From assembly GCA_028716975.1 (NCBI GenBank), contig JAQUOU010000007.1, forward strand, positions 89,831-153,830: a stretch of 64,000 bases of DNA, written 5' to 3'. The notes under the pieces are model-generated. The model made no database searches and had not been told where the DNA came from. It saw nothing but the letters and a program-made list of their open reading frames with translations. Origin of the DNA: Methylobacter sp. Lineage in GTDB: Bacteria; Pseudomonadota; Gammaproteobacteria; Methylococcales; Methylomonadaceae. A program made the translations under genes and the position numbers. Shown in pieces: positions 1-64,000 of this stretch; positions within the stretch are counted from its first letter, which is position 1; every line of letters starts with the position of its first letter.

Positions 1-414
1 ATGAAAATTTTCATGCAAAGATTTACCCGCATCCTCTTCCAGATGAGCGCGCGTGATGCCGATGCGTTTGCTTACCCCATCCACTTCAATATCCAGATGC
101 CCGGCGCCGACAATCGGCAACTCAAACTGACTGATTTGGTAACCTTTCGGTAAATCCGGATAAAAATAATTTTTTCTGGCAAACACTGAATAGGGAGCCA
201 CGACCGCTTCTATTGCCATGCCGAACTTGACCGCCAACTGCACGGCTTCTTTATTCAAGACCGGCAAAACACCGGGCAAGCCGAGATCAACCGCACAGGC
301 CTGGGTATTGGGAGCGGCGCCATAGGCTGTAGCCGCACCCGAAAATATTTTCGATTTTGTGGCAAGTTGGGTATGAATTTCCAGTCCGATTACCGTTTCC
401 CATTGATCATTCAT
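1..414 (-). CDS. gatB: Asp/Glu-tRNA amidotransferase subunit B, N-terminal part
   Basis: GatB binds mischarged Glu-tRNA(Gln) or Asp-tRNA(Asn) and works with GatA and GatC to amidate it in the cytoplasm. Only the first 138 codons lie in the window; the gene continues past the left edge. The start [17 protein letters not shown] and the segment [14 protein letters not shown], the GatB family signature, are clear. The start is the ATG at 414, 11 bases after the gatA stop, so the three genes form a gatC-gatA-gatB operon. Confidence 0.93.
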
Positions 415-425
415 CTGTTTGCTCC

Positions 426-1877
426 TTACTCAAATCCTTTGGGTATTTGTAAATGCCAATCCGTCACTTGCTGATATTGATGAGCAATATTCAGCAATCT
501 GTCTTCAGCGAAATAATTGCCGATAATCTGCAAGCCTACCGGCTTGCCTTGCGCAAATCCAGCCGGAATCGACATGGCGGGCACCCCGGCAAGATTAATG
601 GCAATGGTATAAAAATCAGATAAATACATTTCAATAGGATTGTCGATTTTCTCGCCTATACCGAATGCCGTCGTCGGTGTCACCGGCCCCATGATGACAT
701 CAACCCTGGATAAAGCGTTTTTAAAATCCTCGCTGATTAAACGGCGGACTTTTTGGGCTTTAATATAATAAGCATCGTAATAGCCTGCTGATAAGGCATA
801 AGTTCCCATCAAAATCCGGCGCTTGACTTCTTTGCCGAAACCTTCGCCACGGGAGCGGGTATATAAATCGGTTAAATCGACGGGATTCTCACAACGGTAG
901 CCAAAGCGCACCCCGTCAAAACGGGACAGGTTGGCGGAACATTCGGCCGGCGCAATCACATAATAGGCGGGAATGGCTAATTTAAGATTAGGCATGGAAA
1001 TTTCTATAATTTGTGCCCCTAATTTCCGATATTCATCAACAGCGGTTTCAATAATGGAAGCCATGTCGCTGTTCAACCCTTCGCTAAAGAACTCTTTGGG
1101 TAAACCGATTTTCAGACCTTCGATACGGTTGTTTAGCTCTTGCCGGTAATCGGGCACGGGCAAATCGACGCTGGTTGAGTCTTTTTCATCAAATCCGGCC
1201 ATTGTTTGCAGCATAATGGCCGCATCTTCAGCACTACGCGCCATGGGGCCGCCTTGATCCAGGCTCGATGCATATGCGATCATGCCATATCGGGATACCC
1301 GTCCATAGGTGGGCTTTAAACCGGTGATGCCGCATAAAGCCGCAGGCTGGCGTATGGAGCCGCCGGTATCGGTGCCCGTCGCGCAGACCGTAAGACGGGC
1401 TGCCACAGCGGCTGCGGAACCACCCGAGGAGCCGCCGGGAACTTTAGTCATATCCCAGGGATTTTTAACTGCTCCGTAATAACTGGTTTCATTCGATGAA
1501 CCCATGGCAAATTCGTCCATGTTGAGCTTACCCAGCATGACGGCGCCGGCTTTGTTGAATTTTTCTACGGTCGCAGCATTGTAAGGGGCGATAAAATTAT
1601 CCAGCATTTTAGAACCGCAGGTGGTTTTGACGCCCTCCGTGCAAAAAATGTCTTTTTGGGCAATCGGGATGCCGGTTAACAGCTCGGCATTACCTTGAGC
1701 GAGTCTGGCATCGGCTGCTTTAGCCGCCTGCAAGGCTGGCTCTTCGGTTACTGTGATGTAACAATTAAGCTGAGGATGCTGTTTGATTCTATTTAGAAAG
1801 GACTGAGTCAATTCCAGGCTTGAAAATTCACCTGACCGCAGACCTTTAGCTAACTCTGCAATTGTTTTAGTGTGCAT
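426..1877 (-). CDS. gatA: Asp/Glu-tRNA amidotransferase subunit A
   Basis: GatA is the amidase that hydrolyses glutamine and supplies ammonia to the tRNA-bound glutamate or aspartate on GatB. The amidase signature is visible: the catalytic lysine in [10 protein letters not shown] and the glycine/serine-rich [13 protein letters not shown] followed by [12 protein letters not shown], giving the Ser-cisSer-Lys triad. I chose the ATG at 1877 ([12 protein letters not shown], 483 aa), which has AAGGA about ten bases upstream. A TTG start at 1901 is possible but less likely. The gene lies just behind gatC and ahead of gatB. Confidence 0.95.
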
Positions 1878-1893
1878 GCCTGTGTGTTCCTTA

Positions 1894-2181
1894 TCACTCA
1901 ATGACTTTCGGCACTAAATAAAGTCCCGCTTCAACTTGCGGCGCAATTGCCTGAAATTTTTCCCGATTGTCGCATTCAGTAACCACATCGGCTCTAAGTC
2001 TTTGGGCCTGATCCATAGGATGAGCCATCGGGTTAATTCCATCCGTGTTTAAATCACCCATTTGTGTCATCAAATTCAGCATCCCCGATAAATCTTTTGC
2101 ATAACCGTCAATATCCTGATCATTAACTCCCAATCGCGCCAAGTGCGCAATTTTCTTCACCTCATCCGCCGTCAAGAACAT
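1894..2181 (-). CDS. gatC: Asp/Glu-tRNA amidotransferase subunit C
   Basis: GatC is the small 95-residue subunit that wraps around GatA and stabilises the GatAB complex. The sequence has the usual GatC pattern: an N-terminal [15 protein letters not shown] helix and a [17 protein letters not shown] segment toward the C-terminus, ending in LVPKVIE. The ATG at 2181 has GGAG seven bases upstream. It is first in the gatCAB operon and divergent from mreB. Confidence 0.94.
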
Positions 2182-3347
<1,166 letters not shown>

Positions 3348-3407
3348 ATGCGCTATCCTTTAAATCAATTATTCCGGCAGTAACCGGCTATTTGCCCGGC
3401 TACTTTA

Positions 3408-4322
3408 TTGTTTAACCGATACGAGACCTCACCCATAAAACTTTTATTTGCCACCGGCCCTTCACTCAGTACTCGCCTTTTAGTGGCCGTAATCGCCTCC
3501 ACTATTTTACTGGCAACTGAATACCGGAGCCCCCGATTGGACTCGGTTCGCACCACCTTATCTTTTTTTATCGATCCGTTAAAATACCTGGTTGATTTGC
3601 CAACAGTACTGTTCCAGCATGCCACCGACTCAGTAAGTTCATACTCGGCATTAAAAAAGGAAAATGAGCGATTGCGTGAAGAACAGCTCATCCATCAGAC
3701 CCGGCTACTTAAATTTGCCTCTCTGGAGAAAGAAAATATTCGCTTGCGAGCCCTGCTGGAAAATTCTTTCAAACTTGGCGAGCAAGTACTGGTGGCTGAA
3801 ATATTATCAGTAAATATGGCGCCTTATGAAAATATAGTTTTGGCCAATAAAGGCACTCGTTTTGGTGTTCATTCCAAACAACCCGTACTGGATGCAAACG
3901 GCGTTGTCGGGCAGGTGTTTCGGGCGTTGCCGTTCAGTTCGGAAATCATGTTGATTACCGACCCGAATCATGCCATTCCGGTACAGGTTAACCGCAATGG
4001 CTTGCTGACTATTGCCGTAGGAAGCGGTAAACTGAACCAGCTTAACTTACCTTTTTTACCTAATAATGCCGACATCCGCCCCGGCGATTTGTTAATAACA
4101 TCCGGTTTAGGCGGCACTTTCCCTCCGGGTTATCCAGTTGGCGTAGTCGATGACTTTACCCCTCAGCCGAATAGATCTTTCGCCAGTATTACCGCTACTC
4201 CCAAAGCCATGCTGGACCGGAATAGAGAGCTGATGATAGTCTGGAGTAATTCAACCCCCGTTCCACTTATTTCAAAACAGACAGTGAAAGAAACAGATAC
4301 TGCGGCTCACCCCGATGAATAA
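3408..4322 (+). CDS. mreC: rod shape-determining protein MreC
   Basis: MreC is a bitopic inner-membrane protein whose periplasmic domain links MreB to PBP2. The 304-residue product has one transmembrane helix (about residues 20-37, LLVAVIASTILLA), a coiled coil (about 83-120, KKENERLREEQ to SLEKENIRLRALLEN) and the beta-rich MreC domain with GVVGQVFRALPFSSEIMLITDPNHAIPV. The start is a TTG with no strong Shine-Dalgarno; an in-frame stop at 3381 rules out a longer form and no good ATG follows. The 3' end overlaps mreD by 8 bases. Confidence 0.93.
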   Translation: MFNRYETSPIKLLFATGPSLSTRLLVAVIASTILLATEYRSPRLDSVRTTLSFFIDPLKYLVDLPTVLFQHATDSVSSYSALKKENERLREEQLIHQTRLLKFASLEKENIRLRALLENSFKLGEQVLVAEILSVNMAPYENIVLANKGTRFGVHSKQPVLDANGVVGQVFRALPFSSEIMLITDPNHAIPVQVNRNGLLTIAVGSGKLNQLNLPFLPNNADIRPGDLLITSGLGGTFPPGYPVGVVDDFTPQPNRSFASITATPKAMLDRNRELMIVWSNSTPVPLISKQTVKETDTAAHPDE

Positions 4323-4785
4323 GGATTCAGGCTTGAGCCGCATTATACTGACTATAGCCTTGGCGATGTGCATGAGAATTGCGCCTTTGCCAGGAACTAT
4401 CGCTCTCCTTAACCCGGACTGGGTTCTCTTGGCCCTTATCTACTGGACGCTTGCCCTGCCGGAACGTGTCGGTATATTTCATGCCTGGACTTTTGGCTTG
4501 CTTACCGATGTCTTGACCGGCAGATTAATTGGCCAATACGCATTAGCTTATTCTTTAGTTATTTATATTTGCCTCAAACTACACAGACGCTTGCGCCAAT
4601 TTCCTATCGTACAACAAGGCCTGTTTATCTTTTTCTGCCTGTTGCTCTCCCACTTATTGTTGTTCTGGATAAAAAACATTCAGCATCCTTCTCAACTTCA
4701 ACTCTCTTTTTGGCTCCCTGTTTTTACCGGCACGCTATGCTGGCCTTTGGTCTATACAGTATTGCGCTTTATTCGTCTGGCTTGA
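4315..4785 (+). CDS. mreD: rod shape-determining protein MreD
   Basis: MreD is a small polytopic inner-membrane partner of MreC. The 156 residues are mostly hydrophobic with about five or six predicted helices, including the conserved NPDWVLLALIYWTLALPERVG and FGLLTDVLTGRLIGQYALAYS segments seen in gammaproteobacterial MreD. It overlaps mreC by 8 bases, indicating translational coupling. Confidence 0.92.
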   Translation: MNKDSGLSRIILTIALAMCMRIAPLPGTIALLNPDWVLLALIYWTLALPERVGIFHAWTFGLLTDVLTGRLIGQYALAYSLVIYICLKLHRRLRQFPIVQQGLFIFFCLLLSHLLLFWIKNIQHPSQLQLSFWLPVFTGTLCWPLVYTVLRFIRLA

Positions 4786-4815
4786 CCCCCTTAGTTAGGC
4801 AGTTTTCCGGCTGTT

Positions 4816-6654
4816 ATGTCTCGTACTTATACAATTAAAGACAATTTAGTAGAGAACCGTCTGTTTCTCAACCGTATTGCCGCCGCGTTTATTACTATAA
4901 TAGTATTGACTTCCGGCCTGGTTATCCGCTTGGTTTATCTGCAAATTGTCGGGCACGAGCATTATGCAACTCTCGCAAAAGACAACAGTATTAAAATTGA
5001 ACCCCTGGTGCCGACCCGAGGCATTATTTATGACCGGCATGGAAAAATTCTAGCCGAAAACAGGCCCTCTTACAGCCTGGAACTAATTCCCGAACAAATC
5101 AGTAATCTCGACGATACGCTGCTTCGCTTGCAAAAAATTCTCGATATCCCCGATGAAAAAATCGAGCAGTACCAAAAACAACGTATTCGCCAAAAGCGTT
5201 TCACGAGTACTCCTTTATTAATCAGCATGAGTGATGAGGAAGTCGCAAAATTTGCCGTCGTCAGACCTTATTTTCCCGGCGTCGATATTCATGCCCGCCT
5301 GGTTCGGCATTATCCTTATTACGAGTTAGCTTCGCATGTTGTCGGTTATGTAGGCCGTATCAACGAAACCGAGCTAAAAACATTACCCATTGCCGAATAT
5401 CGAGGCTCGAATCATGTCGGCAAAATAGGCATAGAGGGCTTTTATGAAACCGAACTGCATGGCAAAGCGGGTTATGCTGAAATTGAAACCAATGTGCAGG
5501 CCCGCGCAATTAACATAATAAACGAGGTGGATCCGGATCCCGGCGCGAATCTGTATTTAACCTTGGATATTGATTTACAAAAAACCGCCTATGATGCTTT
5601 GGATACCTTCAATGGCGCGGTAGTCGCTATTGAAATCAAAACCGGAGGCGTGCTGGTATTTGCAAGCCGCCCCGGATTCGACCCTAACCCTTTTGTCGTC
5701 GGCATTACCAATAATGCCTATCAGGCATTGCAATCATCGGATAATCAGCCCTTATATAATCGAGCGCTACGGGGCCTGTATCCTCCCGGCTCAACGATCA
5801 AGCCGTTTATCGGTCTGGCCGGCCTTGAATATAATGCCATAAGCTACCAGCACAGGCTTTTCTGCCCCGGCTATTATCAATTGCCGAATGTCAGTCATCG
5901 TTATCGGGATTGGAAAAAAGGCGGACATGGAGGCGTTAATTTAAACGAAGCCATTACCCAATCCTGCGACGTCTATTTCTATACGCTTGCCTCCATGCTC
6001 GGCATAGACCGTATGCACGCTTTTTTACAGCAATTTGGCTTTGGTGAGAAATCGGGTATCGATCTGGTCGGTGAAAAATCAGGCTTATTACCGTCGCGGG
6101 AATGGAAGCGCGATCAAAGAAATCAGTCCTGGTACCCCGGCGAGACGCTGATTACAGGAATAGGTCAGGGATTTTTACAGGTTTCGCCATTACAGCTTGC
6201 CAGAGCTACTGCAACATTGGCTAATAAAGGCAATGTTGTAACGCCATTCCTGGTGGATAAAATTGTCAGGATGGGCTCGACCAGCCGCGGCCCTGAAACC
6301 CATGATAAAACCATTCCGCTTAAACTGGGCAATGTTAATAATATTATTCAGGGCATGGTCAATGTGGTCCATAGCGCACGAGGCACAGCCAAAGGCATCA
6401 ACAACGATATCACTTACCAAATCGCCGGTAAAACGGGGACTGCCCAGGTTTTTAATATCAAACAGGACGCGAAATATAACGAAAATGAAATTGACTTCAA
6501 GTTGCGGGATCATGCTTTATTTATTTCTTTTGCGCCGGCGGATGATCCAAAAATCGCAGTGGCCGTTATTGTAGAAAATGGCGGTCACGGCGGTTCCGTC
6601 GCGGCACCTATTGCAGGGAAAGTCATCAAGCAGTTTTTAGGAGATCAAAAATGA
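4816..6654 (+). CDS. mrdA: peptidoglycan transpeptidase PBP2
   Basis: PBP2 cross-links new peptidoglycan strands during cell elongation and works with RodA. The 612-residue class B penicillin-binding protein has one N-terminal membrane helix (about 20-45), a dimerisation domain, and the transpeptidase motifs SxxK (S326-TIK), SxD (S383-C-D, as in PBP2 proteins) and KTG (539-541, followed by TAQVF). Its stop overlaps the mrdB start by four bases. Confidence 0.97.
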   Translation: MSRTYTIKDNLVENRLFLNRIAAAFITIIVLTSGLVIRLVYLQIVGHEHYATLAKDNSIKIEPLVPTRGIIYDRHGKILAENRPSYSLELIPEQISNLDDTLLRLQKILDIPDEKIEQYQKQRIRQKRFTSTPLLISMSDEEVAKFAVVRPYFPGVDIHARLVRHYPYYELASHVVGYVGRINETELKTLPIAEYRGSNHVGKIGIEGFYETELHGKAGYAEIETNVQARAINIINEVDPDPGANLYLTLDIDLQKTAYDALDTFNGAVVAIEIKTGGVLVFASRPGFDPNPFVVGITNNAYQALQSSDNQPLYNRALRGLYPPGSTIKPFIGLAGLEYNAISYQHRLFCPGYYQLPNVSHRYRDWKKGGHGGVNLNEAITQSCDVYFYTLASMLGIDRMHAFLQQFGFGEKSGIDLVGEKSGLLPSREWKRDQRNQSWYPGETLITGIGQGFLQVSPLQLARATATLANKGNVVTPFLVDKIVRMGSTSRGPETHDKTIPLKLGNVNNIIQGMVNVVHSARGTAKGINNDITYQIAGKTGTAQVFNIKQDAKYNENEIDFKLRDHALFISFAPADDPKIAVAVIVENGGHGGSVAAPIAGKVIKQFLGDQK

Positions 6655-7781
6655 AAACGGAAACCCGGAGCGAACAATTTCAACCTCCTTCACTTATTGG
6701 CAATATCCTCAGAAAATTGCACATAGACATCCCGTTATTTATTGGCCTGGTTTTTACTTCACTACTGAGTTTTATAATTCTTTACAGTGCCGGCAGTCAG
6801 GAACTGGACATACTACTACGCCAGGGCGCGCGTGTCGGACTGGCTTTTGGATTGATGACGGTATTGGCTCATATTGACCCGTATCAATTTAAACGCTATT
6901 CCGCCCTGCTCTTTAACATAGGCATTTTCCTGCTTATTGCCGTACTGATCATGGGACAAATAGGAAAAGGCGCGCAACGCTGGCTGGATATAGGTTTTTT
7001 CCGTTTCCAGCCGTCTGAAATGATCAAAATCACTACACCGATGATGATTGCCTGGTATCTTGCAGAACATCCGCTGCCGCCCAAGTCAAAACAGCTTTTT
7101 ATCGCCAGTTTACTGATTGTCATTCCCACACTGTTGATAGCGAAACAGCCTGATCTTGGAACTGCATTACTGGTGGCAAGCTCCGGTGCAGGCGTACTGT
7201 TTTTCGCCGGCCTTTCCTGGCGATTTATTCTAGGAATTGTCGCGGCGATATCGTCACTCACCCCTGTGATCTGGCATTTTATGCGGGGTTATCAACGCGA
7301 TCGCGTACTTACCTTCTTAAATCCGGAAGCAGATCCGTTAGGCAGGGGATATCACATCATTCAATCGAAAATTGCCATTGGTTCCGGCGGCATTTATGGT
7401 AAAGGCTGGCTCGGCAGCACCCAGTCCGAACTGGATTTTTTACCGGAAAGCTCTACCGACTTTATTTTTGCCGTATTTGCTGAAGAATTCGGCCTTTTCG
7501 GTTGCGTGGGGTTATTGATTTTATACCTGCTTATTATCGGACGCTGCCTGTATATAGCGTCCCAGGCTCAGGATACCTATAGCCGATTATTAGCCGGCAG
7601 CTTGGCTTTTACTTTTTTTGTTTATGTTTTTGTCAACATAGGCATGGTCATTGGCATATTGCCGGTGGTGGGGGTTCCGTTGCCGTTAATCAGTTACGGC
7701 GGGACATCCATCGTCACGCTGCTGGCCGGTTTCGGCATTCTTATGTCAATTCATACCCATAAAAAATTTCTACCCAATTAA
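6651..7781 (+). CDS. mrdB: peptidoglycan glycosyltransferase RodA
   Basis: RodA is the SEDS-family glycosyltransferase that polymerises lipid II in the elongasome with PBP2. The 376-residue protein is polytopic (about ten helices) and carries SEDS hallmarks: GAQRWLDIG, FQPSEMIKI, KQPDLGTAL, QSKIAIGSGGIYGKGWLGSTQ, DFIFAVFAEEFG and PLPLISYGGTS. The start overlaps the mrdA stop and the stop directly abuts mltB. Confidence 0.97.
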   Translation: MKTETRSEQFQPPSLIGNILRKLHIDIPLFIGLVFTSLLSFIILYSAGSQELDILLRQGARVGLAFGLMTVLAHIDPYQFKRYSALLFNIGIFLLIAVLIMGQIGKGAQRWLDIGFFRFQPSEMIKITTPMMIAWYLAEHPLPPKSKQLFIASLLIVIPTLLIAKQPDLGTALLVASSGAGVLFFAGLSWRFILGIVAAISSLTPVIWHFMRGYQRDRVLTFLNPEADPLGRGYHIIQSKIAIGSGGIYGKGWLGSTQSELDFLPESSTDFIFAVFAEEFGLFGCVGLLILYLLIIGRCLYIASQAQDTYSRLLAGSLAFTFFVYVFVNIGMVIGILPVVGVPLPLISYGGTSIVTLLAGFGILMSIHTHKKFLPN

Positions 7782-8780
7782 ATGAAATATCTATACATCT
7801 TGGCTCAGATCACTCTGAGCTGCATCTGTTTGACTTTTATTTCCTGTACTCCTGAAATAAAACGGACTAAACCAGCCGATATATTTATCAGCCAAATGGT
7901 AGCAAAGCATGGGTTTAATGAATCCGAACTTAATCATTTGTTCCAATCCGTCGAAATTAAAAACGATATAATCAAAAAAATTTCTTCACCTGCTGAAGGC
8001 TTGCCCTGGTACAAATATCGCAAAATATTCCTGACCGAATCCCGCATCAATGAAGGCGTTAAATTCTGGCAGGAAAACGCCCCGGCATTAGCCGCCGCTG
8101 AACAAAAATACGGTGTCCCTGCAGAAATTATTATCGCTATACTGGGCGTTGAAACACTGTACGGACAAAGAACCGGCACCCACCGCGTCATTGACGCCCT
8201 TTCTACACTGGCATTTGCCTATCCGCCGCGCAGTAAATTCTTTCTTGGCGAACTGGAAAATTATTTACTGCTCTGCCGGGAGGAACACATTAATCCGCTG
8301 GAACCAACAGGCTCTTACGCCGGCGCAATGGGGCTACCGCAATTCATGCCTAGCAGCTTTAGAACCTATGCGGCTGATTTTGATAACGATAACCGTCGCG
8401 ATATCTGGCATGACAAAAGCGATGTCATCGCCAGTATTGCCAATTACTTTGCCAGGCATAAATGGCAAAGCGGACAGCCTATTGCCGTTCCGGTTAGTGC
8501 CTTAGGCGAAAACTATAAAGCGGCTTTAAAGAAGGACCTTAAGCCAAATTTAACAATTGCCCAGTTACAATCACTTTCAATAAATTTACCCAAGCCATTA
8601 CCATTGAATAATAAAGTAACACTTCTAGCTTTTGAACTAGAACAAGGAGAAGAGCTATGGGCAGCTTTAGAAAATTTTTACGTAATTACCCGCTACAATC
8701 ACAGTCCTTTATATGCCATGGCTGTTTTTCAGCTAAGCCAGGCCATTTCCATAAAAAGATTTTCATCCCCTTATGAATAA
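7782..8780 (+). CDS. mltB: lytic murein transglycosylase B
   Basis: MltB cleaves the glycan strand of peptidoglycan, forming 1,6-anhydro-muramyl ends. The 332-residue protein begins with a lipoprotein signal ending in the lipobox F-I-S-C (Cys22), so it is probably an outer-membrane lipoprotein. The catalytic glutamate is E124 in GVETLYGQRTG, and EPTGSYAGAMGLPQFMPSS is the typical family block. It starts immediately after the mrdB stop and overlaps rlpA by 8 bases. Confidence 0.95.
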   Translation: MKYLYILAQITLSCICLTFISCTPEIKRTKPADIFISQMVAKHGFNESELNHLFQSVEIKNDIIKKISSPAEGLPWYKYRKIFLTESRINEGVKFWQENAPALAAAEQKYGVPAEIIIAILGVETLYGQRTGTHRVIDALSTLAFAYPPRSKFFLGELENYLLLCREEHINPLEPTGSYAGAMGLPQFMPSSFRTYAADFDNDNRRDIWHDKSDVIASIANYFARHKWQSGQPIAVPVSALGENYKAALKKDLKPNLTIAQLQSLSINLPKPLPLNNKVTLLAFELEQGEELWAALENFYVITRYNHSPLYAMAVFQLSQAISIKRFSSPYE

Positions 8781-9633
8781 AAAACTCATACCAGCCATTT
8801 CACTTTGCGTTCTGTGCAGTTGTAGCACAGAACAAATAAAAACCACCTCTGTATCCCGGCAAACTCTCGATACCATAGCCTCCACCCCTTCCGCAACAAC
8901 CACGTACACGCATCAACTGAGTCAATTCAGACATCATTCAATATTACGAGTGAACAAGCATACTGATGATAGTGCTGCGAATGAAAATAAAGAAGAAACC
9001 TCGCAAGAAAATTTTTTCCCTCGCATTGCCCGGTATCTGAAACAGGGAATTGCATCCTGGTACGGCCCTGAATTTCACGGCAAAAAAACCGCTACCGGCG
9101 AAATATTCGATATGTATGCTATGACGGCGGCGCACAAAACACTGCCCATTCCCTCATATGCTCAAATAACTAACCTGGAAAACCAGCGTAGCATTATTGT
9201 GCGAATAAATGACCGGGGCCCTTTTGTCGGCAACAGGGTTTTGGATTTATCATACGCCGCGGCTAAAAACCTGGACCTTCACAAGGAAGGTACCGGGGCT
9301 GTAGAAATAAAAGCTTTATCGCCTGATCAGGCGCTGCCGCAATTGCAAAAAGCAGCGGCAAAACAAAAAAAGAATGTATACCTGCAAGTCGGCACCTTCG
9401 GAAGTCAAAAGAAAGCCTTGAAATTAAAAAATAAAATCGCCTCCCATCATTTACCTCAGCCTGAAATCTTATCTTCTACCTACAAGGAGTCCACTCTCTA
9501 TAAAGTACAAATGGGGCCTATACAATCAACAGCCAGTGCAGATAACCTGAATCGTCAATTGGCAAAAATAGGCATAACAGATACTCAATTTGTTACTGAA
9601 GCCAAACAAATACAAAGCGCCATGATACAATAA
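8773..9633 (+). CDS. rlpA: RlpA-family septal lytic transglycosylase lipoprotein
   Basis: RlpA acts on denuded (stem-peptide-free) glycan strands. The 286-residue protein has a lipoprotein signal with lipobox L-C-S-C (Cys17), a double-psi beta-barrel domain (about 92-180: GIASWYGPEFHGKKTATGE, MTAAHKTLP, VRINDRGPF) and a C-terminal SPOR domain (about 203-280, VYLQVGTFGSQKKALKLKN) that binds septal denuded glycans. A low-complexity linker lies between signal and barrel. It sits between mltB and the carboxypeptidase gene. Confidence 0.94.
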   Translation: MNKKLIPAISLCVLCSCSTEQIKTTSVSRQTLDTIASTPSATTTYTHQLSQFRHHSILRVNKHTDDSAANENKEETSQENFFPRIARYLKQGIASWYGPEFHGKKTATGEIFDMYAMTAAHKTLPIPSYAQITNLENQRSIIVRINDRGPFVGNRVLDLSYAAAKNLDLHKEGTGAVEIKALSPDQALPQLQKAAAKQKKNVYLQVGTFGSQKKALKLKNKIASHHLPQPEILSSTYKESTLYKVQMGPIQSTASADNLNRQLAKIGITDTQFVTEAKQIQSAMIQ

Positions 9634-9664
9634 ACTATGTTTTACTGTATCCATTCCCAAGAGC

Positions 9665-10843
9665 ATGATATTTTTTAAAGGCTTAACCCGTTTTCAGTTT
9701 TTTTTATTTTTTAGTTTTTTATTCCTCGCCTCTCCGGCAAACTCAGACGATGCTGAAATTCTAACGCCGCCAGCGCCTCAGGTGACCGCCAGCAGCTATA
9801 TGTTGCTGGACTTTAATACCGGTAAAGTATTAGCCGAAAATAATGCTGATGCCAAACTGGCCCCGGCCAGCCTTACCAAAATATTGACTGTTTATGTGGT
9901 TTTCCGGGAACTCGGCAATGGCCATTTGCACCTGGAAGATAATGTCATCATTAGCCAGAAAGCCTGGCAAACATCAGGCTCCCGCATGTTTATTGAGGTC
10001 AATAACCCCGTCAAGGTTGAAGATCTGCTGAAAGGTGTAATTATACAATCGGGTAACGATGCCAGTGTCGCTCTTGCAGAACATGTCGCAGGCAATGAAC
10101 TTACTTTTGCTGACATGATGAATCAGCACGCCCAACGCCTGGGGATGACTAACACCCATTTCTTGAATGCCGATGGGTTGCCCAACCCCGATCATTACAC
10201 CACAGCACGCGATTTGGCCATTCTTACCCGGGCGTTGATTAAAGAATTCCCTGACTTTTACCGCTGGTTTTCACAAAAAGAATTTACGTTTAATAAAATC
10301 ACCCAACAGAATCGCAATAAACTGCTCTGGCGCGATGAAACAGTTGATGGCGTTAAAACCGGATTTACCGATGATGCAGGCTATTGCCTGGTTGCCTCTG
10401 CGCTAAGAGACAATATGCGCCTGATTTCCGTCGTCATGGGCACCAAAAGTGTCAATGCCAGAGCCAACGAAAACCAAAACCTGCTTAATTATGGCTTTCG
10501 GTTTTTTGAAACACATCGTTTGTATCAAGGCAAAACTTCTTTAACTGAAGCAAGGATCTGGAAAGGCGATACCAAAAACCTGCAACTAGGCTTAGCCGAA
10601 GATCTTTTTGTCACTATTCCACGTCGTCATTATAATGACCTGAAAGCCGTTATTACGATTGATAAAGATATTACTGCTCCTGTTACAGAAGGCCAAAAAC
10701 TCGGTTCAGTAAATGTCGCCCTGAAAGATGAAGTTCTTGCCAGTAAAGACTTGGTAGCGCTTAAAACTGTCGATAAAGGAAATATTTTCCAGAGACTCTA
10801 TGATGAGGGTATGCTGTTGATGGGCAAACAAGATGGAAAATAA
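9665..10843 (+). CDS. dacA: D-alanyl-D-alanine carboxypeptidase (PBP5/6 type)
   Basis: This low-molecular-weight PBP removes the terminal D-alanine from peptidoglycan pentapeptides in the periplasm. The 392-residue protein has a cleavable signal peptide (cleavage near SPANS), the motifs SLTK (69-72), SGN (129-131) and KTG (231-233), and a C-terminal PBP5 domain ending in an amphipathic anchor (NIFQRLYDEGMLLMGK). The D-alanine released could feed the transaminase encoded next, whose start overlaps this stop by 11 bases. I cannot separate dacA from dacC by sequence alone. Confidence 0.94.
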   Translation: MIFFKGLTRFQFFLFFSFLFLASPANSDDAEILTPPAPQVTASSYMLLDFNTGKVLAENNADAKLAPASLTKILTVYVVFRELGNGHLHLEDNVIISQKAWQTSGSRMFIEVNNPVKVEDLLKGVIIQSGNDASVALAEHVAGNELTFADMMNQHAQRLGMTNTHFLNADGLPNPDHYTTARDLAILTRALIKEFPDFYRWFSQKEFTFNKITQQNRNKLLWRDETVDGVKTGFTDDAGYCLVASALRDNMRLISVVMGTKSVNARANENQNLLNYGFRFFETHRLYQGKTSLTEARIWKGDTKNLQLGLAEDLFVTIPRRHYNDLKAVITIDKDITAPVTEGQKLGSVNVALKDEVLASKDLVALKTVDKGNIFQRLYDEGMLLMGKQDGK

Positions 10844-11675
10844 AACAGTCTACCTGAACGGGCAGTATGTGCTGCTGGCTGAAGCCAAGGTCTCGGTCAT
10901 GGATCGCGGCTTTTTATTCGGCGACGGCGTTTATGAAGTTATTCCTTCTTATTCCGGCCATTTATTCCATTTTCAAGAGCACATGGAGCGACTGGAAAAC
11001 AGTTTGAATTCCATTCGTTTAGTCAATCCTCACAGCCGCGAGCAATGGCTGGAAATTTTGACTCCTTTACTGGATTTTAGTCTGGACCAATATATTTATC
11101 TACAGATTACTCGTGGAGTTGGGCCGAAGAGAGATCACGCTTTTCCCGAAAATATCGCGCCCACCGTCTTTGCCATCTGTTCAAATATCGTGCCTTTAGA
11201 GGGGAAAGATAGCGGTGTAAAAGCAATCAGCCTGGATGATAGCCGGTGGGATCTTTGCAATGTTAAAGCCACTACGCTTCTGGCCAACATCCTGCTCAGA
11301 CAGGAAGCCGTGGAGAAAGGTTGTGCTGAAGCCATTTTAGTCAAAGACGGTTATGTTACCGAAGGCGCTGCCAGTAATATATTCGCAGTGATTGACGGCA
11401 TATTGATTACCCCGCCCAAAGGCAATGGCATATTGCCCGGCATTACGCGCGATGTCATTCTGGAACTTGCCAAAAAAAACAATGTGCCCGCTACTGAGGA
11501 TATCATTTCTTTGGAAGCATTAAAATCCGCCAGTGAAATATGGCTAACCAGCTCCACTCGCGAAATCATTCCGGTTGTTGAACTTGACTCCAAAAAGGTC
11601 TCGGACGGCAAACCCGGGCCGGTCTTTCACGCTGTGAATGGGCTTTTTCAAGCTTACAAACGTTCGCTTTTATGA
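10833..11675 (+). CDS. dat: D-amino acid aminotransferase, class IV
   Basis: A PLP-dependent fold-type IV aminotransferase of 280 residues, most likely interconverting D-alanine plus 2-oxoglutarate with pyruvate plus D-glutamate. The PLP lysine is K145 in LCNVKATTLLANILLRQEA; VMDRGFLFGDGVYEVI and TEGAASNIFAV are the other family blocks. The branched-chain aminotransferase and ADC lyase families share the fold, but the position behind a D,D-carboxypeptidase favours a D-amino acid substrate. It overlaps the next gene by 4 bases. Confidence 0.88.
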   Translation: MENKTVYLNGQYVLLAEAKVSVMDRGFLFGDGVYEVIPSYSGHLFHFQEHMERLENSLNSIRLVNPHSREQWLEILTPLLDFSLDQYIYLQITRGVGPKRDHAFPENIAPTVFAICSNIVPLEGKDSGVKAISLDDSRWDLCNVKATTLLANILLRQEAVEKGCAEAILVKDGYVTEGAASNIFAVIDGILITPPKGNGILPGITRDVILELAKKNNVPATEDIISLEALKSASEIWLTSSTREIIPVVELDSKKVSDGKPGPVFHAVNGLFQAYKRSLL

Positions 11676-11938
11676 ATGAAGAAGAATCCCTGTTAAAATT
11701 TCCCTGTCAATTTCCCATCAAAGCAATGGGAAAAACCAGTTCAGAGCTTGATATAGTGGTTGTAGAAATTGTTCGCCGTCATATCGTTGATATAAAAGAA
11801 GGCGCAATCACCACGCGTCCCAGCAAAGACGGCAATTACACCGCTGTCACGGTCTTGATAGAAGCATCCAGCAAACAGCAGCTCGATGCCATTTATCAGG
11901 ATTTGAGCGACCATCCTGAAATTTTGATGGCTTTATAG
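11672..11938 (+). CDS. ybeD: DUF493 (YbeD) family protein
   Basis: An 88-residue protein of the YbeD/DUF493 family, a small ferredoxin-like fold of unknown function usually found next to lipB. Visible family features are LLKFPCQFPIKAMGKTS at the start and YTAVTVLIEASSKQQLDAIYQDL toward the C-terminus. Its start overlaps the dat stop, and lipB follows after about 50 bases. A regulatory role in lipoylation is sometimes suggested from context; nothing in this sequence proves it. Confidence 0.88.
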   Translation: MNEEESLLKFPCQFPIKAMGKTSSELDIVVVEIVRRHIVDIKEGAITTRPSKDGNYTAVTVLIEASSKQQLDAIYQDLSDHPEILMAL

Positions 11939-11986
11939 AAGCGTTGCATTGCGAAGGCGCTGCCCTGCCATACGTCTTCTTTGCCC

Positions 11987-12595
11987 ATGCCTATAATCAT
12001 CCGAAATCTCGGCACTCAGAATTATGAAGTCACTTGGCAGGACATGCAGCGTTTTACTGAGGATCGTGATGCCGAAACTCCGGATGAAATATGGATCGTA
12101 GAGCACTTTCCTGTTTATACTCTGGGTTTAAACGGCAGACGGGAACATTTGCTGGATTCAGGCGCCATTCCCGTCATAAGCTCAGACAGGGGTGGGCAGA
12201 TTACCTATCATGGGCCCGGGCAATTGATTATTTATACATTACTGGACATTAAACGGTTAAAGCTCGGAGTCCGCCAGTTAGTGACAATGCTGGAGCAAGC
12301 CATGATTAGCGCTTTGGCCGGGTTTGGCATTTCAGCCGTTTCCAGAGCTGATGCTCCTGGAGTTTATGTTAATGATAAAAAAATCGGCTCCATCGGTATA
12401 AGAATCAGGAAAAACTGCAGCTATCACGGTCTAAGCCTTAACAATAATATGAATCTAAGCCCTTTCGATCATATCAATACCTGCGGCTATCGGGGACTGG
12501 AAGTTACCGGGCTTGCAGATCTGGGTGTGACCATCAGCAATTCTGAACTTGCCATTCCTGTTGTTCAGGCTATAACCACGGCGCTAGAAAAATGA
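11987..12595 (+). CDS. lipB: octanoyl-[acyl-carrier-protein] transferase LipB
   Basis: LipB transfers octanoate from acyl carrier protein to lipoyl domains such as GcvH and the E2 subunits. The roughly 202-residue protein contains [13 protein letters not shown], the catalytic lysine region [10 protein letters not shown] and the catalytic cysteine in NTCGYRG. I take the ATG at 11987 rather than the TTG at 11981; neither has a convincing Shine-Dalgarno. It overlaps lipA by four bases. The glycine cleavage genes further along the window need this pathway for their H protein. Confidence 0.94.
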
Positions 12596-13554
12596 CCTAT
12601 CAGGCCCCTTCCCGTTCTACCCCCGAATCTCATCAGCGTAACGCTGAAAAACTGGCTCGTATCCCCATAAAAGTCGAAACCACTCAAACGCCTTTGCGTA
12701 AGCCTGACTGGATACGCGTAAAAATATCCGCGAGTGACGAAATCACCCGAATAAAACATCTATTGCGCGAGCACCAACTGCACACTGTTTGTGAAGAAGC
12801 CGCCTGCCCTAATCTTGGGGAATGCTTTCAGCATGGCACGGCAACATTCATGATAATGGGCGACCTGTGCACGCGCCGCTGTCCTTTTTGCGATGTGGCA
12901 CACGGCAAACCACTGGAACTGGATAAAGAGGAACCCCAAAATCTGGCCGACGCCATTAAGCTGCTGGCATTAAAATATGTAGTGATCACTTCCGTTGACC
13001 GTGACGACTTAAGAGACGGAGGAGCCGGGCATTTTGCCGATTGCATAAGAAAAATACGTGAACAAACTCCTGCTACAAAAATAGAAATCCTGGTTCCGGA
13101 TTTTCGCGGGCGCATGGATAAAGCCATTGATCTATTGGCCGCACAGCCTTGCGATGTATTTAACCATAACCTGGAAACCGTCCCCCGGCTCTATAAACAG
13201 GCGCGTCCCGGTGCAGACTACCTGGGCTCGCTGGAATTGCTGCGCCGCTATAAAAACGCGCAGCCGCAGACGCCCACCAAATCAGGTCTTATGCTCGGCA
13301 TAGGCGAACAGCCGGAAGAAGTCCACCAGGTTATGAAAGATCTACTGGAGCACGGCTGCTCAATGCTCACGCTGGGTCAATACTTGCAACCCAGCAAAGC
13401 CCATTTACCCGTTAAAAGCTATGTCACTCCAGCGCAATTCGACGAGTACGGCGCATGGGCAAAAACCCTGGGCTTCAAGCAAGTCGCCAGCGCACCGATG
13501 GTCAGGTCGTCCTATCATGCTGATCTTCAGGCTAAAGCTATTATTAGTGAGTAA
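12592..13554 (+). CDS. lipA: lipoyl synthase
   Basis: LipA is a radical SAM enzyme that inserts two sulfurs into protein-bound octanoate. The 320-residue protein has the auxiliary cluster cysteines C67, C72 and C78 ([12 protein letters not shown]) and the radical SAM cysteines C93, C97 and C100 (CTRRCPFC). The C-terminal [10 protein letters not shown] matches the RSSY motif that ligates the auxiliary cluster. It is the last gene of the plus-strand run and converges on recQ with a 15-base gap. Confidence 0.97.
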
Positions 13555-13569
13555 CCGGCAACGCTGTAA

Positions 13570-15741
13570 TCAGGCGGTTTGATGCTGCAAAGCCGCCTTG
13601 ATACATCGCAAAACTCCATAACTGTATAGTCCATCAAATAATTCGTAAACAGGTTTGAGGGCATTTTTTTGCTCTTCAGGCAAACCAAGAATACCTTCTT
13701 GTATCAGCTTGATTTCCTGCTCCGGCAAATTAACAATATCCGTCAGCACTAATAATCCTTGTTCCAGGTAGCGTGCCAAATGGCCGTATATCGTAGTCTC
13801 TTGCAGATTTCTTTGTTGGGCTATCTGTTTTACGGTATATCCCAGCCTGAATAAAGCCGCTGATTCAGCAGCGGTATCGGACAATCCAATGGGGCCATTG
13901 GGGTTAATGTCGAGGAATTCGCTGATTACAGCCAGAAACTCATCGCCGTAAAGTTCCAGTTTGCGTTTACCGATACCGGACAGCAAACCCATTTGCTGAT
14001 GATTGACCGGCTTGGCTTCAAGCATTGCCATCAAGGTTGCGTCATGAAAAATAACATAAGGCGGTACATCCTGTTCATCGGCAATTGCCCGGCGTTTCGC
14101 ACGCAAGGCATTCCAAAGCAATGCATCCCTATCAGTGCCCAATTGCCTGTCGGCGCCTTTATTAGCTTTTATTTTCTGCGGTTGCAAGTCCTTGCGCAAC
14201 ATCAATTGCTGCTCTCCACGCAGAATCGGACGGCATGCTTCTGTCAGTTGCAGAGCGCCAAAACGGTCGAAGTCCACAGCAACCAAGCCACGTGCGACCA
14301 GTTGCCTGAACACCGAATACCATTGCTTGTCGTCAAGATCGATGCCAATGCCAAATGTGGATTGTTTATCATGCGCAAAACTTTTAACCCGTTCTGTTGC
14401 CTTGCCCCGTAAAACATCAATCAAATAATTGACGCCGAAGCGTTGCCCGGTACGATAAATGCCGGACAACGCCTGTTGTGCGGCTTTAGTTCCATCCCAG
14501 GTCTCTACGGGCTCCAGGCAGGTATCGCAGTTGCCGCAAGGCCGTTCAAGATTGTCGCCAAAATAGCTTAATAGCGCTTGCCGCCGGCAATGAACCTGCT
14601 CACACAAAGCCAGCATCGCATCCAGTTTATGATATTCAACACGCTTATGAGATTCATCGGCATTTGAACCCGCCAGCATTTGCCGCAGTGTAATAACATC
14701 CTGCAGACCATAAGCCATCCAGGCATTTGCGGACAGCCCATCCCGCCCCGCCCGGCCGGTTTCCTGATAATAAGCTTCAACGCTTTTAGGCAAATCCAGG
14801 TGAGCCACAAACCTGACATTAGGTTTATCTATGCCCATGCCAAAAGCAATAGTGGCAACAATCACCACGCCCTCATCCTTCAAAAACTGATGCTGATGTT
14901 TCTGCCGCAGGTCGCCCGTCATCCCCGCATGATAAGGTAAGGCCTTAACACCTTTGGTTCTCAGCCATTCAGCCGTTGCTTCAACTTTTTTACGCGATAG
15001 ACAATAAACGATTCCGGCATCGCCGGCATGTTCGGTCTCAATAAAATCAATCAATTGCTGCCGGGCATTTTGTTTCTGGATAATCTGGTAACGGATATTG
15101 GGCCGGTCAAAGCCGCTGAGAAAAAGCCGGGCCTGTTCCAGGCCCAGGCGCAATTTAATTTCTTCCCGTGTTTTATCATCAGCGGTTGCCGTCAGCGCGA
15201 TACGCGGAATTTCAGGAAACCGTTCATGCAGCATGGAAAGCTGCAGGTAATCAACCCTGAAATCATGCCCCCATTGAGATACGCAATGCGCTTCATCAAT
15301 TGCGAACAAGGCAATCCGTATGCGTTCAAACAGCGCTGACGTTCTTGCCGAAGTCAATCTTTCCGGGGCGATATAGAGCAGATCCAGCTCGCCGTCAAGC
15401 AGCATCTGCTCGGTTCGCCTTGCCTCTTCGATTGTTAATGTCGAGTTGAGAAAAGCGGCTTTTACGCCCAGCTGGAGTAAAGCGCTAACCTGATCCTGCA
15501 TTAACGCTATCAACGGAGAAATCACTATGCCGACACCGGGCCTGATCAATGCGGGAATCTGGTAGCACAATGACTTGCCGCCGCCAGTCGGCATTAATAC
15601 CAAGGCATCCTGGCCGGCCAATAGCTGTTCGATCACTTCCTGTTGCTGGTCTCTAAAACTACCATAGCCAAAAACGGTTTTGAGTATTTCAATCGGCTTG
15701 CTATCCACAGTCTCCGTCTCGCTACGATAATATTTCTTCAA
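13570..15741 (-). CDS. recQ: ATP-dependent DNA helicase RecQ
   Basis: RecQ is a 3'-5' helicase acting in recombination and replication-fork repair. The 723-residue protein has the Walker [17 protein letters not shown] ([16 protein letters not shown]), the RecQ zinc-binding cysteines (CEQVHCRRQ to CGNCDTC), an RQC winged helix and an HRDC domain (about 535-605). After that comes an extra helix-turn-helix segment of roughly 100 residues ([29 protein letters not shown]), making it longer than the 609-residue E. coli enzyme. Such C-terminal HTH_40-type domains occur in many RecQs. The start is a TTG preceded by AAGGT; a GTG at 15708 is an alternative. Confidence 0.95.
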
Positions 15742-15804
15742 TCAGTTAATACCTTTATAATGGATCAATTATACAGGACTACAGGGAACACACGCTTACA
15801 CGCT

Positions 15805-17391
15805 ATGACTAATTTGCATAATAAGCTTTCAACGCGACTCGAGCAACTTCGGGCAAATGGACATCAACAATTACTCTGCGGAGGACTCAAAGGAATTGAA
15901 AAAGAAAGCCTGCGAATATCCAAAGACGGTTTCATCGCACAAACACCACATCCCCACGCACTAGGTTCAGCACTGACCCATCCGTATATTACGACGGATT
16001 ATTCTGAAGCCCTGATTGAATTAATTACGCCGCCGTTTGCAGATATAAAAGATACCATAAAATATTTGCATACTATTCACCAGTTTGTGTATGACACTCT
16101 GGATAATGAAATACTGCTGGGAGCGAGTATGCCCTGCGGTATCGATGGCGATGAAAGTATCCCCATTGCAGATTACGGACAATCCAATATTGGCCGTATG
16201 AAACATGTTTACCGGCACGGGTTATGGCATCGTTACGGCAGAACCATGCAGGCCATCGCCGGTATTCATTTCAATTATTCCGTACCGGAAGGTTTATGGC
16301 CGGCACTGCACGAACAGGAAGATAGTCCTATGACTCTGAAGCAGTTTACCGCAGATGCCTATTTTGGTTTAATCAGGAATTTTCAGCGGTTAGGCTGGTT
16401 AATTCTGTATTTATTCGGCGCATCGCCCGCCATCTGCAAAACGTTCTTTAAAAGCCGCCCTGCATTGATGGCGCAATTTGAAGAATTTGATAATTGTACC
16501 CTTTACCTTCCTTATGCGACCTCTTTGCGTATGAGCGACATCGGCTACAAAAGTAAAAACCAGGCTAATTTACAAATAGATTACAACTCCATAGACGGCT
16601 ATGTCGCCAGCCTGAGTAAAGCCATTGCCACACCTTATCCCGAATATGAAAAAATCGGCATCGTTGTTGACGGCCATTATCGCCAGCTTAACAGCAATAT
16701 TTTGCAGATTGAAAACGAGTTTTACAGCACGATCCGGCCAAAGCAAATTATTGAATCAGGAGAAAAACCGACCCTGGCTCTCAAACGCCGGGGTTTACGC
16801 TACATAGAAATGCGTTCGCTGGACCTGGATTTATTCAACCCTATCGGCATAGATGAAGAGAAGGCGCGTTTTATAGAAGCGCTTTTGCTCACCTGCCTGT
16901 TCAAGGACAGTCCCGATATTTCGCAACAGGAACATCAAATCAATAACGCCAATCAGCTGGCTGTTGCGCATTCTGGCAGAAAGCCGGGGTTAGAGCTGGA
17001 TAAAAACAATCAAAAGATTCTTTTACAAGACTGGGCGAGGGAAATTCTTGAATCCATGACGACAGTATGTGAAATCCTTGATAATGATGATACCGATAAG
17101 CCCTATAGCACTGCCTTGCAACACCAGCAACAATTAGTACAAAATCCGGCTTTAACACCCTCGGCAAGAATTCTGGATTGCATGGCCCGGCATGCGGAAG
17201 ATTTTGGTTGTTTTGCATTAAACACTTCCGCTAAACATGCGAATTATTTTCGCATGCATAAGCTCGATGAAGCCACCGAGCAAAAATTTATTGAAATGTC
17301 CAGGCTTTCCCATGTCAGACAGAAAGGAATAGAAAGCAAAGACGAGCTTCCTTTCGACGAGTTTTTAAAACGGTATTTTTCGCAAAAATAA
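15805..17391 (+). CDS. gshA: glutamate-cysteine ligase (gammaproteobacterial type)
   Basis: GshA makes gamma-glutamylcysteine, the first step of glutathione synthesis. The protein (about 528 aa from the ATG at 15805) shows [40 protein letters not shown] and [23 protein letters not shown], all typical of the E. coli-type enzyme (518 aa). The frame is open upstream to 15643, but that extension overlaps recQ on the other strand and has no family similarity; the ATG at 15760 is a second, weaker alternative. The APS reductase gene starts 2 bases after its stop. Confidence 0.94.
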
Positions 17392-17393
17392 TT

Positions 17394-18143
17394 ATGACGA
17401 CATTGGATATTCAGCAACTAACCGATAATCTGGCCCAAAAAAATCCGCGGGTAATCCTTAAAAAAGCGCTGGAGCTGTATGATAATATCGCCATCTCTTT
17501 TAGCGGAGCGGAAGATGTTGTGCTGATCGATATGGCGGTAAATATCAGGAAGGACATTCAGGTTTTTTCACTGGATACCGGCCGCCTGCATCCTGAAACC
17601 TACCGCTTCATCGAGAAAGTCAGAAAGCATTATCGGATAGATATAGAACTATTGACGCCGGATAGAGGGATATTGGATAGCTTTGTAAAGAATAAAGGCC
17701 TGTTCAGTTTTTATAGTGACGGGCACCAGGAATGTTGCGGTATCCGTAAAGTTGAGCCGCTAAAACGCAAACTGGCTCACCTGGATGCCTGGATTACCGG
17801 TCAGCGCAAAGATCAAAGCCTGGATACCCGGCAGAATATTCCTGAAGTACAATTAGATACTGCGTTTTCCACGCCCGAGCATCAATTAATCAAATTCAAT
17901 CCCTTGCTCAACTGGAATTCAGCGCAGGTTTGGGATTATATAGAAGCCTATCAGGTTCCCTATAATGAACTGCATGAAAGAGGTTTTATCAGCATAGGCT
18001 GCGAACCCTGCACGCGCCCCGTGCTGCCCAATCAGCACGAAAGAGCCGGCCGTTGGTGGTGGGAAGAAGCCACTAAAAAAGAATGCGGGCTGCATGCCGG
18101 AAATTTAAAAGATCAAGATATCAAGAAACCTCATCTTGAATAG
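17394..18143 (+). CDS. cysH: adenylyl-sulfate (APS) reductase, 4Fe-4S type
   Basis: This enzyme reduces adenylyl sulfate to sulfite with thioredoxin or glutathione as donor. The 249 residues hold the PAPS/APS reductase fold ([25 protein letters not shown]). The paired cysteines C114-C115 ([11 protein letters not shown]) and C203/C206 (GCEPCTRP) ligate a 4Fe-4S cluster, which marks the APS type; PAPS-specific CysH lacks them. C231 in ECGLH is the catalytic cysteine. Close linkage to gshA suggests a joint role in sulfur and thiol metabolism. Confidence 0.93.
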
Positions 18144-18238
18144 CGTTACAAAAATAACAACCTGCCGCGCACTCCTCCTGACCGCTTAGGCTATTGCCTT
18201 GAGGGGAAGATAATGACCGTTTATGCCGGATTGTGAGC

Positions 18239-18856
18239 CTACTTTCCATTGCGCGAACCTGTAACAGCAGTGAATACACCAAGCCCGATGGATGCACCTG
18301 CGGTTAAATAGCGACCATGTGTCCGGGCACTGGATGTGTTTGTAAATGTCGGAGTAATAGCACCAGCAGCAAGAGCGTAGATTATATCAGTGACTACAGC
18401 AATTGCTGCAAAAAGAGAGCCGAGCGTTATGCTTTGAAGCATTTGCGCCGATTCACTGCTCACGAATTGCGGCAAGAACGCGGCGAAAAAAATAGTTGTT
18501 TTTGGATTGAGCAAGGCAATAACGAAACCGTCTCGAAACACATGTGCAACGGAAATTGGAGTGAGCGCAGAGGAAAGTTCAGTTTGCTGACCGCGAAGCG
18601 CATGGATACCCAGATAAACAAGATAAAACGCTCCCATATACTTGACAACAGTGAAGGCAAACGGAGAAATCGTGAACAATGCTGCCAGTCCGATGGATGC
18701 GATAAGTACATTTCCAAGACTGCCGAGGGCAACGCCCGCGACGGATGCTAAGCCGATACGACGACCTTGCATCAGACTGCGAGTAACACTATAGAACACT
18801 CCGGGGCTTGGAGTTAGCGCCAGCACGAGGCTTGCAACGAGGAAGGCCGAGAACAA
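18239..18856 (-). CDS. LysE/RhtB family amino acid exporter, 5' end frameshifted
   Basis: A LysE-superfamily translocator of about 205 residues with five or six membrane helices; LTPSPGVFYSVTRSLMQGRRIGLASVAG is the family hallmark and LLNPKTTIFFAAFLPQF a second. Members export amino acids or related metabolites. The in-frame start is a TTG at 18856, but an ATG at 18879 in the neighbouring frame reads MSFFPPWPLFSAF if one T is added to the five-T run, a typical N-terminus for this family, so a one-base deletion is likely. It sits directly behind an attC site and looks like an integron cassette gene. Confidence 0.82.
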   Translation of the reverse strand: MFSAFLVASLVLALTPSPGVFYSVTRSLMQGRRIGLASVAGVALGSLGNVLIASIGLAALFTISPFAFTVVKYMGAFYLVYLGIHALRGQQTELSSALTPISVAHVFRDGFVIALLNPKTTIFFAAFLPQFVSSESAQMLQSITLGSLFAAIAVVTDIIYALAAGAITPTFTNTSSARTHGRYLTAGASIGLGVFTAVTGSRNGK

Positions 18857-18901
18857 CGGCCAAGGTGGAAAAAGCTCATTGATTGTAAAGTTTCCAAGGA
18901 A

Positions 18902-18969
18902 GCCTAACGTTTGAGGTAACCGGATTTGCGCGGCTTTATGCGCAAGGGCCGGTTGACCGAGTGGTTAGA
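18902..18969 (-). other. attC recombination site of an integron cassette
   Basis: Read on the minus strand, this 68-base site has TCTAAC, a 9-base spacer, AACCGG, a central hairpin (TTGCGC/GCGCAA), CCGGTT, a 9-base spacer and the core GTTAGGC. The left and right arms pair as expected for the folded strand recognised by IntI. GTTAGGC fits the GTTRRRY consensus with cleavage after the G. It lies 3' of the VOC gene and just before the LysE gene, where a cassette boundary should be. Confidence 0.85.
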
Positions 18970-19090
18970 GGGATGGATTAGGTAAGGCATTTAGAGCAGT
19001 CTCCTCTTAGCCCAAAGCGCCCCATATTTGAGCAGCCCTTGTATTCATATCCTTTAGCCCGGGACAAATGACATCTTTTGGCACACTGGT

Positions 19091-19576
19091 TCAACCGCGG
19101 CGCGTCGTTTCGATTGCGGCGATGTCGATCTTTTTCATCTGCATCATCGCATCGAACGCGCGCTTGGCGGCGGCGGTGTCGGGATCGGTTATCGCTTTGG
19201 TCAGAGCTAGCGGCGTAATCTGCCAGAACAAGCCCCATTTGTCCTTGCACCAGCCGCACGCACTCTCTTCGCCGCCGTTGCCGACGATGGCGTTCCAGTA
19301 ACGATCGGTTTCGGCCTGGTCAGCGGTTGCGACCTGAAACGAGAATGCCCAGTTGTGCTTGACCTCGGGTCCGCCATTGAGCCCGAGGCAGGGAATTCCC
19401 ATCACGGTAAATTCGACCGTCAACACATCCCCTTTCTTTCCGGACGGAAAGTCCCCCGGTGCGAGGTGCACCGCGCCAACGGATGAATCAGGAAAGGTCT
19501 TGGCATAAAATCGCGCCGCGTCCTCGGCGTCGCCATCGTACCAAAGGCAAATTGTATTTTTTGCTTGCTTATTCAT
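19091..19576 (-). CDS. VOC-superfamily (PhnB-like) protein
   Basis: A 161-residue protein of the vicinal-oxygen-chelate/PhnB-like group: TICLWYDGDAEDAARFYAKTF at the N-terminus, VLTVEFTVMGIPCLGLNGG, and WGLFWQITP near the C-terminus. The substrate cannot be told from sequence. The start is the ATG at 19576, preceded by GGAGAAGTAAC. Small VOC proteins are frequent integron-cassette cargo, and this one lies between two attC-like sites in the same orientation as its neighbours. Confidence 0.85.
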   Translation of the reverse strand: MNKQAKNTICLWYDGDAEDAARFYAKTFPDSSVGAVHLAPGDFPSGKKGDVLTVEFTVMGIPCLGLNGGPEVKHNWAFSFQVATADQAETDRYWNAIVGNGGEESACGWCKDKWGLFWQITPLALTKAITDPDTAAAKRAFDAMMQMKKIDIAAIETTRRG

Positions 19577-19611
19577 GTTACTTCTCCATTGTGATGAGCC
19601 CCGACGCCGCA

Positions 19612-19708
19612 GTAAAACAATGCGCTCGCGGTCTAAAGATATTGGCCCGGAAAGCTGAAAAAACAAAGCCGCATTATAACCGCGCTCCGGTTGAGCGCCA
19701 TGTTAGCG
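19612..19708 (-). other. degenerate attC-like site
   Basis: On the minus strand the site begins CGCTAAC, then a 9-base spacer and AACCGG, the same spacing as the good attC at 18902-18969. A partly complementary right arm (GAGCGCATTGTTTTAC) lies about 80 bases further on, but no clean GTTRRRY core remains. It overlaps the toxin stop codon and precedes the VOC gene. I read it as a decayed cassette boundary; the right half is uncertain. Confidence 0.5.
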
Positions 19709-19999
19709 GTTTTTGGGCCAACGTTTCGGGTTACGAGCATCATGTAATACAGCCAAAATATGTATGAGATTGCCCCGAACTGCATAAAACAAACCGTATG
19801 GGAATCGCGGAAGGAGAGCTCGGCGAACATGGGGAATTACCTCAGCATAAAGCAGAGGCGCTTGCTCTAGCCGCTTTAGCTGTAACTCCATTGCGGCGAT
19901 GAACTCTTCACCGAGACCGGGGCTTTGCAATTCATACCACTCTTGAGCTTCGCCAATTTCACGCAACGCTCGCGAAGAGAATTTTAGGCGGAACGCCAT
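19703..19999 (-). CDS. RelE/ParE-family toxin
   Basis: A 98-residue ParE-type toxin: SSRALREIGEAQEWYELQSPGLGEEF followed by RRALLPRFPYGLFYAVRGNLIHILAVLHDARNP, the usual pattern of this fold. ParE-like members poison gyrase while RelE-like members cleave mRNA; the sequence alone does not settle which. The start overlaps the antitoxin stop by 16 bases, so the pair is co-translated. Toxin-antitoxin pairs are common in integron cassettes and may stabilise the array. Confidence 0.87.
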   Translation of the reverse strand: MAFRLKFSSRALREIGEAQEWYELQSPGLGEEFIAAMELQLKRLEQAPLLYAEVIPHVRRALLPRFPYGLFYAVRGNLIHILAVLHDARNPKRWPKNR

Positions 20000-20217
20000 G
20001 ATCCATCTTTAAGGCAGGATTTCACCTGCTCCCAAGAATAACCAGCTTCCGGGTTTGCCTCAAACTCTGCCATTCGTGCTTCGAGCTCAATCTTTAGCTC
20101 AGGCGAAATCTTCACGGCTTCAGGCACCGCGGCAACGCTGTCCCAGATAAGCTCAACAAGACGAATACGCTCCTGTATCGGAAGTTCAAGAATATCGGAA
20201 ATAGAAATATTGCTCAT
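19984..20217 (-). CDS. addiction-module antitoxin (TIGR02574-like)
   Basis: A 77-residue antitoxin of the short family that pairs with ParE-like toxins: ILELPIQERIRLVELIWDSVA at the N-terminus and a C-terminal toxin-wrapping region with SWEQVKSCLKDGSW. It lies upstream of and overlaps the toxin gene, the normal order. The ATG at 20217 has AAAGGAG about 15 bases upstream (CTTTTCAG region on the plus strand). It is the first gene next to the integrase remnant. Confidence 0.87.
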   Translation of the reverse strand: MSNISISDILELPIQERIRLVELIWDSVAAVPEAVKISPELKIELEARMAEFEANPEAGYSWEQVKSCLKDGSWRSA

Positions 20218-20248
20218 GTCGGATATTGTACTCCTTTTCAGAAAACAT

Positions 20249-20273
20249 GCTAACGTACGTAGTAACCGCTAAC
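20249..20273 (-). other. half attC or attI-type core site
   Basis: On the plus strand this reads GCTAAC, a 9-base spacer, AACCG and then CTAAC again; on the minus strand it ends in CGTTAGC. The 9-base spacing between CTAAC and AACCG is identical to both attC-like sites to its left, and the sequence closely resembles the right half of the 18902-18969 site. It lies between the first cassette gene and the integrase remnant, where attI joins the first cassette. Confidence 0.55.
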
Positions 20274-20278
20274 GTTAA

Positions 20279-20303
20279 GTAGACACCTAATTTAGGTGTC
20301 TAC
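20279..20303. repeat. perfect 25-base palindrome
   Basis: Two 12-base arms, GTAGACACCTAA and TTAGGTGTCTAC, flank a single T. No T-run follows on either strand, so it is not an obvious terminator. It lies in the presumed attI region between the first cassette and the intI remnant. It could be an operator or the leftover of transposon ends; the sequence does not decide. Confidence 0.8.
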
Positions 20304-20390
20304 AAATTTTCAATCGCCAGTGTATACCACTTTTAACTTCTCAATAAGTTATTGATATTATTCAACCCGGTTTTGTATAAAAGCCCTATT

Positions 20391-20510
20391 ATGCTAAATA
20401 CAAAGACACCTGCAAAACGCCTTGATCAAGTCTGTGATCGTATCAGCGTCAAGGAGGATAACATCCATACCGAGGCGCAAACAACACTATTTGCTAATTA
20501 TTTCCGGACT
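20391..20510 (+). pseudogene. intI: 5' remnant of an integron-type tyrosine integrase
   Basis: The frame from the ATG at 20391 encodes KRLDQVCDRISVKEDNIHTE, which resembles the conserved IntI N-terminus (KRLLDQVRDRIRxKHYSIRTE) and lacks one leucine. The similarity stops after about 31 codons, and 30-odd codons later the frame runs into a repeat element. None of the catalytic domain is present. It is divergent from the cassette genes, as intI is in integrons. A stub of another XerC-like recombinase with a similar N-terminus is the alternative. Confidence 0.6.
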
Positions 20511-20542
20511 GTAGGTATACTGATGGACAATTCTTTAATCCT

Positions 20543-20718
20543 AAAATCCACAGTTGAGCATTCCAAAACCCCGTTCGCACTGAGCCTGTCGAAGGGTGAG
20601 CGGGGTTTTGGAATGCGGGTGAGCCTGTGAAAGCCGTTCATGCTTCGACAGGGCTCTCCTGAGATAAGCCGAAGGGCTCAGCACGAACGGCTTTCACACA
20701 CTCCAACTGCGGTTTTTA
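20543..20718. repeat. MITE-like palindromic repeat element, copy 1
   Basis: The ends are imperfect inverted repeats (left AAAATCCACAGTTGAGCATT, right CACTCCAACTGCGGTTTTTA) related to the perfect ends of the element at 41763-41890. Inside are a hairpin AAAACCCCG/CGGGGTTTT and a second, GTGAAAGCCGTTC with its complement, around copies of a CTTCGACAGGGCTC core. No protein is encoded. It follows directly on the integrase stub. The rest of 20304-20858 shows no gene. Confidence 0.7.
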
Positions 20719-20858
20719 GGTTAATTTGTAAATCATCACACAATGGATGGGATTTTTCACCTGGATCGCTTTATGCCATGAACCTGCTAAATTGGCATCA
20801 CGGGCAACACTTTAGTCGATTTTGGGTTGTTTTTACCAGGAAAAATTAAAAGCTGCGA

Positions 20859-21059
20859 TTATAAAGATTCATCTTCATCATCAATGTCTCCCGATAGAGG
20901 CTCGCCGGGAATCCTCTTTTCTTCCATCGCCCATTCCCCCAAATCTATTAATTTACAGCGTTCGCAGCAGAAGGGCTTAAATGGCTGTTCAGCAGTCCAG
21001 GGAACGGGGTGTTTACAAGTCGGGCATTTTACAATAAGCGGTTTGCCGGATGATGGCAT
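20859..21059 (-). CDS. yacG: DNA gyrase inhibitor YacG
   Basis: YacG is a small zinc protein that binds GyrB and blocks DNA binding by gyrase. The 66 residues from the ATG at 21059 include the zinc site CPTCKHPV and [14 protein letters not shown] and an acidic tail ([14 protein letters not shown]). The start overlaps the zapD stop (TGATG), so I prefer it to a TTG at 21071. It ends the minus-strand pil-coaE-zapD operon, the order usual in gammaproteobacteria. Confidence 0.93.
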
Positions 21060-21829
21060 CAGAACAGACAACGGGTTAAGGCGAAAGGAATATCATCTTG
21101 GCTTTGGATGGGCCGTTTATCATCAAAAGACGGTATCATAAACCTGATGCTGCAACGGTGTTTGCCTCCGCTTATCTCTGCAAAACAGGGCAGAGATTTA
21201 TCCAGGCTTACCTTGATCAACTGATAGGGTTGACTTTTATCCAGGGCAATCTGGAAAAAACCCGCCTCCGCAACTTCCTCAGTAGAGGCATTGCTGTTAC
21301 GTATAAAATTAAGTATAAGATTAATGGCGGTGCGTATATCTTCAAACGGACTGCACCAACGTTCCAAATCTTTTAAGCGATTGGATTCCACTTGCTCCAG
21401 CCAGAAATGGAACTCAGGCAGATCAAAGGAACAGGTTCCTCCAGGGATCGAGCTGCGCTGGGCAATACTTTGAAATAAGTCGCTTTCCATGACGTTGGCG
21501 CCGATTTTTCCTGTGGTGGCATAGAGTCTTTTGCTGGTTTGATTTAATTGGATGAGAATTTGTTGCAATTTTTCTGTGTCCACACCTTCGCTGTTAGCAA
21601 TTTTATTCAGCACGTTTATATGCCGATCCAACTCTTTGAGTATTTCTGATTTAAGGTCGTTACGCCTTAAAATCATAATAATATCAAGCAGGGTATTAAT
21701 AGCAGCTCGTGTATCCGCCACGGTTGTGCCGGACAGAAAATGGTTGAACTGTTGAAAAAGCTGTTCGAGCCTTATGAAAACCCGGATTCGTTCATTGAGT
21801 GGAAATTCATAGGTGATTGTGCTGTTCAC
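21059..21829 (-). CDS. zapD: cell division protein ZapD
   Basis: ZapD binds FtsZ and promotes bundling of its filaments at the division ring. The 256-residue protein begins [22 protein letters not shown], the family N-terminus, and contains FRNDLK-like [18 protein letters not shown] and [17 protein letters not shown]. The start is a GTG with AAAGGA about 12 bases upstream. It lies between coaE and yacG and overlaps the latter. Confidence 0.93.
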
Positions 21830-21845
21830 AAATTAGTTCATCCTT

Positions 21846-22439
21846 TCAAATGCTTAATGAAAGGTATAAATTGTGCAGTTTTTTGACCTGTTCTGCAAGT
21901 CTATAATCAGTTTCCGAATTATCAATAATATCGTCAGCTTTTGATTTTCTGAATGCACGAGATACCTGATTATCGATTATTGACTGTATTCTCTCCAAAG
22001 TCAGATTATCCCTGCTTTTAACGCGCGCTATCTGTATTTCAACAGGGCAATCCACTACCAGAATCCGGTCAACAAAGTGGCCCATGCCGGTTTCTAATAA
22101 TAAGGGAACACAAATGATACAGTACTTGGCATTCAGTTTTTCAATTTCGGACTGGATAGCTTTATAAACCAGCGGATGAAGAATTGACTCCAGTTTCTGC
22201 TTCTGTTCGGAATTGGAAAAGATTTCTTCCCTGAGAGTATTTCTGTTAAGCGATCCATCCGGGTTGAGTATGTCTGGGCCAAATTCCTGAGTTATGCTGG
22301 CAAGCGCGGGTTGGCCTATTGCGACTAGTCGATGGGCTGTATCGTCAGCGTCAATAATAGGAACTCCAAAGCCTGCGAATAACCGGGCAACGGTTGTTTT
22401 TCCACAACCTATGCCGCCGGTCAGGCCGATCTTCAGCAT
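21846..22439 (-). CDS. coaE: dephospho-CoA kinase
   Basis: CoaE phosphorylates dephospho-CoA in the last step of coenzyme A synthesis. The 197 residues start with the P-loop GLTGGIGCGKTTVARLF and include DADDTAHRLV, HPLVYKAIQ and CVPLLLETGMGHFVDRILVVDC, all typical. The length is normal. It is 4 bases behind pilD and 16 bases ahead of zapD. Confidence 0.96.
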   Translation of the reverse strand: MLKIGLTGGIGCGKTTVARLFAGFGVPIIDADDTAHRLVAIGQPALASITQEFGPDILNPDGSLNRNTLREEIFSNSEQKQKLESILHPLVYKAIQSEIEKLNAKYCIICVPLLLETGMGHFVDRILVVDCPVEIQIARVKSRDNLTLERIQSIIDNQVSRAFRKSKADDIIDNSETDYRLAEQVKKLHNLYLSLSI

Positions 22440-22443
22440 AGGA

Positions 22444-23334
22444 TTAAAGACCTGTTGCTGATAAATAAAGCTGGTTGATCTCGTTTCCCCACAATAGCGC
22501 TATCCATCCGGCAGCAGCTAAATAGGGACCGAAAGGAATGGGAATACGATAGTCGCGATTAACAAAAATAATCATGGCTATGCCAATCACCGTCCCGACC
22601 AGCGAGGATAATAAAATAATGACAGGAAGAAATTGCCAGCCCAGCCAGGCGCCTAATAAAGCCAACAATTTAAAATCGCCATAGCCCATGCCCTCTTTGC
22701 CGGTAACCAGTTTAAAGAGATGATAAACCATCCAGAGCATCGTGTAACCGGCAATCGCGCCTATTATGCTGGCATGGCTATCGGTAAACACAGCAAACAG
22801 GCTCAAAAATAATCCCAGCCAAAGCACGGGGAGGGAGATTGCATCGGGCAATAACTGGTGGTCTATATCAATAAAACTCAGCGCAATAAGTGTCCACGTC
22901 AATACCAGCGCAAAACCTGTTTCAGGCGTGTAGCCGAAATGCCAGGCAACTATGGCGGAGGTTACGGCAGTAAAAATTTCTACGAAAGGATAACGTAATG
23001 AAATAGGGCTGCCGCAACTGGCGCATTTTCCTTTTAAAAAAAGATAGCTGATAACAGGAATATTCTGGTACGGCTTGATTGGGGTATTGCATTCAGGACA
23101 GCGGGATAAGGGCAAAACCAGATTGAGGGGCTCTTCTTTGGCTTGAAGAAAACCCTCCGGGCTGATTTGCAAATATTCCGTACATTCATTGCGCCAGCTT
23201 CGCTGCATCATTACCGGTAATCTATAGATAACGACATTGAGAAAACTGCCTACCAGCAAGCCGATAACCCCAGCCAAAGCAGCGATAAGGCCGGGTGAGT
23301 TCAACAAAATGCCAAGTTCAAACGGTTGCATCAT
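22444..23334 (-). CDS. pilD: type IV prepilin peptidase/N-methyltransferase
   Basis: PilD cleaves the leader of type IV prepilins and type II secretion pseudopilins at the inner membrane and methylates the new N-terminus. The 296 residues have about eight membrane helices, the four-cysteine zinc motif (CPECNTPI and CASCGSPI) of the methyltransferase domain, and the aspartyl protease residues in DIDHQLLPD and GMGYGDFKLLA. It follows pilC with a 55-base gap. Confidence 0.96.
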   Translation of the reverse strand: MMQPFELGILLNSPGLIAALAGVIGLLVGSFLNVVIYRLPVMMQRSWRNECTEYLQISPEGFLQAKEEPLNLVLPLSRCPECNTPIKPYQNIPVISYLFLKGKCASCGSPISLRYPFVEIFTAVTSAIVAWHFGYTPETGFALVLTWTLIALSFIDIDHQLLPDAISLPVLWLGLFLSLFAVFTDSHASIIGAIAGYTMLWMVYHLFKLVTGKEGMGYGDFKLLALLGAWLGWQFLPVIILLSSLVGTVIGIAMIIFVNRDYRIPIPFGPYLAAAGWIALLWGNEINQLYLSATGL

Positions 23335-23389
23335 GCGTTTTTAAAAGTATGTGTTTGGAATGTTTTGTGAACGTAAGAAGTAAAAGCAG

Positions 23390-24610
23390 TTAACCAACAG
23401 CCGCACCCATTTTGAATATGGGTAAATACATGGCAACAATTAGTCCACCGACCAGAATCCCCAGGATAACCATAATAATCGGTTCCATTAAACTGCTTAA
23501 ATTATCCACGAGATTATCGACTTCTTCTTCATAAAAATCAGCAATCTTATCCAGCATGGCGTCAATGGAGCCTGACTCTTCGCCAATGGCAACCATTTGC
23601 TGCACCATGTGAGGGAAAAGGTTGGCTTGACTCATGGCAAACTGTAATCGCTGACCTGTCGCCACTTCTTCGCGCATTTTTAAAACAGCTTCGGCGTAGA
23701 TAATATTGCCGCAGGCGCCGGCAACGGATTGCAGGGCTTCGACAAGCGGTACGCCGGCTGCGGACATAGTTGATAAGGTTCTGGCAAAACGGGCAATAGC
23801 GGATTTATTAATAATCAAGCCAACTATAGGTAACTTTAATAACGTTTTGTCCAGGAAGTGATTAAATTTCCGCGAACGTTTTTTGAAATAGCCAAAGGTA
23901 TAAACACTGCCGACAACGATACCAATAACGATCCACCAAAATTTTTGCATCCATTCAGACATATCAATAACCATTCGAGTAAACGCCGGTAAATCGGCGC
24001 CGAAGCTTTTGAAAAGATCTTCAAATACCGGCACTACAAAAATCAGGAGAATGGCGGTCACGATAAAAGCCACGACCACGACAGCGATAGGGTAAGTCAG
24101 AGCCTTTTTGATTTTCTTCTTCATGGACTCGGTTTTTTCTTTATAGGTCGCGATTTTATCCAGCAGAGTTTCCAGCACCCCGGCCTGTTCGCCCGCCTCA
24201 ACCAGGTTACAAAATAATTCATCAAAATACAGCGGTCTTTTGTTAAGCGCTTCGGCTAATGTGTCACCGCCTTCAATATCTGCTTTAATACCGAGCAAAA
24301 GTATCTGCATTCCCGGATTTTCATGGCCTTTGCCGACAATATCGAAGGACTGGACCAAAGGCACGCCAGCGCTAAGCATGGTTGCCAGTTGCCGGGAAAA
24401 AATCGCGATGTCCCCAGGCGTGATAGCCTTGGTTTTCGTACTGAACAGCGACTTGGGTTTTTTCTTGATTCTCGTAACGCGATAACCTTGTCTTCTTAAC
24501 TCCGTCTTGGCTATAGTCTCACTTTTGGCCGAGAGTTCTCCTTTGGTTTTCTTCCTGTTTTTGTCGGTTCCTTCCCAGATAAAGTCTATTTGTTCAGTTT
24601 GTTCTGCCAT
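23390..24610 (-). CDS. pilC: type IV pilus inner-membrane platform protein PilC
   Basis: PilC is the inner-membrane platform on which PilB drives pilus assembly. The 406 residues carry two GspF/PilC domains (ISRQLATMLSAGVPLVQSFDI and FARTLSTMSAAGVPLVEALQS) and three membrane helices. An N-terminal region reads IDFIWEGTDKNRKKTKGELSA. It lies 2 bases after the pilB stop. Confidence 0.96.
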   Translation of the reverse strand: MAEQTEQIDFIWEGTDKNRKKTKGELSAKSETIAKTELRRQGYRVTRIKKKPKSLFSTKTKAITPGDIAIFSRQLATMLSAGVPLVQSFDIVGKGHENPGMQILLLGIKADIEGGDTLAEALNKRPLYFDELFCNLVEAGEQAGVLETLLDKIATYKEKTESMKKKIKKALTYPIAVVVVAFIVTAILLIFVVPVFEDLFKSFGADLPAFTRMVIDMSEWMQKFWWIVIGIVVGSVYTFGYFKKRSRKFNHFLDKTLLKLPIVGLIINKSAIARFARTLSTMSAAGVPLVEALQSVAGACGNIIYAEAVLKMREEVATGQRLQFAMSQANLFPHMVQQMVAIGEESGSIDAMLDKIADFYEEEVDNLVDNLSSLMEPIIMVILGILVGGLIVAMYLPIFKMGAAVG

Positions 24611-24612
24611 TG

Positions 24613-26325
24613 TTATTCCTTGGTTACCCGGTCAATTTCTTCCAGGCTGGTAATGCCCATACGAATTTTATTCAATCCTGACGCCCGTAAATCATTAATT
24701 CCTTCTGCGGTAGCCTGTTCAGCCAATTGCATGGCATTGCCGCCCTCAAGAATCAACGCCCGCATTTTTTCGCTCAGCGTCATAACCTGATAAATACCGA
24801 CACGGCCTTTATAGCCATTTGTGCAATGCTCACAACCTACGGGACTGAATATTTTGAGGGTTTTCAACTCCTCTTGCTTAAAACCGGCTGAGGTAAGAAT
24901 ATTATCCGGGAAATCGGCGGGGATCTTGCAATGCTCGCATAAACGCCGCGCCAGGCGCTGCGCCATAATCAAGTTGACGGCTGAGACGATATTGAAGGGC
25001 GCAATGCCCATTTGCATCAGCCGGTTTAATGTCTGGGGGGCGTCATTGGTATGTAAAGTTGATAACACCAGATGGCCTGTTTGCGCGGCTTTAACAGCGA
25101 TCTCCGCGGTTTCTAAATCCCGGATTTCGCCTACCATGATTATATCGGGATCCTGGCGCAGGAAGGCCCGTAATGCGCCTGCAAATGTCAAACCGGCTTT
25201 AACATTCATGTTAACCTGGTTGATGCCTTCTACCGTAATTTCGACAGGATCCTCGGCGGTGGAAATATTACGTTCAATACTATTGAGAATATTCAATCCG
25301 GTATAGAGCGTAACGGTTTTACCGCTACCGGTCGGCCCTGTGACCAGAACCATTCCATAGGGTTTATGAATGGCGTGGAGAAAAAGCCTTTCCTGCTCCG
25401 GCTCAAAACCCAGTTTTTCGATACCCAACTGGGCGCTGGTGGGATCTAAAATCCGTAAAACGACTTTTTCACCAAATAGTGTCGGACAGGTATTCACCCG
25501 AAAATCAATCGCACGGTTTTTCGATAGAATCATTTTGATACGGCCATCCTGCGGAACCCGGCGCTCTGCAATATCCATTTTAGACATGACTTTGATTCGG
25601 GATATGATCCTGTTTGCTATATTGGCGGGCGGACTGGCAACCTGATACAGGATGCCATCAGCTCTGAAACGAATACGGAAATTTTTTTCGTAAGGCTCCA
25701 TGTGTATATCGGAAGCGCCTTTTTTGATGGAGTCCAGCAGAATTTTATTAACGAAGCGAACAATCGGGGCATCGTCAATTTCTGAATTGGCGTCCTCTTT
25801 GGCCGGATCGTCATCTCCTCCCGTAATATTCAGATTATCCAGATCCTCATCGAGCAGATCGGTCATTGAGGTATCAATAGCTTCTAAAGCTGTTTCGATA
25901 GCCTTGACCAGCTTGTCTTCTTCTACCAGGATAGTTTCCGGATTAAGCCGGCTCTGAAATTTGATGTCGTCCAGCGCCTGAAAATTAGTCGGATCAGAGA
26001 GGGCGATAAACAGCGTTTTCCCACGGGTAAAAAGGGGAAGCACATGATATTTGCGAATCAGTTTTTCGTTGACCAGTTTTACCGGCAGACTGCGGCAATC
26101 AATGGCATCCAGGTCAAAAAAAGGCACGCCGAATTCAACTGAGGCTTTCGATGCGACAGCTTTGCTGTCTATAAGTTTATTGGCGACGAGGTAGCTGATT
26201 AAGGGGATTTTCTTTTTCTTCGCTTCCTGGATATGGGTTTGAGCATCGGTTTCATTTAGCAAGCCATCCTGAATCAGGCATTTTGTAAGACCGCTAAAAT
26301 GAAAATTTGCTGATGCTGTTGCCAT
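24613..26325 (-). CDS. pilB: type IV pilus assembly ATPase PilB
   Basis: PilB is the hexameric ATPase that powers pilin polymerisation from the cytoplasm. The 570 residues have the N-terminal GspE/MshEN domain, Walker A GPTGSGKTVTLY (about residue 330), the Asp and His boxes, Walker B (DPDIIMVGEIRD) and the tetracysteine zinc motif (CEHCKIP and CEHCTNGY). It is the first gene of the pilB-pilC-pilD-coaE-zapD-yacG operon. Confidence 0.96.
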   Translation of the reverse strand: MATASANFHFSGLTKCLIQDGLLNETDAQTHIQEAKKKKIPLISYLVANKLIDSKAVASKASVEFGVPFFDLDAIDCRSLPVKLVNEKLIRKYHVLPLFTRGKTLFIALSDPTNFQALDDIKFQSRLNPETILVEEDKLVKAIETALEAIDTSMTDLLDEDLDNLNITGGDDDPAKEDANSEIDDAPIVRFVNKILLDSIKKGASDIHMEPYEKNFRIRFRADGILYQVASPPANIANRIISRIKVMSKMDIAERRVPQDGRIKMILSKNRAIDFRVNTCPTLFGEKVVLRILDPTSAQLGIEKLGFEPEQERLFLHAIHKPYGMVLVTGPTGSGKTVTLYTGLNILNSIERNISTAEDPVEITVEGINQVNMNVKAGLTFAGALRAFLRQDPDIIMVGEIRDLETAEIAVKAAQTGHLVLSTLHTNDAPQTLNRLMQMGIAPFNIVSAVNLIMAQRLARRLCEHCKIPADFPDNILTSAGFKQEELKTLKIFSPVGCEHCTNGYKGRVGIYQVMTLSEKMRALILEGGNAMQLAEQATAEGINDLRASGLNKIRMGITSLEEIDRVTKE

Positions 26326-26447
26326 AGGATAATTATTAAATTCAGTTATATAAGAAAAATATAGATGACAAAGGTTTAAGATTCAAGCTAACTACTACAG
26401 CCTTGCTCTTAACCCTTTGTATTTAACCTGGAATCCATTTTTATCCT

Positions 26448-29258
26448 TTATAAGGCACTGATTTTTTTCTGTTGTTCTTCAAGGCTATGAAGCGAAGATA
26501 GTAAATCGCCAAGTCTTAACTTTTCTTTTGCTATCACTTCTGCCGGAGCTTTATCTATAAATGCCGAGTTGTTTAATTTGCCCTCTATTCTTGGCAAGTC
26601 GTTGTTGATTTTTTGTATTTCTTTTTCGAGCCGCGCCAATTCGGCATTTTTGTCGATTAAACCGGCCATTGGAATCAGGATTTTCATATCACCGACTAAA
26701 GCAATGGCTGATTCCGGCGCTGGTTCATCTCTGTTCAGCCAGCTTATTGATTCCAGCCGGCCCAGTTTTTGTAAATAAATCCGGCTGTCAGTTAAACTAT
26801 TCTGGTCAGATGCCGAGCCATTCTGCACTAAAACATGCAGCGGTTTACCGGGGGCGATATTCATTTCGCCGCGGATACGGCGAACGCCAAGAATAAAGCC
26901 CATAATCCAGTTGACTTCGCTGAGCACGTTCATATCAATTTGGCTGTCATCCGCTACCGGGTAAGGCTGCAACATAATGGTGTCGGCACTGATACCCGCA
27001 AGAGGCGCGACGCGTTGCCAGATTTCTTCGGTAATGAACGGCATCAACGGGTGAGTCAAACGCAGCACACTTTCCAGAACCGTCAGCAATGTCTTACGAG
27101 TGCCGCGTTGCAATGCCTCATCATCGGATTGCAGGGAAATTTTTGCAAATTCAAGATACCAGTCGCAGTATTCATTCCAGATAAATTCATAAATGGCTTG
27201 AGCCGCCAGATCAAAACGGTAGTTATCAATAGCGTTGCTGGCCGTAGCTATCACTTGATTGAGTCTGGCAATAATCCAGCGATCGATTTGCGTATAGAGA
27301 CAAGGCGCATCGGACAGCCCGTTATCCTGCCCCTCCGTATTCATTAATACATAACGCGCTGCATTCCAGAGTTTGTTGCAAAAATTGCGATAACCTTCAG
27401 TCCGGGCAAGATCGAAGCGAATGTCCCGGCCGGTAGAAGCCAACGACGCGAAAGTAAAACGCAGGGCATCGGTGCCGTAGGAAGGAATGCCGTCAGGAAA
27501 ATATTTCCTGGTATCCTGTTCAATTTTCTTGGCCAAGTGCGGCTGCATCATGCCGGAAGTTCGTTTTTCTATTAAAGCATCCAGCTCAATGCCATCGATC
27601 AAATCAATAGGATCCAGCGCATTGCCTTTGGACTTGGACATTTTCTGTCCTTCAGCGTCGCGAACCAGACCGTGTATATAGACTTCCCTAAACGGCGCCG
27701 CACTCTGGAATTTCAGCCCCATCATAATCATGCGGGCAACCCAGAAGAAAATAATATCAAAGCCGGTAACCAGGACGCTGGTCGGGTAATGTTTGGCCAG
27801 TTCTTCGGTATTATCCGGCCAGCCCAAGGTAGAAAAAGGCCATAATGCCGATGAAAACCAGGTGTCCAGCACGTCGTCATCCTGTTTAAGCGGATAGTCT
27901 GCCGGCAAGTTGTGTTTCTCACGGATTTCCTGTTCGGAATGACCCACATAAATATTGTCCTGGCTGTCATACCAGGCGGGAATGCGATGCCCCCACCAGA
28001 TTTGCCGGGAAATACACCAGTCCTTAATATTGCGCATCCAGTCAAAATAGGTATTTTTCCAGTTGTCCGGTACAAATTTGATGTCGCCGTTTTCCACGGC
28101 GGCAATGGCAGGCGCCGCCAAAGGTTCAACTTTGACATACCACTGGTCAGTCAGTAGCGGCTCGATAACACTGCCGGAACGGTCGCCTCTGGGCACCATT
28201 AATTTATGGTCGACAATCTTTTCTATTAAGCCCTGGGCTTCAAGATCGGTAACAACCTGTTTACGGGCATCAAAGCGGTCAAGGCCAAAATACTTATGGG
28301 GAATCAATTGATCATCATCGCCTTTATTGTTTCTGATTTGAGCATCAACAGTAAAAATATTAATCAGACCGCCATTAGGCAGTGCCTGAATAACCGACAT
28401 ATCGCGATGACGCAGCCAGACATCGTAGTCATTAAAATCATGGGCAGGCGTAATTTTGACGCAACCGGTGCCAAATTCAGGATCAACATAAGAGTCAGCA
28501 ATTATGGGAATTTTGCGCCCCGTTAGCGGCAATTCCACAAATTCCCCCAATAAATGTTTGTAGCGCTCATCATTTGGATGTATCGCTACGGCGGCATCGC
28601 CCAGCATGGTTTCCGGGCGGGTTGTCGCGACAATTAAATGTCCTTGTCCATTGGCCAGCGGATAACGCAGATACCACATCGAACCATTTTCTTCTTCTGA
28701 CAGAACCTCCAGATCAGATACGGCCGTGTGTAAAACGGGATCCCAGTTAACCAGGCGTTTACCGCGATAAATCAGGCCTTCTTCATAAAGCTGGATAAAC
28801 ACTTCCTGAACCGCATCAGACATGCCTTCATCCATGGTAAAACGTTCCCTGCTCCAGTCCAGGGAAGAGCCCATGCGGCGAAGTTGACGGGTAATCGTGC
28901 CGCCGGATTCTTCCTTCCATTCCCAGATTTTTTCGATGAATTTTTCACGGCCATAATCATGCCGGTTTTTACCTTCATCATTAATCAGACGCTCAACGAC
29001 CATTTGCGTGGCAATGCCCGCATGATCGGTACCGGCCTGCCATAATACGCTATAGCCTTTCATGCGATGGTAGCGCGTGAGTGCATCCATGATGGTATCC
29101 TGAAACGCATGTCCCATATGTAAACTGCCGGTGACATTGGGTGGCGGAATCATGATGCAATAGGATTCACCTTCCGGTTTGGCTGCAAAGTAGCCATTTT
29201 TTTCCCAGATTTTATACCAGCGTTGTTCAATTGAATGAGGGGCGTATGTTTTTTCCAT
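26448..29258 (-). CDS. valS: valyl-tRNA synthetase
   Basis: ValS charges tRNA(Val). The 936-residue class I synthetase has the HIGH motif ([15 protein letters not shown], about residues 38-52), an editing domain with [10 protein letters not shown], the KMSKS motif (about residue 539), an anticodon-binding domain and a C-terminal coiled-coil arm ([22 protein letters not shown]). The length is normal. A 122-base gap separates it from pilB on the same strand. Confidence 0.98.
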
Positions 29259-29662
29259 GTAAAAATGGCTCAGTGTTGGTAAAAGTTAAAGTTTAGGATC
29301 GTAAAGATTGGGCGAGTTAGGGTTGTAAGCCAATATCTATGCCAGCAATATAGATTAGGAATTTTTTATTTAAATTTACCTGGGTATTTTGGGCTATAAA
29401 TATAGTTTATGTAATTGAGCCGGCTGCTTTTATCTTTTGCTATCTTTTCCGGCTTGAGAAGTGAAAGTGTTTTTAATAATGATGTCACAATTTTATCGAA
29501 TAATATTACTTTACCCTTACCTCTGAATAAATGTTTTAATTTGAAATTGCTGATATAAAGAATCAAGCAATGCTATATGATGACAGCGAGAAAGCAAATT
29601 GCTTTTTCAACCTTTTATTTTCCGGCACTGCCTGGAAACCAACCTAAACGACTTTATAAATT
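29259..29662. other. intergenic region, no gene recognised
   Basis: About 400 AT-rich bases between divergent valS and the small secreted-protein gene. Promoters for both are expected here. A 66-codon open frame on the minus strand has no recognisable domain and an AT-driven composition, so I do not call it a gene. Confidence 0.6.
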
Positions 29663-30013
29663 ATGAATATCATTAAAAAAACACTACTTACTTTCTTTAT
29701 AGGCACCTTAATAACTACAAGCAGCCATATTGCTTTTGCCGGAGAAGCCGCTACTAGTTCGGCCAAAAGCATTGAAGAAACTATTACGCATATTGAAAAG
29801 GCTTTAACCGAAGTAAACAAAAGTGACTTTGCCGCAGCTCAAGTGCATTTGAAAGCCGCGCGCGAAACTTCTGACCAAATTACAGGCCATGAAATAATGG
29901 TAAAACAAGGAAATGGAAGCGTTATTCAGGGAATGATACAAGCCAGAAAAGGCGATGTTGCCAAATCCGCTGAGGAATTGACCAAAGCCCTAGGCTTTTA
30001 TAAATCACTTTAA
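29663..30013 (+). CDS. small secreted helical protein of unknown function
   Basis: A 116-residue protein with a clear signal peptide (KKTLLTFFIGTLITTSSHIAFA, cleavage after AFA), then two or three amphipathic helices (SIEETITHIEKALTEVNK, AAQVHLKAARETSDQITG). It ends KSAEELTKALGFYKSL. The alternation of charged and hydrophobic residues suggests a periplasmic helical bundle, possibly with tetratricopeptide-like pairs. I do not recognise a named family. It stands alone with its own upstream region. Confidence 0.75.
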   Translation: MNIIKKTLLTFFIGTLITTSSHIAFAGEAATSSAKSIEETITHIEKALTEVNKSDFAAAQVHLKAARETSDQITGHEIMVKQGNGSVIQGMIQARKGDVAKSAEELTKALGFYKSL

Positions 30014-30137
30014 CAATTTTTAGTTTTTAAGTTAAGGCGGTTTCAGCTTTATATTAATGTCAGGTTAATGTTTAATTCGTGCAGCTAATTCATGAGATAG
30101 AGAAGTTCATCGATCCCGGTAATTTCATGTTATTACC

Positions 30138-30392
30138 TTAAAAATCAAAATCTACTTCATCAAAATCACCGAGTTGCTCTTGTAATCTTTTCTTCTCCCA
30201 ATACATTTCAATTTTTCTGCGGGCAGCCATCTTTTTGGCGGCCCGTTCATTTTCATTGGGCAAAGTAATATATTCGTCGTTTAAGCTTACATCGAATTCT
30301 TCAATATCAAGCTCAATTTCGTCTTTATTCTTGTCGTCCTCGGGCTTGGAAAGAGATTTATCAATTACAGATTTAGATGATTTTTTAGTCAT
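30138..30392 (-). CDS. small acidic PA3496-like protein
   Basis: An 84-residue, strongly charged protein. The N-terminal part is disordered and Lys/Asp/Glu-rich; the C-terminal helix ERAAKKMAARRKIEMYWEKKRLQEQLGDFDEVDFDF resembles the conserved tail of the PA3496 family found across gammaproteobacteria. Its function is not established. No membrane segment or signal is seen. It is monocistronic and convergent with the gene at 29663-30013. Confidence 0.7.
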   Translation of the reverse strand: MTKKSSKSVIDKSLSKPEDDKNKDEIELDIEEFDVSLNDEYITLPNENERAAKKMAARRKIEMYWEKKRLQEQLGDFDEVDFDF

Positions 30393-30881
30393 TGTGAAAC
30401 CAACTTTAAAAAATTTACTTTTTAATTGTCTACCGCAATTTTGTAAAGCAAAATTATACTACGAGCCCGAAAAATCCTATATTTCGTACCTATTAGTCTT
30501 CTATTGACCTTTAATTTTCATTCAAAAAAAAACAGCTCATTTGGTGAATAGCATTATCACTGGATTATAAAATACTAGCTTATAGCTAAAAAAGTACTGG
30601 AGCTTCGGCATCATTTATAGCCGCCAAAAGAAATTATGTTGAATAATTATTTTTGGGAAATTGATAAATCATTAAAATTAGTAATAATTGACAATAATAA
30701 AATTGACTTCTTTAACGTGTATCTATAGAATTCATATCGCTCGAAATTGATTTATCTTTATGCTTATCTCTACGAAGTTCTTACTGCAATTGCTCGTCCT
30801 GTTTATCATTAAGTAATTCTTAAATTTCCCAGCTTCATTGCCTCACAAGGCACAAATTACTAATTTTTATAGGACTATACT
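30393..30881. other. AT-rich intergenic region with the cold-shock gene leader
   Basis: Nearly 490 bases without a gene. The right part is presumably the promoter and long untranslated leader of the cold-shock gene, as is usual for cspA-type mRNAs whose leaders fold differently in the cold. ATAGGAC before the ATG provides the ribosome-binding site. I cannot define a transcription start. Confidence 0.45.
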
Positions 30882-31082
30882 ATGACTACCGGCACTGTTA
30901 AATGGTTTAATGCTGAAAAAGGCTTTGGTTTTATTCAGCAGGAAAACGGCCCTGATGTTTTTGTTCACTTTCGTAATATTAATAGCTCTGGCTTTAAATC
31001 CCTTGATGAAGGGCAAAAAGTACAGTTCACTGTGACACAAGGACAAAAAGGTCCACAAGCAGAAGAAGTCACCATCGTTTAA
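30882..31082 (+). CDS. cspA: cold-shock protein, CspA family
   Basis: A 66-residue CspA-type OB-fold protein that binds single-stranded RNA and DNA as an RNA chaperone. RNP1 (KGFGFIQQ) and RNP2 (VFVHFRNI) are intact, and the start [16 protein letters not shown] is typical. It is monocistronic with a long AT-rich upstream region and a hairpin 13 bases after the stop. Which csp paralogue it is cannot be told, so the symbol is generic. Confidence 0.94.
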
Positions 31083-31095
31083 TTGCATTAAAAAC

Positions 31096-31126
31096 ACTGT
31101 AGCTTACTTAAGCTGTAGGCTACAGT
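31096..31126 (+). terminator. probable terminator of the cold-shock gene
   Basis: A hairpin with 8-base arms ACTGTAGC and GCTACAGT starts 13 bases after the stop codon. The following TGTTAATT is only a weak T-rich tail, so termination may be partial. Confidence 0.55.
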
Positions 31127-31510
31127 TGTTAATTACCACAACCTGCCAGCTTAACCACTCCATTATCTTATTGCCTATCATTTTAATCGGCATCGCCTTT
31201 TAAAATGAATCAGTTGAAAAACTGGTCGGCACATGTTTACCCAAAACTTGAAACTCCATGTTGTTTAAACTAACAGCATATCCATGTCTATGTCTAAAAA
31301 AAACCATTACCGAGTGAAATGAGTTAATTACGCAGGACACTGAGTTTGGGGGTAAAAAGTATTTACGTATATAATCCCACATCGAAGCAGAGTTTGAAGC
31401 CTAATTGAAGTTTGCACCAGTCTCATCTTCAGCACAGTTTAGCAATGATATTTCGTGGAGAATCGCTGCTATCTGCGTCCTAATCCAACAATAAATTTTA
31501 ACGGTACGCT
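31127..31510. other. intergenic region, no gene recognised
   Basis: About 380 bases between the cold-shock gene and the ubiB-like gene. A 60-codon minus-strand frame has no domain or ribosome-binding site and is not called. The promoter of the ubiB-like gene should lie here. Confidence 0.5.
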
Positions 31511-33193
31511 ATGTTATGGGAAATGTTAAATGCAGCAAGGGATCTGGGTAGAGCTCATGATATTGCATCCGTATTAATTCGCTATGGATTTGGCGGTTTT
31601 GTTCGCGCATTAGGTATAGTTAAAGTATTGGAGCATGCCGGTAGGATACTGAATTGGCAAAGCACGGGGGCCTACCTGAATTTCGATACTCCGCAGCGCA
31701 TACGTCGCGTACTTGAGGAGTTGGGACCTACATTCATTAAGCTGGGACAAATTCTTGCCACACGAGTTGATGTATTTCCTCCCTCTTATATTGCCGAGTT
31801 CGAAAAACTTCAGGATCAGGCGCCTCCGGTACCTTTTGAAGAGTTACTTTCCCAGATTGAAGAAGATATCGGCGGAAGTCTTGATGAAATTTTTTCAGAA
31901 GTTGACAAACAGCCTCTTGCAGCTGCATCAATTGCCCAGGTTCATAAAGCCACCCTAAAAGACGGGACGCCGGTTATTTTAAAAATTCGAAGGCCGGGGT
32001 TACGTAAAATTATTGAAGCTGATTTACGGCTTTTACAAAGGATTATTGATATTGCTGAATCTGAAGTGCCGGAGTTTCGCCGCTTTCATCCCAGAGAAAT
32101 ACTCCGCCAATTTAACCAATCTTTACGCAGGGAACTCGATCTGGCAGCCGAGTGTAGAAATGCAGAACGGATAGCGACCAATTTAGCTGATGATCTTAAT
32201 ATTAAAATTCCTAAAGTTTATTGGCAATGGACCGGTGAGAGGCTTAATGTCCAGGAATATATTCAGGGAGTGCCCGGCAGGAATCTGTCTTCTGTAGATA
32301 AAGCGGGGCTGGACAGGAAGTTATTGGCCGATCGCGGCGCCCGCGCTGTCATGAAAATGATAGTGGAAGACGGCTTTTTTCATGCTGACCCGCATCCCGG
32401 GAATGTATTCTATCTACCGGGAAATAAGCTGGCATTTATTGATTTTGGAATGGTCGGACGGTTATCTCAAGAACGCAGGGAGCAGGTTGTCAGTTTGCTG
32501 CATGGCATGATCAGTCATGAACCCGCTAAAGTGGCAGAAATACTTGAAGACTGGTCAGACAATACTGATACCGATGAACAGGTGCTCACTGTTGAGATAG
32601 AAGACTTTGTTGACCAATACAGTTCGCTTTCTTTAAAGGACTTAAATATCGCAGTAATGCTGAGCGACCTGATGGTATTATTGAGAAATCATAAACTGAT
32701 TTTACCAGCCGACCTGGCTTTGCTGATTAAAGCCTATATCACGCTGGATGGACTCGGAAGGCATCTTAATCCTGATTTTAATATACTGGTTTTTGCAACG
32801 CCTTACACCCAGGCAATCATACAAGAGCGCTACAGCCCTGAAGCTATCGCCAAGCGCGGTTGGCACAGCCTTATCAGCGGCGTCGATTTGCTGCTGAACC
32901 TGCCGAAAGACCTGCGCAAACTTTTGCGCGCCTCGCGAAAAAGAGGTTTCCAGGTCGATGTTACTGTCAGGCATCTCGATCATTATGTTAATAAAACGGA
33001 TAATGCAATTAGCCGGCTAACCATGGGCATAGTAACGTCCGCGCTTATTATTGGCTCTTCGATTATTATGACGGTAAAAGGCGGACCGGAATTATTCGGT
33101 TTACCTGCATTCGGATTTATCGGCTACACTTTTGCCACTGTAGGCGGTATCTGGTTGCTGCTTTCCATTTGGAAAAGCGGCAATAACCGTTGA
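31511..33193 (+). CDS. ubiB: UbiB/AarF family atypical kinase
   Basis: A 560-residue ABC1/UbiB-family protein, an atypical kinase-like ATPase needed for ubiquinone synthesis in E. coli. The KxGQ motif (FIKLGQILATRVDVFP), the alanine-rich loop (AAASIAQVHKATLKDG), the catalytic segment (FFHADPHPGNVFYLPGNKLAFIDFGMVG) and two C-terminal membrane helices are present. It is not next to ubiE or ubiJ, so it could be a UbiB paralogue; the symbol is tentative. Confidence 0.85.
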   Translation: MLWEMLNAARDLGRAHDIASVLIRYGFGGFVRALGIVKVLEHAGRILNWQSTGAYLNFDTPQRIRRVLEELGPTFIKLGQILATRVDVFPPSYIAEFEKLQDQAPPVPFEELLSQIEEDIGGSLDEIFSEVDKQPLAAASIAQVHKATLKDGTPVILKIRRPGLRKIIEADLRLLQRIIDIAESEVPEFRRFHPREILRQFNQSLRRELDLAAECRNAERIATNLADDLNIKIPKVYWQWTGERLNVQEYIQGVPGRNLSSVDKAGLDRKLLADRGARAVMKMIVEDGFFHADPHPGNVFYLPGNKLAFIDFGMVGRLSQERREQVVSLLHGMISHEPAKVAEILEDWSDNTDTDEQVLTVEIEDFVDQYSSLSLKDLNIAVMLSDLMVLLRNHKLILPADLALLIKAYITLDGLGRHLNPDFNILVFATPYTQAIIQERYSPEAIAKRGWHSLISGVDLLLNLPKDLRKLLRASRKRGFQVDVTVRHLDHYVNKTDNAISRLTMGIVTSALIIGSSIIMTVKGGPELFGLPAFGFIGYTFATVGGIWLLLSIWKSGNNR

Positions 33194-33398
33194 CAATATA
33201 ACTTTAACAAAGCTAAATAGAATACTTTTAAATGCCTCATTTTACAGTTCTCAATAGCCAAACCGGTAATAAATGTTCCCCTTAGCCGGGTTGGTTTTCA
33301 TATTGATGCGTAAAGCAAGCCCCCGTCCCGCCTGTATATATCTTTTTGAACACTTAATTTCTATAATAATCTATAACAAGCTGATTCAGGCCAACCTT

Positions 33399-34358
33399 AT
33401 GAGATCAACAGATAACGCTGCTAACGCTGCGGCAAAATTACAATACTATTTTGAGCGCCAGTTAGTCCGTATAAAATCCGCTGAAAAATTCCAACAACTC
33501 TTGGCTATGCCCCCGGTAAAACGCTGGGCTACAGTAGCCGGACTGTTTTTATTATCACAAATAGTGATTTTCGGCGGTTTATATCTGATTTTCGGGAAAA
33601 TCGTTGTAGTCGGTTTTTTTGCCAGTATTCTGGCCGGACTGGCAACAGGCCTAGGCGCCTTGCCCGCGCTGTTTTTTAAAAATATTTCGAATAACTTATT
33701 TAATAGCATGCTCGGAGCTGCTGCCGGTGTCATGCTCGCAGCGACTGCGTTTTCCCTGCTGGTTCCGGGCATGGTCTATGGGAATCAAATCTGGCCCGGC
33801 AACGGCATCTATGTCGTGGCTATCGGCATGCTGATCGGCGCTGGGTTTCTGCATTTCGCCGATCGTCAATTGCCTCATGTCCGTTTTGATTCCGTTTCAG
33901 GTACTCAACTGCAGTCATTAAAAAAAGTCTGGCTCTTCATTATAGCGATTACTATCCATAATTTTCCAGAAGGCATGTCGGTAGGTGTGAGTTTTGGTTC
34001 AGGCGAAATGAAAAACGGTATTGTTCTGGCTATTGCCATTGCCCTGCAGAATATCCCGGAAGGCTTGGCTGTTGCCCTGCCGCTAGTGGGCCTGGGTTAC
34101 AACAAATGGAGAGCCGTAGGTATTGCTACCTTAACAGGACTGGTTGAACCTGTTGGCGGTTTATTAGGCATTACCATGGTTACTATATTTCAACCTCTCC
34201 TGCCCGTGGCCATGGGATTTGCCGCAGGCGCCATGCTGTTTGTAATCTCCGAAGAAATTATTCCTGAAACTCACTCTAAAGGCCGTTCGCGCTATGCAAC
34301 TTTCGCTTTAATGATCGGTTTCATCATCATGATGATCCTGGATAATATGCTGGGTTAA
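33399..34358 (+). CDS. ZIP family divalent metal transporter
   Basis: An integral membrane ZIP transporter of about 319 residues, probably moving Zn2+ or another divalent ion across the inner membrane. The binuclear metal site is clear in HNFPEGMSVGVSFG (helix 4) and QNIPEGLAVALPL (helix 5), giving H/N-x-x-P-E-G pairs. I start at the ATG at 33399; the frame is open back to 33273 but the extension has no family similarity. The GufA/ZupT-like group fits best. Confidence 0.9.
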   Translation: MRSTDNAANAAAKLQYYFERQLVRIKSAEKFQQLLAMPPVKRWATVAGLFLLSQIVIFGGLYLIFGKIVVVGFFASILAGLATGLGALPALFFKNISNNLFNSMLGAAAGVMLAATAFSLLVPGMVYGNQIWPGNGIYVVAIGMLIGAGFLHFADRQLPHVRFDSVSGTQLQSLKKVWLFIIAITIHNFPEGMSVGVSFGSGEMKNGIVLAIAIALQNIPEGLAVALPLVGLGYNKWRAVGIATLTGLVEPVGGLLGITMVTIFQPLLPVAMGFAAGAMLFVISEEIIPETHSKGRSRYATFALMIGFIIMMILDNMLG

Positions 34359-34424
34359 ACCTCGCCATTCATATGCTTCAAGTGAAGAGCAGGGTTAGTT
34401 ACCTTGACGTTTGCCGGGATCAAA

Positions 34425-35135
34425 ATGGAATACATTCAAAACTACTTGCAACGATTTATATCATTATTAACTACAAGCCAAATTCCCGACCTATTGCAAG
34501 GCTATTGGCAATACTTTTTAGCTCAATTAACAACAGGAAACCTGACCGAAATATCGGCAACTGCCGCCACCAGTTTTACCTTGATTGCAGCCGCTGAGAT
34601 TGGGGATAAAAGCCAGTTGGTGTGCATGACTTTGGCATCCCGGCACCGAGCCATGCCGGTTATGCTCGGCGCTATGGCTGCTTTTGCCTTGTTAAATACC
34701 CTGGCTGTTGTTTTCGGCGTCGCCATTGCCAGTTGGCTGCCCGAATATATGGTTGCGGCAACCGTCGCCTTTTTATTTGCTGCTTTCGGCATTCATTCCT
34801 TACGTGTTGAGGACGATGGAGACGACCTTGTCGGCATTAAGGAAAAAAGCGGCCACAGTATTTTCTTCACCACTTTTTTTTTAATTACAGCGGCCGAGTT
34901 CGGCGACAAAACCCAATTGGCCGTTGTGGCATTAAGCAGCACAGCGGTGCCTATCGCCGTATGGATGGGGGCCACAGCCGCGCTCACATCAACTTCGGCC
35001 CTAGGCATACTGGCGGGGCGTACACTGTTAAAGAAAGTCCCCCTGGTGCTGCTGCACAAGATCAGCGGAACCATCTTCCTGATTCTGGCTGTTTTTGCAG
35101 GTTACAGAGCCTATATCAGTTACACAATTTCATAA
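34425..35135 (+). CDS. GDT1/TMEM165 (UPF0016) family cation transporter
   Basis: A polytopic protein of about 236 residues with the duplicated signature E-x-G-D-K-S/T: AAEIGDKSQLVCMTLASRH and AAEFGDKTQLAVVALSS. Bacterial members export Mn2+ (or Ca2+) from the cytoplasm. The extra N-terminal segment (MEYIQNYLQRFIS) is amphipathic. A TTG start at 34404 is an alternative. It follows the ZIP gene by 66 bases; the two could balance divalent cation import and export. Confidence 0.88.
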   Translation: MEYIQNYLQRFISLLTTSQIPDLLQGYWQYFLAQLTTGNLTEISATAATSFTLIAAAEIGDKSQLVCMTLASRHRAMPVMLGAMAAFALLNTLAVVFGVAIASWLPEYMVAATVAFLFAAFGIHSLRVEDDGDDLVGIKEKSGHSIFFTTFFLITAAEFGDKTQLAVVALSSTAVPIAVWMGATAALTSTSALGILAGRTLLKKVPLVLLHKISGTIFLILAVFAGYRAYISYTIS

Positions 35136-35260
35136 TCCCAAACATTCATATAGATGTTTATAAAATATCAGACATTTGTCGTGCCGACACTGATCCACTT
35201 GGTTTAACATTTTTTCAGCGTTAAACTAAGCTTTGTTCAAACATCGAGACAAACGCCGCC

Positions 35261-36355
35261 ATGTTAAAACAAACGCCTCTTTTTAATCTTCATCTTGAGC
35301 TGGGTGCCAAAATGGTGCCTTTTGCCGGCTACCAAATGCCGGTGCAATATACCCAAGGCATTATTCACGAACATCTGCACTGCCGCAGTCACGCCGGTTT
35401 CTTCGATATTTCACACATGGGGCAATGCCTGATTCAGGGCGATAGTGCCGCCGGTGAACTTGAGCAACTGACGCCCAGCGATATTACCGGGCTTAAGCCC
35501 GGCGAACAAAAATATACCGTCTTAACCCATAGCAATGGCGGCATTATTGATGACATCATTGTTACCCGCACCACATCAGGAGTGATGATCATTGTCAATG
35601 CGGCATGCAAAGACAAGGATTTTGAGCATTTGAAAAGCCATTTATCCGGCCGGTGTCATTTTATAGAGCTGCCTGATCATTCTTTGTTTGCGTTGCAAGG
35701 TCCTGCTGCCGTAATAATTATGCAAAAATTCTCCCCGCAATCGGCAGATTTATCTTTCATGCAAAGCCGTGAGACTGAAATCAACGGCATAAAATGTACT
35801 ATCAGCCGCAGCGGCTATACGGGCGAAGACGGCTTTGAAATTTCGGTAGCCAATCATTACGCCGAACAGCTTGCCCGTTTATTGCTTGCCGAAGATGAAG
35901 TTGAGCCCATTGGCCTGGGAGCGAGAGATACCTTGCGCCTGGAAGCCGGTCTGTGCTTGTACGGGCATGAGCTCATGGAATCGATTACGCCAATAGAAGC
36001 GGGATTGCAATGGATATTTAAAAAAGGCCACAGCAGATTCCCCGGCGCTGAAAGAATTCTGGCTCAGTTGCAGCAGGGCGCGGAAAGAGTCCGCACCGGC
36101 CTGCTGGTCGACAGCAAAACTCCGGTCCGTGAAGGCAGTGTTGTGATTAATAACGACGATATCGCCATCGGCCATGTCACCAGCGGCAGTTTCTCCCCCA
36201 GTTTGGGCAAGCCGATTGCAATGGCGCTGCTTGACCGGAACTCCGCCGGCCTGGGCAATACGCTGCATGCCAAAGTCAGGGATCGCCAAATTGCAGTTAC
36301 CGTATGCAAATTACCCTTTATTCCGCATCGTTACTATCGTTTAAAAAAGAGCTGA
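35261..36355 (+). CDS. gcvT: glycine cleavage system T protein
   Basis: GcvT (aminomethyltransferase) takes the aminomethyl group from lipoylated H protein and forms methylene-tetrahydrofolate and ammonia. The 364 residues show [43 protein letters not shown] and [17 protein letters not shown]. The length is normal. gcvP starts 5 bases after its stop. No glycine riboswitch-like sequence was recognised in the 125-base leader. Confidence 0.96.
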
Positions 36356-36360
36356 ACATC

Positions 36361-39255
36361 ATGTCAACATCTCGCCCAAGATTAGATCAACTGGAAATGC
36401 GCGGTAATTTTATTTCCCGTCACATCGGCCCCAAGCCGCAAGAAGCCAAAGAAATGCTGGCTGAACTGGGATTAAATGAACTGGAAGACATAATAGCTCA
36501 AGCCATTCCAGCCGATATTCTTACTCAAGAACCACTAAAACTGACCGAAACCGTTAGCGAACGCTCGGTAATCAAGCATCTGCGCAACATGCGCGAGCGC
36601 AATAAAGTATTCACCTCAATGATCGGCATGGGTTATTACGATACGATTATGCCTGCGGTGATCAAACGCAATGTGCTGGAAAATCCAGGCTGGTATACGG
36701 CTTATACACCGTACCAGGCTGAAGTCAGTCAGGGCCGCCTGGAAGCCTTGTTAAACTTTCAGCAAATGATCATTGATTTAACCGGCATGGCGCTCGCCAA
36801 CGCCTCATTGCTTGATGAGGCCACTGCCGCGGCAGAAGCAATGACTATGTCGCGGCGCTTATCAAAAAGCGCTGCCAACAGTATTTTCGTGGATCAGGAC
36901 TGCCATCCCCAGACTATAGCAGTGATCAAAACCCGGGCCCGCTCCCTGGGTTATGACGTTATTATTGCAGACTCCTACGCTGAATTGGAACAGCATGATT
37001 TTTTTGCCCTGCTGGTGCAATACCCTGGTTCAAAAGGTGAAATAAAGGACCTCAGTCAAATTACCGTAATTGCCCATGCAAAATCAGCATTGGTTACGGT
37101 AGCCGCGGATTTATTAAGCCTGGTATTGCTTAAGCCGCCTGCTGAATTCGATGTCGATATGGTAGTGGGCAATTCCCAGCGTTTTGGGGTGCCTATGGGT
37201 TACGGCGGTCCCCATGCCGCGTACTTCGCAACTCGGGACGAATATAAACGGTCTGTTCCTGGACGCATCATCGGCGTATCCAAGGATAATCACAATCAGG
37301 TTGCGCTGCGCATGGCTTTGCAAACCCGGGAACAACATATCCGCCGGGATAAAGCTACCAGTAATATTTGCACATCCCAGGTTCTGCTCGCCGTCATCGC
37401 CGGGTTTTATGCAGTTTATCACGGTGCGGAAGGCTTGCGTTTGATTGCCGGCCGCGTCCATCGTTATATACAAATTCTGGCGATCGGGATCAGCCGGTTA
37501 GGTTATAAAGTTATTAGTGAATGCTATTTTGATACGATAATTATCCATACTCCGAACCGGGCAAAACGGTTCATTGCCCGGGCAGCCGAAGCCAATATCA
37601 ACTTGCGCCTTATTGATGCGGACCATCTCGGCATTTCTTTAGACGAAACCACAACGCGGACAAATCTAAGAGAGGTATGGCAGGTTTTTGCATCGGCCAC
37701 TGCCGACCTCCCCGATATTAATGCGCTGGATGCCAGTATCGCTGACTGTATTCCCGAACAGCTACTGCGCACCGATGAAATTCTGCAACATCCGGTCTTC
37801 GCGCTTTATCATTCGGAAACCGAAATGATGCGCTATATGCGCCGGCTGGCCCGACGCGATATTGCCCTGGACCGCTCCATGATACCGTTGGGCTCATGCA
37901 CCATGAAGCTCAATGCCGCTACCGAAATGCAGACCATTTCCTATCATGAATTTAACGCCTTGCACCCGTTCGCGCCGCTGTACCAGACCCATGGCTATCA
38001 GCAGATGTTCGCAGAACTGGAAGATATGTTATGCGACCTGACCGGCTTCGATGCTTTTTCCCTGCAACCCAATGCCGGATCTCAGGGCGAATACACGGGC
38101 TTGTTAGTCATCCGCAAATACCATGAAGTCAGAGGCCAGGCGCAACGCAATATCTGCCTGATACCCGCTTCCGCACACGGCACCAACCCGGCCAGCGCCA
38201 CGATGGCGGGGCTTAAAGTTGTGGTTGTCGCTTGCGATGAAAACGGCAATGTCAGCCTGGACGATTTGCGGGCAAAAGTAGCCGTTTATCAAGACACGCT
38301 GGCCGCATTAATGATTACTTATCCGTCCACGCATGGCGTTTATGAACAGTCATTCCGGGAAATCTGTGACGTCATCCACCAGCACGGCGGACAGGTTTAT
38401 CTGGACGGCGCCAACTTTAATGCGCTGGTAGGATTAAGCCGTCCCGGTAAAATCGGCGCGGATGTCGCTCATCTTAACCTGCATAAAACGTTCTGTATCC
38501 CGCATGGCGGCGGCGGCCCCGGCGTAGGTCCGATTGGCGTGGGCGCGCATCTGGCGCCTTTCCTGCCGGATCATCCGGTTGTTGAAGGCATCAACCCGGC
38601 CAAAGGCGAGCATGGCACGATAGGCACAGTGTCCGCCGCGCCCTGGGGTTCAGCCAGTATTTACACCATTTCCTGGGCGTATATCGCCATGATGGGCGCG
38701 GCCGGCTTAAAACAGGCGACGCTGACTGCGATTTTAAACGCCAATTATATTGCCAAACGTTTAGCCCCTTATTACCCGATTTTATACACCGGCAAAAACG
38801 GCTGGGTTGCGCATGAATGCATTATCGATTGTCATGAGTTTAAAAAAACCTGCAACATCACCGTGGAAGATATTGCCAAACGCCTGATTGACTTCGGCTT
38901 TCATGCCCCAACCGTGTCGTTTCCCGTTGCCGACACCTTGATGATTGAACCTACGGAAAGCGAAAATAAAGCTGAAATTGATCGTTTTTGCGAGGCGTTA
39001 ATCGCTATCCGCGAGGAAATCCAGGCGATTGAAAACGGCAGCGCCGATGCCGAAAATAACGTGCTGCATAATGCGCCGCATACCCACCGGCTATTACTTC
39101 AGGAATGGACCCTGCCCTATTCAAAACAACAGGCTTTTTTCCCCGACAATAACCAGCATGATGACAAATACTGGCCGCCGGTTGGCCGTATTGATAATGT
39201 TTATGGCGACAGGCACGTGATTTGTACCTGTCCGCCTTTGTCGGATTATGAGTAA
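36361..39255 (+). CDS. gcvP: glycine dehydrogenase (decarboxylating), P protein
   Basis: GcvP is the PLP enzyme that decarboxylates glycine and passes the aminomethyl group to GcvH. The single-chain form has 964 residues from the ATG at 36361; an open extension to 36304 overlaps gcvT and is not credible. [24 protein letters not shown] is a typical start, and the PLP lysine is K709 in [18 protein letters not shown]. No gcvH lies between gcvT and gcvP or elsewhere in the window. Confidence 0.97.
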
Positions 39256-39403
39256 GCGACGCTCTTCGTTCAGGTCACTATTTTCAGTTTTTTAAATTTG
39301 TCCTTGTCCATTAAGTTTAAAAATAGTATAAACTGCACGGCCCTATACAATATATGTTAGACCGTAGCGGCCGACATTTTTTTTCAACTTCAGGAGATTA
39401 GCC

Positions 39404-40264
39404 ATGCACTATATCCTTGTCCCGCTTTTATTTATTTCCATGCTTTGGACGGCCACCGCAAGCGCGGCGCCTTTTACATTCAGCACCGGCGGTCCCGATG
39501 GCCGGCTTGCCAGCGGTTCACGGCCCGAAAGTACGGGTAAAATTGAAATCGAATCCGCGGATGACTTCATTTTAAATCAGTCTACCCAGATCAATCACGC
39601 TACCTTTACCGGCCTGCTCACCGGCGGCGCAACCGTTTCAAATATTGGCAACGTTGATGTCGAGATTTACCGCGTGTTTCCCAAGGACTCCCAAAATCCG
39701 CCTTCCGGCGCTGTGCCAACGCGCGTCAATTCTCCTTCGGATGTGGCATTCGAAACTCGCGCAGTCGGTGACTCGACTTTGAGTTACACCACGAATGTCT
39801 TAAATAATAATTTCACGGCCGCCAACTCTATCCTGAACGGGATCAATCCTATTCCTAATCAGCAAACCGGCGGCGAAGGACCTGTCTCAGGCCGAGAAGT
39901 GACGTTCAATGTAGACTTTACCACGCCTCTTTCGCTCGCGGCCGACCATTATTTCTTCATCCCCCAGGTAGAGGTTACCGGTGGAGAATTTCTGTGGTTG
40001 TCTGCCCCAAAACCCATAGAAGCCGGCACCGGCCCTTTCAGCCCCGACCTGCAATCCTGGATTCGTAATGGGAATTTGGATCCTAACTGGCTGAGGATGG
40101 GAACAGACATTGTTGGTGCTGAACTTCCGTTTAATGCTTCATTCTCGCTGGACGGCCAATTATCTGCTGTACCTTTACCAGCCTCACTCTTCTTGTTCGG
40201 CGGAGGCTTTGCGGCAATTTTTGCAAAACGCGGCAAAAAGGCTATTATGGCATTGACCGCATGA
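39404..40264 (+). CDS. PEP-CTERM-type (VPLPA) exported protein
   Basis: A 286-residue exported protein with an N-terminal signal (cleavage after ATASA) and a C-terminal sorting tail: VPLPASLFLFGGG, a hydrophobic stretch and the basic end AKRGKK. This is the VPLPA variant of PEP-CTERM, recognised by an exosortase before surface display or release. The middle part is beta-rich, acidic and low in cysteine, with no enzyme motif. AGGAG precedes the ATG. No exosortase gene is in the window. Confidence 0.85.
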   Translation: MHYILVPLLFISMLWTATASAAPFTFSTGGPDGRLASGSRPESTGKIEIESADDFILNQSTQINHATFTGLLTGGATVSNIGNVDVEIYRVFPKDSQNPPSGAVPTRVNSPSDVAFETRAVGDSTLSYTTNVLNNNFTAANSILNGINPIPNQQTGGEGPVSGREVTFNVDFTTPLSLAADHYFFIPQVEVTGGEFLWLSAPKPIEAGTGPFSPDLQSWIRNGNLDPNWLRMGTDIVGAELPFNASFSLDGQLSAVPLPASLFLFGGGFAAIFAKRGKKAIMALTA

Positions 40265-40899
40265 CGCATAACTTGTAGAGCGGGCCGTAATATATAAAAA
40301 ATAATAACATGAGAACTAATGGCTCAAGTGGGTATGGCTCCCTTATTAATAATTAGGATCACGACTCCGGCTTTTACTAACGATTTTTATATAAAAATTT
40401 TGCGTTGTGTAACCGGGTCAAGTCTTTTGTTTTGTTTTGTTTTGCAATGGGAAAGCCATGCTTCAAATCCATTTACCGCAACTTGTCACTGACGGGATTT
40501 TAATATTAACATGGGTCAGTCTATGATTACCGTAAATAATTCATTTGTCACGGCAACCATAGACTGATCTGTCTTCCTGATAATCGCCATTATTGTCGGA
40601 TTGTTACTCAGTATCTTACGGAAATTAATTTTCCTGTAATTTGTTATTTTGCAAGCGTCAATAAACTGCATCTGATAACAGAGCTCTGAAACTGCATGCA
40701 GAAGCAGCCTTCGAAGTATCCTAGTTAATTAAATCTTTTCATTCCCAACAAAGCTATTTTTGCTGTGCCACAACTATGAACGGTTGTGGCAGAAAAACTT
40801 TTTGGTGTTCAAAAAAATTGACATTACATCATTTGCCTCGATTATTGGATACAATATAGGTTCAGCCGTTATTTATTACACTTACCAGTTCTCTACCAA
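40265..40899. other. intergenic region with hairpin and TTTTG repeat
   Basis: About 635 bases without a gene. It holds four tandem TTTTG units at 40425-40444 and a long inverted repeat at 40516-40567. The part nearest the HAD gene is AT-rich and probably carries its promoter (TTGACAT at about 40818 followed by TACAATAT around 40850 is a good candidate pair). Confidence 0.6.
40516..40567. repeat. long inverted repeat (18-base arms)
   Basis: The left arm TCAGTCTATGATTACCGT pairs with the right arm ACGGCAACCATAGACTGA at 16 of 18 positions, with a 16-base loop. A related stretch with ATAGATTGATCTGTC and AACCATAGAGTG occurs at about 41675-41735 on the other side of the HAD gene. No T-run follows, so a terminator role is unlikely. 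Confidence 0.7.
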
Positions 40900-41652
40900 A
40901 TGAACAATTCGATTATTTATGCTCTCGATTTTGATGGCGTAATCTGCGACAGCGCGGTAGAAACCGCAATAACCGGCTGGAGAGCAGCCGGCCGCATTTG
41001 GGGCGATATGCCTAAAGTTGCGCCCCAAGCGATGATTGACCAGTTTAGATTAATCCGGCCGATCATTGAAACCGGGTACGAAGCCATATTCGCAATGCGC
41101 CTGCTCTATCTGGGCAAGACAACCGATGCCATTTACAGCGGCTATGCCCGTAAAGCACAAACCTTATTAGAACAAGCCCAGCTCACGACTGATGACCTCA
41201 AAAAAGTATTTGCGGAAACCCGGGATATTTGGATTGCTACCGACCTGGCCGACTGGATCAACATGAATCCGTTATTTCCCGGCGTCGCTACAAAGCTACG
41301 TGAGCTTGGAGAGCAAGGCCCCTGGTATATACTCACTACCAAGCAGGAGCGTTTCATCAAGCAAATCCTCAAAGGCAATGCGATAGAACTGGCGGAGGAG
41401 CGGATTTTTGGCCTGGATTGCAAGCTGACCAAGCCGGAGGTTTTAAAGACGTTATTAAAAATCCATCCGGGCCAAACGATTTATTTTGTCGAAGATCGGC
41501 TGTCTACTTTGTTGAATGTTTTAAAAAACGATGAACTGGACAGTATTAAACTGACCTTCGCGTTATGGGGCTATAACACCGCCGAAGATAAAACGATTGC
41601 CGCGCAACACGCCTTCATTGGGCATCAGCTTGAAGATTTTTTGGTGTTATAG
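40900..41652 (+). CDS. HAD-superfamily hydrolase
   Basis: A 250-residue HAD-fold phosphatase-like protein. Motif I is DFDGVICDS near the N-terminus, with both aspartates. Motif II is likely YILTTKQERF, and LTKPEVLK plus IYFVEDRLSTL match motifs III and IV. A helical cap (about residues 25-110) lies after motif I. The substrate is unknown. It stands alone between repeat-containing intergenic regions. Confidence 0.82.
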   Translation: MNNSIIYALDFDGVICDSAVETAITGWRAAGRIWGDMPKVAPQAMIDQFRLIRPIIETGYEAIFAMRLLYLGKTTDAIYSGYARKAQTLLEQAQLTTDDLKKVFAETRDIWIATDLADWINMNPLFPGVATKLRELGEQGPWYILTTKQERFIKQILKGNAIELAEERIFGLDCKLTKPEVLKTLLKIHPGQTIYFVEDRLSTLLNVLKNDELDSIKLTFALWGYNTAEDKTIAAQHAFIGHQLEDFLVL

Positions 41653-41762
41653 TCCTTGTTGTGCGAAGTTGCCATCAATAGATTGATCTGTCCTGGAAGT
41701 CATGATCGCGGCTGTTAAAGTAACCATAGAGTGTAAGTTAGTCGTACCTGAATAATGATCTG

Positions 41763-41890
41763 AAAACTGCAGTTGGAGCATTCCAGGATCCCGTTCGCCC
41801 TGAGCCTGTCGAAGGGTAAGGGTGTGAAAGCCGTTCGTGCTGAGTCCTGTCGAAGCATGAACGGCTTTCCTGCGCTCCAACTGCAGTTTT
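41763..41890. repeat. MITE-like palindromic repeat element, copy 2
   Basis: This 128-base element has perfect 17-base terminal inverted repeats (AAAACTGCAGTTGGAGC and its complement). Inside is a second inverted repeat (GAAAGCCGTTCGTGCT and AGCATGAACGGCTTTC) around the CCTGTCGAAG core. It matches the plan of the element at 20543-20718. It lies 27 bases before the MAPEG start codon and encodes no protein of its own. Confidence 0.8.
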
Positions 41891-41916
41891 TAAGATTAAC
41901 CATCCTGGGAGGAAAT

Positions 41917-42309
41917 ATGATCAGTTCTTTGTATGCTGCGCTGTTGGCACTGTTAATTGTCTGGTTATCGCTTCGGGTCATAACGATGCGCAGGGCACAA
42001 AAAGTACGTCTCGGCGATGGAGGAGAACCCGAACTCCAGGTCGCGATCCGGGCCCACGGAAATGCAACAGAATATATCCCTGTATCTCTCATCCTGCTCG
42101 TCCTGCTGGAACTCAGTGGCGCATACCCGGCCCTGGTGCACACAGGCGGTATCGCAGTGCTCGCAGGCCGCCTGCTGCATGCCAGGGGCTTGCTGACCGA
42201 AAACCTTCGTTACCGGATACTGGGAATGCAGGTTACTATTTTTACTTTAATCGGGTTGGCTTTGGCTAATTTGGGTTATGCCGCATATAGCGGCTTACGT
42301 TCGCTTTAA
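41917..42309 (+). CDS. MAPEG family membrane protein
   Basis: A 130-residue membrane protein of the MAPEG family (membrane-associated eicosanoid and glutathione metabolism). RAHGNATEYIPVSLILLVLLE is the family signature (R-x-H-x-N-x-x-E), and four hydrophobic segments follow the family plan. Bacterial members are often linked to glutathione-dependent chemistry but the substrate is not known. The ATG at 41917 has a strong GGGAGGAAAT; the frame is open back to 41773 only because it reads through the repeat element. Confidence 0.88.
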   Translation: MISSLYAALLALLIVWLSLRVITMRRAQKVRLGDGGEPELQVAIRAHGNATEYIPVSLILLVLLELSGAYPALVHTGGIAVLAGRLLHARGLLTENLRYRILGMQVTIFTLIGLALANLGYAAYSGLRSL

Positions 42310-42327
42310 TATTTCATTCATGTCGAA

Positions 42328-43068
42328 TTGGAGCTATGGATTCAAACCAGTGCAGTAGTCTTTCAGAATGAATATGCCCCTCAGTTTCGCCAAGCGGTCA
42401 ATGCTGTGATGCGCCAGGCATCAAGCGATTCCAAGTATTCCAACAGATTGCCTAACATCTGGAGCCTAGTTTACGCTTCGGCAAGCGTTCGCTTTTTGGT
42501 ATTTATTATTCTGGCAATAGGTCTGACCGGCTGCAAATCCGAGCCGCCCCCCTGGCGTTTGAGTGATATAAGCGGCCATTTGCCGGACCTGGAGTTTTCA
42601 TTAATATCAGATAAAGAAACGCAGGTTACGGCGCAAACATTAAAAGGCAAGCTGGTGTTAATGTATTTCGGCTTTACCCACTGTGCTGCGGAATGCCCGT
42701 TGGCGATGACCCGGCTTGTCCATATCCTGCAGAAGCTGGGGGAAGATGCGGATCGTGTCCATATCCTGTTCGTCAGCCTCGATCCCGGCCGCGATACGCC
42801 GCCGGTGCTGCATCGCTATCTGGCCTCTTTCGATTCGGCGCACGCGACCGGCGTAACGGGTAATGAAGAGGCTATCGTGGAACTGGTAAAGCGGTACCGG
42901 TCGGCCTATCGTCCCGCCACAGATGCTGGCGCGGCTAACGATATATCCCATAGTGCAGTTGTGTATATTTTTGATACGCAAGGACAGGCACGGCTGTTAT
43001 TTTCCCCAGCGGACCCGGATGAAAACCTGATGAGCGATTTGTTACACTTATTGCATGAGAGCCCTTAA
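42328..43068 (+). CDS. SCO1/SenC family copper chaperone
   Basis: SCO proteins deliver copper to the CuA site of cytochrome c oxidase subunit II. The thioredoxin fold has the copper-binding C-x3-C (THCAAECPLAM) and the distal histidine (ISHSAVVYIFD), and a likely lipoprotein signal ends at IGLTGC. The start is uncertain: a TTG at 42328 gives 246 aa, the ATG at 42409 gives 219 aa, and a later TTG would fit a normal lipoprotein signal best. It neighbours ctaG and faces the oxidase genes. Confidence 0.88.
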   Translation: MELWIQTSAVVFQNEYAPQFRQAVNAVMRQASSDSKYSNRLPNIWSLVYASASVRFLVFIILAIGLTGCKSEPPPWRLSDISGHLPDLEFSLISDKETQVTAQTLKGKLVLMYFGFTHCAAECPLAMTRLVHILQKLGEDADRVHILFVSLDPGRDTPPVLHRYLASFDSAHATGVTGNEEAIVELVKRYRSAYRPATDAGAANDISHSAVVYIFDTQGQARLLFSPADPDENLMSDLLHLLHESP

Positions 43069-43175
43069 AGCTACATTTTTTCTGAGGCAAGACTTCGCTG
43101 ATCGAGTGGTGGCGTCGGCGCAATTACACAACTCTTACTCGAAGCTGCCTGCCCTTTTAATGGCGTACTCATAAA

Positions 43176-43988
43176 ATGGAAGTATTCCTGTGGTTTGTGC
43201 CGTGGGAGGAATCCATTACCTTTATCGCAGTCATTAGCGTGGTTGCAATCCTGTACATTAACGGCTGCGCTGAATGTCATCCGCCTTTTCGGCAAAAGCT
43301 GTATTTCTGGGTTGGGCTGGTTTCACTGTATATCGTGTCTCAAACCCAGTTTGAATATTATTCTGAACATGAATTTTTCATGCACAGACTGCAACATGTG
43401 GTGTTGCATCACTTCGCCCCGTTTTTTATTGCATTAAGCCGGCCCGGAGCTATTCTGTTCGCAGGCATGCCGCTTGAAGGCAAGCGTTGGATTCGAACTA
43501 TTTTACAGTCGCGGTTGGCGCAACAGCTATTGGCCATTGTGTGTCAACCGGTCATCGCCGTCATTCTGTTCGACGGGCTGATATTCTTCTGGTTGCTGCC
43601 GTCGATTCACTTCATAGCAATGATCGACTGGCGCTTATACCGCGTGATGAACTGGAGTGCCATTATCACGGGGTTGATGTTCTGGTCGCTCGTGCTTCCG
43701 CCCTCGCCTCAAAAATCTGCTTACCGGTCAGCAGGCTGCCGTATTGCGATGATGCTGGCGGTGATCCCGCCGCAAATCGTAGTCGGCGCATTAATTTTTT
43801 TCGCGCCCCAAGAGCTGTACCCGATTTATACGCTCTGCGGCCGCGCCTTCACCCATCTGGATCCGCTTACAGACCAGCAGATTGGCGGCTTGATTATGTG
43901 GATACCGGCATCAATGATGAGTGTTATAGGCATAATGCTGGTAATCAGCAATGAATTGCGGCAACCGAAACGCGTAATGAGCAAGTAA
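43176..43988 (+). CDS. ctaG: cytochrome c oxidase assembly protein, caa3-type CtaG
   Basis: A 270-residue protein with about seven membrane helices of the caa3_CtaG family, which in Bacillus is needed for maturation of the caa3 oxidase. Family hallmarks are the histidine-rich FMHRLQHVVLHHFAPFFIALSRPG and the paired FFWLLPSIHFIAMIDWRLYRVMNWS. It is unrelated to the Cox11-type protein also called CtaG. It lies 107 bases after the SCO gene and converges on the oxidase operon. Confidence 0.9.
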   Translation: MEVFLWFVPWEESITFIAVISVVAILYINGCAECHPPFRQKLYFWVGLVSLYIVSQTQFEYYSEHEFFMHRLQHVVLHHFAPFFIALSRPGAILFAGMPLEGKRWIRTILQSRLAQQLLAIVCQPVIAVILFDGLIFFWLLPSIHFIAMIDWRLYRVMNWSAIITGLMFWSLVLPPSPQKSAYRSAGCRIAMMLAVIPPQIVVGALIFFAPQELYPIYTLCGRAFTHLDPLTDQQIGGLIMWIPASMMSVIGIMLVISNELRQPKRVMSK

Positions 43989-44025
43989 TCGTTCAGGCAT
44001 TTACTGAATACCTATTCTTATGGGG

Positions 44026-44246
44026 GCCTCTAAAAATTGCACTTCGACAAGCTCCCTTCGACAAGCTCAGGACGAACGGTGGTTTATTAAAATCTGTAAC
44101 TTATCCGTTCGTACTAAGCCCCATTCGACAAGGCTCTCCTGAGCATAGTTGAAGGGCTCATGACAGGCTTGGATAAACTCAGGAGAGCCCCTTCGGCTAT
44201 GCTCAGGAGAGCCTTGTCGAAGCATGAACGGATAATTTTTAGAGGC
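44026..44246. repeat. 221-base repeat element with 13-base terminal inverted repeats
   Basis: The ends GCCTCTAAAAATT and AATTTTTAGAGGC are perfect inverted repeats. Inside are four or five variants of the CTTCGACAAGGCTCTCCTGAG core in both orientations plus TATCCGTTCG/CGAACGGATA-type arms. It sits between the convergent ctaG and triheme cytochrome genes and could also act as a bidirectional terminator. No open frame of note. Confidence 0.75.
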
Positions 44247-44260
44247 TCTGTTATGACAGA

Positions 44261-45580
44261 CTATTTTTGTAAGTCCTCGCGCAACAGATAAACGTCACGC
44301 GATGTGACCGGCGCGGCCGCATTGCCCCAGCTGTTCCGGATGAAGCTGAGCACATCGGCAATCTCGGAATCAGTCAATTTATGCGCAAACGCCGGCATTT
44401 TCTTAGGTTCAATTCCATACCGGGTTTTTGCAGTTCTGCCGCCCTCAAGCACCAGACGGATAATTGACAAGGCATTTTCGGAAAGAACAATCGGATTACC
44501 GGCGAGCCCGGGAAATTTGGGTAAATCGCCCATGCCGTTTTTTTTGTGGCATTTTGCGCAATAGGATTGATAAATGCCTTCGCCTGGATGTTCCCTCGGA
44601 TGGGTGAGGCTGGTTTTAAAGATTTGCGCTGTCGCTGAAGCCAAAGGTTTGTAAGATGAGCTTTCGGGCGGTGCTCTGAGTGATTTCAGGTAATATGCAA
44701 TTGCATCAAGATCGTTCTTGTCCAGATATTGGGTACTGTTTTCGATAACATCGCGCATACTGCCAAATACCGCCGATTGACCGCCATGGCCGGCACGCAG
44801 AAAATCGGCTATGTCTGCCTCCGACCATCGGCCTAAACCGGAAGCATAATTATTCCGCAGATTGGGCGCGAACCAGTTATCAATCACCGCGCCTTTTAAA
44901 AACTCCGGCGATTTTTCATCGTAGGCCTTTTCCTGATAAGCCAAGCCACGCGGCGTATGGCAGGCGCCGCAATGCCCCAGTGCTTGCACCAGATAAGCGC
45001 CGCGGTTCCATTGGGCATCACGATCCCGATGCGGCTGAAAACGCTGATGTCTGACGAATGCTGCGTCCCAGAATAACAGCGTCCAGCGCTGGTTGACCGG
45101 AAAGGGCAAGGCCGTTGTCGGCGGTGTCGAAGCGACCGGCGGCACCTCATGCATGAAATAATCATACAAGGCATGCAGATCATCATCCGATATGGCCGTA
45201 AACGACGCATAAGGCATTGCCGGATACAAACGCTTTCCATCCTTTCTTATGCCGTCTCGCAGCGCTCTGCTGAAATCGTCATAGGAATATTTACCGATGC
45301 CGGCCACAGGGTCGGGGGTGATATTGGTGGAGTAGATAATGCCGAATGGCGAATTGAGCCCTAATCCGCCTGCGTATGGCGCAGAGTTCGGGCCGGCCGT
45401 ATGACAGGCTGCGCAATCCGCGATTTTTGCCAGATAGGCGCCTCGGGACTGCTGGGCTTCATGCTTTATTTCCGCCTGTGCGTATGACCACCCTGTCGAA
45501 AAGCAAATCGCCGTGAATGCCGCGATCCAATTTACCAAGCGGCTGCATTTTAGACCCAATATGCAAACGTTTAAAACCAT
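44261..45580 (-). CDS. triheme c-type cytochrome (alcohol dehydrogenase subunit-like)
   Basis: A periplasmic cytochrome of about 439 residues with three CxxCH haem sites: CAACHTAGPNSA, CGACHTPRGLAY and CAKCHKKNGMGDL. The layout and the block PFGIIYSTNITPDPVAGIGKYSYDDFSRALRDG match the cytochrome subunits of membrane-bound alcohol, gluconate or sorbitol dehydrogenases. Here no dehydrogenase subunit is adjacent; the oxidase genes are. It may therefore pass electrons to the oxidase. The ATG at 45580 overlaps the upstream gene; a start at 45613 is possible. Confidence 0.87.
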   Translation of the reverse strand: MVLNVCILGLKCSRLVNWIAAFTAICFSTGWSYAQAEIKHEAQQSRGAYLAKIADCAACHTAGPNSAPYAGGLGLNSPFGIIYSTNITPDPVAGIGKYSYDDFSRALRDGIRKDGKRLYPAMPYASFTAISDDDLHALYDYFMHEVPPVASTPPTTALPFPVNQRWTLLFWDAAFVRHQRFQPHRDRDAQWNRGAYLVQALGHCGACHTPRGLAYQEKAYDEKSPEFLKGAVIDNWFAPNLRNNYASGLGRWSEADIADFLRAGHGGQSAVFGSMRDVIENSTQYLDKNDLDAIAYYLKSLRAPPESSSYKPLASATAQIFKTSLTHPREHPGEGIYQSYCAKCHKKNGMGDLPKFPGLAGNPIVLSENALSIIRLVLEGGRTAKTRYGIEPKKMPAFAHKLTDSEIADVLSFIRNSWGNAAAPVTSRDVYLLREDLQK

Positions 45581-46026
45581 GGACTGCAGGGCGAAACAAA
45601 AATAACCGCGCAACCGGTAAAAATAATTGCGACGATAAAAAGCAGGCTGGACATTAGACCCAGCATAGCTAAAAACCGTTTGCGTCCTTCACCAGCGTCC
45701 GGGATATTTTTATCGTTGCCGGGAAGTTTCCGCTTTGGCTTTGCTCTCAGCCAGGTAGTCCATGCGATAAATCCGGATAGGAGACCACCCGTCAAGCACA
45801 AGCTACTGATAACAGCCAGAATCGGGAGGAGACTATTCCACACCGGGATAGATAAAGGCGCCTGATGCGGATAGCAGGCATAGGCGGCGAGCGATTCGCT
45901 CAGCCACATCTGGATAACCCATATCACCGGCGCGCCAAACAGTCCAATTAATGTGCGGATTTTACTCGCACCAGCTCCGCCTGAGGCCGGGGAATTAAAG
46001 GCGAGAGGTTTGGTATCAGGCATCAT
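45571..46026 (-). CDS. membrane protein of the oxidase operon, unknown function
   Basis: A 151-residue protein with about four membrane helices (IGLFGAPVIWVIQMWLSESLAAYA, LLPILAVISSLCLTGGLLSGFIAW, MLGLMSSLLFIVAIIFTGCAVIF). An ACYPH motif lies after the first helix. I do not recognise a named family. It sits 10 bases after ctaE and overlaps the triheme cytochrome gene, so a role in this oxidase, perhaps as a small subunit or assembly factor, is likely but inferred. Confidence 0.78.
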   Translation of the reverse strand: MMPDTKPLAFNSPASGGAGASKIRTLIGLFGAPVIWVIQMWLSESLAAYACYPHQAPLSIPVWNSLLPILAVISSLCLTGGLLSGFIAWTTWLRAKPKRKLPGNDKNIPDAGEGRKRFLAMLGLMSSLLFIVAIIFTGCAVIFVSPCSPWF

Positions 46027-46036
46027 GGCGCTTCAA

Positions 46037-46633
46037 TCAGAGATAAGGAGTCAGGTATAAAGCTGTAAATACAAACAGCCACACGCCATCGACGAAATGC
46101 CAATAAAACCCGCCAATCGTAACCGGTAAATAGCGTTTATCATCAAAATAACCCAGTATCATCCATAGCAGAAGCAATGACAGGATGATCACGCCTACCA
46201 CAACATGCGCCATATGAAAGCCCGTGATAGTGAAATATAACGATCCATACAGATTTGTAGCCATGTTATAGGATTTGTTACTCCATTCGCGCAGTTGGAT
46301 CATAACAAAGCATGTCCCCAATATAATTGCCACGGCCATCAGCGTTATGCTTGAGCGCATTTTCTTATTTTTAAGGCAGCGCTCGCTGGCCCAGATAAAG
46401 CCGCTGCTCGCGAGCAGGATTATTGTGTTAATCCCGGGAATGGCAAGCTTCGGCAAACCGTCGGGCGGCCAATGCTCTAGCGCCTGAGAAGCCAGATAAA
46501 AATAGGAAAATAACAGGTAACCGAATAGCGATCCTTCGGTTACTATTAATGCCAGCAGGCCCCACCAGCCGCTTGAGCGCTTGCCATAGCTGCCTACCGG
46601 CAGTGGTTCCAGCAGCGGCATTAACTTAGCCAT
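46037..46633 (-). CDS. ctaE: cytochrome c oxidase subunit III
   Basis: Subunit III of a haem-copper oxidase, about 198 residues with five membrane helices, as in the shorter bacterial forms. TEGSLFGYLLFSYFYLASQ and GFHMAHVVVGVIIL are conserved blocks, and GGFYWHFVDGVWLFVFTALYL is the C-terminal hallmark. The ATG at 46633 has AGGAG eight bases upstream and overlaps the ctaD stop by 8 bases. A TTG-initiated longer form to 46678 is unlikely. Confidence 0.93.
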   Translation of the reverse strand: MAKLMPLLEPLPVGSYGKRSSGWWGLLALIVTEGSLFGYLLFSYFYLASQALEHWPPDGLPKLAIPGINTIILLASSGFIWASERCLKNKKMRSSITLMAVAIILGTCFVMIQLREWSNKSYNMATNLYGSLYFTITGFHMAHVVVGVIILSLLLLWMILGYFDDKRYLPVTIGGFYWHFVDGVWLFVFTALYLTPYL

Positions 46634-48620
46634 GTTCAGACTCCTTTGCGGGCTGCATAGCGGGGACACTCTGTTCAAGTTTCCTGCCCGGCCACATCCA
46701 CGCTGTCAATGCGATACCGGCGGCGATTGCCATCAGCCCTGCGAAATCCCACCAATGCAGCAAGAGACCCGCGAATATCAATGCACTGAACAGTCCGAGA
46801 TAAAAGGGCGCATAGGAATCTTCCGGCATTTTGAGAATGAGGTCCGGTTTTGCATCCAGCGGTGTCGTAGCCAGCGTTTCCCTACCCTGCATCAGCAAAT
46901 AGCCTTCATCCAGACTTGAACGGGCTTCGCCTTCGTTAAGCCTGTCCTCCCAAAGCGGATGGCGGCTGGCGATTAAAGGAATTACGGCAAAATTGTAGGC
47001 CTTTGGCGGTGAAGGCGCCGACCATTCGAGCGTAGCGGCATCCCAGGGATTGTCTCCGGCCAACTCGCCACGTTTAAGGCTGATGAGAACATTAACCATA
47101 AAAATGAGAATACCCGCCGCAAATAGAAAAGCGCCGACTGATGTCACCATGTTGATCGTATTCCAGCCCATATTGCCGGAATAGGTGTAAATCCGCCTGG
47201 GCATGCCCATAAGACCGGCAATATGCATAGGGAAAAAACCGATATTAAAGCCGATGAACATGACCCAGAAACTCCATTTGCCCAGTGTTTCATTCATCAT
47301 GCGGCCAAAAAATTTCGGGAACCAGTAATAAATCCCGCCGACCACCGGAAATACATTAATACCCAGTAAAACATAATGCAGGTGGGCTACGATGAAATAA
47401 GTATCGTTGAGCTGAAAATCCAGCGGGACCGCGGCCGTCATTACGCCGGATACGCCGCCCATCACGAATAACATTACAAAGCCGGCAAAAAACAGGAACG
47501 GCGTATTAAAAACGGGCCGGCCCAGCCAAATGGTCGCCACCCACGCGAACACCGCCACTGCACTGGGAATGGAGATCACCATGCTGGCTGCGCCGAAGAA
47601 AGATAAGGCCAGGGTCGGCAAGCCCGTGGCGAACATATGATGAATCCAGACCTCAAAACCCAACAGCATCGTCGCCATCGTCGATAGCGCCACAGCCGCA
47701 TATCCGACCAGCGGGCGCCGGCAAAAAGTCGGCAACGCATCGGACACGATGCCCATCGCGGGCAGCACAATCGCATACACCCACGGATGACCGAACATCC
47801 AGAACAGGTGTTGCCAGAGCAAGGGTTTTCCGCCGTTGGCGGCGTCGAAAAAATGCGTGCCGATCTGCCGGTCTAGCCACAACAGGAAAAAAGCCAGACT
47901 CACGGACGGCACCGCCAGCAGGTTGCCTACCGATGCTGTCAACGTACCCCAGACCAGTATCGGCACGCGGTTGATGGACATGCCCGGCGCCCGCATCCTA
48001 AAAAGCGTAACGACAAAATTGATCGCCCCGACCGTGGTGGAAATACCCAGCAGCACCATGCCCAGTGCGTAGACATCAATGTTCGGGCCGGTATTAAATT
48101 CAAGCGAAGAAAAGGGTACATAATTGAACCAGCCCGCATTGGGAGCCTGGCCGAGCGGAAAGCTCACATACAGGAATATCCCGGCGAACAGGAACAGCCA
48201 GTAAGACAAGGCATTCAGGCGCGGAAAAGCCATGTCGCGCGAACCTAGCAGCAACGGCCAGAGGTAATTGGAAAAGCCTGAAAGAATCGGTAGTGAATAC
48301 AGAAAAATCATGGTCACGCCGTGCATCGTGAACAGTTGATTGTACTGTTCAGGCGTCAGCAGCGCCTGATCCGGGCGCGCGAGCTGGACGCGCATGATCA
48401 AGGCCTCAACGCCGCCCATCAGCAAAAATATAAACGCGGTAACCAGGTAACGCAGGCCGATTTCCTTATGGTCCACGGTCGCCAGCCAGCCGCGCCATCC
48501 CGGCAGCGTTTCCCAGAGCGAGGCGAGCCGCTTTTCCGCCTCTGACCCGAGCGGCGCCCGGCCGAACTCCGGCACTCGAATGAGAAGCTCGTCCGGACTG
48601 TTTTTAGCGATAGGGTTCAT
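46626..48620 (-). CDS. ctaD: cytochrome c oxidase subunit I with atypical proton-channel residues
   Basis: The catalytic subunit of a haem-copper oxidase, 664 residues. All haem and copper ligands are present: H100 (MHGVTM), H278 and Y282 (HPWVY), H327-H328, H413 and H415 (VAHLHYVL). D129 and N136 of the D-channel entry are kept. However, the D-channel glutamate of the usual GHPEVY is W280, and the K-channel lysine of the usual GVKIF motif is A356 (IPSAVAVF). A C-terminal extension of about 120 residues adds two more membrane helices. Confidence 0.94.
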   Translation of the reverse strand: MNPIAKNSPDELLIRVPEFGRAPLGSEAEKRLASLWETLPGWRGWLATVDHKEIGLRYLVTAFIFLLMGGVEALIMRVQLARPDQALLTPEQYNQLFTMHGVTMIFLYSLPILSGFSNYLWPLLLGSRDMAFPRLNALSYWLFLFAGIFLYVSFPLGQAPNAGWFNYVPFSSLEFNTGPNIDVYALGMVLLGISTTVGAINFVVTLFRMRAPGMSINRVPILVWGTLTASVGNLLAVPSVSLAFFLLWLDRQIGTHFFDAANGGKPLLWQHLFWMFGHPWVYAIVLPAMGIVSDALPTFCRRPLVGYAAVALSTMATMLLGFEVWIHHMFATGLPTLALSFFGAASMVISIPSAVAVFAWVATIWLGRPVFNTPFLFFAGFVMLFVMGGVSGVMTAAVPLDFQLNDTYFIVAHLHYVLLGINVFPVVGGIYYWFPKFFGRMMNETLGKWSFWVMFIGFNIGFFPMHIAGLMGMPRRIYTYSGNMGWNTINMVTSVGAFLFAAGILIFMVNVLISLKRGELAGDNPWDAATLEWSAPSPPKAYNFAVIPLIASRHPLWEDRLNEGEARSSLDEGYLLMQGRETLATTPLDAKPDLILKMPEDSYAPFYLGLFSALIFAGLLLHWWDFAGLMAIAAGIALTAWMWPGRKLEQSVPAMQPAKESEHG

Positions 48621-48673
48621 ACTCTCTCCTGATTATGTATAACTTTCAGCGGAAGCAGCAAACCCTTAAGCCC

Positions 48674-48788
48674 GTCATACCGGCATGGATTGCCGGTATC
48701 CAGAATACAGGGATGTGATTCACCGTTCACGTATTTTCTGAGTTTACCTCCCTGTAACCTGGACCCCGGCAGTCCATGCCGGGGTGAC
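48674..48788. repeat. palindromic repeat element between ctaC and ctaD
   Basis: The outer ends GTCATACCGGCATGGA and TCCATGCCGGGGTGAC are inverted repeats (14 of 16). Each end is itself a hairpin (ATACCGGCA/TGCCGGTAT and ACCCCGGCA/TGCCGGGGT). Similar GTCAT-CCGGCATGG repeats are widespread in proteobacterial intergenic regions. It is the only element inside an otherwise tight operon and may affect the ratio of ctaC to ctaD message. A 84-codon frame across it is not a gene. Confidence 0.75.
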
Positions 48789-48867
48789 GCCGTTTGCAGA
48801 AATCGTGGAATAATCAGCGTTTCAATGTTAGCTGAAGCTGGTAAGTAATTAGGTACTCTTTTATCCA

Positions 48868-49893
48868 TTAGTTAAGGGTTGCCAGAAACGCCGAAAGATC
48901 AGCCCTTTCCGATGAAGACAACGCGATGCTCGGCATGCGCGACCCGGGTTTAATGTCCTGGGCATGAGTAATCCATTCGATCACCTGCCTGGGATTATTA
49001 GTTAGCAGGCCCGCTGCCAGCAGGCGTCTGGAATTCAGGTGCGTCAAGTCGGGGCCATGGTCGCCGGTTGCCTCGGTTCCCTGGATTGCATGACATCCCG
49101 AACAATGTTCCATAAATTCTTTCAGGCCGTCAGCGGCAGGTGCAGCAGAAGGTAAAATGGCTTTTTGTCGCTGTGCCTCCTGCCAATTTTTAAAATCCGC
49201 AGATTCTTGCGCAATAACTTCCAATGCCATGTGCGCATGCTGAACGCCGCAGTACTGCGTGCATTGACCGCGATAAACACCCGCCACATCCGCCTGCAAC
49301 CATTGCCGGTTTACCAGACCGGGAATCATCTGGGTTTTCCCTGCCAGCAGCGGCACCCAGAACGCATGAATCACATCGGCGCTATCAAGTTTTATCAGCA
49401 CCGGCACGCCGACCGGGATATGAATTTCGTTGGCGGTGACAAAGCGCCGATCCGGATCTTCATCCTCATAGACTACTTTCCACCACCAGTCGTAGCCGGT
49501 AACGGCCAGCGTCAGCCCCGGCGCTGTGGCCGGTTTAGCCATTGCATTGAGCGTAATCATGGCATAGATAGCCAGCGCAAAGAGAACGCATGTCGATAGA
49601 CCGGTGCCAATATAAACCCATGCCAGTCCTTCTTCTTCATGGCCGATGTCCCGAAAATCTGCGGGTTGCCGTTTGCGAGCCATCGCTGCAACCAGCAGCA
49701 CGCCGATAATAATACAAACTGCAACACATACCGTCGCCATTACCCAACCCAGAATCATCGCAGGCCCGGAGGAGGGACCGTAACTGTGTAAAAAATAATT
49801 TAGAGGCGCATCATCATTAGCCGCCAACGCTGAAGCCGGCCAGTTTGCAAGCGCTGCTAAAAGGCCTATACAAAAGTCTGTGCCACATTTCAT
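48868..49893 (-). CDS. ctaC: cytochrome c oxidase subunit II fused to cytochrome c
   Basis: Subunit II of about 341 residues: a signal peptide, two membrane helices, a cupredoxin domain with the CuA site (VIHAFWVP and C-T-Q-Y-C-G-V-Q-H-A-H-M) and a C-terminal cytochrome c domain (CSGCHAIQGTEATGDHGPDL). This fusion is the caa3-type layout, in which the attached cytochrome takes electrons directly from a soluble donor. I use the ATG at 49893 rather than a TTG at 49908. It is the first gene of the ctaC-ctaD-ctaE operon. Confidence 0.93.
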   Translation of the reverse strand: MKCGTDFCIGLLAALANWPASALAANDDAPLNYFLHSYGPSSGPAMILGWVMATVCVAVCIIIGVLLVAAMARKRQPADFRDIGHEEEGLAWVYIGTGLSTCVLFALAIYAMITLNAMAKPATAPGLTLAVTGYDWWWKVVYEDEDPDRRFVTANEIHIPVGVPVLIKLDSADVIHAFWVPLLAGKTQMIPGLVNRQWLQADVAGVYRGQCTQYCGVQHAHMALEVIAQESADFKNWQEAQRQKAILPSAAPAADGLKEFMEHCSGCHAIQGTEATGDHGPDLTHLNSRRLLAAGLLTNNPRQVIEWITHAQDIKPGSRMPSIALSSSERADLSAFLATLN

Positions 49894-50092
49894 AAGTACC
49901 GCCGGCAAAAACGCGTTATGAGCATCCTCTCTCCAGGTATCCCGGATCTGGGCAGCCGCAAGTAATGCAAGGCGCCCGCATCCACTTGTGCTTATTATAA
50001 AATAATATCATCCTCTTTGATTTAAAAACTTCCGTGCGCTAACAGACATAGGAGAGGATTTTTTCTCGCAAGCGGCAAGTAGGTTTGAAAAA

Positions 50093-50132
50093 GAACTGAG
50101 AGCCCTGTATTTGAACTGAGAGCCCTGTATTT
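50093..50132. repeat. 20-base perfect tandem duplication
   Basis: Two identical copies of GAACTGAGAGCCCTGTATTT follow each other directly. They are noncoding and lie just left of the repeat element at 50137. Confidence 0.9.
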
Positions 50133-50136
50133 AAGG

Positions 50137-50292
50137 AAACGCTGAATAAGTCATTAGCCAAGCTTCCTTCGACAAGCTTCCTTTGACAAGGCTCTCCTGA
50201 GTTTATCGAAGGGCTCAGGACGAACGGTTTGTGCTGATGCCATTCGGGGTGAGGCTGTCGAACCATGGACAAAAGCGAGTTATTCAACGCTT
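50137..50292. repeat. 156-base repeat element at the RND pseudogene 3' end
   Basis: The ends AAACGCTGAATAA and TTATTCAACGCTT are inverted repeats with two mismatches. Inside are the CTTCGACAAG and CTCAGGACGAACGG cores of the dispersed family. The right end overlaps the last codons and stop codon of the RND gene, so the element may have supplied its present stop. The rest of 49909-50283 shows no gene. Confidence 0.65.
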
Positions 50293-53200
50293 ACCCAAAA
50301 CCGTATAACAGACTGGCGTCAGGATCAGGCTGGCAGCCATGCCCAGCAGCAGACCTGCCGACAGGGACAAGGTCATGGGAATCAAAAACTGGGCTTGAGG
50401 ACTGGTTTCCAGTAAGGCTGGCAGGAATCCTGCAAAATTGGTCAGGAATGCCAGAAGAATGGGCCGGAAACATGCCGGGCAGGCTTCGCAAATTGGATCG
50501 CTAATCGGCTTTTTCGGATCCTGATGTTCTTTCAGGTAATCCAGCAGCACCAGACTGTCATTGACCACCACGCCGCTGGCGGCAATCATCCCGACCAGCG
50601 ATTCCATTGATAAAGGCAGCCCCGCCAAACCATGCGCGACTATAGCACCGCTCCAGGCAACGGGACCAGCCAGCAGAAAAATCAGGGGTTTCAGATACGA
50701 GCGGAACGGCACGGCGATCAGGACGTAAATCACTAATAAAGCGATCAGGGTATTTTGCTTTAATGCCCCGGTCATGGCTTCCTGATCCTGGCGTTCCTGA
50801 CTGATACCGATGCTTAAGCCAGGATAACGTTGGCGTAACAAAACCAGTTCAGAGGCTTCCAGCTCGGAATAAAGGGCATTGACATCAGCCTTCTGCGGAT
50901 CAACCCGCGCCTGTACTTTTGATACGCGGCGGCGGTCTTGCCGGATCAGCCTGGCAACGCCGGGTGTTAAAGTTACTTCGGCCAGTGTTCCCAGCGGCGC
51001 GCGCTGACCGTCCGGGAGCTGTACCGGCATTGCGGTCAGGTTATCCAGCGATTGCCGCTCCTCGCGCGGATAGCGCACCATCACTTTGACTTCATTGCGT
51101 TCTCTCTGCAAGCGTTCCACTTCATCGCCAAAGTAATCGTGCCGAACTTGTTCGGACAGATCTTCAAGACGGATACCTAAACGTTCCGCATCAGGCTTTA
51201 AGGTCAAACGGACTTCCGGCTGGCCGGGTTCGCTGGAATCTATGACATCGTAAACACCCGGGTAGGCTGCCAGCGTTGTTTTAAGTTGCCCGGCCGCATT
51301 GGGCAACTGCCCGGGATCGGCAGCGCTTAGATCAAACTCAATATCGTACGGAACATTGCCTTCCTTATACAGAAAGTCGATCTGGGTGCGGCCCAGATCG
51401 CCGATACGCTTGCGCCATTCGTTGATAAAGTCCTCGACCACTATGCGCTGCCGCCCCGATGCCGAAAACTCCGTCCAGAAGCCCGCGCCATGTTCCCAAA
51501 CGTTAGTCTCCAGACCTACAACGACGCTGGCACGATTCGAATCAAGGCCCGGTTTAGACTGTTCCTTACTGACACCGTCCAACTCATCACGCAGTGAAAA
51601 AAACGCCTGCTCCACTTGCGCTGACCGATTTCGCGCTTCGCTGTAAGGCATATCCTCAGGAGTCTTGAGGGACACCCAAAAACTGTCTTTAACCGCATCC
51701 GCCTGTATAGCCAGACGAATACGCCCGCTATCCACCCAGGCGCCGCAAAGGAGTAAAAATACGATGAATCCGGCAAGGGTAAGGTAACGCCAATCCAGGG
51801 CGCATTGCAAAAATGGGCGATAATAACGCTCAACGAAACGCTCCAGGCCCCGTTTAAGTGTGGGGCGCAAGCGCTCCAATGCGGAAGCCGATAGTTTAGG
51901 AGAGCCAGGGGCAGCCAAGTGCGAGGGCAGAATCAGCAGCGCCTCAATCAGCGAAAACACCAGGGTCAAAATCATCACCAGGCAGATCGGTTTCATCATC
52001 TGCCCTGCCCAGCCCGGCAGGAACAACCCCGGTAGAAACGCTACCAGTGCGACCAGCACCGATAAAATTACCGGCAAGGCCACTGCCTGTATGCCCTTAA
52101 TCGCGGCGGCGAGGCTGGCCTCGGCATCGTGCATCTGACGTTCTTTCTGATGCGAATACACGCTTTCCCCAATAATAATCGCATCATCCACCAGAATGCC
52201 CATCGCCAGCAAAAAGCCGAATAACGACAGCATGTTCAGTGAAACAGCCAATACCGGCATTAACCATAACGCGCCGAGCACGGAGGTAAAAATTCCTACC
52301 CCCGCCCAAAGCGCCACCCGCAGACGCAAGAATAAGGTCAACACCAGACATACCAGCACAAAACCGCCCAGTCCGTCTTCGATCAGGGTGCGTATACGTT
52401 CTTCATAAGCCTGGGAATCATCCCACTAGGCCGTCAGCATCAGACCTTCCGGCAATTGCGCCTGCTTCCGGGCAACATAGTCTTTAACACGTCCAGCTAC
52501 TTCGGCAGCGCTTGTTTAGTGTGAATTTCCCAACCCTGGGTATTCTCGCCGTCATAGTGCCACTCCGACAGGCGCTCTTACAGACCGTCTCTAATAACAG
52601 CCACATCACCCAGACGCAGCCGCGTGCCATTGGGAGAAGTACGCAACACCACGTTGCCGATACTGGCGGCAGCCTGCGCTTTTCCTTTCACTCTAAGCTG
52701 TAATTCTCCCGCCGGGGTTTTTACCAATCCATTGGATTGATCGAGCGAGGCAGGGTGTATCGCTTCGGTAACATCGTGCAAAGACAACTGGTATTGATGC
52801 AATTTGGCGGCAGAGACCTCAATAGCAATTTCATAAGGCGTTTCAAAATAGTTGCGCACCTGGCGCACACCGGAAATCCGTTCCAGTTCGGCACGGATAT
52901 GTTCACCGTAGCGTTGCAGTGACAGGGCATCGGCAGGGCCGTGCAAAGCCACCCAGCTAACGCCGTCATCATCGTTACGCAAGACCGGCCGCACCTCGAT
53001 TTTTTCCAGGTTTTTCGGTAAGCGCGGAATGCTTTGAATTCGCGCCTGTATAGTATTGATAATCAGCTCAGGATCATAATTCGGTAGCACTGACACTTTT
53101 ATAGCGCCTTCGCCTTGTTCAATTTCAGTGTAGAGCCGTTTGATACCTGACACATCTTGATACCTGACACATCGTTAATCTCCGCTTCTATGTGTACGCA

Positions 53201-53458
53201 CACCGACTCCTCGATTTCCAAAGGCCCTGCGCCCGGATAATGTACGTTCACTTCAACTTGTTGAAGATTGAATCTGGGAAACACTTCTTTATCCATCACT
53301 CTGTAACCAGCCATACCGCCGATCAGAATCAGCAGCATCAACAAATTGGCCGCCACCGGGTTACAGGCGAACCAGGCAAGCAGACCGGAAGGTATTGCTT
53401 GCCTGCCGGCAGCGTCAGTCATTTTAGGTGTATGGATAGGCTGTTCAGACGGTTTCAT
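50284..53458 (-). pseudogene. broken RND efflux pump permease (AcrB-like)
   Basis: An HAE-1-type multidrug efflux permease that should be about 1030 residues but is split into three main reading frames (53458-53099, 53153-52578, 52359-50284). Lesions seen: a 17-base tandem duplication at 53140-53173 shifts the frame after IEAEINDVSGIK; a TAA at 52578-52580 where a GAA is expected; a one-base loss near 52512; and a TAG at 52426-52428 before WDDSQAYEERI. The remaining transmembrane and porter domains are recognisable (LLAMGILVDDAIIIGES, GVVVNDSLVLLDYLKEH). Confidence 0.88.
53140..53173. repeat. 17-base tandem duplication in the RND gene
   Basis: TTGATACCTGACACATC occurs twice in direct succession. 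Removing one copy restores the frame and reads EINDVSGIKRLYTEIEQGEG, typical for the family. The duplication is therefore secondary and disabling. Confidence 0.92.
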
Positions 53459-54693
53459 CGATTATCCGCCTTTATAGCGTCCGGGTTGGCAGGCTCATCA
53501 ACCCGCACTGTCATGCCTTCCACCGGCACCTGAATCCCCGAAGTCCCCAACCGGTCTCCTGCATTCAGCCCCGCTTTTACCAGGATGCGATCCGGCTCAT
53601 TGCGCAGCACGTCAAGACGCTGAATATGCAGTTTTTGGCCGGGGTCAACCAGCAATGCTTCCTGGCCCGCACTCACTGCAATTTGCGGCGGCACAAACAG
53701 ATTTTGTATTTCCTTGCCTTCTATTTCAGCTTGTACAAACAGCCTGGACAGCAACGGCGGTCGATTATCTTTTTGCTGGTACGGACCTTGCACCTCGGCC
53801 ACGGCATAGTGCACGCCCGTAGTTTCCTCCAACATGCCTTCGGTGCGCCCAATTCGACCTTCCCAGGTTTGCATCCTGCCTGCCAATTTAGCGGTAAGCA
53901 TCACTTTTGGGCCACGCTTCCCGCCTGATTTAAGCGGGAGTGTAGATAAGGAATGCGATGAGCGGTAGCTTTCCCCTACCGGTAAATCGAGAAAACCAAG
54001 CTGGTCGGTAGCCAGCGGCAACCTGATTTCAGCAACATCGGTGGAATAAATCCGGCCAAGTTTTTCTCCCGGTTGAATGAATTGACCCAGACCGATGTTT
54101 TTGCTTTGCCAGCGACCGGCGAAGGGCGCGCGCAGTTCGCAGCGGCTGCGTTTAATCCGGGCTTGAATTAAACTGGCTTCGGCGGCCTTGAGTTTAGCGC
54201 GGGCTTCGGCCAATTGCGGCTCCCGCATGGCCAGGGCTGAGGGCGCCCCTTCACCCAATGCGCGCCACTCATTGCGAGCCTGGTCGGCCTGCGCTTCTTC
54301 CATCGCCAGTTGGCGCTTGGCTTCGGTGATTTGCGCCTGTGTCTGGACAATCGCAACATCATAATCGCGCGGATCGATGACTACCAGCACCTCGTTGTAA
54401 TCAAGAAACCCGCCCGCGGCAAAATCCGGGTGCAACTGGATGACCTTGCCCGCCACTTCCGGGATCAAATCGATTTCATTGCGCGGCATGACGACGCCTT
54501 GTGAATGAACGGCGAGTCTAAGCGTTTGCGGTTCAACCTGAATAACGGACACCAGCGGTACTTCCAGCGGTACTTGAAGCTTGGGCGCCTGCATGACTGT
54601 CCGGGGACGCAAGGCAATAATAGCCCAGGCTGTGCTGACGCCAATCAGCAGCAGAATGACGGGCAAGATAAGTTGCAGCCGTTTTTTCGTCAT
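53455..54693 (-). CDS. membrane fusion protein of an RND efflux system
   Basis: A periplasmic adaptor (HlyD/AcrA family) of about 412 residues: an N-terminal membrane anchor (LILPVILLLIGVSTAWAII), the biotinyl-like halves (PEVAGKVIQLHPDFAAGGFLDYNEVLVVID and CELRAPFAGRWQSKNIGLGQFI) around a helical hairpin (VQTQAQITEAKRQLAMEEAQ), and beta-barrel domains. It is intact, although both its partners are broken. The ATG at 54693 overlaps the outer-membrane gene's stop, and its own stop overlaps the permease start. Confidence 0.88.
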   Translation of the reverse strand: MTKKRLQLILPVILLLIGVSTAWAIIALRPRTVMQAPKLQVPLEVPLVSVIQVEPQTLRLAVHSQGVVMPRNEIDLIPEVAGKVIQLHPDFAAGGFLDYNEVLVVIDPRDYDVAIVQTQAQITEAKRQLAMEEAQADQARNEWRALGEGAPSALAMREPQLAEARAKLKAAEASLIQARIKRSRCELRAPFAGRWQSKNIGLGQFIQPGEKLGRIYSTDVAEIRLPLATDQLGFLDLPVGESYRSSHSLSTLPLKSGGKRGPKVMLTAKLAGRMQTWEGRIGRTEGMLEETTGVHYAVAEVQGPYQQKDNRPPLLSRLFVQAEIEGKEIQNLFVPPQIAVSAGQEALLVDPGQKLHIQRLDVLRNEPDRILVKAGLNAGDRLGTSGIQVPVEGMTVRVDEPANPDAIKADNR

Positions 54694-54695
54694 TA

Positions 54696-56079
54696 TCAAA
54701 CACCGCCGCCCAGGGCTAAATACAAGTCAATTCGATTGTTGAGAAGCTGCCGCTGCACCGAAAGATGGGCGCTTTGCGCATTCAGCGTACTACGGTAACT
54801 ATCCAGCAGCGTCAGGATTTCAATCAAGCCCTGCCGATAGGAAGTTACCGCCAGTTTGCGGCTGGCCTGGGTTTGTTCCACCGCTTCATGGACCGCCTGT
54901 TCTGTGCTCTTAGCCATTGCTCTGCAGCCAGCGTCTGTTCAACTTCGCGAAAAGCATTAAGCGCAGTGTTTTGATATTGGTTTAGCGCCTCTTTCGTCAG
55001 CGCTTCATCCAAACGTATCTCGCCTTTTAAGCGGCCGCCGGTAAAAAGGGGTTGCACCAGACCCATAGTCAGATTCCAGGCAGCGGCGCGGGGATCCACC
55101 AAGTCTGTTAATGCCGGGCTACGGGTGCCGCCGCTCGCAGTTAAGGTAATCCTGGGTAATAATGCTTTCCTGGCGCTTTCCACGCGGAAATCGGGCCCCC
55201 GCAGCCGCGTAAAAGCCGCGACCAGATCCGCCCGCTTTCCAGCAATTCCGATAGCATACCGGCGGCCAGGGTAGCAGGCGGTTTCGGCAAGCGTGCGGCT
55301 TCCGTCAGACGACTGGCCGGATAACGACCCAGCAATTCCTCCAGGCGACGGGTGACAAGCTGGATTTGATTGCGCGCCTGCGCCACTTGCGCTTCGGCAT
55401 TCGCCAGATCAGTCAGTACCAGACGTAAATCCAGGCCGCGCGTCAAACCCCGCGCAAATCGCCCGCGCACCAGGTCGGCGATGACCCGGCGATCTTTAAT
55501 CGATTGCTCAGCCACCTCAGCCTGAAGATTGGCCTCGATCAGTTCAAAATAACTTTGCGCCGTGCGTGCCGCCAACGATAATCGGGCTCCTTGAAAGTCG
55601 GCGGACACTACTTCCGCCTCCTCTCGAAAAGCCTGTTGGGATGCCTTGATCCGCCCCCAGACATCCATTTCCCAGCTCAGCGTAAACAAGGCCTCGAAAG
55701 CATCAAACTTGTCGGCCTGCAACCCGGCATTGGGAAGCACAGAGCGCAGATAGCCGGGTTCAAAAGCGAGCTGCGGCCAGCGTCCGGCGCCTGCGATGAG
55801 AGCGTGTTCCCGTGCCGCATCCACGCGTGCGGCGGCTTTCAGGCCGTAATTATTGTTTAGCGCCGCATGAACCAGAGAGGTCAAGGCCGGATCGGCAAAA
55901 GACACTACCCATTCATCCATGATTTGTGCGGTGGAAGATTCATCAGCCATCCAGTATTCAGGTATCTCTCCGCGGGTATTGCCGGCGGTGCGTTCTGGCC
56001 TGGCAGCGCAAGCGGCCGCGATCAATAGCACTGCGCAACATAGCGTGCGTAGCATCACTAAGTTATCAACAGGTCTCAT
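54696..56079 (-). pseudogene. broken NodT-type outer-membrane efflux lipoprotein
   Basis: A TolC/NodT-like outer-membrane factor with a lipobox-like AAAC in MLRTLCCAVLLIAAACAARPE. The reading frame breaks twice. At about 55215 LSELLES changes frame before ADLVAAFTRLRGPDFRVESARKA, and at about 54918 EQTLAAEQWL changes frame before KSTEQAVHEAVEQTQASRKLA. All three pieces together give the usual length of about 460 residues. Operon order OMF-MFP-RND is standard. Confidence 0.85.
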
Positions 56080-56284
56080 TTTGGAATTTTAATCACGAAG
56101 GTCATTAAGAAAATGAGGCCCAAAAAACTTTGTGTTCCTCGTGCCCTCTGCGGTTTATATCGCTCTCACAATCCCCATGGAAATTCTGCCTGCAGGCTAT
56201 CGGTTGCAAGTACGAATAAATTCGCATTTTCAATGCATTACTTGAATAGTAAGAAGCTATTTTTTACGCCAACAAGTCTCGCAA

Positions 56285-56695
56285 CTACTGCTCCACAGTC
56301 ACAAAAGCTATTTTTGAGATGCCGGCATGCTGAACAGTCGCCATCACTTCAGCCACCTTAGCATAAACCACAGCTTGATCGGCATAGAAATGCAAGCCGA
56401 TCTCCGGGTTTTGCGTAAGCTCATCTTTTAATGCCGTTTCCAAGGCGGCAAGATCGGCGACCGGCAGTTTATTGAGGGTAATCATCCCTTGTGCATCAAT
56501 ACCCAACTGCAACGGCTGCTCTTTCACGTCGGCTGTGGTCTCGGCGGTTTTCGGCAGGGTCACATTGACGGATTGAGTTAGCAACGGCGCCGTCACCAAT
56601 AAAATGATCACCAATACCAGCATGACATCGACCAGCGGCGTCACATTGATTTCACTCATGGTTTCTTCGTTGTCGGACTGCGGTTTAAAGGCCAT
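56285..56695 (-). CDS. exbD: biopolymer transport protein ExbD
   Basis: ExbD is the single-helix partner of ExbB that transduces proton-motive force to TonB. The 136 residues start with a short cytoplasmic tail, then MSEINVTPLVDVMLVLVIILLVTAP with the essential membrane aspartate, and a periplasmic domain. It lies 5 bases behind exbB. A 205-base gap follows before the efflux genes. Confidence 0.93.
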   Translation of the reverse strand: MAFKPQSDNEETMSEINVTPLVDVMLVLVIILLVTAPLLTQSVNVTLPKTAETTADVKEQPLQLGIDAQGMITLNKLPVADLAALETALKDELTQNPEIGLHFYADQAVVYAKVAEVMATVQHAGISKIAFVTVEQ

Positions 56696-56700
56696 GATTA

Positions 56701-57362
56701 TTACTTACCCTGTCTGTCGAGACTAAAAGCGACGTGCATATAACCGGCTACGAAATTTTCAAGGCCGGTACGGTGTTGTTTGACACCGCGCAGGAAAAAG
56801 TTGTACGCCAATACCGCAGGCACAGCGACCCCAATGCCGATGGCCGTGGCCACCAGGGCATCGCCAATAGGGCCTGCGACCACATCCAGGCTGGTCGAAC
56901 CGCTTTGGGTAATCTCATGCATGGCGTGCATGATGCCTAAAACTGTGCCGAACAAGCCGACAAACGGCGCAGTGCTGCCGATGCTGGCAAGCATGGTCAG
57001 GCCGCTTTCCATGGCCCGCTGTTCTTTCTGCATGTCAGCAAGCAGCGCTTGTTCCAGTAACTCATCCGGCATGCCTCGATATTTAAGGTGACGGCCTGAC
57101 ACGTTTTGTTTGCCGTCCAGCCAGCTAAACCCTGTTATTGCAATGCGGGCTTGCGGGCCTCTGGTTAACGTTTCAGGCAAGGCTTTGGCAGTTGCCAAAT
57201 CGGGCGCAGCCCAGAATGCGTTATTAAAACGGCGATTGTAATAACTGTTCTTGCTAAACTGCCAGAGCTTGAACAGAATCAGCGTCCAGGTTATCACTGA
57301 AAAACCAATAACGCGTACAAAGTCCCGTCGATAATCAGTTTGGGGGCAATATGGTAAGGCAT
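56701..57362 (-). pseudogene. exbB: ExbB/TolQ-type proton channel with an N-terminal frameshift
   Basis: The ExbB-type channel protein (MotA/TolQ/ExbB family). From GTG 57297 the frame gives 198 residues with FVGLFGTVLGIMHAM and GDALVATAIGIGVAVPAVLAYNFFLRG, the conserved helices 2 and 3. The natural start is the ATG at 57362, which has a strong AAGGAAGG and reads MPYHIAPKLIIDGTLYALLVF. It hits TGA unless one T is added to a five-T run near 57302; then it continues SVITWTLILFKLWQ. The deletion falls inside helix 1. A sequence error is possible. Confidence 0.8.
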
Positions 57363-57376
57363 TCTTTCCTTCCTTT

Positions 57377-58189
57377 TTAGTTGATGTTTAAAGTAAAAAT
57401 AATGGGTACGATCACCGAACAGGCCACCGCCGCATCACCGCGCTTGGCAGTAATAAACCGCCATTTCTCAACCGCTGCAATGGCCGACTCATCCAATTCA
57501 TCGTGGCCGCTGCTGCGGTGCACGGAGACTGTATCGCTATGGCCTTCGGCGGATACGCTGACCCGTAACAATACTTTACCCTGCCAGCCCCGGCTACGGG
57601 CAATCATCGGGTATTTCGGTTTGGGGTTAAAACCGTAATTGGCATTAAAACTGGCTTCGCTATAAGGTTCTGCCTTGCCTTGAGCGCCATGTGCTGAGGC
57701 CGGGACGCTAGCGGCCGGACTCGAGTCTTGGGACGCTGACGATGCTGCCGTCGACTCTGTCAGTGAAGGCGCGGGCAGCATGTCCTTGGCGACAGCCTCA
57801 GTTTTTGGCAGTTTCGCTTGTTTAGGTTTGACCGGCCTTTTTGTCTTCACCGGTTTTTTCACCGGCGGTTTAATTAATTCAGCCGGTTTGGGCGGTGCCG
57901 GCGGCGCCGTTGAAGCCTGTTGCCCTGGTGCGGAAACCAGTGACACTTCCATCATCAAAGGTTGCGCCAGGGTAATAGGCTCCGCGGGCTGCAATAGCCA
58001 AAGACCTGCCCACACGTGCAACAGCAGCACTAAAACCAGCAATAAACTACCGATAGAACGCAGCTCTTCTTCCCCGGTTAAAATTTCAAACAGGGTTCGC
58101 TTAGCGTGCATGACAGGCGCGGCTGTACCGCCCAGAGGCAATAAATCCTGCCTGCCCAGCCCATGTTCAGGCTTGTGGAATAAATACAT
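57377..58189 (-). CDS. tonB: energy transducer TonB
   Basis: TonB spans the periplasm to energise outer-membrane transporters. The roughly 270-residue protein has an N-terminal membrane anchor (LLLVLVLLLHVWAGLWLL), a Pro/Lys-rich spacer (PPAPPKPAELIKPPVKKPVKT) and a C-terminal TonB domain (NPKPKYPMIARSRGWQGKVLLRVSVSAEG, ending AVEKWRFITAKRG). The anchor is preceded by about 45 cytoplasmic residues. I use the ATG at 58189; a GTG at 58219 is possible. It is the first gene of tonB-exbB-exbD. Confidence 0.92.
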   Translation of the reverse strand: MYLFHKPEHGLGRQDLLPLGGTAAPVMHAKRTLFEILTGEEELRSIGSLLLVLVLLLHVWAGLWLLQPAEPITLAQPLMMEVSLVSAPGQQASTAPPAPPKPAELIKPPVKKPVKTKRPVKPKQAKLPKTEAVAKDMLPAPSLTESTAASSASQDSSPAASVPASAHGAQGKAEPYSEASFNANYGFNPKPKYPMIARSRGWQGKVLLRVSVSAEGHSDTVSVHRSSGHDELDESAIAAVEKWRFITAKRGDAAVACSVIVPIIFTLNIN

Positions 58190-58320
58190 AGGGGCTATCG
58201 CCTTCCTTAATTTACGCACATAGGGAAAGTTGCCCGCTGTCCGCTAACCCGGCATTTTGTCGTATATGCCAAAGTATAAAGGGCAGCAGCCCAACTTACG
58301 GTGCTTTTATTATTTGTTTG

Positions 58321-58635
58321 TTACAGTAAATACTCAGGTTCGGTGGGCTGGCCTAACAATACGATGAACCTGTCCAGTTTTTCTTCCACTTTTCCTATAG
58401 TCCGGCTGAGCTCGCTTAGTTGATTCTGAAGATCATGAATGTCAGGGCCGAACTGATTAAGTTTGCCCTGAACCTCCTGGGTATTATCATGAATATGTTC
58501 AAAATGAACCTGAAAATAGCGGGGCAATGGAAATCAATCAGATCATCATGTTTCTTAATTCTGCGTTTTCCAGCATTGCCGGATGCCGGGAATTCCGTAT
58601 TACGCGTTTGTTCCTGTGAATGTTTTTGTGTTGTC
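58321..58635 (-). pseudogene. small charged coiled-coil protein, probably frameshifted
   Basis: From the ATG at 58635 the frame reads MTTQKHSQEQTRNTEF and KRRIKKHDDLIDF; adding one T near 58530 joins it to PRYFQVHFEHIHDNTQEVQGKLNQF in the neighbouring frame, giving one protein of about 104 residues. The second half is a coiled coil (IHDLQNQLSELSRTIGKVEEKLDRFIVLL). I do not recognise the family. A small standalone 68-residue protein from the TTG at 58527 is the alternative. Confidence 0.5.
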
Positions 58636-58803
58636 ATGGGCTCTTCCTCACTTCGATCAACAGGCGTCAGCCTTGAGTTTTTAAATAGAGAGTCACGGCA
58701 AATATTCACATGAAGCGATATTTTTACGATGTTGATCCATAAGATAAAGGTTTCTTTGGCACCGATATTTATCAAATCCTTTAAGTAATTTCTGCACAAT
58801 TCT

Positions 58804-58975
58804 TCGACAGGGCCCATGATTAAAGGCCTTGTCGAACCCGTTCTTGGTGAGCCCTTCGGCTCCGCTCATGAGAGCCCCTTCGATTAGACTCAGGAGAGCG
58901 GTGTCGAACCCGTTCGTGGTGAGTTTGTCGAACCCGTTCGTGGTGAGTTTGTCGAACCATGAGCCAGTCAACTTT
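58804..58975. repeat. cluster of TTCGACAGGCTC-type repeats
   Basis: At least six copies of TTCGACAGG/GTCGAACCCGTTC-like units lie in this stretch, including a direct repeat of GTCGAACCCGTTCGTGGTGA at 58911-58950. The minus-strand frame through it (TNGFDKLTTNGFD) is an artefact of the repeats. Confidence 0.75.
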
Positions 58976-59291
58976 CCTTAAATAATGCACAATACCCCAA
59001 ATTACCTCTCGGATAATGTCACTATCCTTGAATAAAAGAATCCATCCCTGGATAAAAACGATGTCCCTATCAATTTATCGCGAGGAGAAAACAAAACCCT
59101 GAACCTGTAGCCCTGCTGATTTAACAACTAACTCTGAAGGTAAAAAGAGCGGCAGACTCAGGGCTTCATCTATTAAGACGTTTCAGCCGTAAAAAACCTC
59201 ACGTTAGAGATAAAAAATTTTCCTTGACCTTAATAAGACAGGTAAAACTTGGCCTAAAATACACTTAATTACATTGCTAGAGTCTCAAAAC
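58976..59291. other. intergenic region, no gene recognised
   Basis: About 315 bases between the repeat cluster and the IS6 relic. I see no coding frame, RNA gene or clear regulatory element. Confidence 0.5.
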
Positions 59292-60046
59292 GGTTGTGTC
59301 GCAAATTTTCTCGAAATCAAGGACAATGTTCCGCTTTTTAGCCAAGTGAAGCCCCCCACTGATCCGTTTTAAAGGCGCGCATTTCCCCCGGAAATTATCC
59401 TGTACGCCGTATTTTTCTACGTCCGTTACAACGTGTTATATCGTAACTGGGAGGAAATTATGGAAGAGCGTGGCGTCAATGTTGACCCTGCCACCCTGAA
59501 GAACCGTTGGGTTATCAACGTCTCCCGGCTGATCACGGCTGAAGTCAAAAAACGCAAGCGTGCTGTCGACAAATACGGCGAAACCCTTGATTTCATGTTG
59601 TCCGAACAGCGCGACGAAACAGAGGCCACCGCGTTCTTCAAACAAGCCATCGCTACTAACGGATTCCCATAGAAAGTTGTCATGGATAAAAGCGGCGCCC
59701 ACTAGGCCGGCTTGGAGAACATTAAGAGATTGCTGATGCTGGAATAGATTGCTGATGCTGGCTGGTTTAATCAGCTTTGTTGAAATACTCCAGGTTAAGT
59801 AGTTGAATAACCTGATTAAACAGGATCATCGTTTCATCAAGAAAATCACCACTCCCATGATGGGATTCAAAGCCTTTCATTCAGCGCAAGCAACCATTGA
59901 AGGCTTTGAAACAGCACACATGATTCGAAAGGGATCAGCTGTCTGATGAAAATAGTTCCGTTTATAAGCAGTTTATAGCTTTAGCAGAATAACCGTATCC
60001 ACAGATAATTGCGGCTTTGCACTTTATGAATATTTGCGACAGAACT
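59292..60046 (+). mobile_element. degenerate IS6-family insertion sequence
   Basis: The ends are inverted repeats, GGTTGTGTCGCAAATTTTC on the left and GAATATTTGCGACAGAACT on the right, which agree at about 16 of 18 positions. The 755-base length fits the IS6 family. Inside, frames encode PPEIILYAVFFYVRYNVLYRNWEE, RAVDKYGETLDFMLSEQRDETEATAFFKQA and ITTPMMGFKAFHSAQATIEGF, all IS6/IS240-type transposase blocks, but in several frames with stops. A 19-base duplication (GATTGCTGATGCTG repeated) lies near 59729-59760. No clear target duplication. Confidence 0.83.
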
Positions 60047-60050
60047 CAAA

Positions 60051-60341
60051 TCATGTCGTCTCAGATGTGCAAGAAGCATGCAATTTTGCAAGTAGTTCAC
60101 TTAGCAACTGTATGATTTTATTCGCCAGGCTATTGATCTGCTTTATTTTTGTAGCAGAACTTTGTCTGACTCGATCGAGAGTATAGCCGATGACACCAAT
60201 GGTAAAAAATGACATCATAATTCGGGCTATAAGAACAAGTTGACGGATTTCTATCACTTGTTTTCCAGGTATTTCTTTTATGAATGGAGCATGCGCTATC
60301 GCACTTGATGATGTTGAAGCTTTGATTAGGTGAGTATTCAT
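60051..60341 (-). CDS. small membrane protein of unknown function
   Basis: A 96-residue protein with one or two hydrophobic segments (QLVLIARIMMSFFTIGVIGYTLD) and a helical C-terminal part (KIIQLLSELLAKLHASC). The ATG at 60341 has AGGAG nine bases upstream, which argues that it is real. It ends 4 bases from the IS6 relic. No family is recognised, and it could be a remnant of a longer gene. Confidence 0.5.
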   Translation of the reverse strand: MNTHLIKASTSSSAIAHAPFIKEIPGKQVIEIRQLVLIARIMMSFFTIGVIGYTLDRVRQSSATKIKQINSLANKIIQLLSELLAKLHASCTSETT

Positions 60342-60539
60342 TAGTGATTTCTCCTATAGAGTTGTTATCGTTAATTGTTGATTACATTGTGATTGCTTGA
60401 AAAAAAGCGCATCCCTGCACTCTATGCACCTTCCCTGTTTAGCCAGGAGGTAGCTAACCGACAATGTATAAACTACAGGCTTTTTATACTGCAATATCCA
60501 TTTCAGTTTCTATGAAGTAATACCATGAGCTAAATAAGG

Positions 60540-61010
60540 ACAAAGAATCCCTGACCAGATTCGAAACTCTCTGCCACATGGCGCCATTGAAGCGTTCGAT
60601 AGGATGGGTTAGGCCGGTTTGCTTAATAACCCGCCGGTGTGGTTTCTGCGGGATAACATCCCCCTAAGACTCAAAGAGGTCGGTGGGGAATACGGCCTGT
60701 TACCGATAAGTCGCCGGTATTTTGTGCCAAAGCCGCTTGGCACTGTCCTTGCTACGATCACCGCTATGAAAGGCGATAACCTGCCGCGTGTTAGCGGCTA
60801 TCGCGATCCAACTCCAGTGTTTGGCACTTTTCGGGGCAACGACCCCCCCTTTCGTCAGCCTCGACCGTGAACAAGCGAACAGTCGAACCCGGCAACCCCA
60901 TGATGTGCAAGTTCAAGCCCAAGTGGGTAGGCAATCTAACGGACAAGGCCGCAACAACCCTCAGCAGCCTCGTCAGGCTGACCCCGACAATACGACAAAT
61001 TTCCCGTAAC
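60540..61010 (-). pseudogene. degenerate IS1-family transposase
   Basis: Minus-strand frames encode LREICRIVGVSLTRLLRVVA, then VAPKSAKHWSWIAIAANTRQVIAFH, GDRSKDSAKRLWHKIPATY and KPHRRVIKQTGLTHPIERFN, in the order of an IS1-family transposase. There is a frameshift near 60845 and in-frame stops at about 60708 and 60670. The N-terminal zinc region and both element ends are missing or unrecognised. Confidence 0.8.
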
Positions 61011-61086
61011 TAGTTGCGCTCTAACAGGACCTTTTTAATGAGTTCTCCGGTTTCTTCCCTAATAGATTTGAATGCACAATCCGCCA

Positions 61087-61321
61087 CACACTACCGGTCA
61101 CACGCGGCTTTAAAAGCGCCGTCAACCGAGTCGGCAAACTGGCGGTTGAACAGGCCCAAAAAGATGGAGTGGAATACAACCATTTCACCTTTCATGATAT
61201 AAAAAGGCGGGCAATCACCGACACTAAAGGGGATAAAATGAAAGCCTCCGGACACCGATCCGCCAGCATGATACGCGTCTACGACGTGACGCCGGATGTC
61301 GTGGAGCCGACAAGAAAATAA
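61087..61321 (+). pseudogene. C-terminal stub of a tyrosine integrase
   Basis: The frame ends FTFHDIKRRAITDTKGDKMK, ASGHRSASMIRVYD and VTPDVVEPTRK, which matches the last part of a phage-type integrase: the histidine of the H-x-x-R region (HDIKRR), GHRS and the tyrosine nucleophile in RVYD. The rest of the gene is absent. It lies 118 bases left of the tRNA-His fragment and points to an older element at this site. Confidence 0.78.
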
Positions 61322-61438
61322 GAATTTTTACATCAATGCCTGCCGGTAAAAATAAAAACTGGAAGCCGAAAATAACAGCCTATTGCACCTAGCTGACGTT
61401 TTTGAACGCCTCTTTTTTAATTAAGTGTTTGATTTTAT

Positions 61439-61489
61439 TGGAGTGACCGACGTGGCTCGAACCCGCGACAACCGGAATCACAATCCGGT
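61439..61489 (-). tRNA. 3' fragment of tRNA-His (attachment site)
   Basis: On the minus strand the sequence reads CCGGATTGTGATTCCGG, the anticodon arm with anticodon GTG, followed by TTGTCGCGGGTTCGAGCC and an acceptor-like end with a CCA. The D-arm and 5' half are missing and the T-stem is partly mismatched. It is not a working tRNA. Integrative elements often leave such a 3' copy at one end of the island, and an integrase gene starts 162 bases away. Confidence 0.8.
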
Positions 61490-61650
61490 TTAATGGGTGT
61501 TTTTCTGTGTTAATTGCCCTTCCATAGTTCAAACTATTTTAAGATAAATCAATTAGTTAACTATCATCCCTTGTTTGTTGTGTTGATTTGTATTCTACGA
61601 TATACTGCAATTATGGTTACAAACCGGTTACAAATTTAAAGGGGTGTTTT

Positions 61651-62973
61651 ATGGCAAAAGTTAAGCTGACAGCCGGAAGGATTGCGGGCTTTAAGTGCGA
61701 TGAATCAAGGGCTCAAGCCTTTTTATGGTGTGCCGAAGTACCGGGCTTGGGTGTGCGAGTTACACCAAATTCAACCGCCAAGTGCTACATTTTCCAGTCA
61801 AAAGTTAATGGGCAATCAATGCGCGTGACGATTGGCAGCGTTAAAGTATGGACTATTTCAGACGCCCAAGCCGAAGCTCGATGCTTACAAATCATGATAG
61901 ATAACGGTGAAGACCCGCGCCAAGTGAAAGCTGATAAGCAAGCCGCCAAGGAAGCGGCGAAGCGAGCAAAAGAAGCTGAGGCCGCTGCACGGTTGATGCA
62001 GGAAGCCCGCGAGTCAGTAACAGTACGCATGGCCTGGGATGAATATCTAAAGGTACGGAAGCCTTTTTGGGGTGAGCGTCACTATGCTGACCATATAGAG
62101 GCTATGCAAATCGGCGGCGAAACAAGGAAGCGTAGCCATAAGCTGACTGAACCCGGTACCCTTGCATCATTAGCAGCAGTTCGACTTATTGACCTGACTC
62201 CCGAACTGGTGACGGCATGGGCGAAGGTGGAAGGCGAAAAACGGCCTGGACGCGCCCGACTTGCAAGCCGCCTCTTATCTGTTTTTCTAACATGGTGCGC
62301 AGCATATCCGGCTTATCGGGAAATTGTTAAAGGTAACGCCGCCAAGAACAAATCAGCTCGTGAAGTTCTAGGCAAACCCCAAAAGAAAAATGATGCGTTA
62401 CAACGTGAGCAATTGCCCGCATGGTTCGCCGCCGTTAAACAAATCGGGAACCCTATTATTAGCGCATACCTGCAATGCTTGCTGCTAACAGGGGCGCGCG
62501 CCAATGAATTAACCGCCCTACGCTGGCAGGATGTAGAATTTCAGTGGGGCAGCCTGACCATACGGGACAAGATGCAAGGGTTGAGAGTTATCCCCCTGCC
62601 CCCTTACATGAGTCAATTGCTGGCCGCATTGCCGCGCCGTAATGAGTTTGTTTTTAGCAGCCCTACCGCTGCATCCGGCCACCTGACCGACCCGCACGAT
62701 GCGAATTATAAAGTTTGTGCTGTGACTGGGGTGGATGTGACTCTGCACGGTTTACGCCGTAGCTTTGCCAGTCTGTGCGAATGGATAGAAATTCCCGCCG
62801 GAATCGCTGCACAGATACAGGGACACGCGCCGCAAGGCGTTAGAGAACAGCACTATATTCGCCGCCCGCTCGACCTGTTGCGGATGTGGCATATTAAAAT
62901 CGAAGCGTGGATGTTAGAGCAAGCCGGAATCGAGTTTGTACCGATGCCGATGGGTTTGCGTGTAGTGGCATAA
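61651..62973 (+). CDS. tyrosine-type site-specific integrase
   Basis: A 440-residue integrase of an integrative element: an N-terminal arm-binding domain (about 1-95, LTAGRIAGFKCDE), a core-binding domain and a catalytic domain with R283 (TGARANELTALRW), H366 and R369 (HGLRRSF), H392 (GHAP) and Y402 (HYIRRP). All five residues are intact. The ATG at 61651 has AAGGGG seven bases upstream; the frame is open from 61588 without similarity. It lies next to the tRNA-His fragment and reads into the element. Confidence 0.92.
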   Translation: MAKVKLTAGRIAGFKCDESRAQAFLWCAEVPGLGVRVTPNSTAKCYIFQSKVNGQSMRVTIGSVKVWTISDAQAEARCLQIMIDNGEDPRQVKADKQAAKEAAKRAKEAEAAARLMQEARESVTVRMAWDEYLKVRKPFWGERHYADHIEAMQIGGETRKRSHKLTEPGTLASLAAVRLIDLTPELVTAWAKVEGEKRPGRARLASRLLSVFLTWCAAYPAYREIVKGNAAKNKSAREVLGKPQKKNDALQREQLPAWFAAVKQIGNPIISAYLQCLLLTGARANELTALRWQDVEFQWGSLTIRDKMQGLRVIPLPPYMSQLLAALPRRNEFVFSSPTAASGHLTDPHDANYKVCAVTGVDVTLHGLRRSFASLCEWIEIPAGIAAQIQGHAPQGVREQHYIRRPLDLLRMWHIKIEAWMLEQAGIEFVPMPMGLRVVA

Positions 62974-63075
62974 CGAGTTATCCCCGCCTAGTCTTAGCGG
63001 ATGAAAAGCTGAACACCTTCACCGGCCTGACGGGGATTTTTATTTTGAAGGCGCATTTAGGAAGGAAAATGCACA

Positions 63076-63603
63076 ATGGCATCACCTACAATTGAAAGCT
63101 TACTTGATGTATTAAGGACTAATAAAAACAGAGACCACTGCAGCTCGCGCCTAATTGAACTGATGAAAAAGGAAGTGGAGCCGCAGATTAAGCGTATGAC
63201 AAAAGCGCAGCTAGCGGAAGAACTAGCATGTGCGATTTATGCTATGTATTATGAGGAAGCTGTACTGTACGCCATGGAAGATAACGCTGAAGCAGTCCAC
63301 CGAGACCGCTTAAGGTGGAAGCTTACATCTGGCCATCTTACGAAAGAACTTCAAGAAGCGCCTAAGAAAGCCAGACAGCGCAACGCAAAGAATGCCGCCG
63401 ATACTCGCCATTCGCAGCCTGGAGGCAGCAACGACAAACGGGAAAAAATTCGTGAGCGATGGGCGAGCGGGGGATATAATTCCCGTAATGCTTGCGCCAT
63501 GGTTGAATCAGAAAGGCTTTATATGTCATACGATGCAGCTAGAAAGGCTTTAAGAAACACTCCAGCCCCTCAAAAAAAGATAGTCGATGCTGGCAAAGGC
63601 TAG
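63076..63603 (+). CDS. integrative-element protein of unknown function
   Basis: A 175-residue, charged and mostly helical protein. The N-terminal half (LIELMKKEVEPQIKRMTKAQLAEELACAIYAMYYEEAVLYAME) suggests a helical bundle. The C-terminal part (KREKIRERWASGGYNSRNACAMVESERLYMSYDAARKALRNTP) resembles a short block I associate with small genes near integrases of such islands; it could be a DNA-binding helix-turn-helix. GGAAGG precedes the ATG. Function unknown. Confidence 0.75.
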   Translation: MASPTIESLLDVLRTNKNRDHCSSRLIELMKKEVEPQIKRMTKAQLAEELACAIYAMYYEEAVLYAMEDNAEAVHRDRLRWKLTSGHLTKELQEAPKKARQRNAKNAADTRHSQPGGSNDKREKIRERWASGGYNSRNACAMVESERLYMSYDAARKALRNTPAPQKKIVDAGKG

Positions 63604-63650
63604 CCCATACTCGTATAGCTGACGACACTTTAATTTTTATGTGAATAATA

Positions 63651-63682
63651 GTGAACCTTCATCAACATAAACGAAGGTTCAC
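63651..63682 (+). promoter_or_regulatory. perfect hairpin covering the ribosome-binding site
   Basis: The arms GTGAACCTTC and GAAGGTTCAC flank a 12-base loop and end two bases before the ATG of the excisionase-like gene. GAAGG, the only plausible Shine-Dalgarno, lies in the right arm and would be paired in the mRNA. The same palindrome could also be an operator. Its 10-base perfect arms make chance unlikely. Confidence 0.7.
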
Positions 63683-63684
63683 AA

Positions 63685-63888
63685 ATGAAATCCGCACAAT
63701 TCCCCCCACTTAATCAGGTCGATAGACCAACTGTACCAACCGATGCCGCCGCACATTATCTGAACCGCCGCCCTCAAACTCTTAGAGCATGGGCTTGCTT
63801 GGAAAATGGCGCACTTCGCCCTATTCGCATTAATGGCCGCCTTGCGTGGTCTGTTCCTGGTATCAAGGCGCTGCTAACAGGCTGTTGA
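63685..63888 (+). CDS. excisionase-like small DNA-binding protein
   Basis: A 67-residue protein with a predicted winged-helix/MerR-like fold: TDAAAHYLNRRPQTLRAWACLE followed by RINGRLAWSVPGIKALL. Proteins of this type act as recombination directionality factors or transcription regulators in integrative elements. It lies behind the integrase and the 175-residue protein and is headed by the hairpin at 63651-63682. Nothing recognisable lies in the last 110 bases of the window. Confidence 0.72.
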   Translation: MKSAQFPPLNQVDRPTVPTDAAAHYLNRRPQTLRAWACLENGALRPIRINGRLAWSVPGIKALLTGC

Positions 63889-64000
63889 TTTTATCTCCCC
63901 CGCAAGCCGCATTGATCCGTTGAAGCAGATGCGAGAGTAATTCATAAGATATTGTTATTCATGATAAAATAGTTCTATCTCCAATCTATTGCATTGACCT

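Follow-up and report, generated by a model that had tools for sequence, protein, structure and literature searches.

Integrons are usually pictured as one integrase and one attI site acting in cis. Arrays that depart from this arrangement have been grouped as CALINs (clusters of attC sites lacking an integron integrase), which are said to be mobilizable in trans (PMC12444791) and for which off-target insertion, intI loss and rearrangement are among the proposed origins (PMC8618304). IntegronFinder 2.0 is described as limited to class 1 in its detection of attI (PMC9024848); attI sites outside class 1, and the platforms that they mark, would therefore be filed as CALINs or missed. Integrons have been noted in Methylococcus strains (PMC8527097).

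The window, by which we mean the whole 64,000-nucleotide stretch analyzed here, is part of contig C7 of a Methylobacter genome of 4.28 Mb in 69 contigs. We consider it probable that it contains an integron platform with a predicted attI, cassettes and about 30 codons of intI, and that the cassettes were inserted in trans by an IntI encoded elsewhere in the cell. The features of the locus, in order of position, are as follows.

Ending at 18143: cysH, flanking the array.
18239..18856, minus strand: LysE-type exporter, third cassette gene (PF01810, E 3.6e-30).
18902..18970, minus strand: complete attC (R'' CTCTAAC, R' GTTAGGC), from the scorer, covariance model, left-arm rank and fold.
19091..19576, minus strand: VOC-type (3-dmu-9_3-mt) protein, second cassette gene (PF06983, E 5.4e-47).
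19631..19708, minus strand: degraded attC, with the left arm (19690-19708) present and the right half gone.
19703..19999, minus strand: ParE-type toxin, first cassette (PF05016, E 4e-9).
19984..20217, minus strand: antitoxin paired with ParE, first cassette (PF09720, E 8.3e-16; TIGR02574 over cut-off).
20248..20268, minus strand: third attC-like pattern of the first-pass annotation, possibly the right half of a lost attC, unsupported by score.
20271..20331, plus strand: attI, from model R1 and alignments, with a predicted crossover between 20273 and 20272 on the cassette strand.
20391..20486, plus strand: 5' stub of intI, about 30 codons, with ATG at 20391.
20859-21071: yacG, flanking the array on the other side from cysH.

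The domain matches bear out the first-pass annotation's description of minus-strand LysE, VOC-type and toxin–antitoxin units, and the cassettes, attC sites, attI and intI stub together uphold its view of an integron without its integrase. The start codon of the LysE gene is uncertain and may lie farther upstream, within an open frame of 241 aa. LysE relatives at E 1e-20 occur in six of 201 family genomes, with the window's own genome counted; the best identity in any other family genome is 41%. An Rfam scan gave two matches, both unrelated and under the gathering score, and a tRNA scan gave none. Beyond the intI stub lies a repeat-type insertion at about 20536-20722, its ends judged by eye, bounded by the inverted sequences CCTAAAAtCC...GGtTTTTAGG and possibly by a TTAAT target duplication (also by eye); matches to its end occur elsewhere in the genome eight times, with E up to 0.72.

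Three attC-like sites, one well formed and two degraded, had been proposed as separators of the cassettes. Of these, 18902-18970 stands as a complete site and 19690-19708 as a half site, while the third finds no support in the scores. An ad hoc attC scorer, trained on 21 attC-like sites around IntI genes of other genera and run on both strands, gave 35.5 for 18902-18970 against a best of 22.8 among 30 dinucleotide shuffles of the whole window. A covariance model built from 22 attC sites, exclusively from other genera, scored two of the three proposed sites in the window, both on the minus strand (24.2 bits for 19631-19708 and 20.8 bits for 18902-18970); the whole-genome E-values are 0.026 and 0.18, respectively, so that each site, taken singly, is modest. 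Model R2 works mostly by sequence, because just 5 base pairs are used in it. The arms of 18902-18970 and 19690-19708 are the top two attC left arms in the 64 kb on both strands. When folded, the strand of the complete site that lies opposite the cassettes forms a long hairpin (z −3.33), and the half site 19631-19708 gave no hairpin signal on folding (z −0.40); resemblances to the latter occur on contig C9 and at C7:60010-60099, with a full-length form in genome G027. The third pattern is present literally at 20250-20268, where it sits between attI and the first cassette and does not separate cassettes; between 20240 and 20290, the highest-scoring right arm is no better than 24th in the window and falls on the attI core (20267-20281) instead of on the third pattern. 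By eye, 18173-18191, close to cysH, could plausibly be a terminal attC left arm, but it ranks 648th in the window and was set aside. Where a CALIN calls for two or more attC sites with no integrase nearby, this array thus offers one complete and one half site, with two model matches, and both sites share one orientation, on the minus strand and away from intI.

The first-pass annotation overlooked three things: the attI between the stub and the cassettes, the broken integron on contig C9, and the integrase-less attI sites spread across the family. A conserved block beginning AACGTTAAGTAGACACC stands upstream of intact intI in G004 and G024, and begins AACATTAAG upstream of intact intI in G017; with small changes, the same attI block is present at 20271 of the window, on C29 and C9, and in Candidatus Methylobacter favarea. 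In whole-genome scans with attI model R1, which comprises the sequences of the three intact platforms (G004, G017, G024) plus C9, the window attI reaches E 1.1e-8, and the favarea copy at the cysH–yacG locus only E 0.007. The frame of the stub aligns with the first 30 or so IntI residues, and its local alignment exceeds all 2000 shuffles for four of the ten IntI tested, these being the four of matching class (77 against a shuffle maximum of 50 for G004; 68 against 38 for C9). The remaining six belong to other clades and gave p from 0.0005 to 0.15. The IntI N-terminal pattern claimed for the stub is therefore confirmed by alignment to IntI of the matching class; the IntI profile alone gives E 0.12, equalled by an unrelated frame, and Pfam and NCBIfam scans of the stub returned nothing. 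The stub tail YFRTVGILM looks C-terminal, but aligns no better than shuffles (p 0.40-0.77 for the three IntI shown), and an internal deletion of intI is therefore not claimed. A complete integron has a functional intI in cis and an attI beside it; here a predicted attI adjoins about 30 codons, with no IntI family match at this place. Elsewhere in the window, at 61561-62970, a stop-to-stop frame of 470 aa has weak tyrosine-recombinase similarity (E 0.12 with the IntI profile).

Other integron remains are scattered through the same genome. TIGR02249 exceeds its cut-off at a single place, on contig C9, where the match is broken into frames; the lesions are a frameshift near codon 57 and an 11-base tandem duplication. 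This second integron (L010 165-1273, L009 15300-18180) combines the frameshifted IntI with an attI and a divergent array beside an mpl-looking gene, the array holding HicB-like, RelE/RelB-like and other small genes (names by eye). Further attI matches lie on C29 and, in part, on C11. Off the known arrays, attC matches occur on C48 and at C7:60010, with weaker ones elsewhere. The C7 site (60010-60099; L070 9953-10042) is a lone, well-scored attC about 30 kb outside the window, whose neighbors, judged by eye, are a nucleotidyltransferase/HEPN-type pair and a restriction-like gene. The C48 site (9350-9472, L186) is a lone attC of 123 bases and 116.5 bits; model scans of this 16.7 kb contig gave neither an attI nor a second attC. 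With the family profile at its cut-off, no intact IntI was found in the genome, and since the only IntI found, that of C9, carries a frameshift and a tandem duplication, the integron system of this genome now looks dead. The first-pass annotation held that such a cluster depends on an integrase from elsewhere; this fits the relatives described below, but the only IntI over cut-off in this genome is broken.

Among the 60 relatives compared, Candidatus Methylobacter favarea (G001) is the sole congener, and cysH and yacG flank an array in both genomes. The favarea locus has the attI, the leader and a shorter stub, with 77% identity to the window over 201 bp, and three attC sites. Matches to the LysE, VOC, ParE and antitoxin genes were all lacking at this locus, and for LysE no match at E 1e-20 was found in the favarea genome as a whole. 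Against conservation of one gene order at the locus across the genus, the congener thus carries different genes. The breakpoints of the two stubs are not the same, so that a single ancestral loss of the integrase at the cysH–yacG locus, though likely, is less than certain. The favarea IntI belongs to another clade and carries a stop. A similar pairing joins contig C29 of the window's genome to favarea C22, which have in common an attI, a truncated intI and the DNA that follows (81% over 274 bp), and in which no common cassette-side DNA was found. Treatment of C29 and C22 as one locus was rejected, since the favarea counterpart of the downstream gene is on C46, with the tail and without an attI match; C22 and C29 may be paralogous copies, and the claim made for them is limited to a common truncated platform with different cassettes.

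The attI model extends these observations to the family. At E 0.001 it gave 114 matches in 45 of 201 family genomes (these are matches, and in G215 two pairs of them lie less than 50 bases apart); outside the family, this threshold was reached in two of 24 genomes of the order. Among the IntI matches listed, which reach about E 1e-43 for a threshold of 1e-35, at least 15 of the 114 attI matches lie less than 400 bases from a full IntI and at least three from a broken one, and at most 96 have no IntI inside 400 bases. The number of such orphans is an upper figure because fragments and contig ends hide IntI; G029 and L239 retain degraded pieces of intI. Two or more attI matches occur in 27 genomes, with a maximum of nine. 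A full IntI stands at such an attI in at least 13 genomes; of these 13, seven also carry orphan matches, again among the IntI matches listed. The first 25 attI sites divide into three with intact IntI, three with a broken long IntI and 19 with none or a short piece. Cassette-side attC was found in 12 of these 19, ten by the scorer and two (G024 s2 and C11 of the window's genome) by the covariance model alone; the lower scorer threshold used for the first 25 sites gave one match on the control sides, on the opposite strand, in L009. A further 39 of the 96 orphans were taken non-randomly, more complete genomes first, and some of the remaining 57 had been seen among the earlier sites. Among the 39, attC lies on the cassette side in 12 and on the control sides in none, and an IntI-like piece is detectable beside six. 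At 27 of the 39 sites (within L237-L276), an attI-like sequence is present and attC went undetected at the threshold in up to 6 kb; such sites might be empty platforms, carry diverged attC, or reflect another use of the motif. Seven such attI-like matches are in G147, and the four fetched were all empty. One further site, L202 6989-7349 (G004 C123), looks by eye like two truncated integron starts in tandem: an attI start is followed about 230 bases later by a second leader with IntI residues 23-57.

We propose the name satellite attI platform for a site that combines an attI of a class with intact IntI elsewhere in the family, a truncated intI and an array on the cassette side, all of which are found in the window. 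When 52 satellites were scored and the 32 with a score above 100 and a start near attI were retained, 18 of the 32 were found to lose homology to intact platforms no more than four codons from LLDQ, the first conserved motif of IntI; in five, the window included, homology ends 21 to 28 codons past LLDQ. A complete integron also has a cassette promoter, Pc. In 28 of 53 satellites, the sigma-70-like site ranked best by an ad hoc promoter scorer reads into the cassettes and has its −35 between 104 and 124 bases from attI; 20 shuffles gave 2-12 such satellites, and the other strand gave five. It would appear, then, that satellites retain a docking site plus a promoter. The promoter-like site of the window is off the conserved place, which fits decay here.

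Evidence that bears on loading in trans comes from G024, a genome of one contig with one IntI over cut-off and five attI matches. A 332-bp cassette occupies the third position in its main array and the first position at two satellites, s1 and s4, with at least 99% identity (99.1% over 332 between s1 and s4). In all three copies the identity starts at the G^TT crossover, and between the main array and s1 it stops at the next crossover. The attI of s4 is only 72.5% identical to the main attI over 51 bp, and this divergence argues against copying of a larger block; s1 and the main platform are 97% identical over 158 bp, so that homologous exchange is possible for s1 and less so for s4. Three of the four G024 satellites (s1-s3, of L187-L190) have common DNA beyond the stub, to differing extents.

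Comparisons between species point the same way. Among 52 platforms without full intI (38 of the 39 further orphans and 14 earlier sites, L267 being left out with a cassette side of 331 bp), ten interspecies pairs at six loci have 232-959 bp of flank in common beyond the stub. The DNA adjoining attI on the cassette side is common to none of the ten; in seven, no cassette-side match was found in up to 2.5 kb (less for L274/L275), and in three a match appears only at 470 or more bases away. In L242, L246 and L256 the common flank begins within 213 bases of attI, which means that all three lack the integrase body from almost the same point. The distance from attI to the common flank varies for L237/L239, L241/L273, the G015 site and the window pair, and L237 and L239 have unequal amounts of intI left. 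Given separate losses in each lineage, replacement of cassettes could predate the loss of the integrase.

A mechanism consistent with these patterns is one in which an IntI of matching class, encoded at one main integron, would recombine attC cassettes into all attI copies, so that the main array and the satellites would receive cassettes from that one enzyme. Satellites that retain attI, often together with a promoter-like site directed toward the cassettes, could then express their first cassettes. In the genome of the window such a system would now be dead. For the family at large, we see an even chance that one IntI loads and reshuffles cassettes at up to nine dispersed platforms that have shed the enzyme but still possess attI, cassette promoter and intI start, with cassettes expressed simultaneously from several sites on the chromosome.

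An ordinary dead chromosomal integron, whose own integrase captured the cassettes, was then deleted and left the array static since, is a reading that we take seriously while judging it somewhat doubtful. Plain decay fits the stub, the decayed attC and the misplaced promoter, the C9 IntI is itself frameshifted, and Xanthomonas is described as offering a precedent in which intI inactivation was followed by steadier arrays (PMC12444791). Yet the congener has the same stub without the window's cassette genes at the locus, the cassette side adjoining attI differs in all ten pairs at common loci elsewhere, and cassettes are shared exactly within G024.

It is unlikely, in our judgment, that homologous recombination and segmental duplication among copies of the integron account for the origin and remodeling of satellites, with no part played by IntI in trans. 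The near-identity of s1 to the main platform, the DNA that s1-s3 share past the stub and the homology offered by conserved attC repeats would all suit such exchange; the diverged attI of s4, followed by a near-identical first cassette from the crossover on, and the renewed parting of s1 and main exactly at the next crossover do not. Far less probable still is that these are ordinary chromosomal genes with attC-like repeats by chance. The third site, the profile match of the stub and the whole-genome E-values of both attC are each weak singly, but the attI and attC model matches together contradict chance, as do the stub alignment, the attC score against shuffles, the left-arm ranks, the hairpin fold and a LysE gene with no favarea match at E 1e-20 and a best family identity of 41%. 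Insertion in trans remains the reading that we prefer for the window.

If attI copies without an integrase are loaded in trans, one enzyme would serve dispersed expression platforms. Some arrays now called CALINs would then be active docking sites, and the capture of cassettes may continue after the local integrase is lost. Among the titles and abstract beginnings listed in searches of open-access literature, none named attI platforms that lack an integrase and occur several times in one genome.

The known systems each share part of this picture. The attG sites and delta-attI (PMC12901181; attG also PMC12444791) likewise involve recombination by IntI outside the usual attI and attC; they are described, however, as consensus genomic sites or as pieces of attI inside cassettes (PMC12901181), whereas the sites described here are attI, with about 60 conserved bases, plus the leader and the start of intI. 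The window resembles a CALIN in having attC cassettes without an adjoining integrase and differs in that its array begins at a recognizable attI with an intI stub. A further parallel is the sedentary integron at ilvD in Xanthomonas, which is described as having a fixed chromosomal place, a broken or deleted intI and a retained array, with CALINs at other loci within the genus (PMC12444791). There, intI is described at ilvD only (PMC12444791); here, by contrast, there are several attI platforms per genome, with cassettes in common between them in at least one genome.
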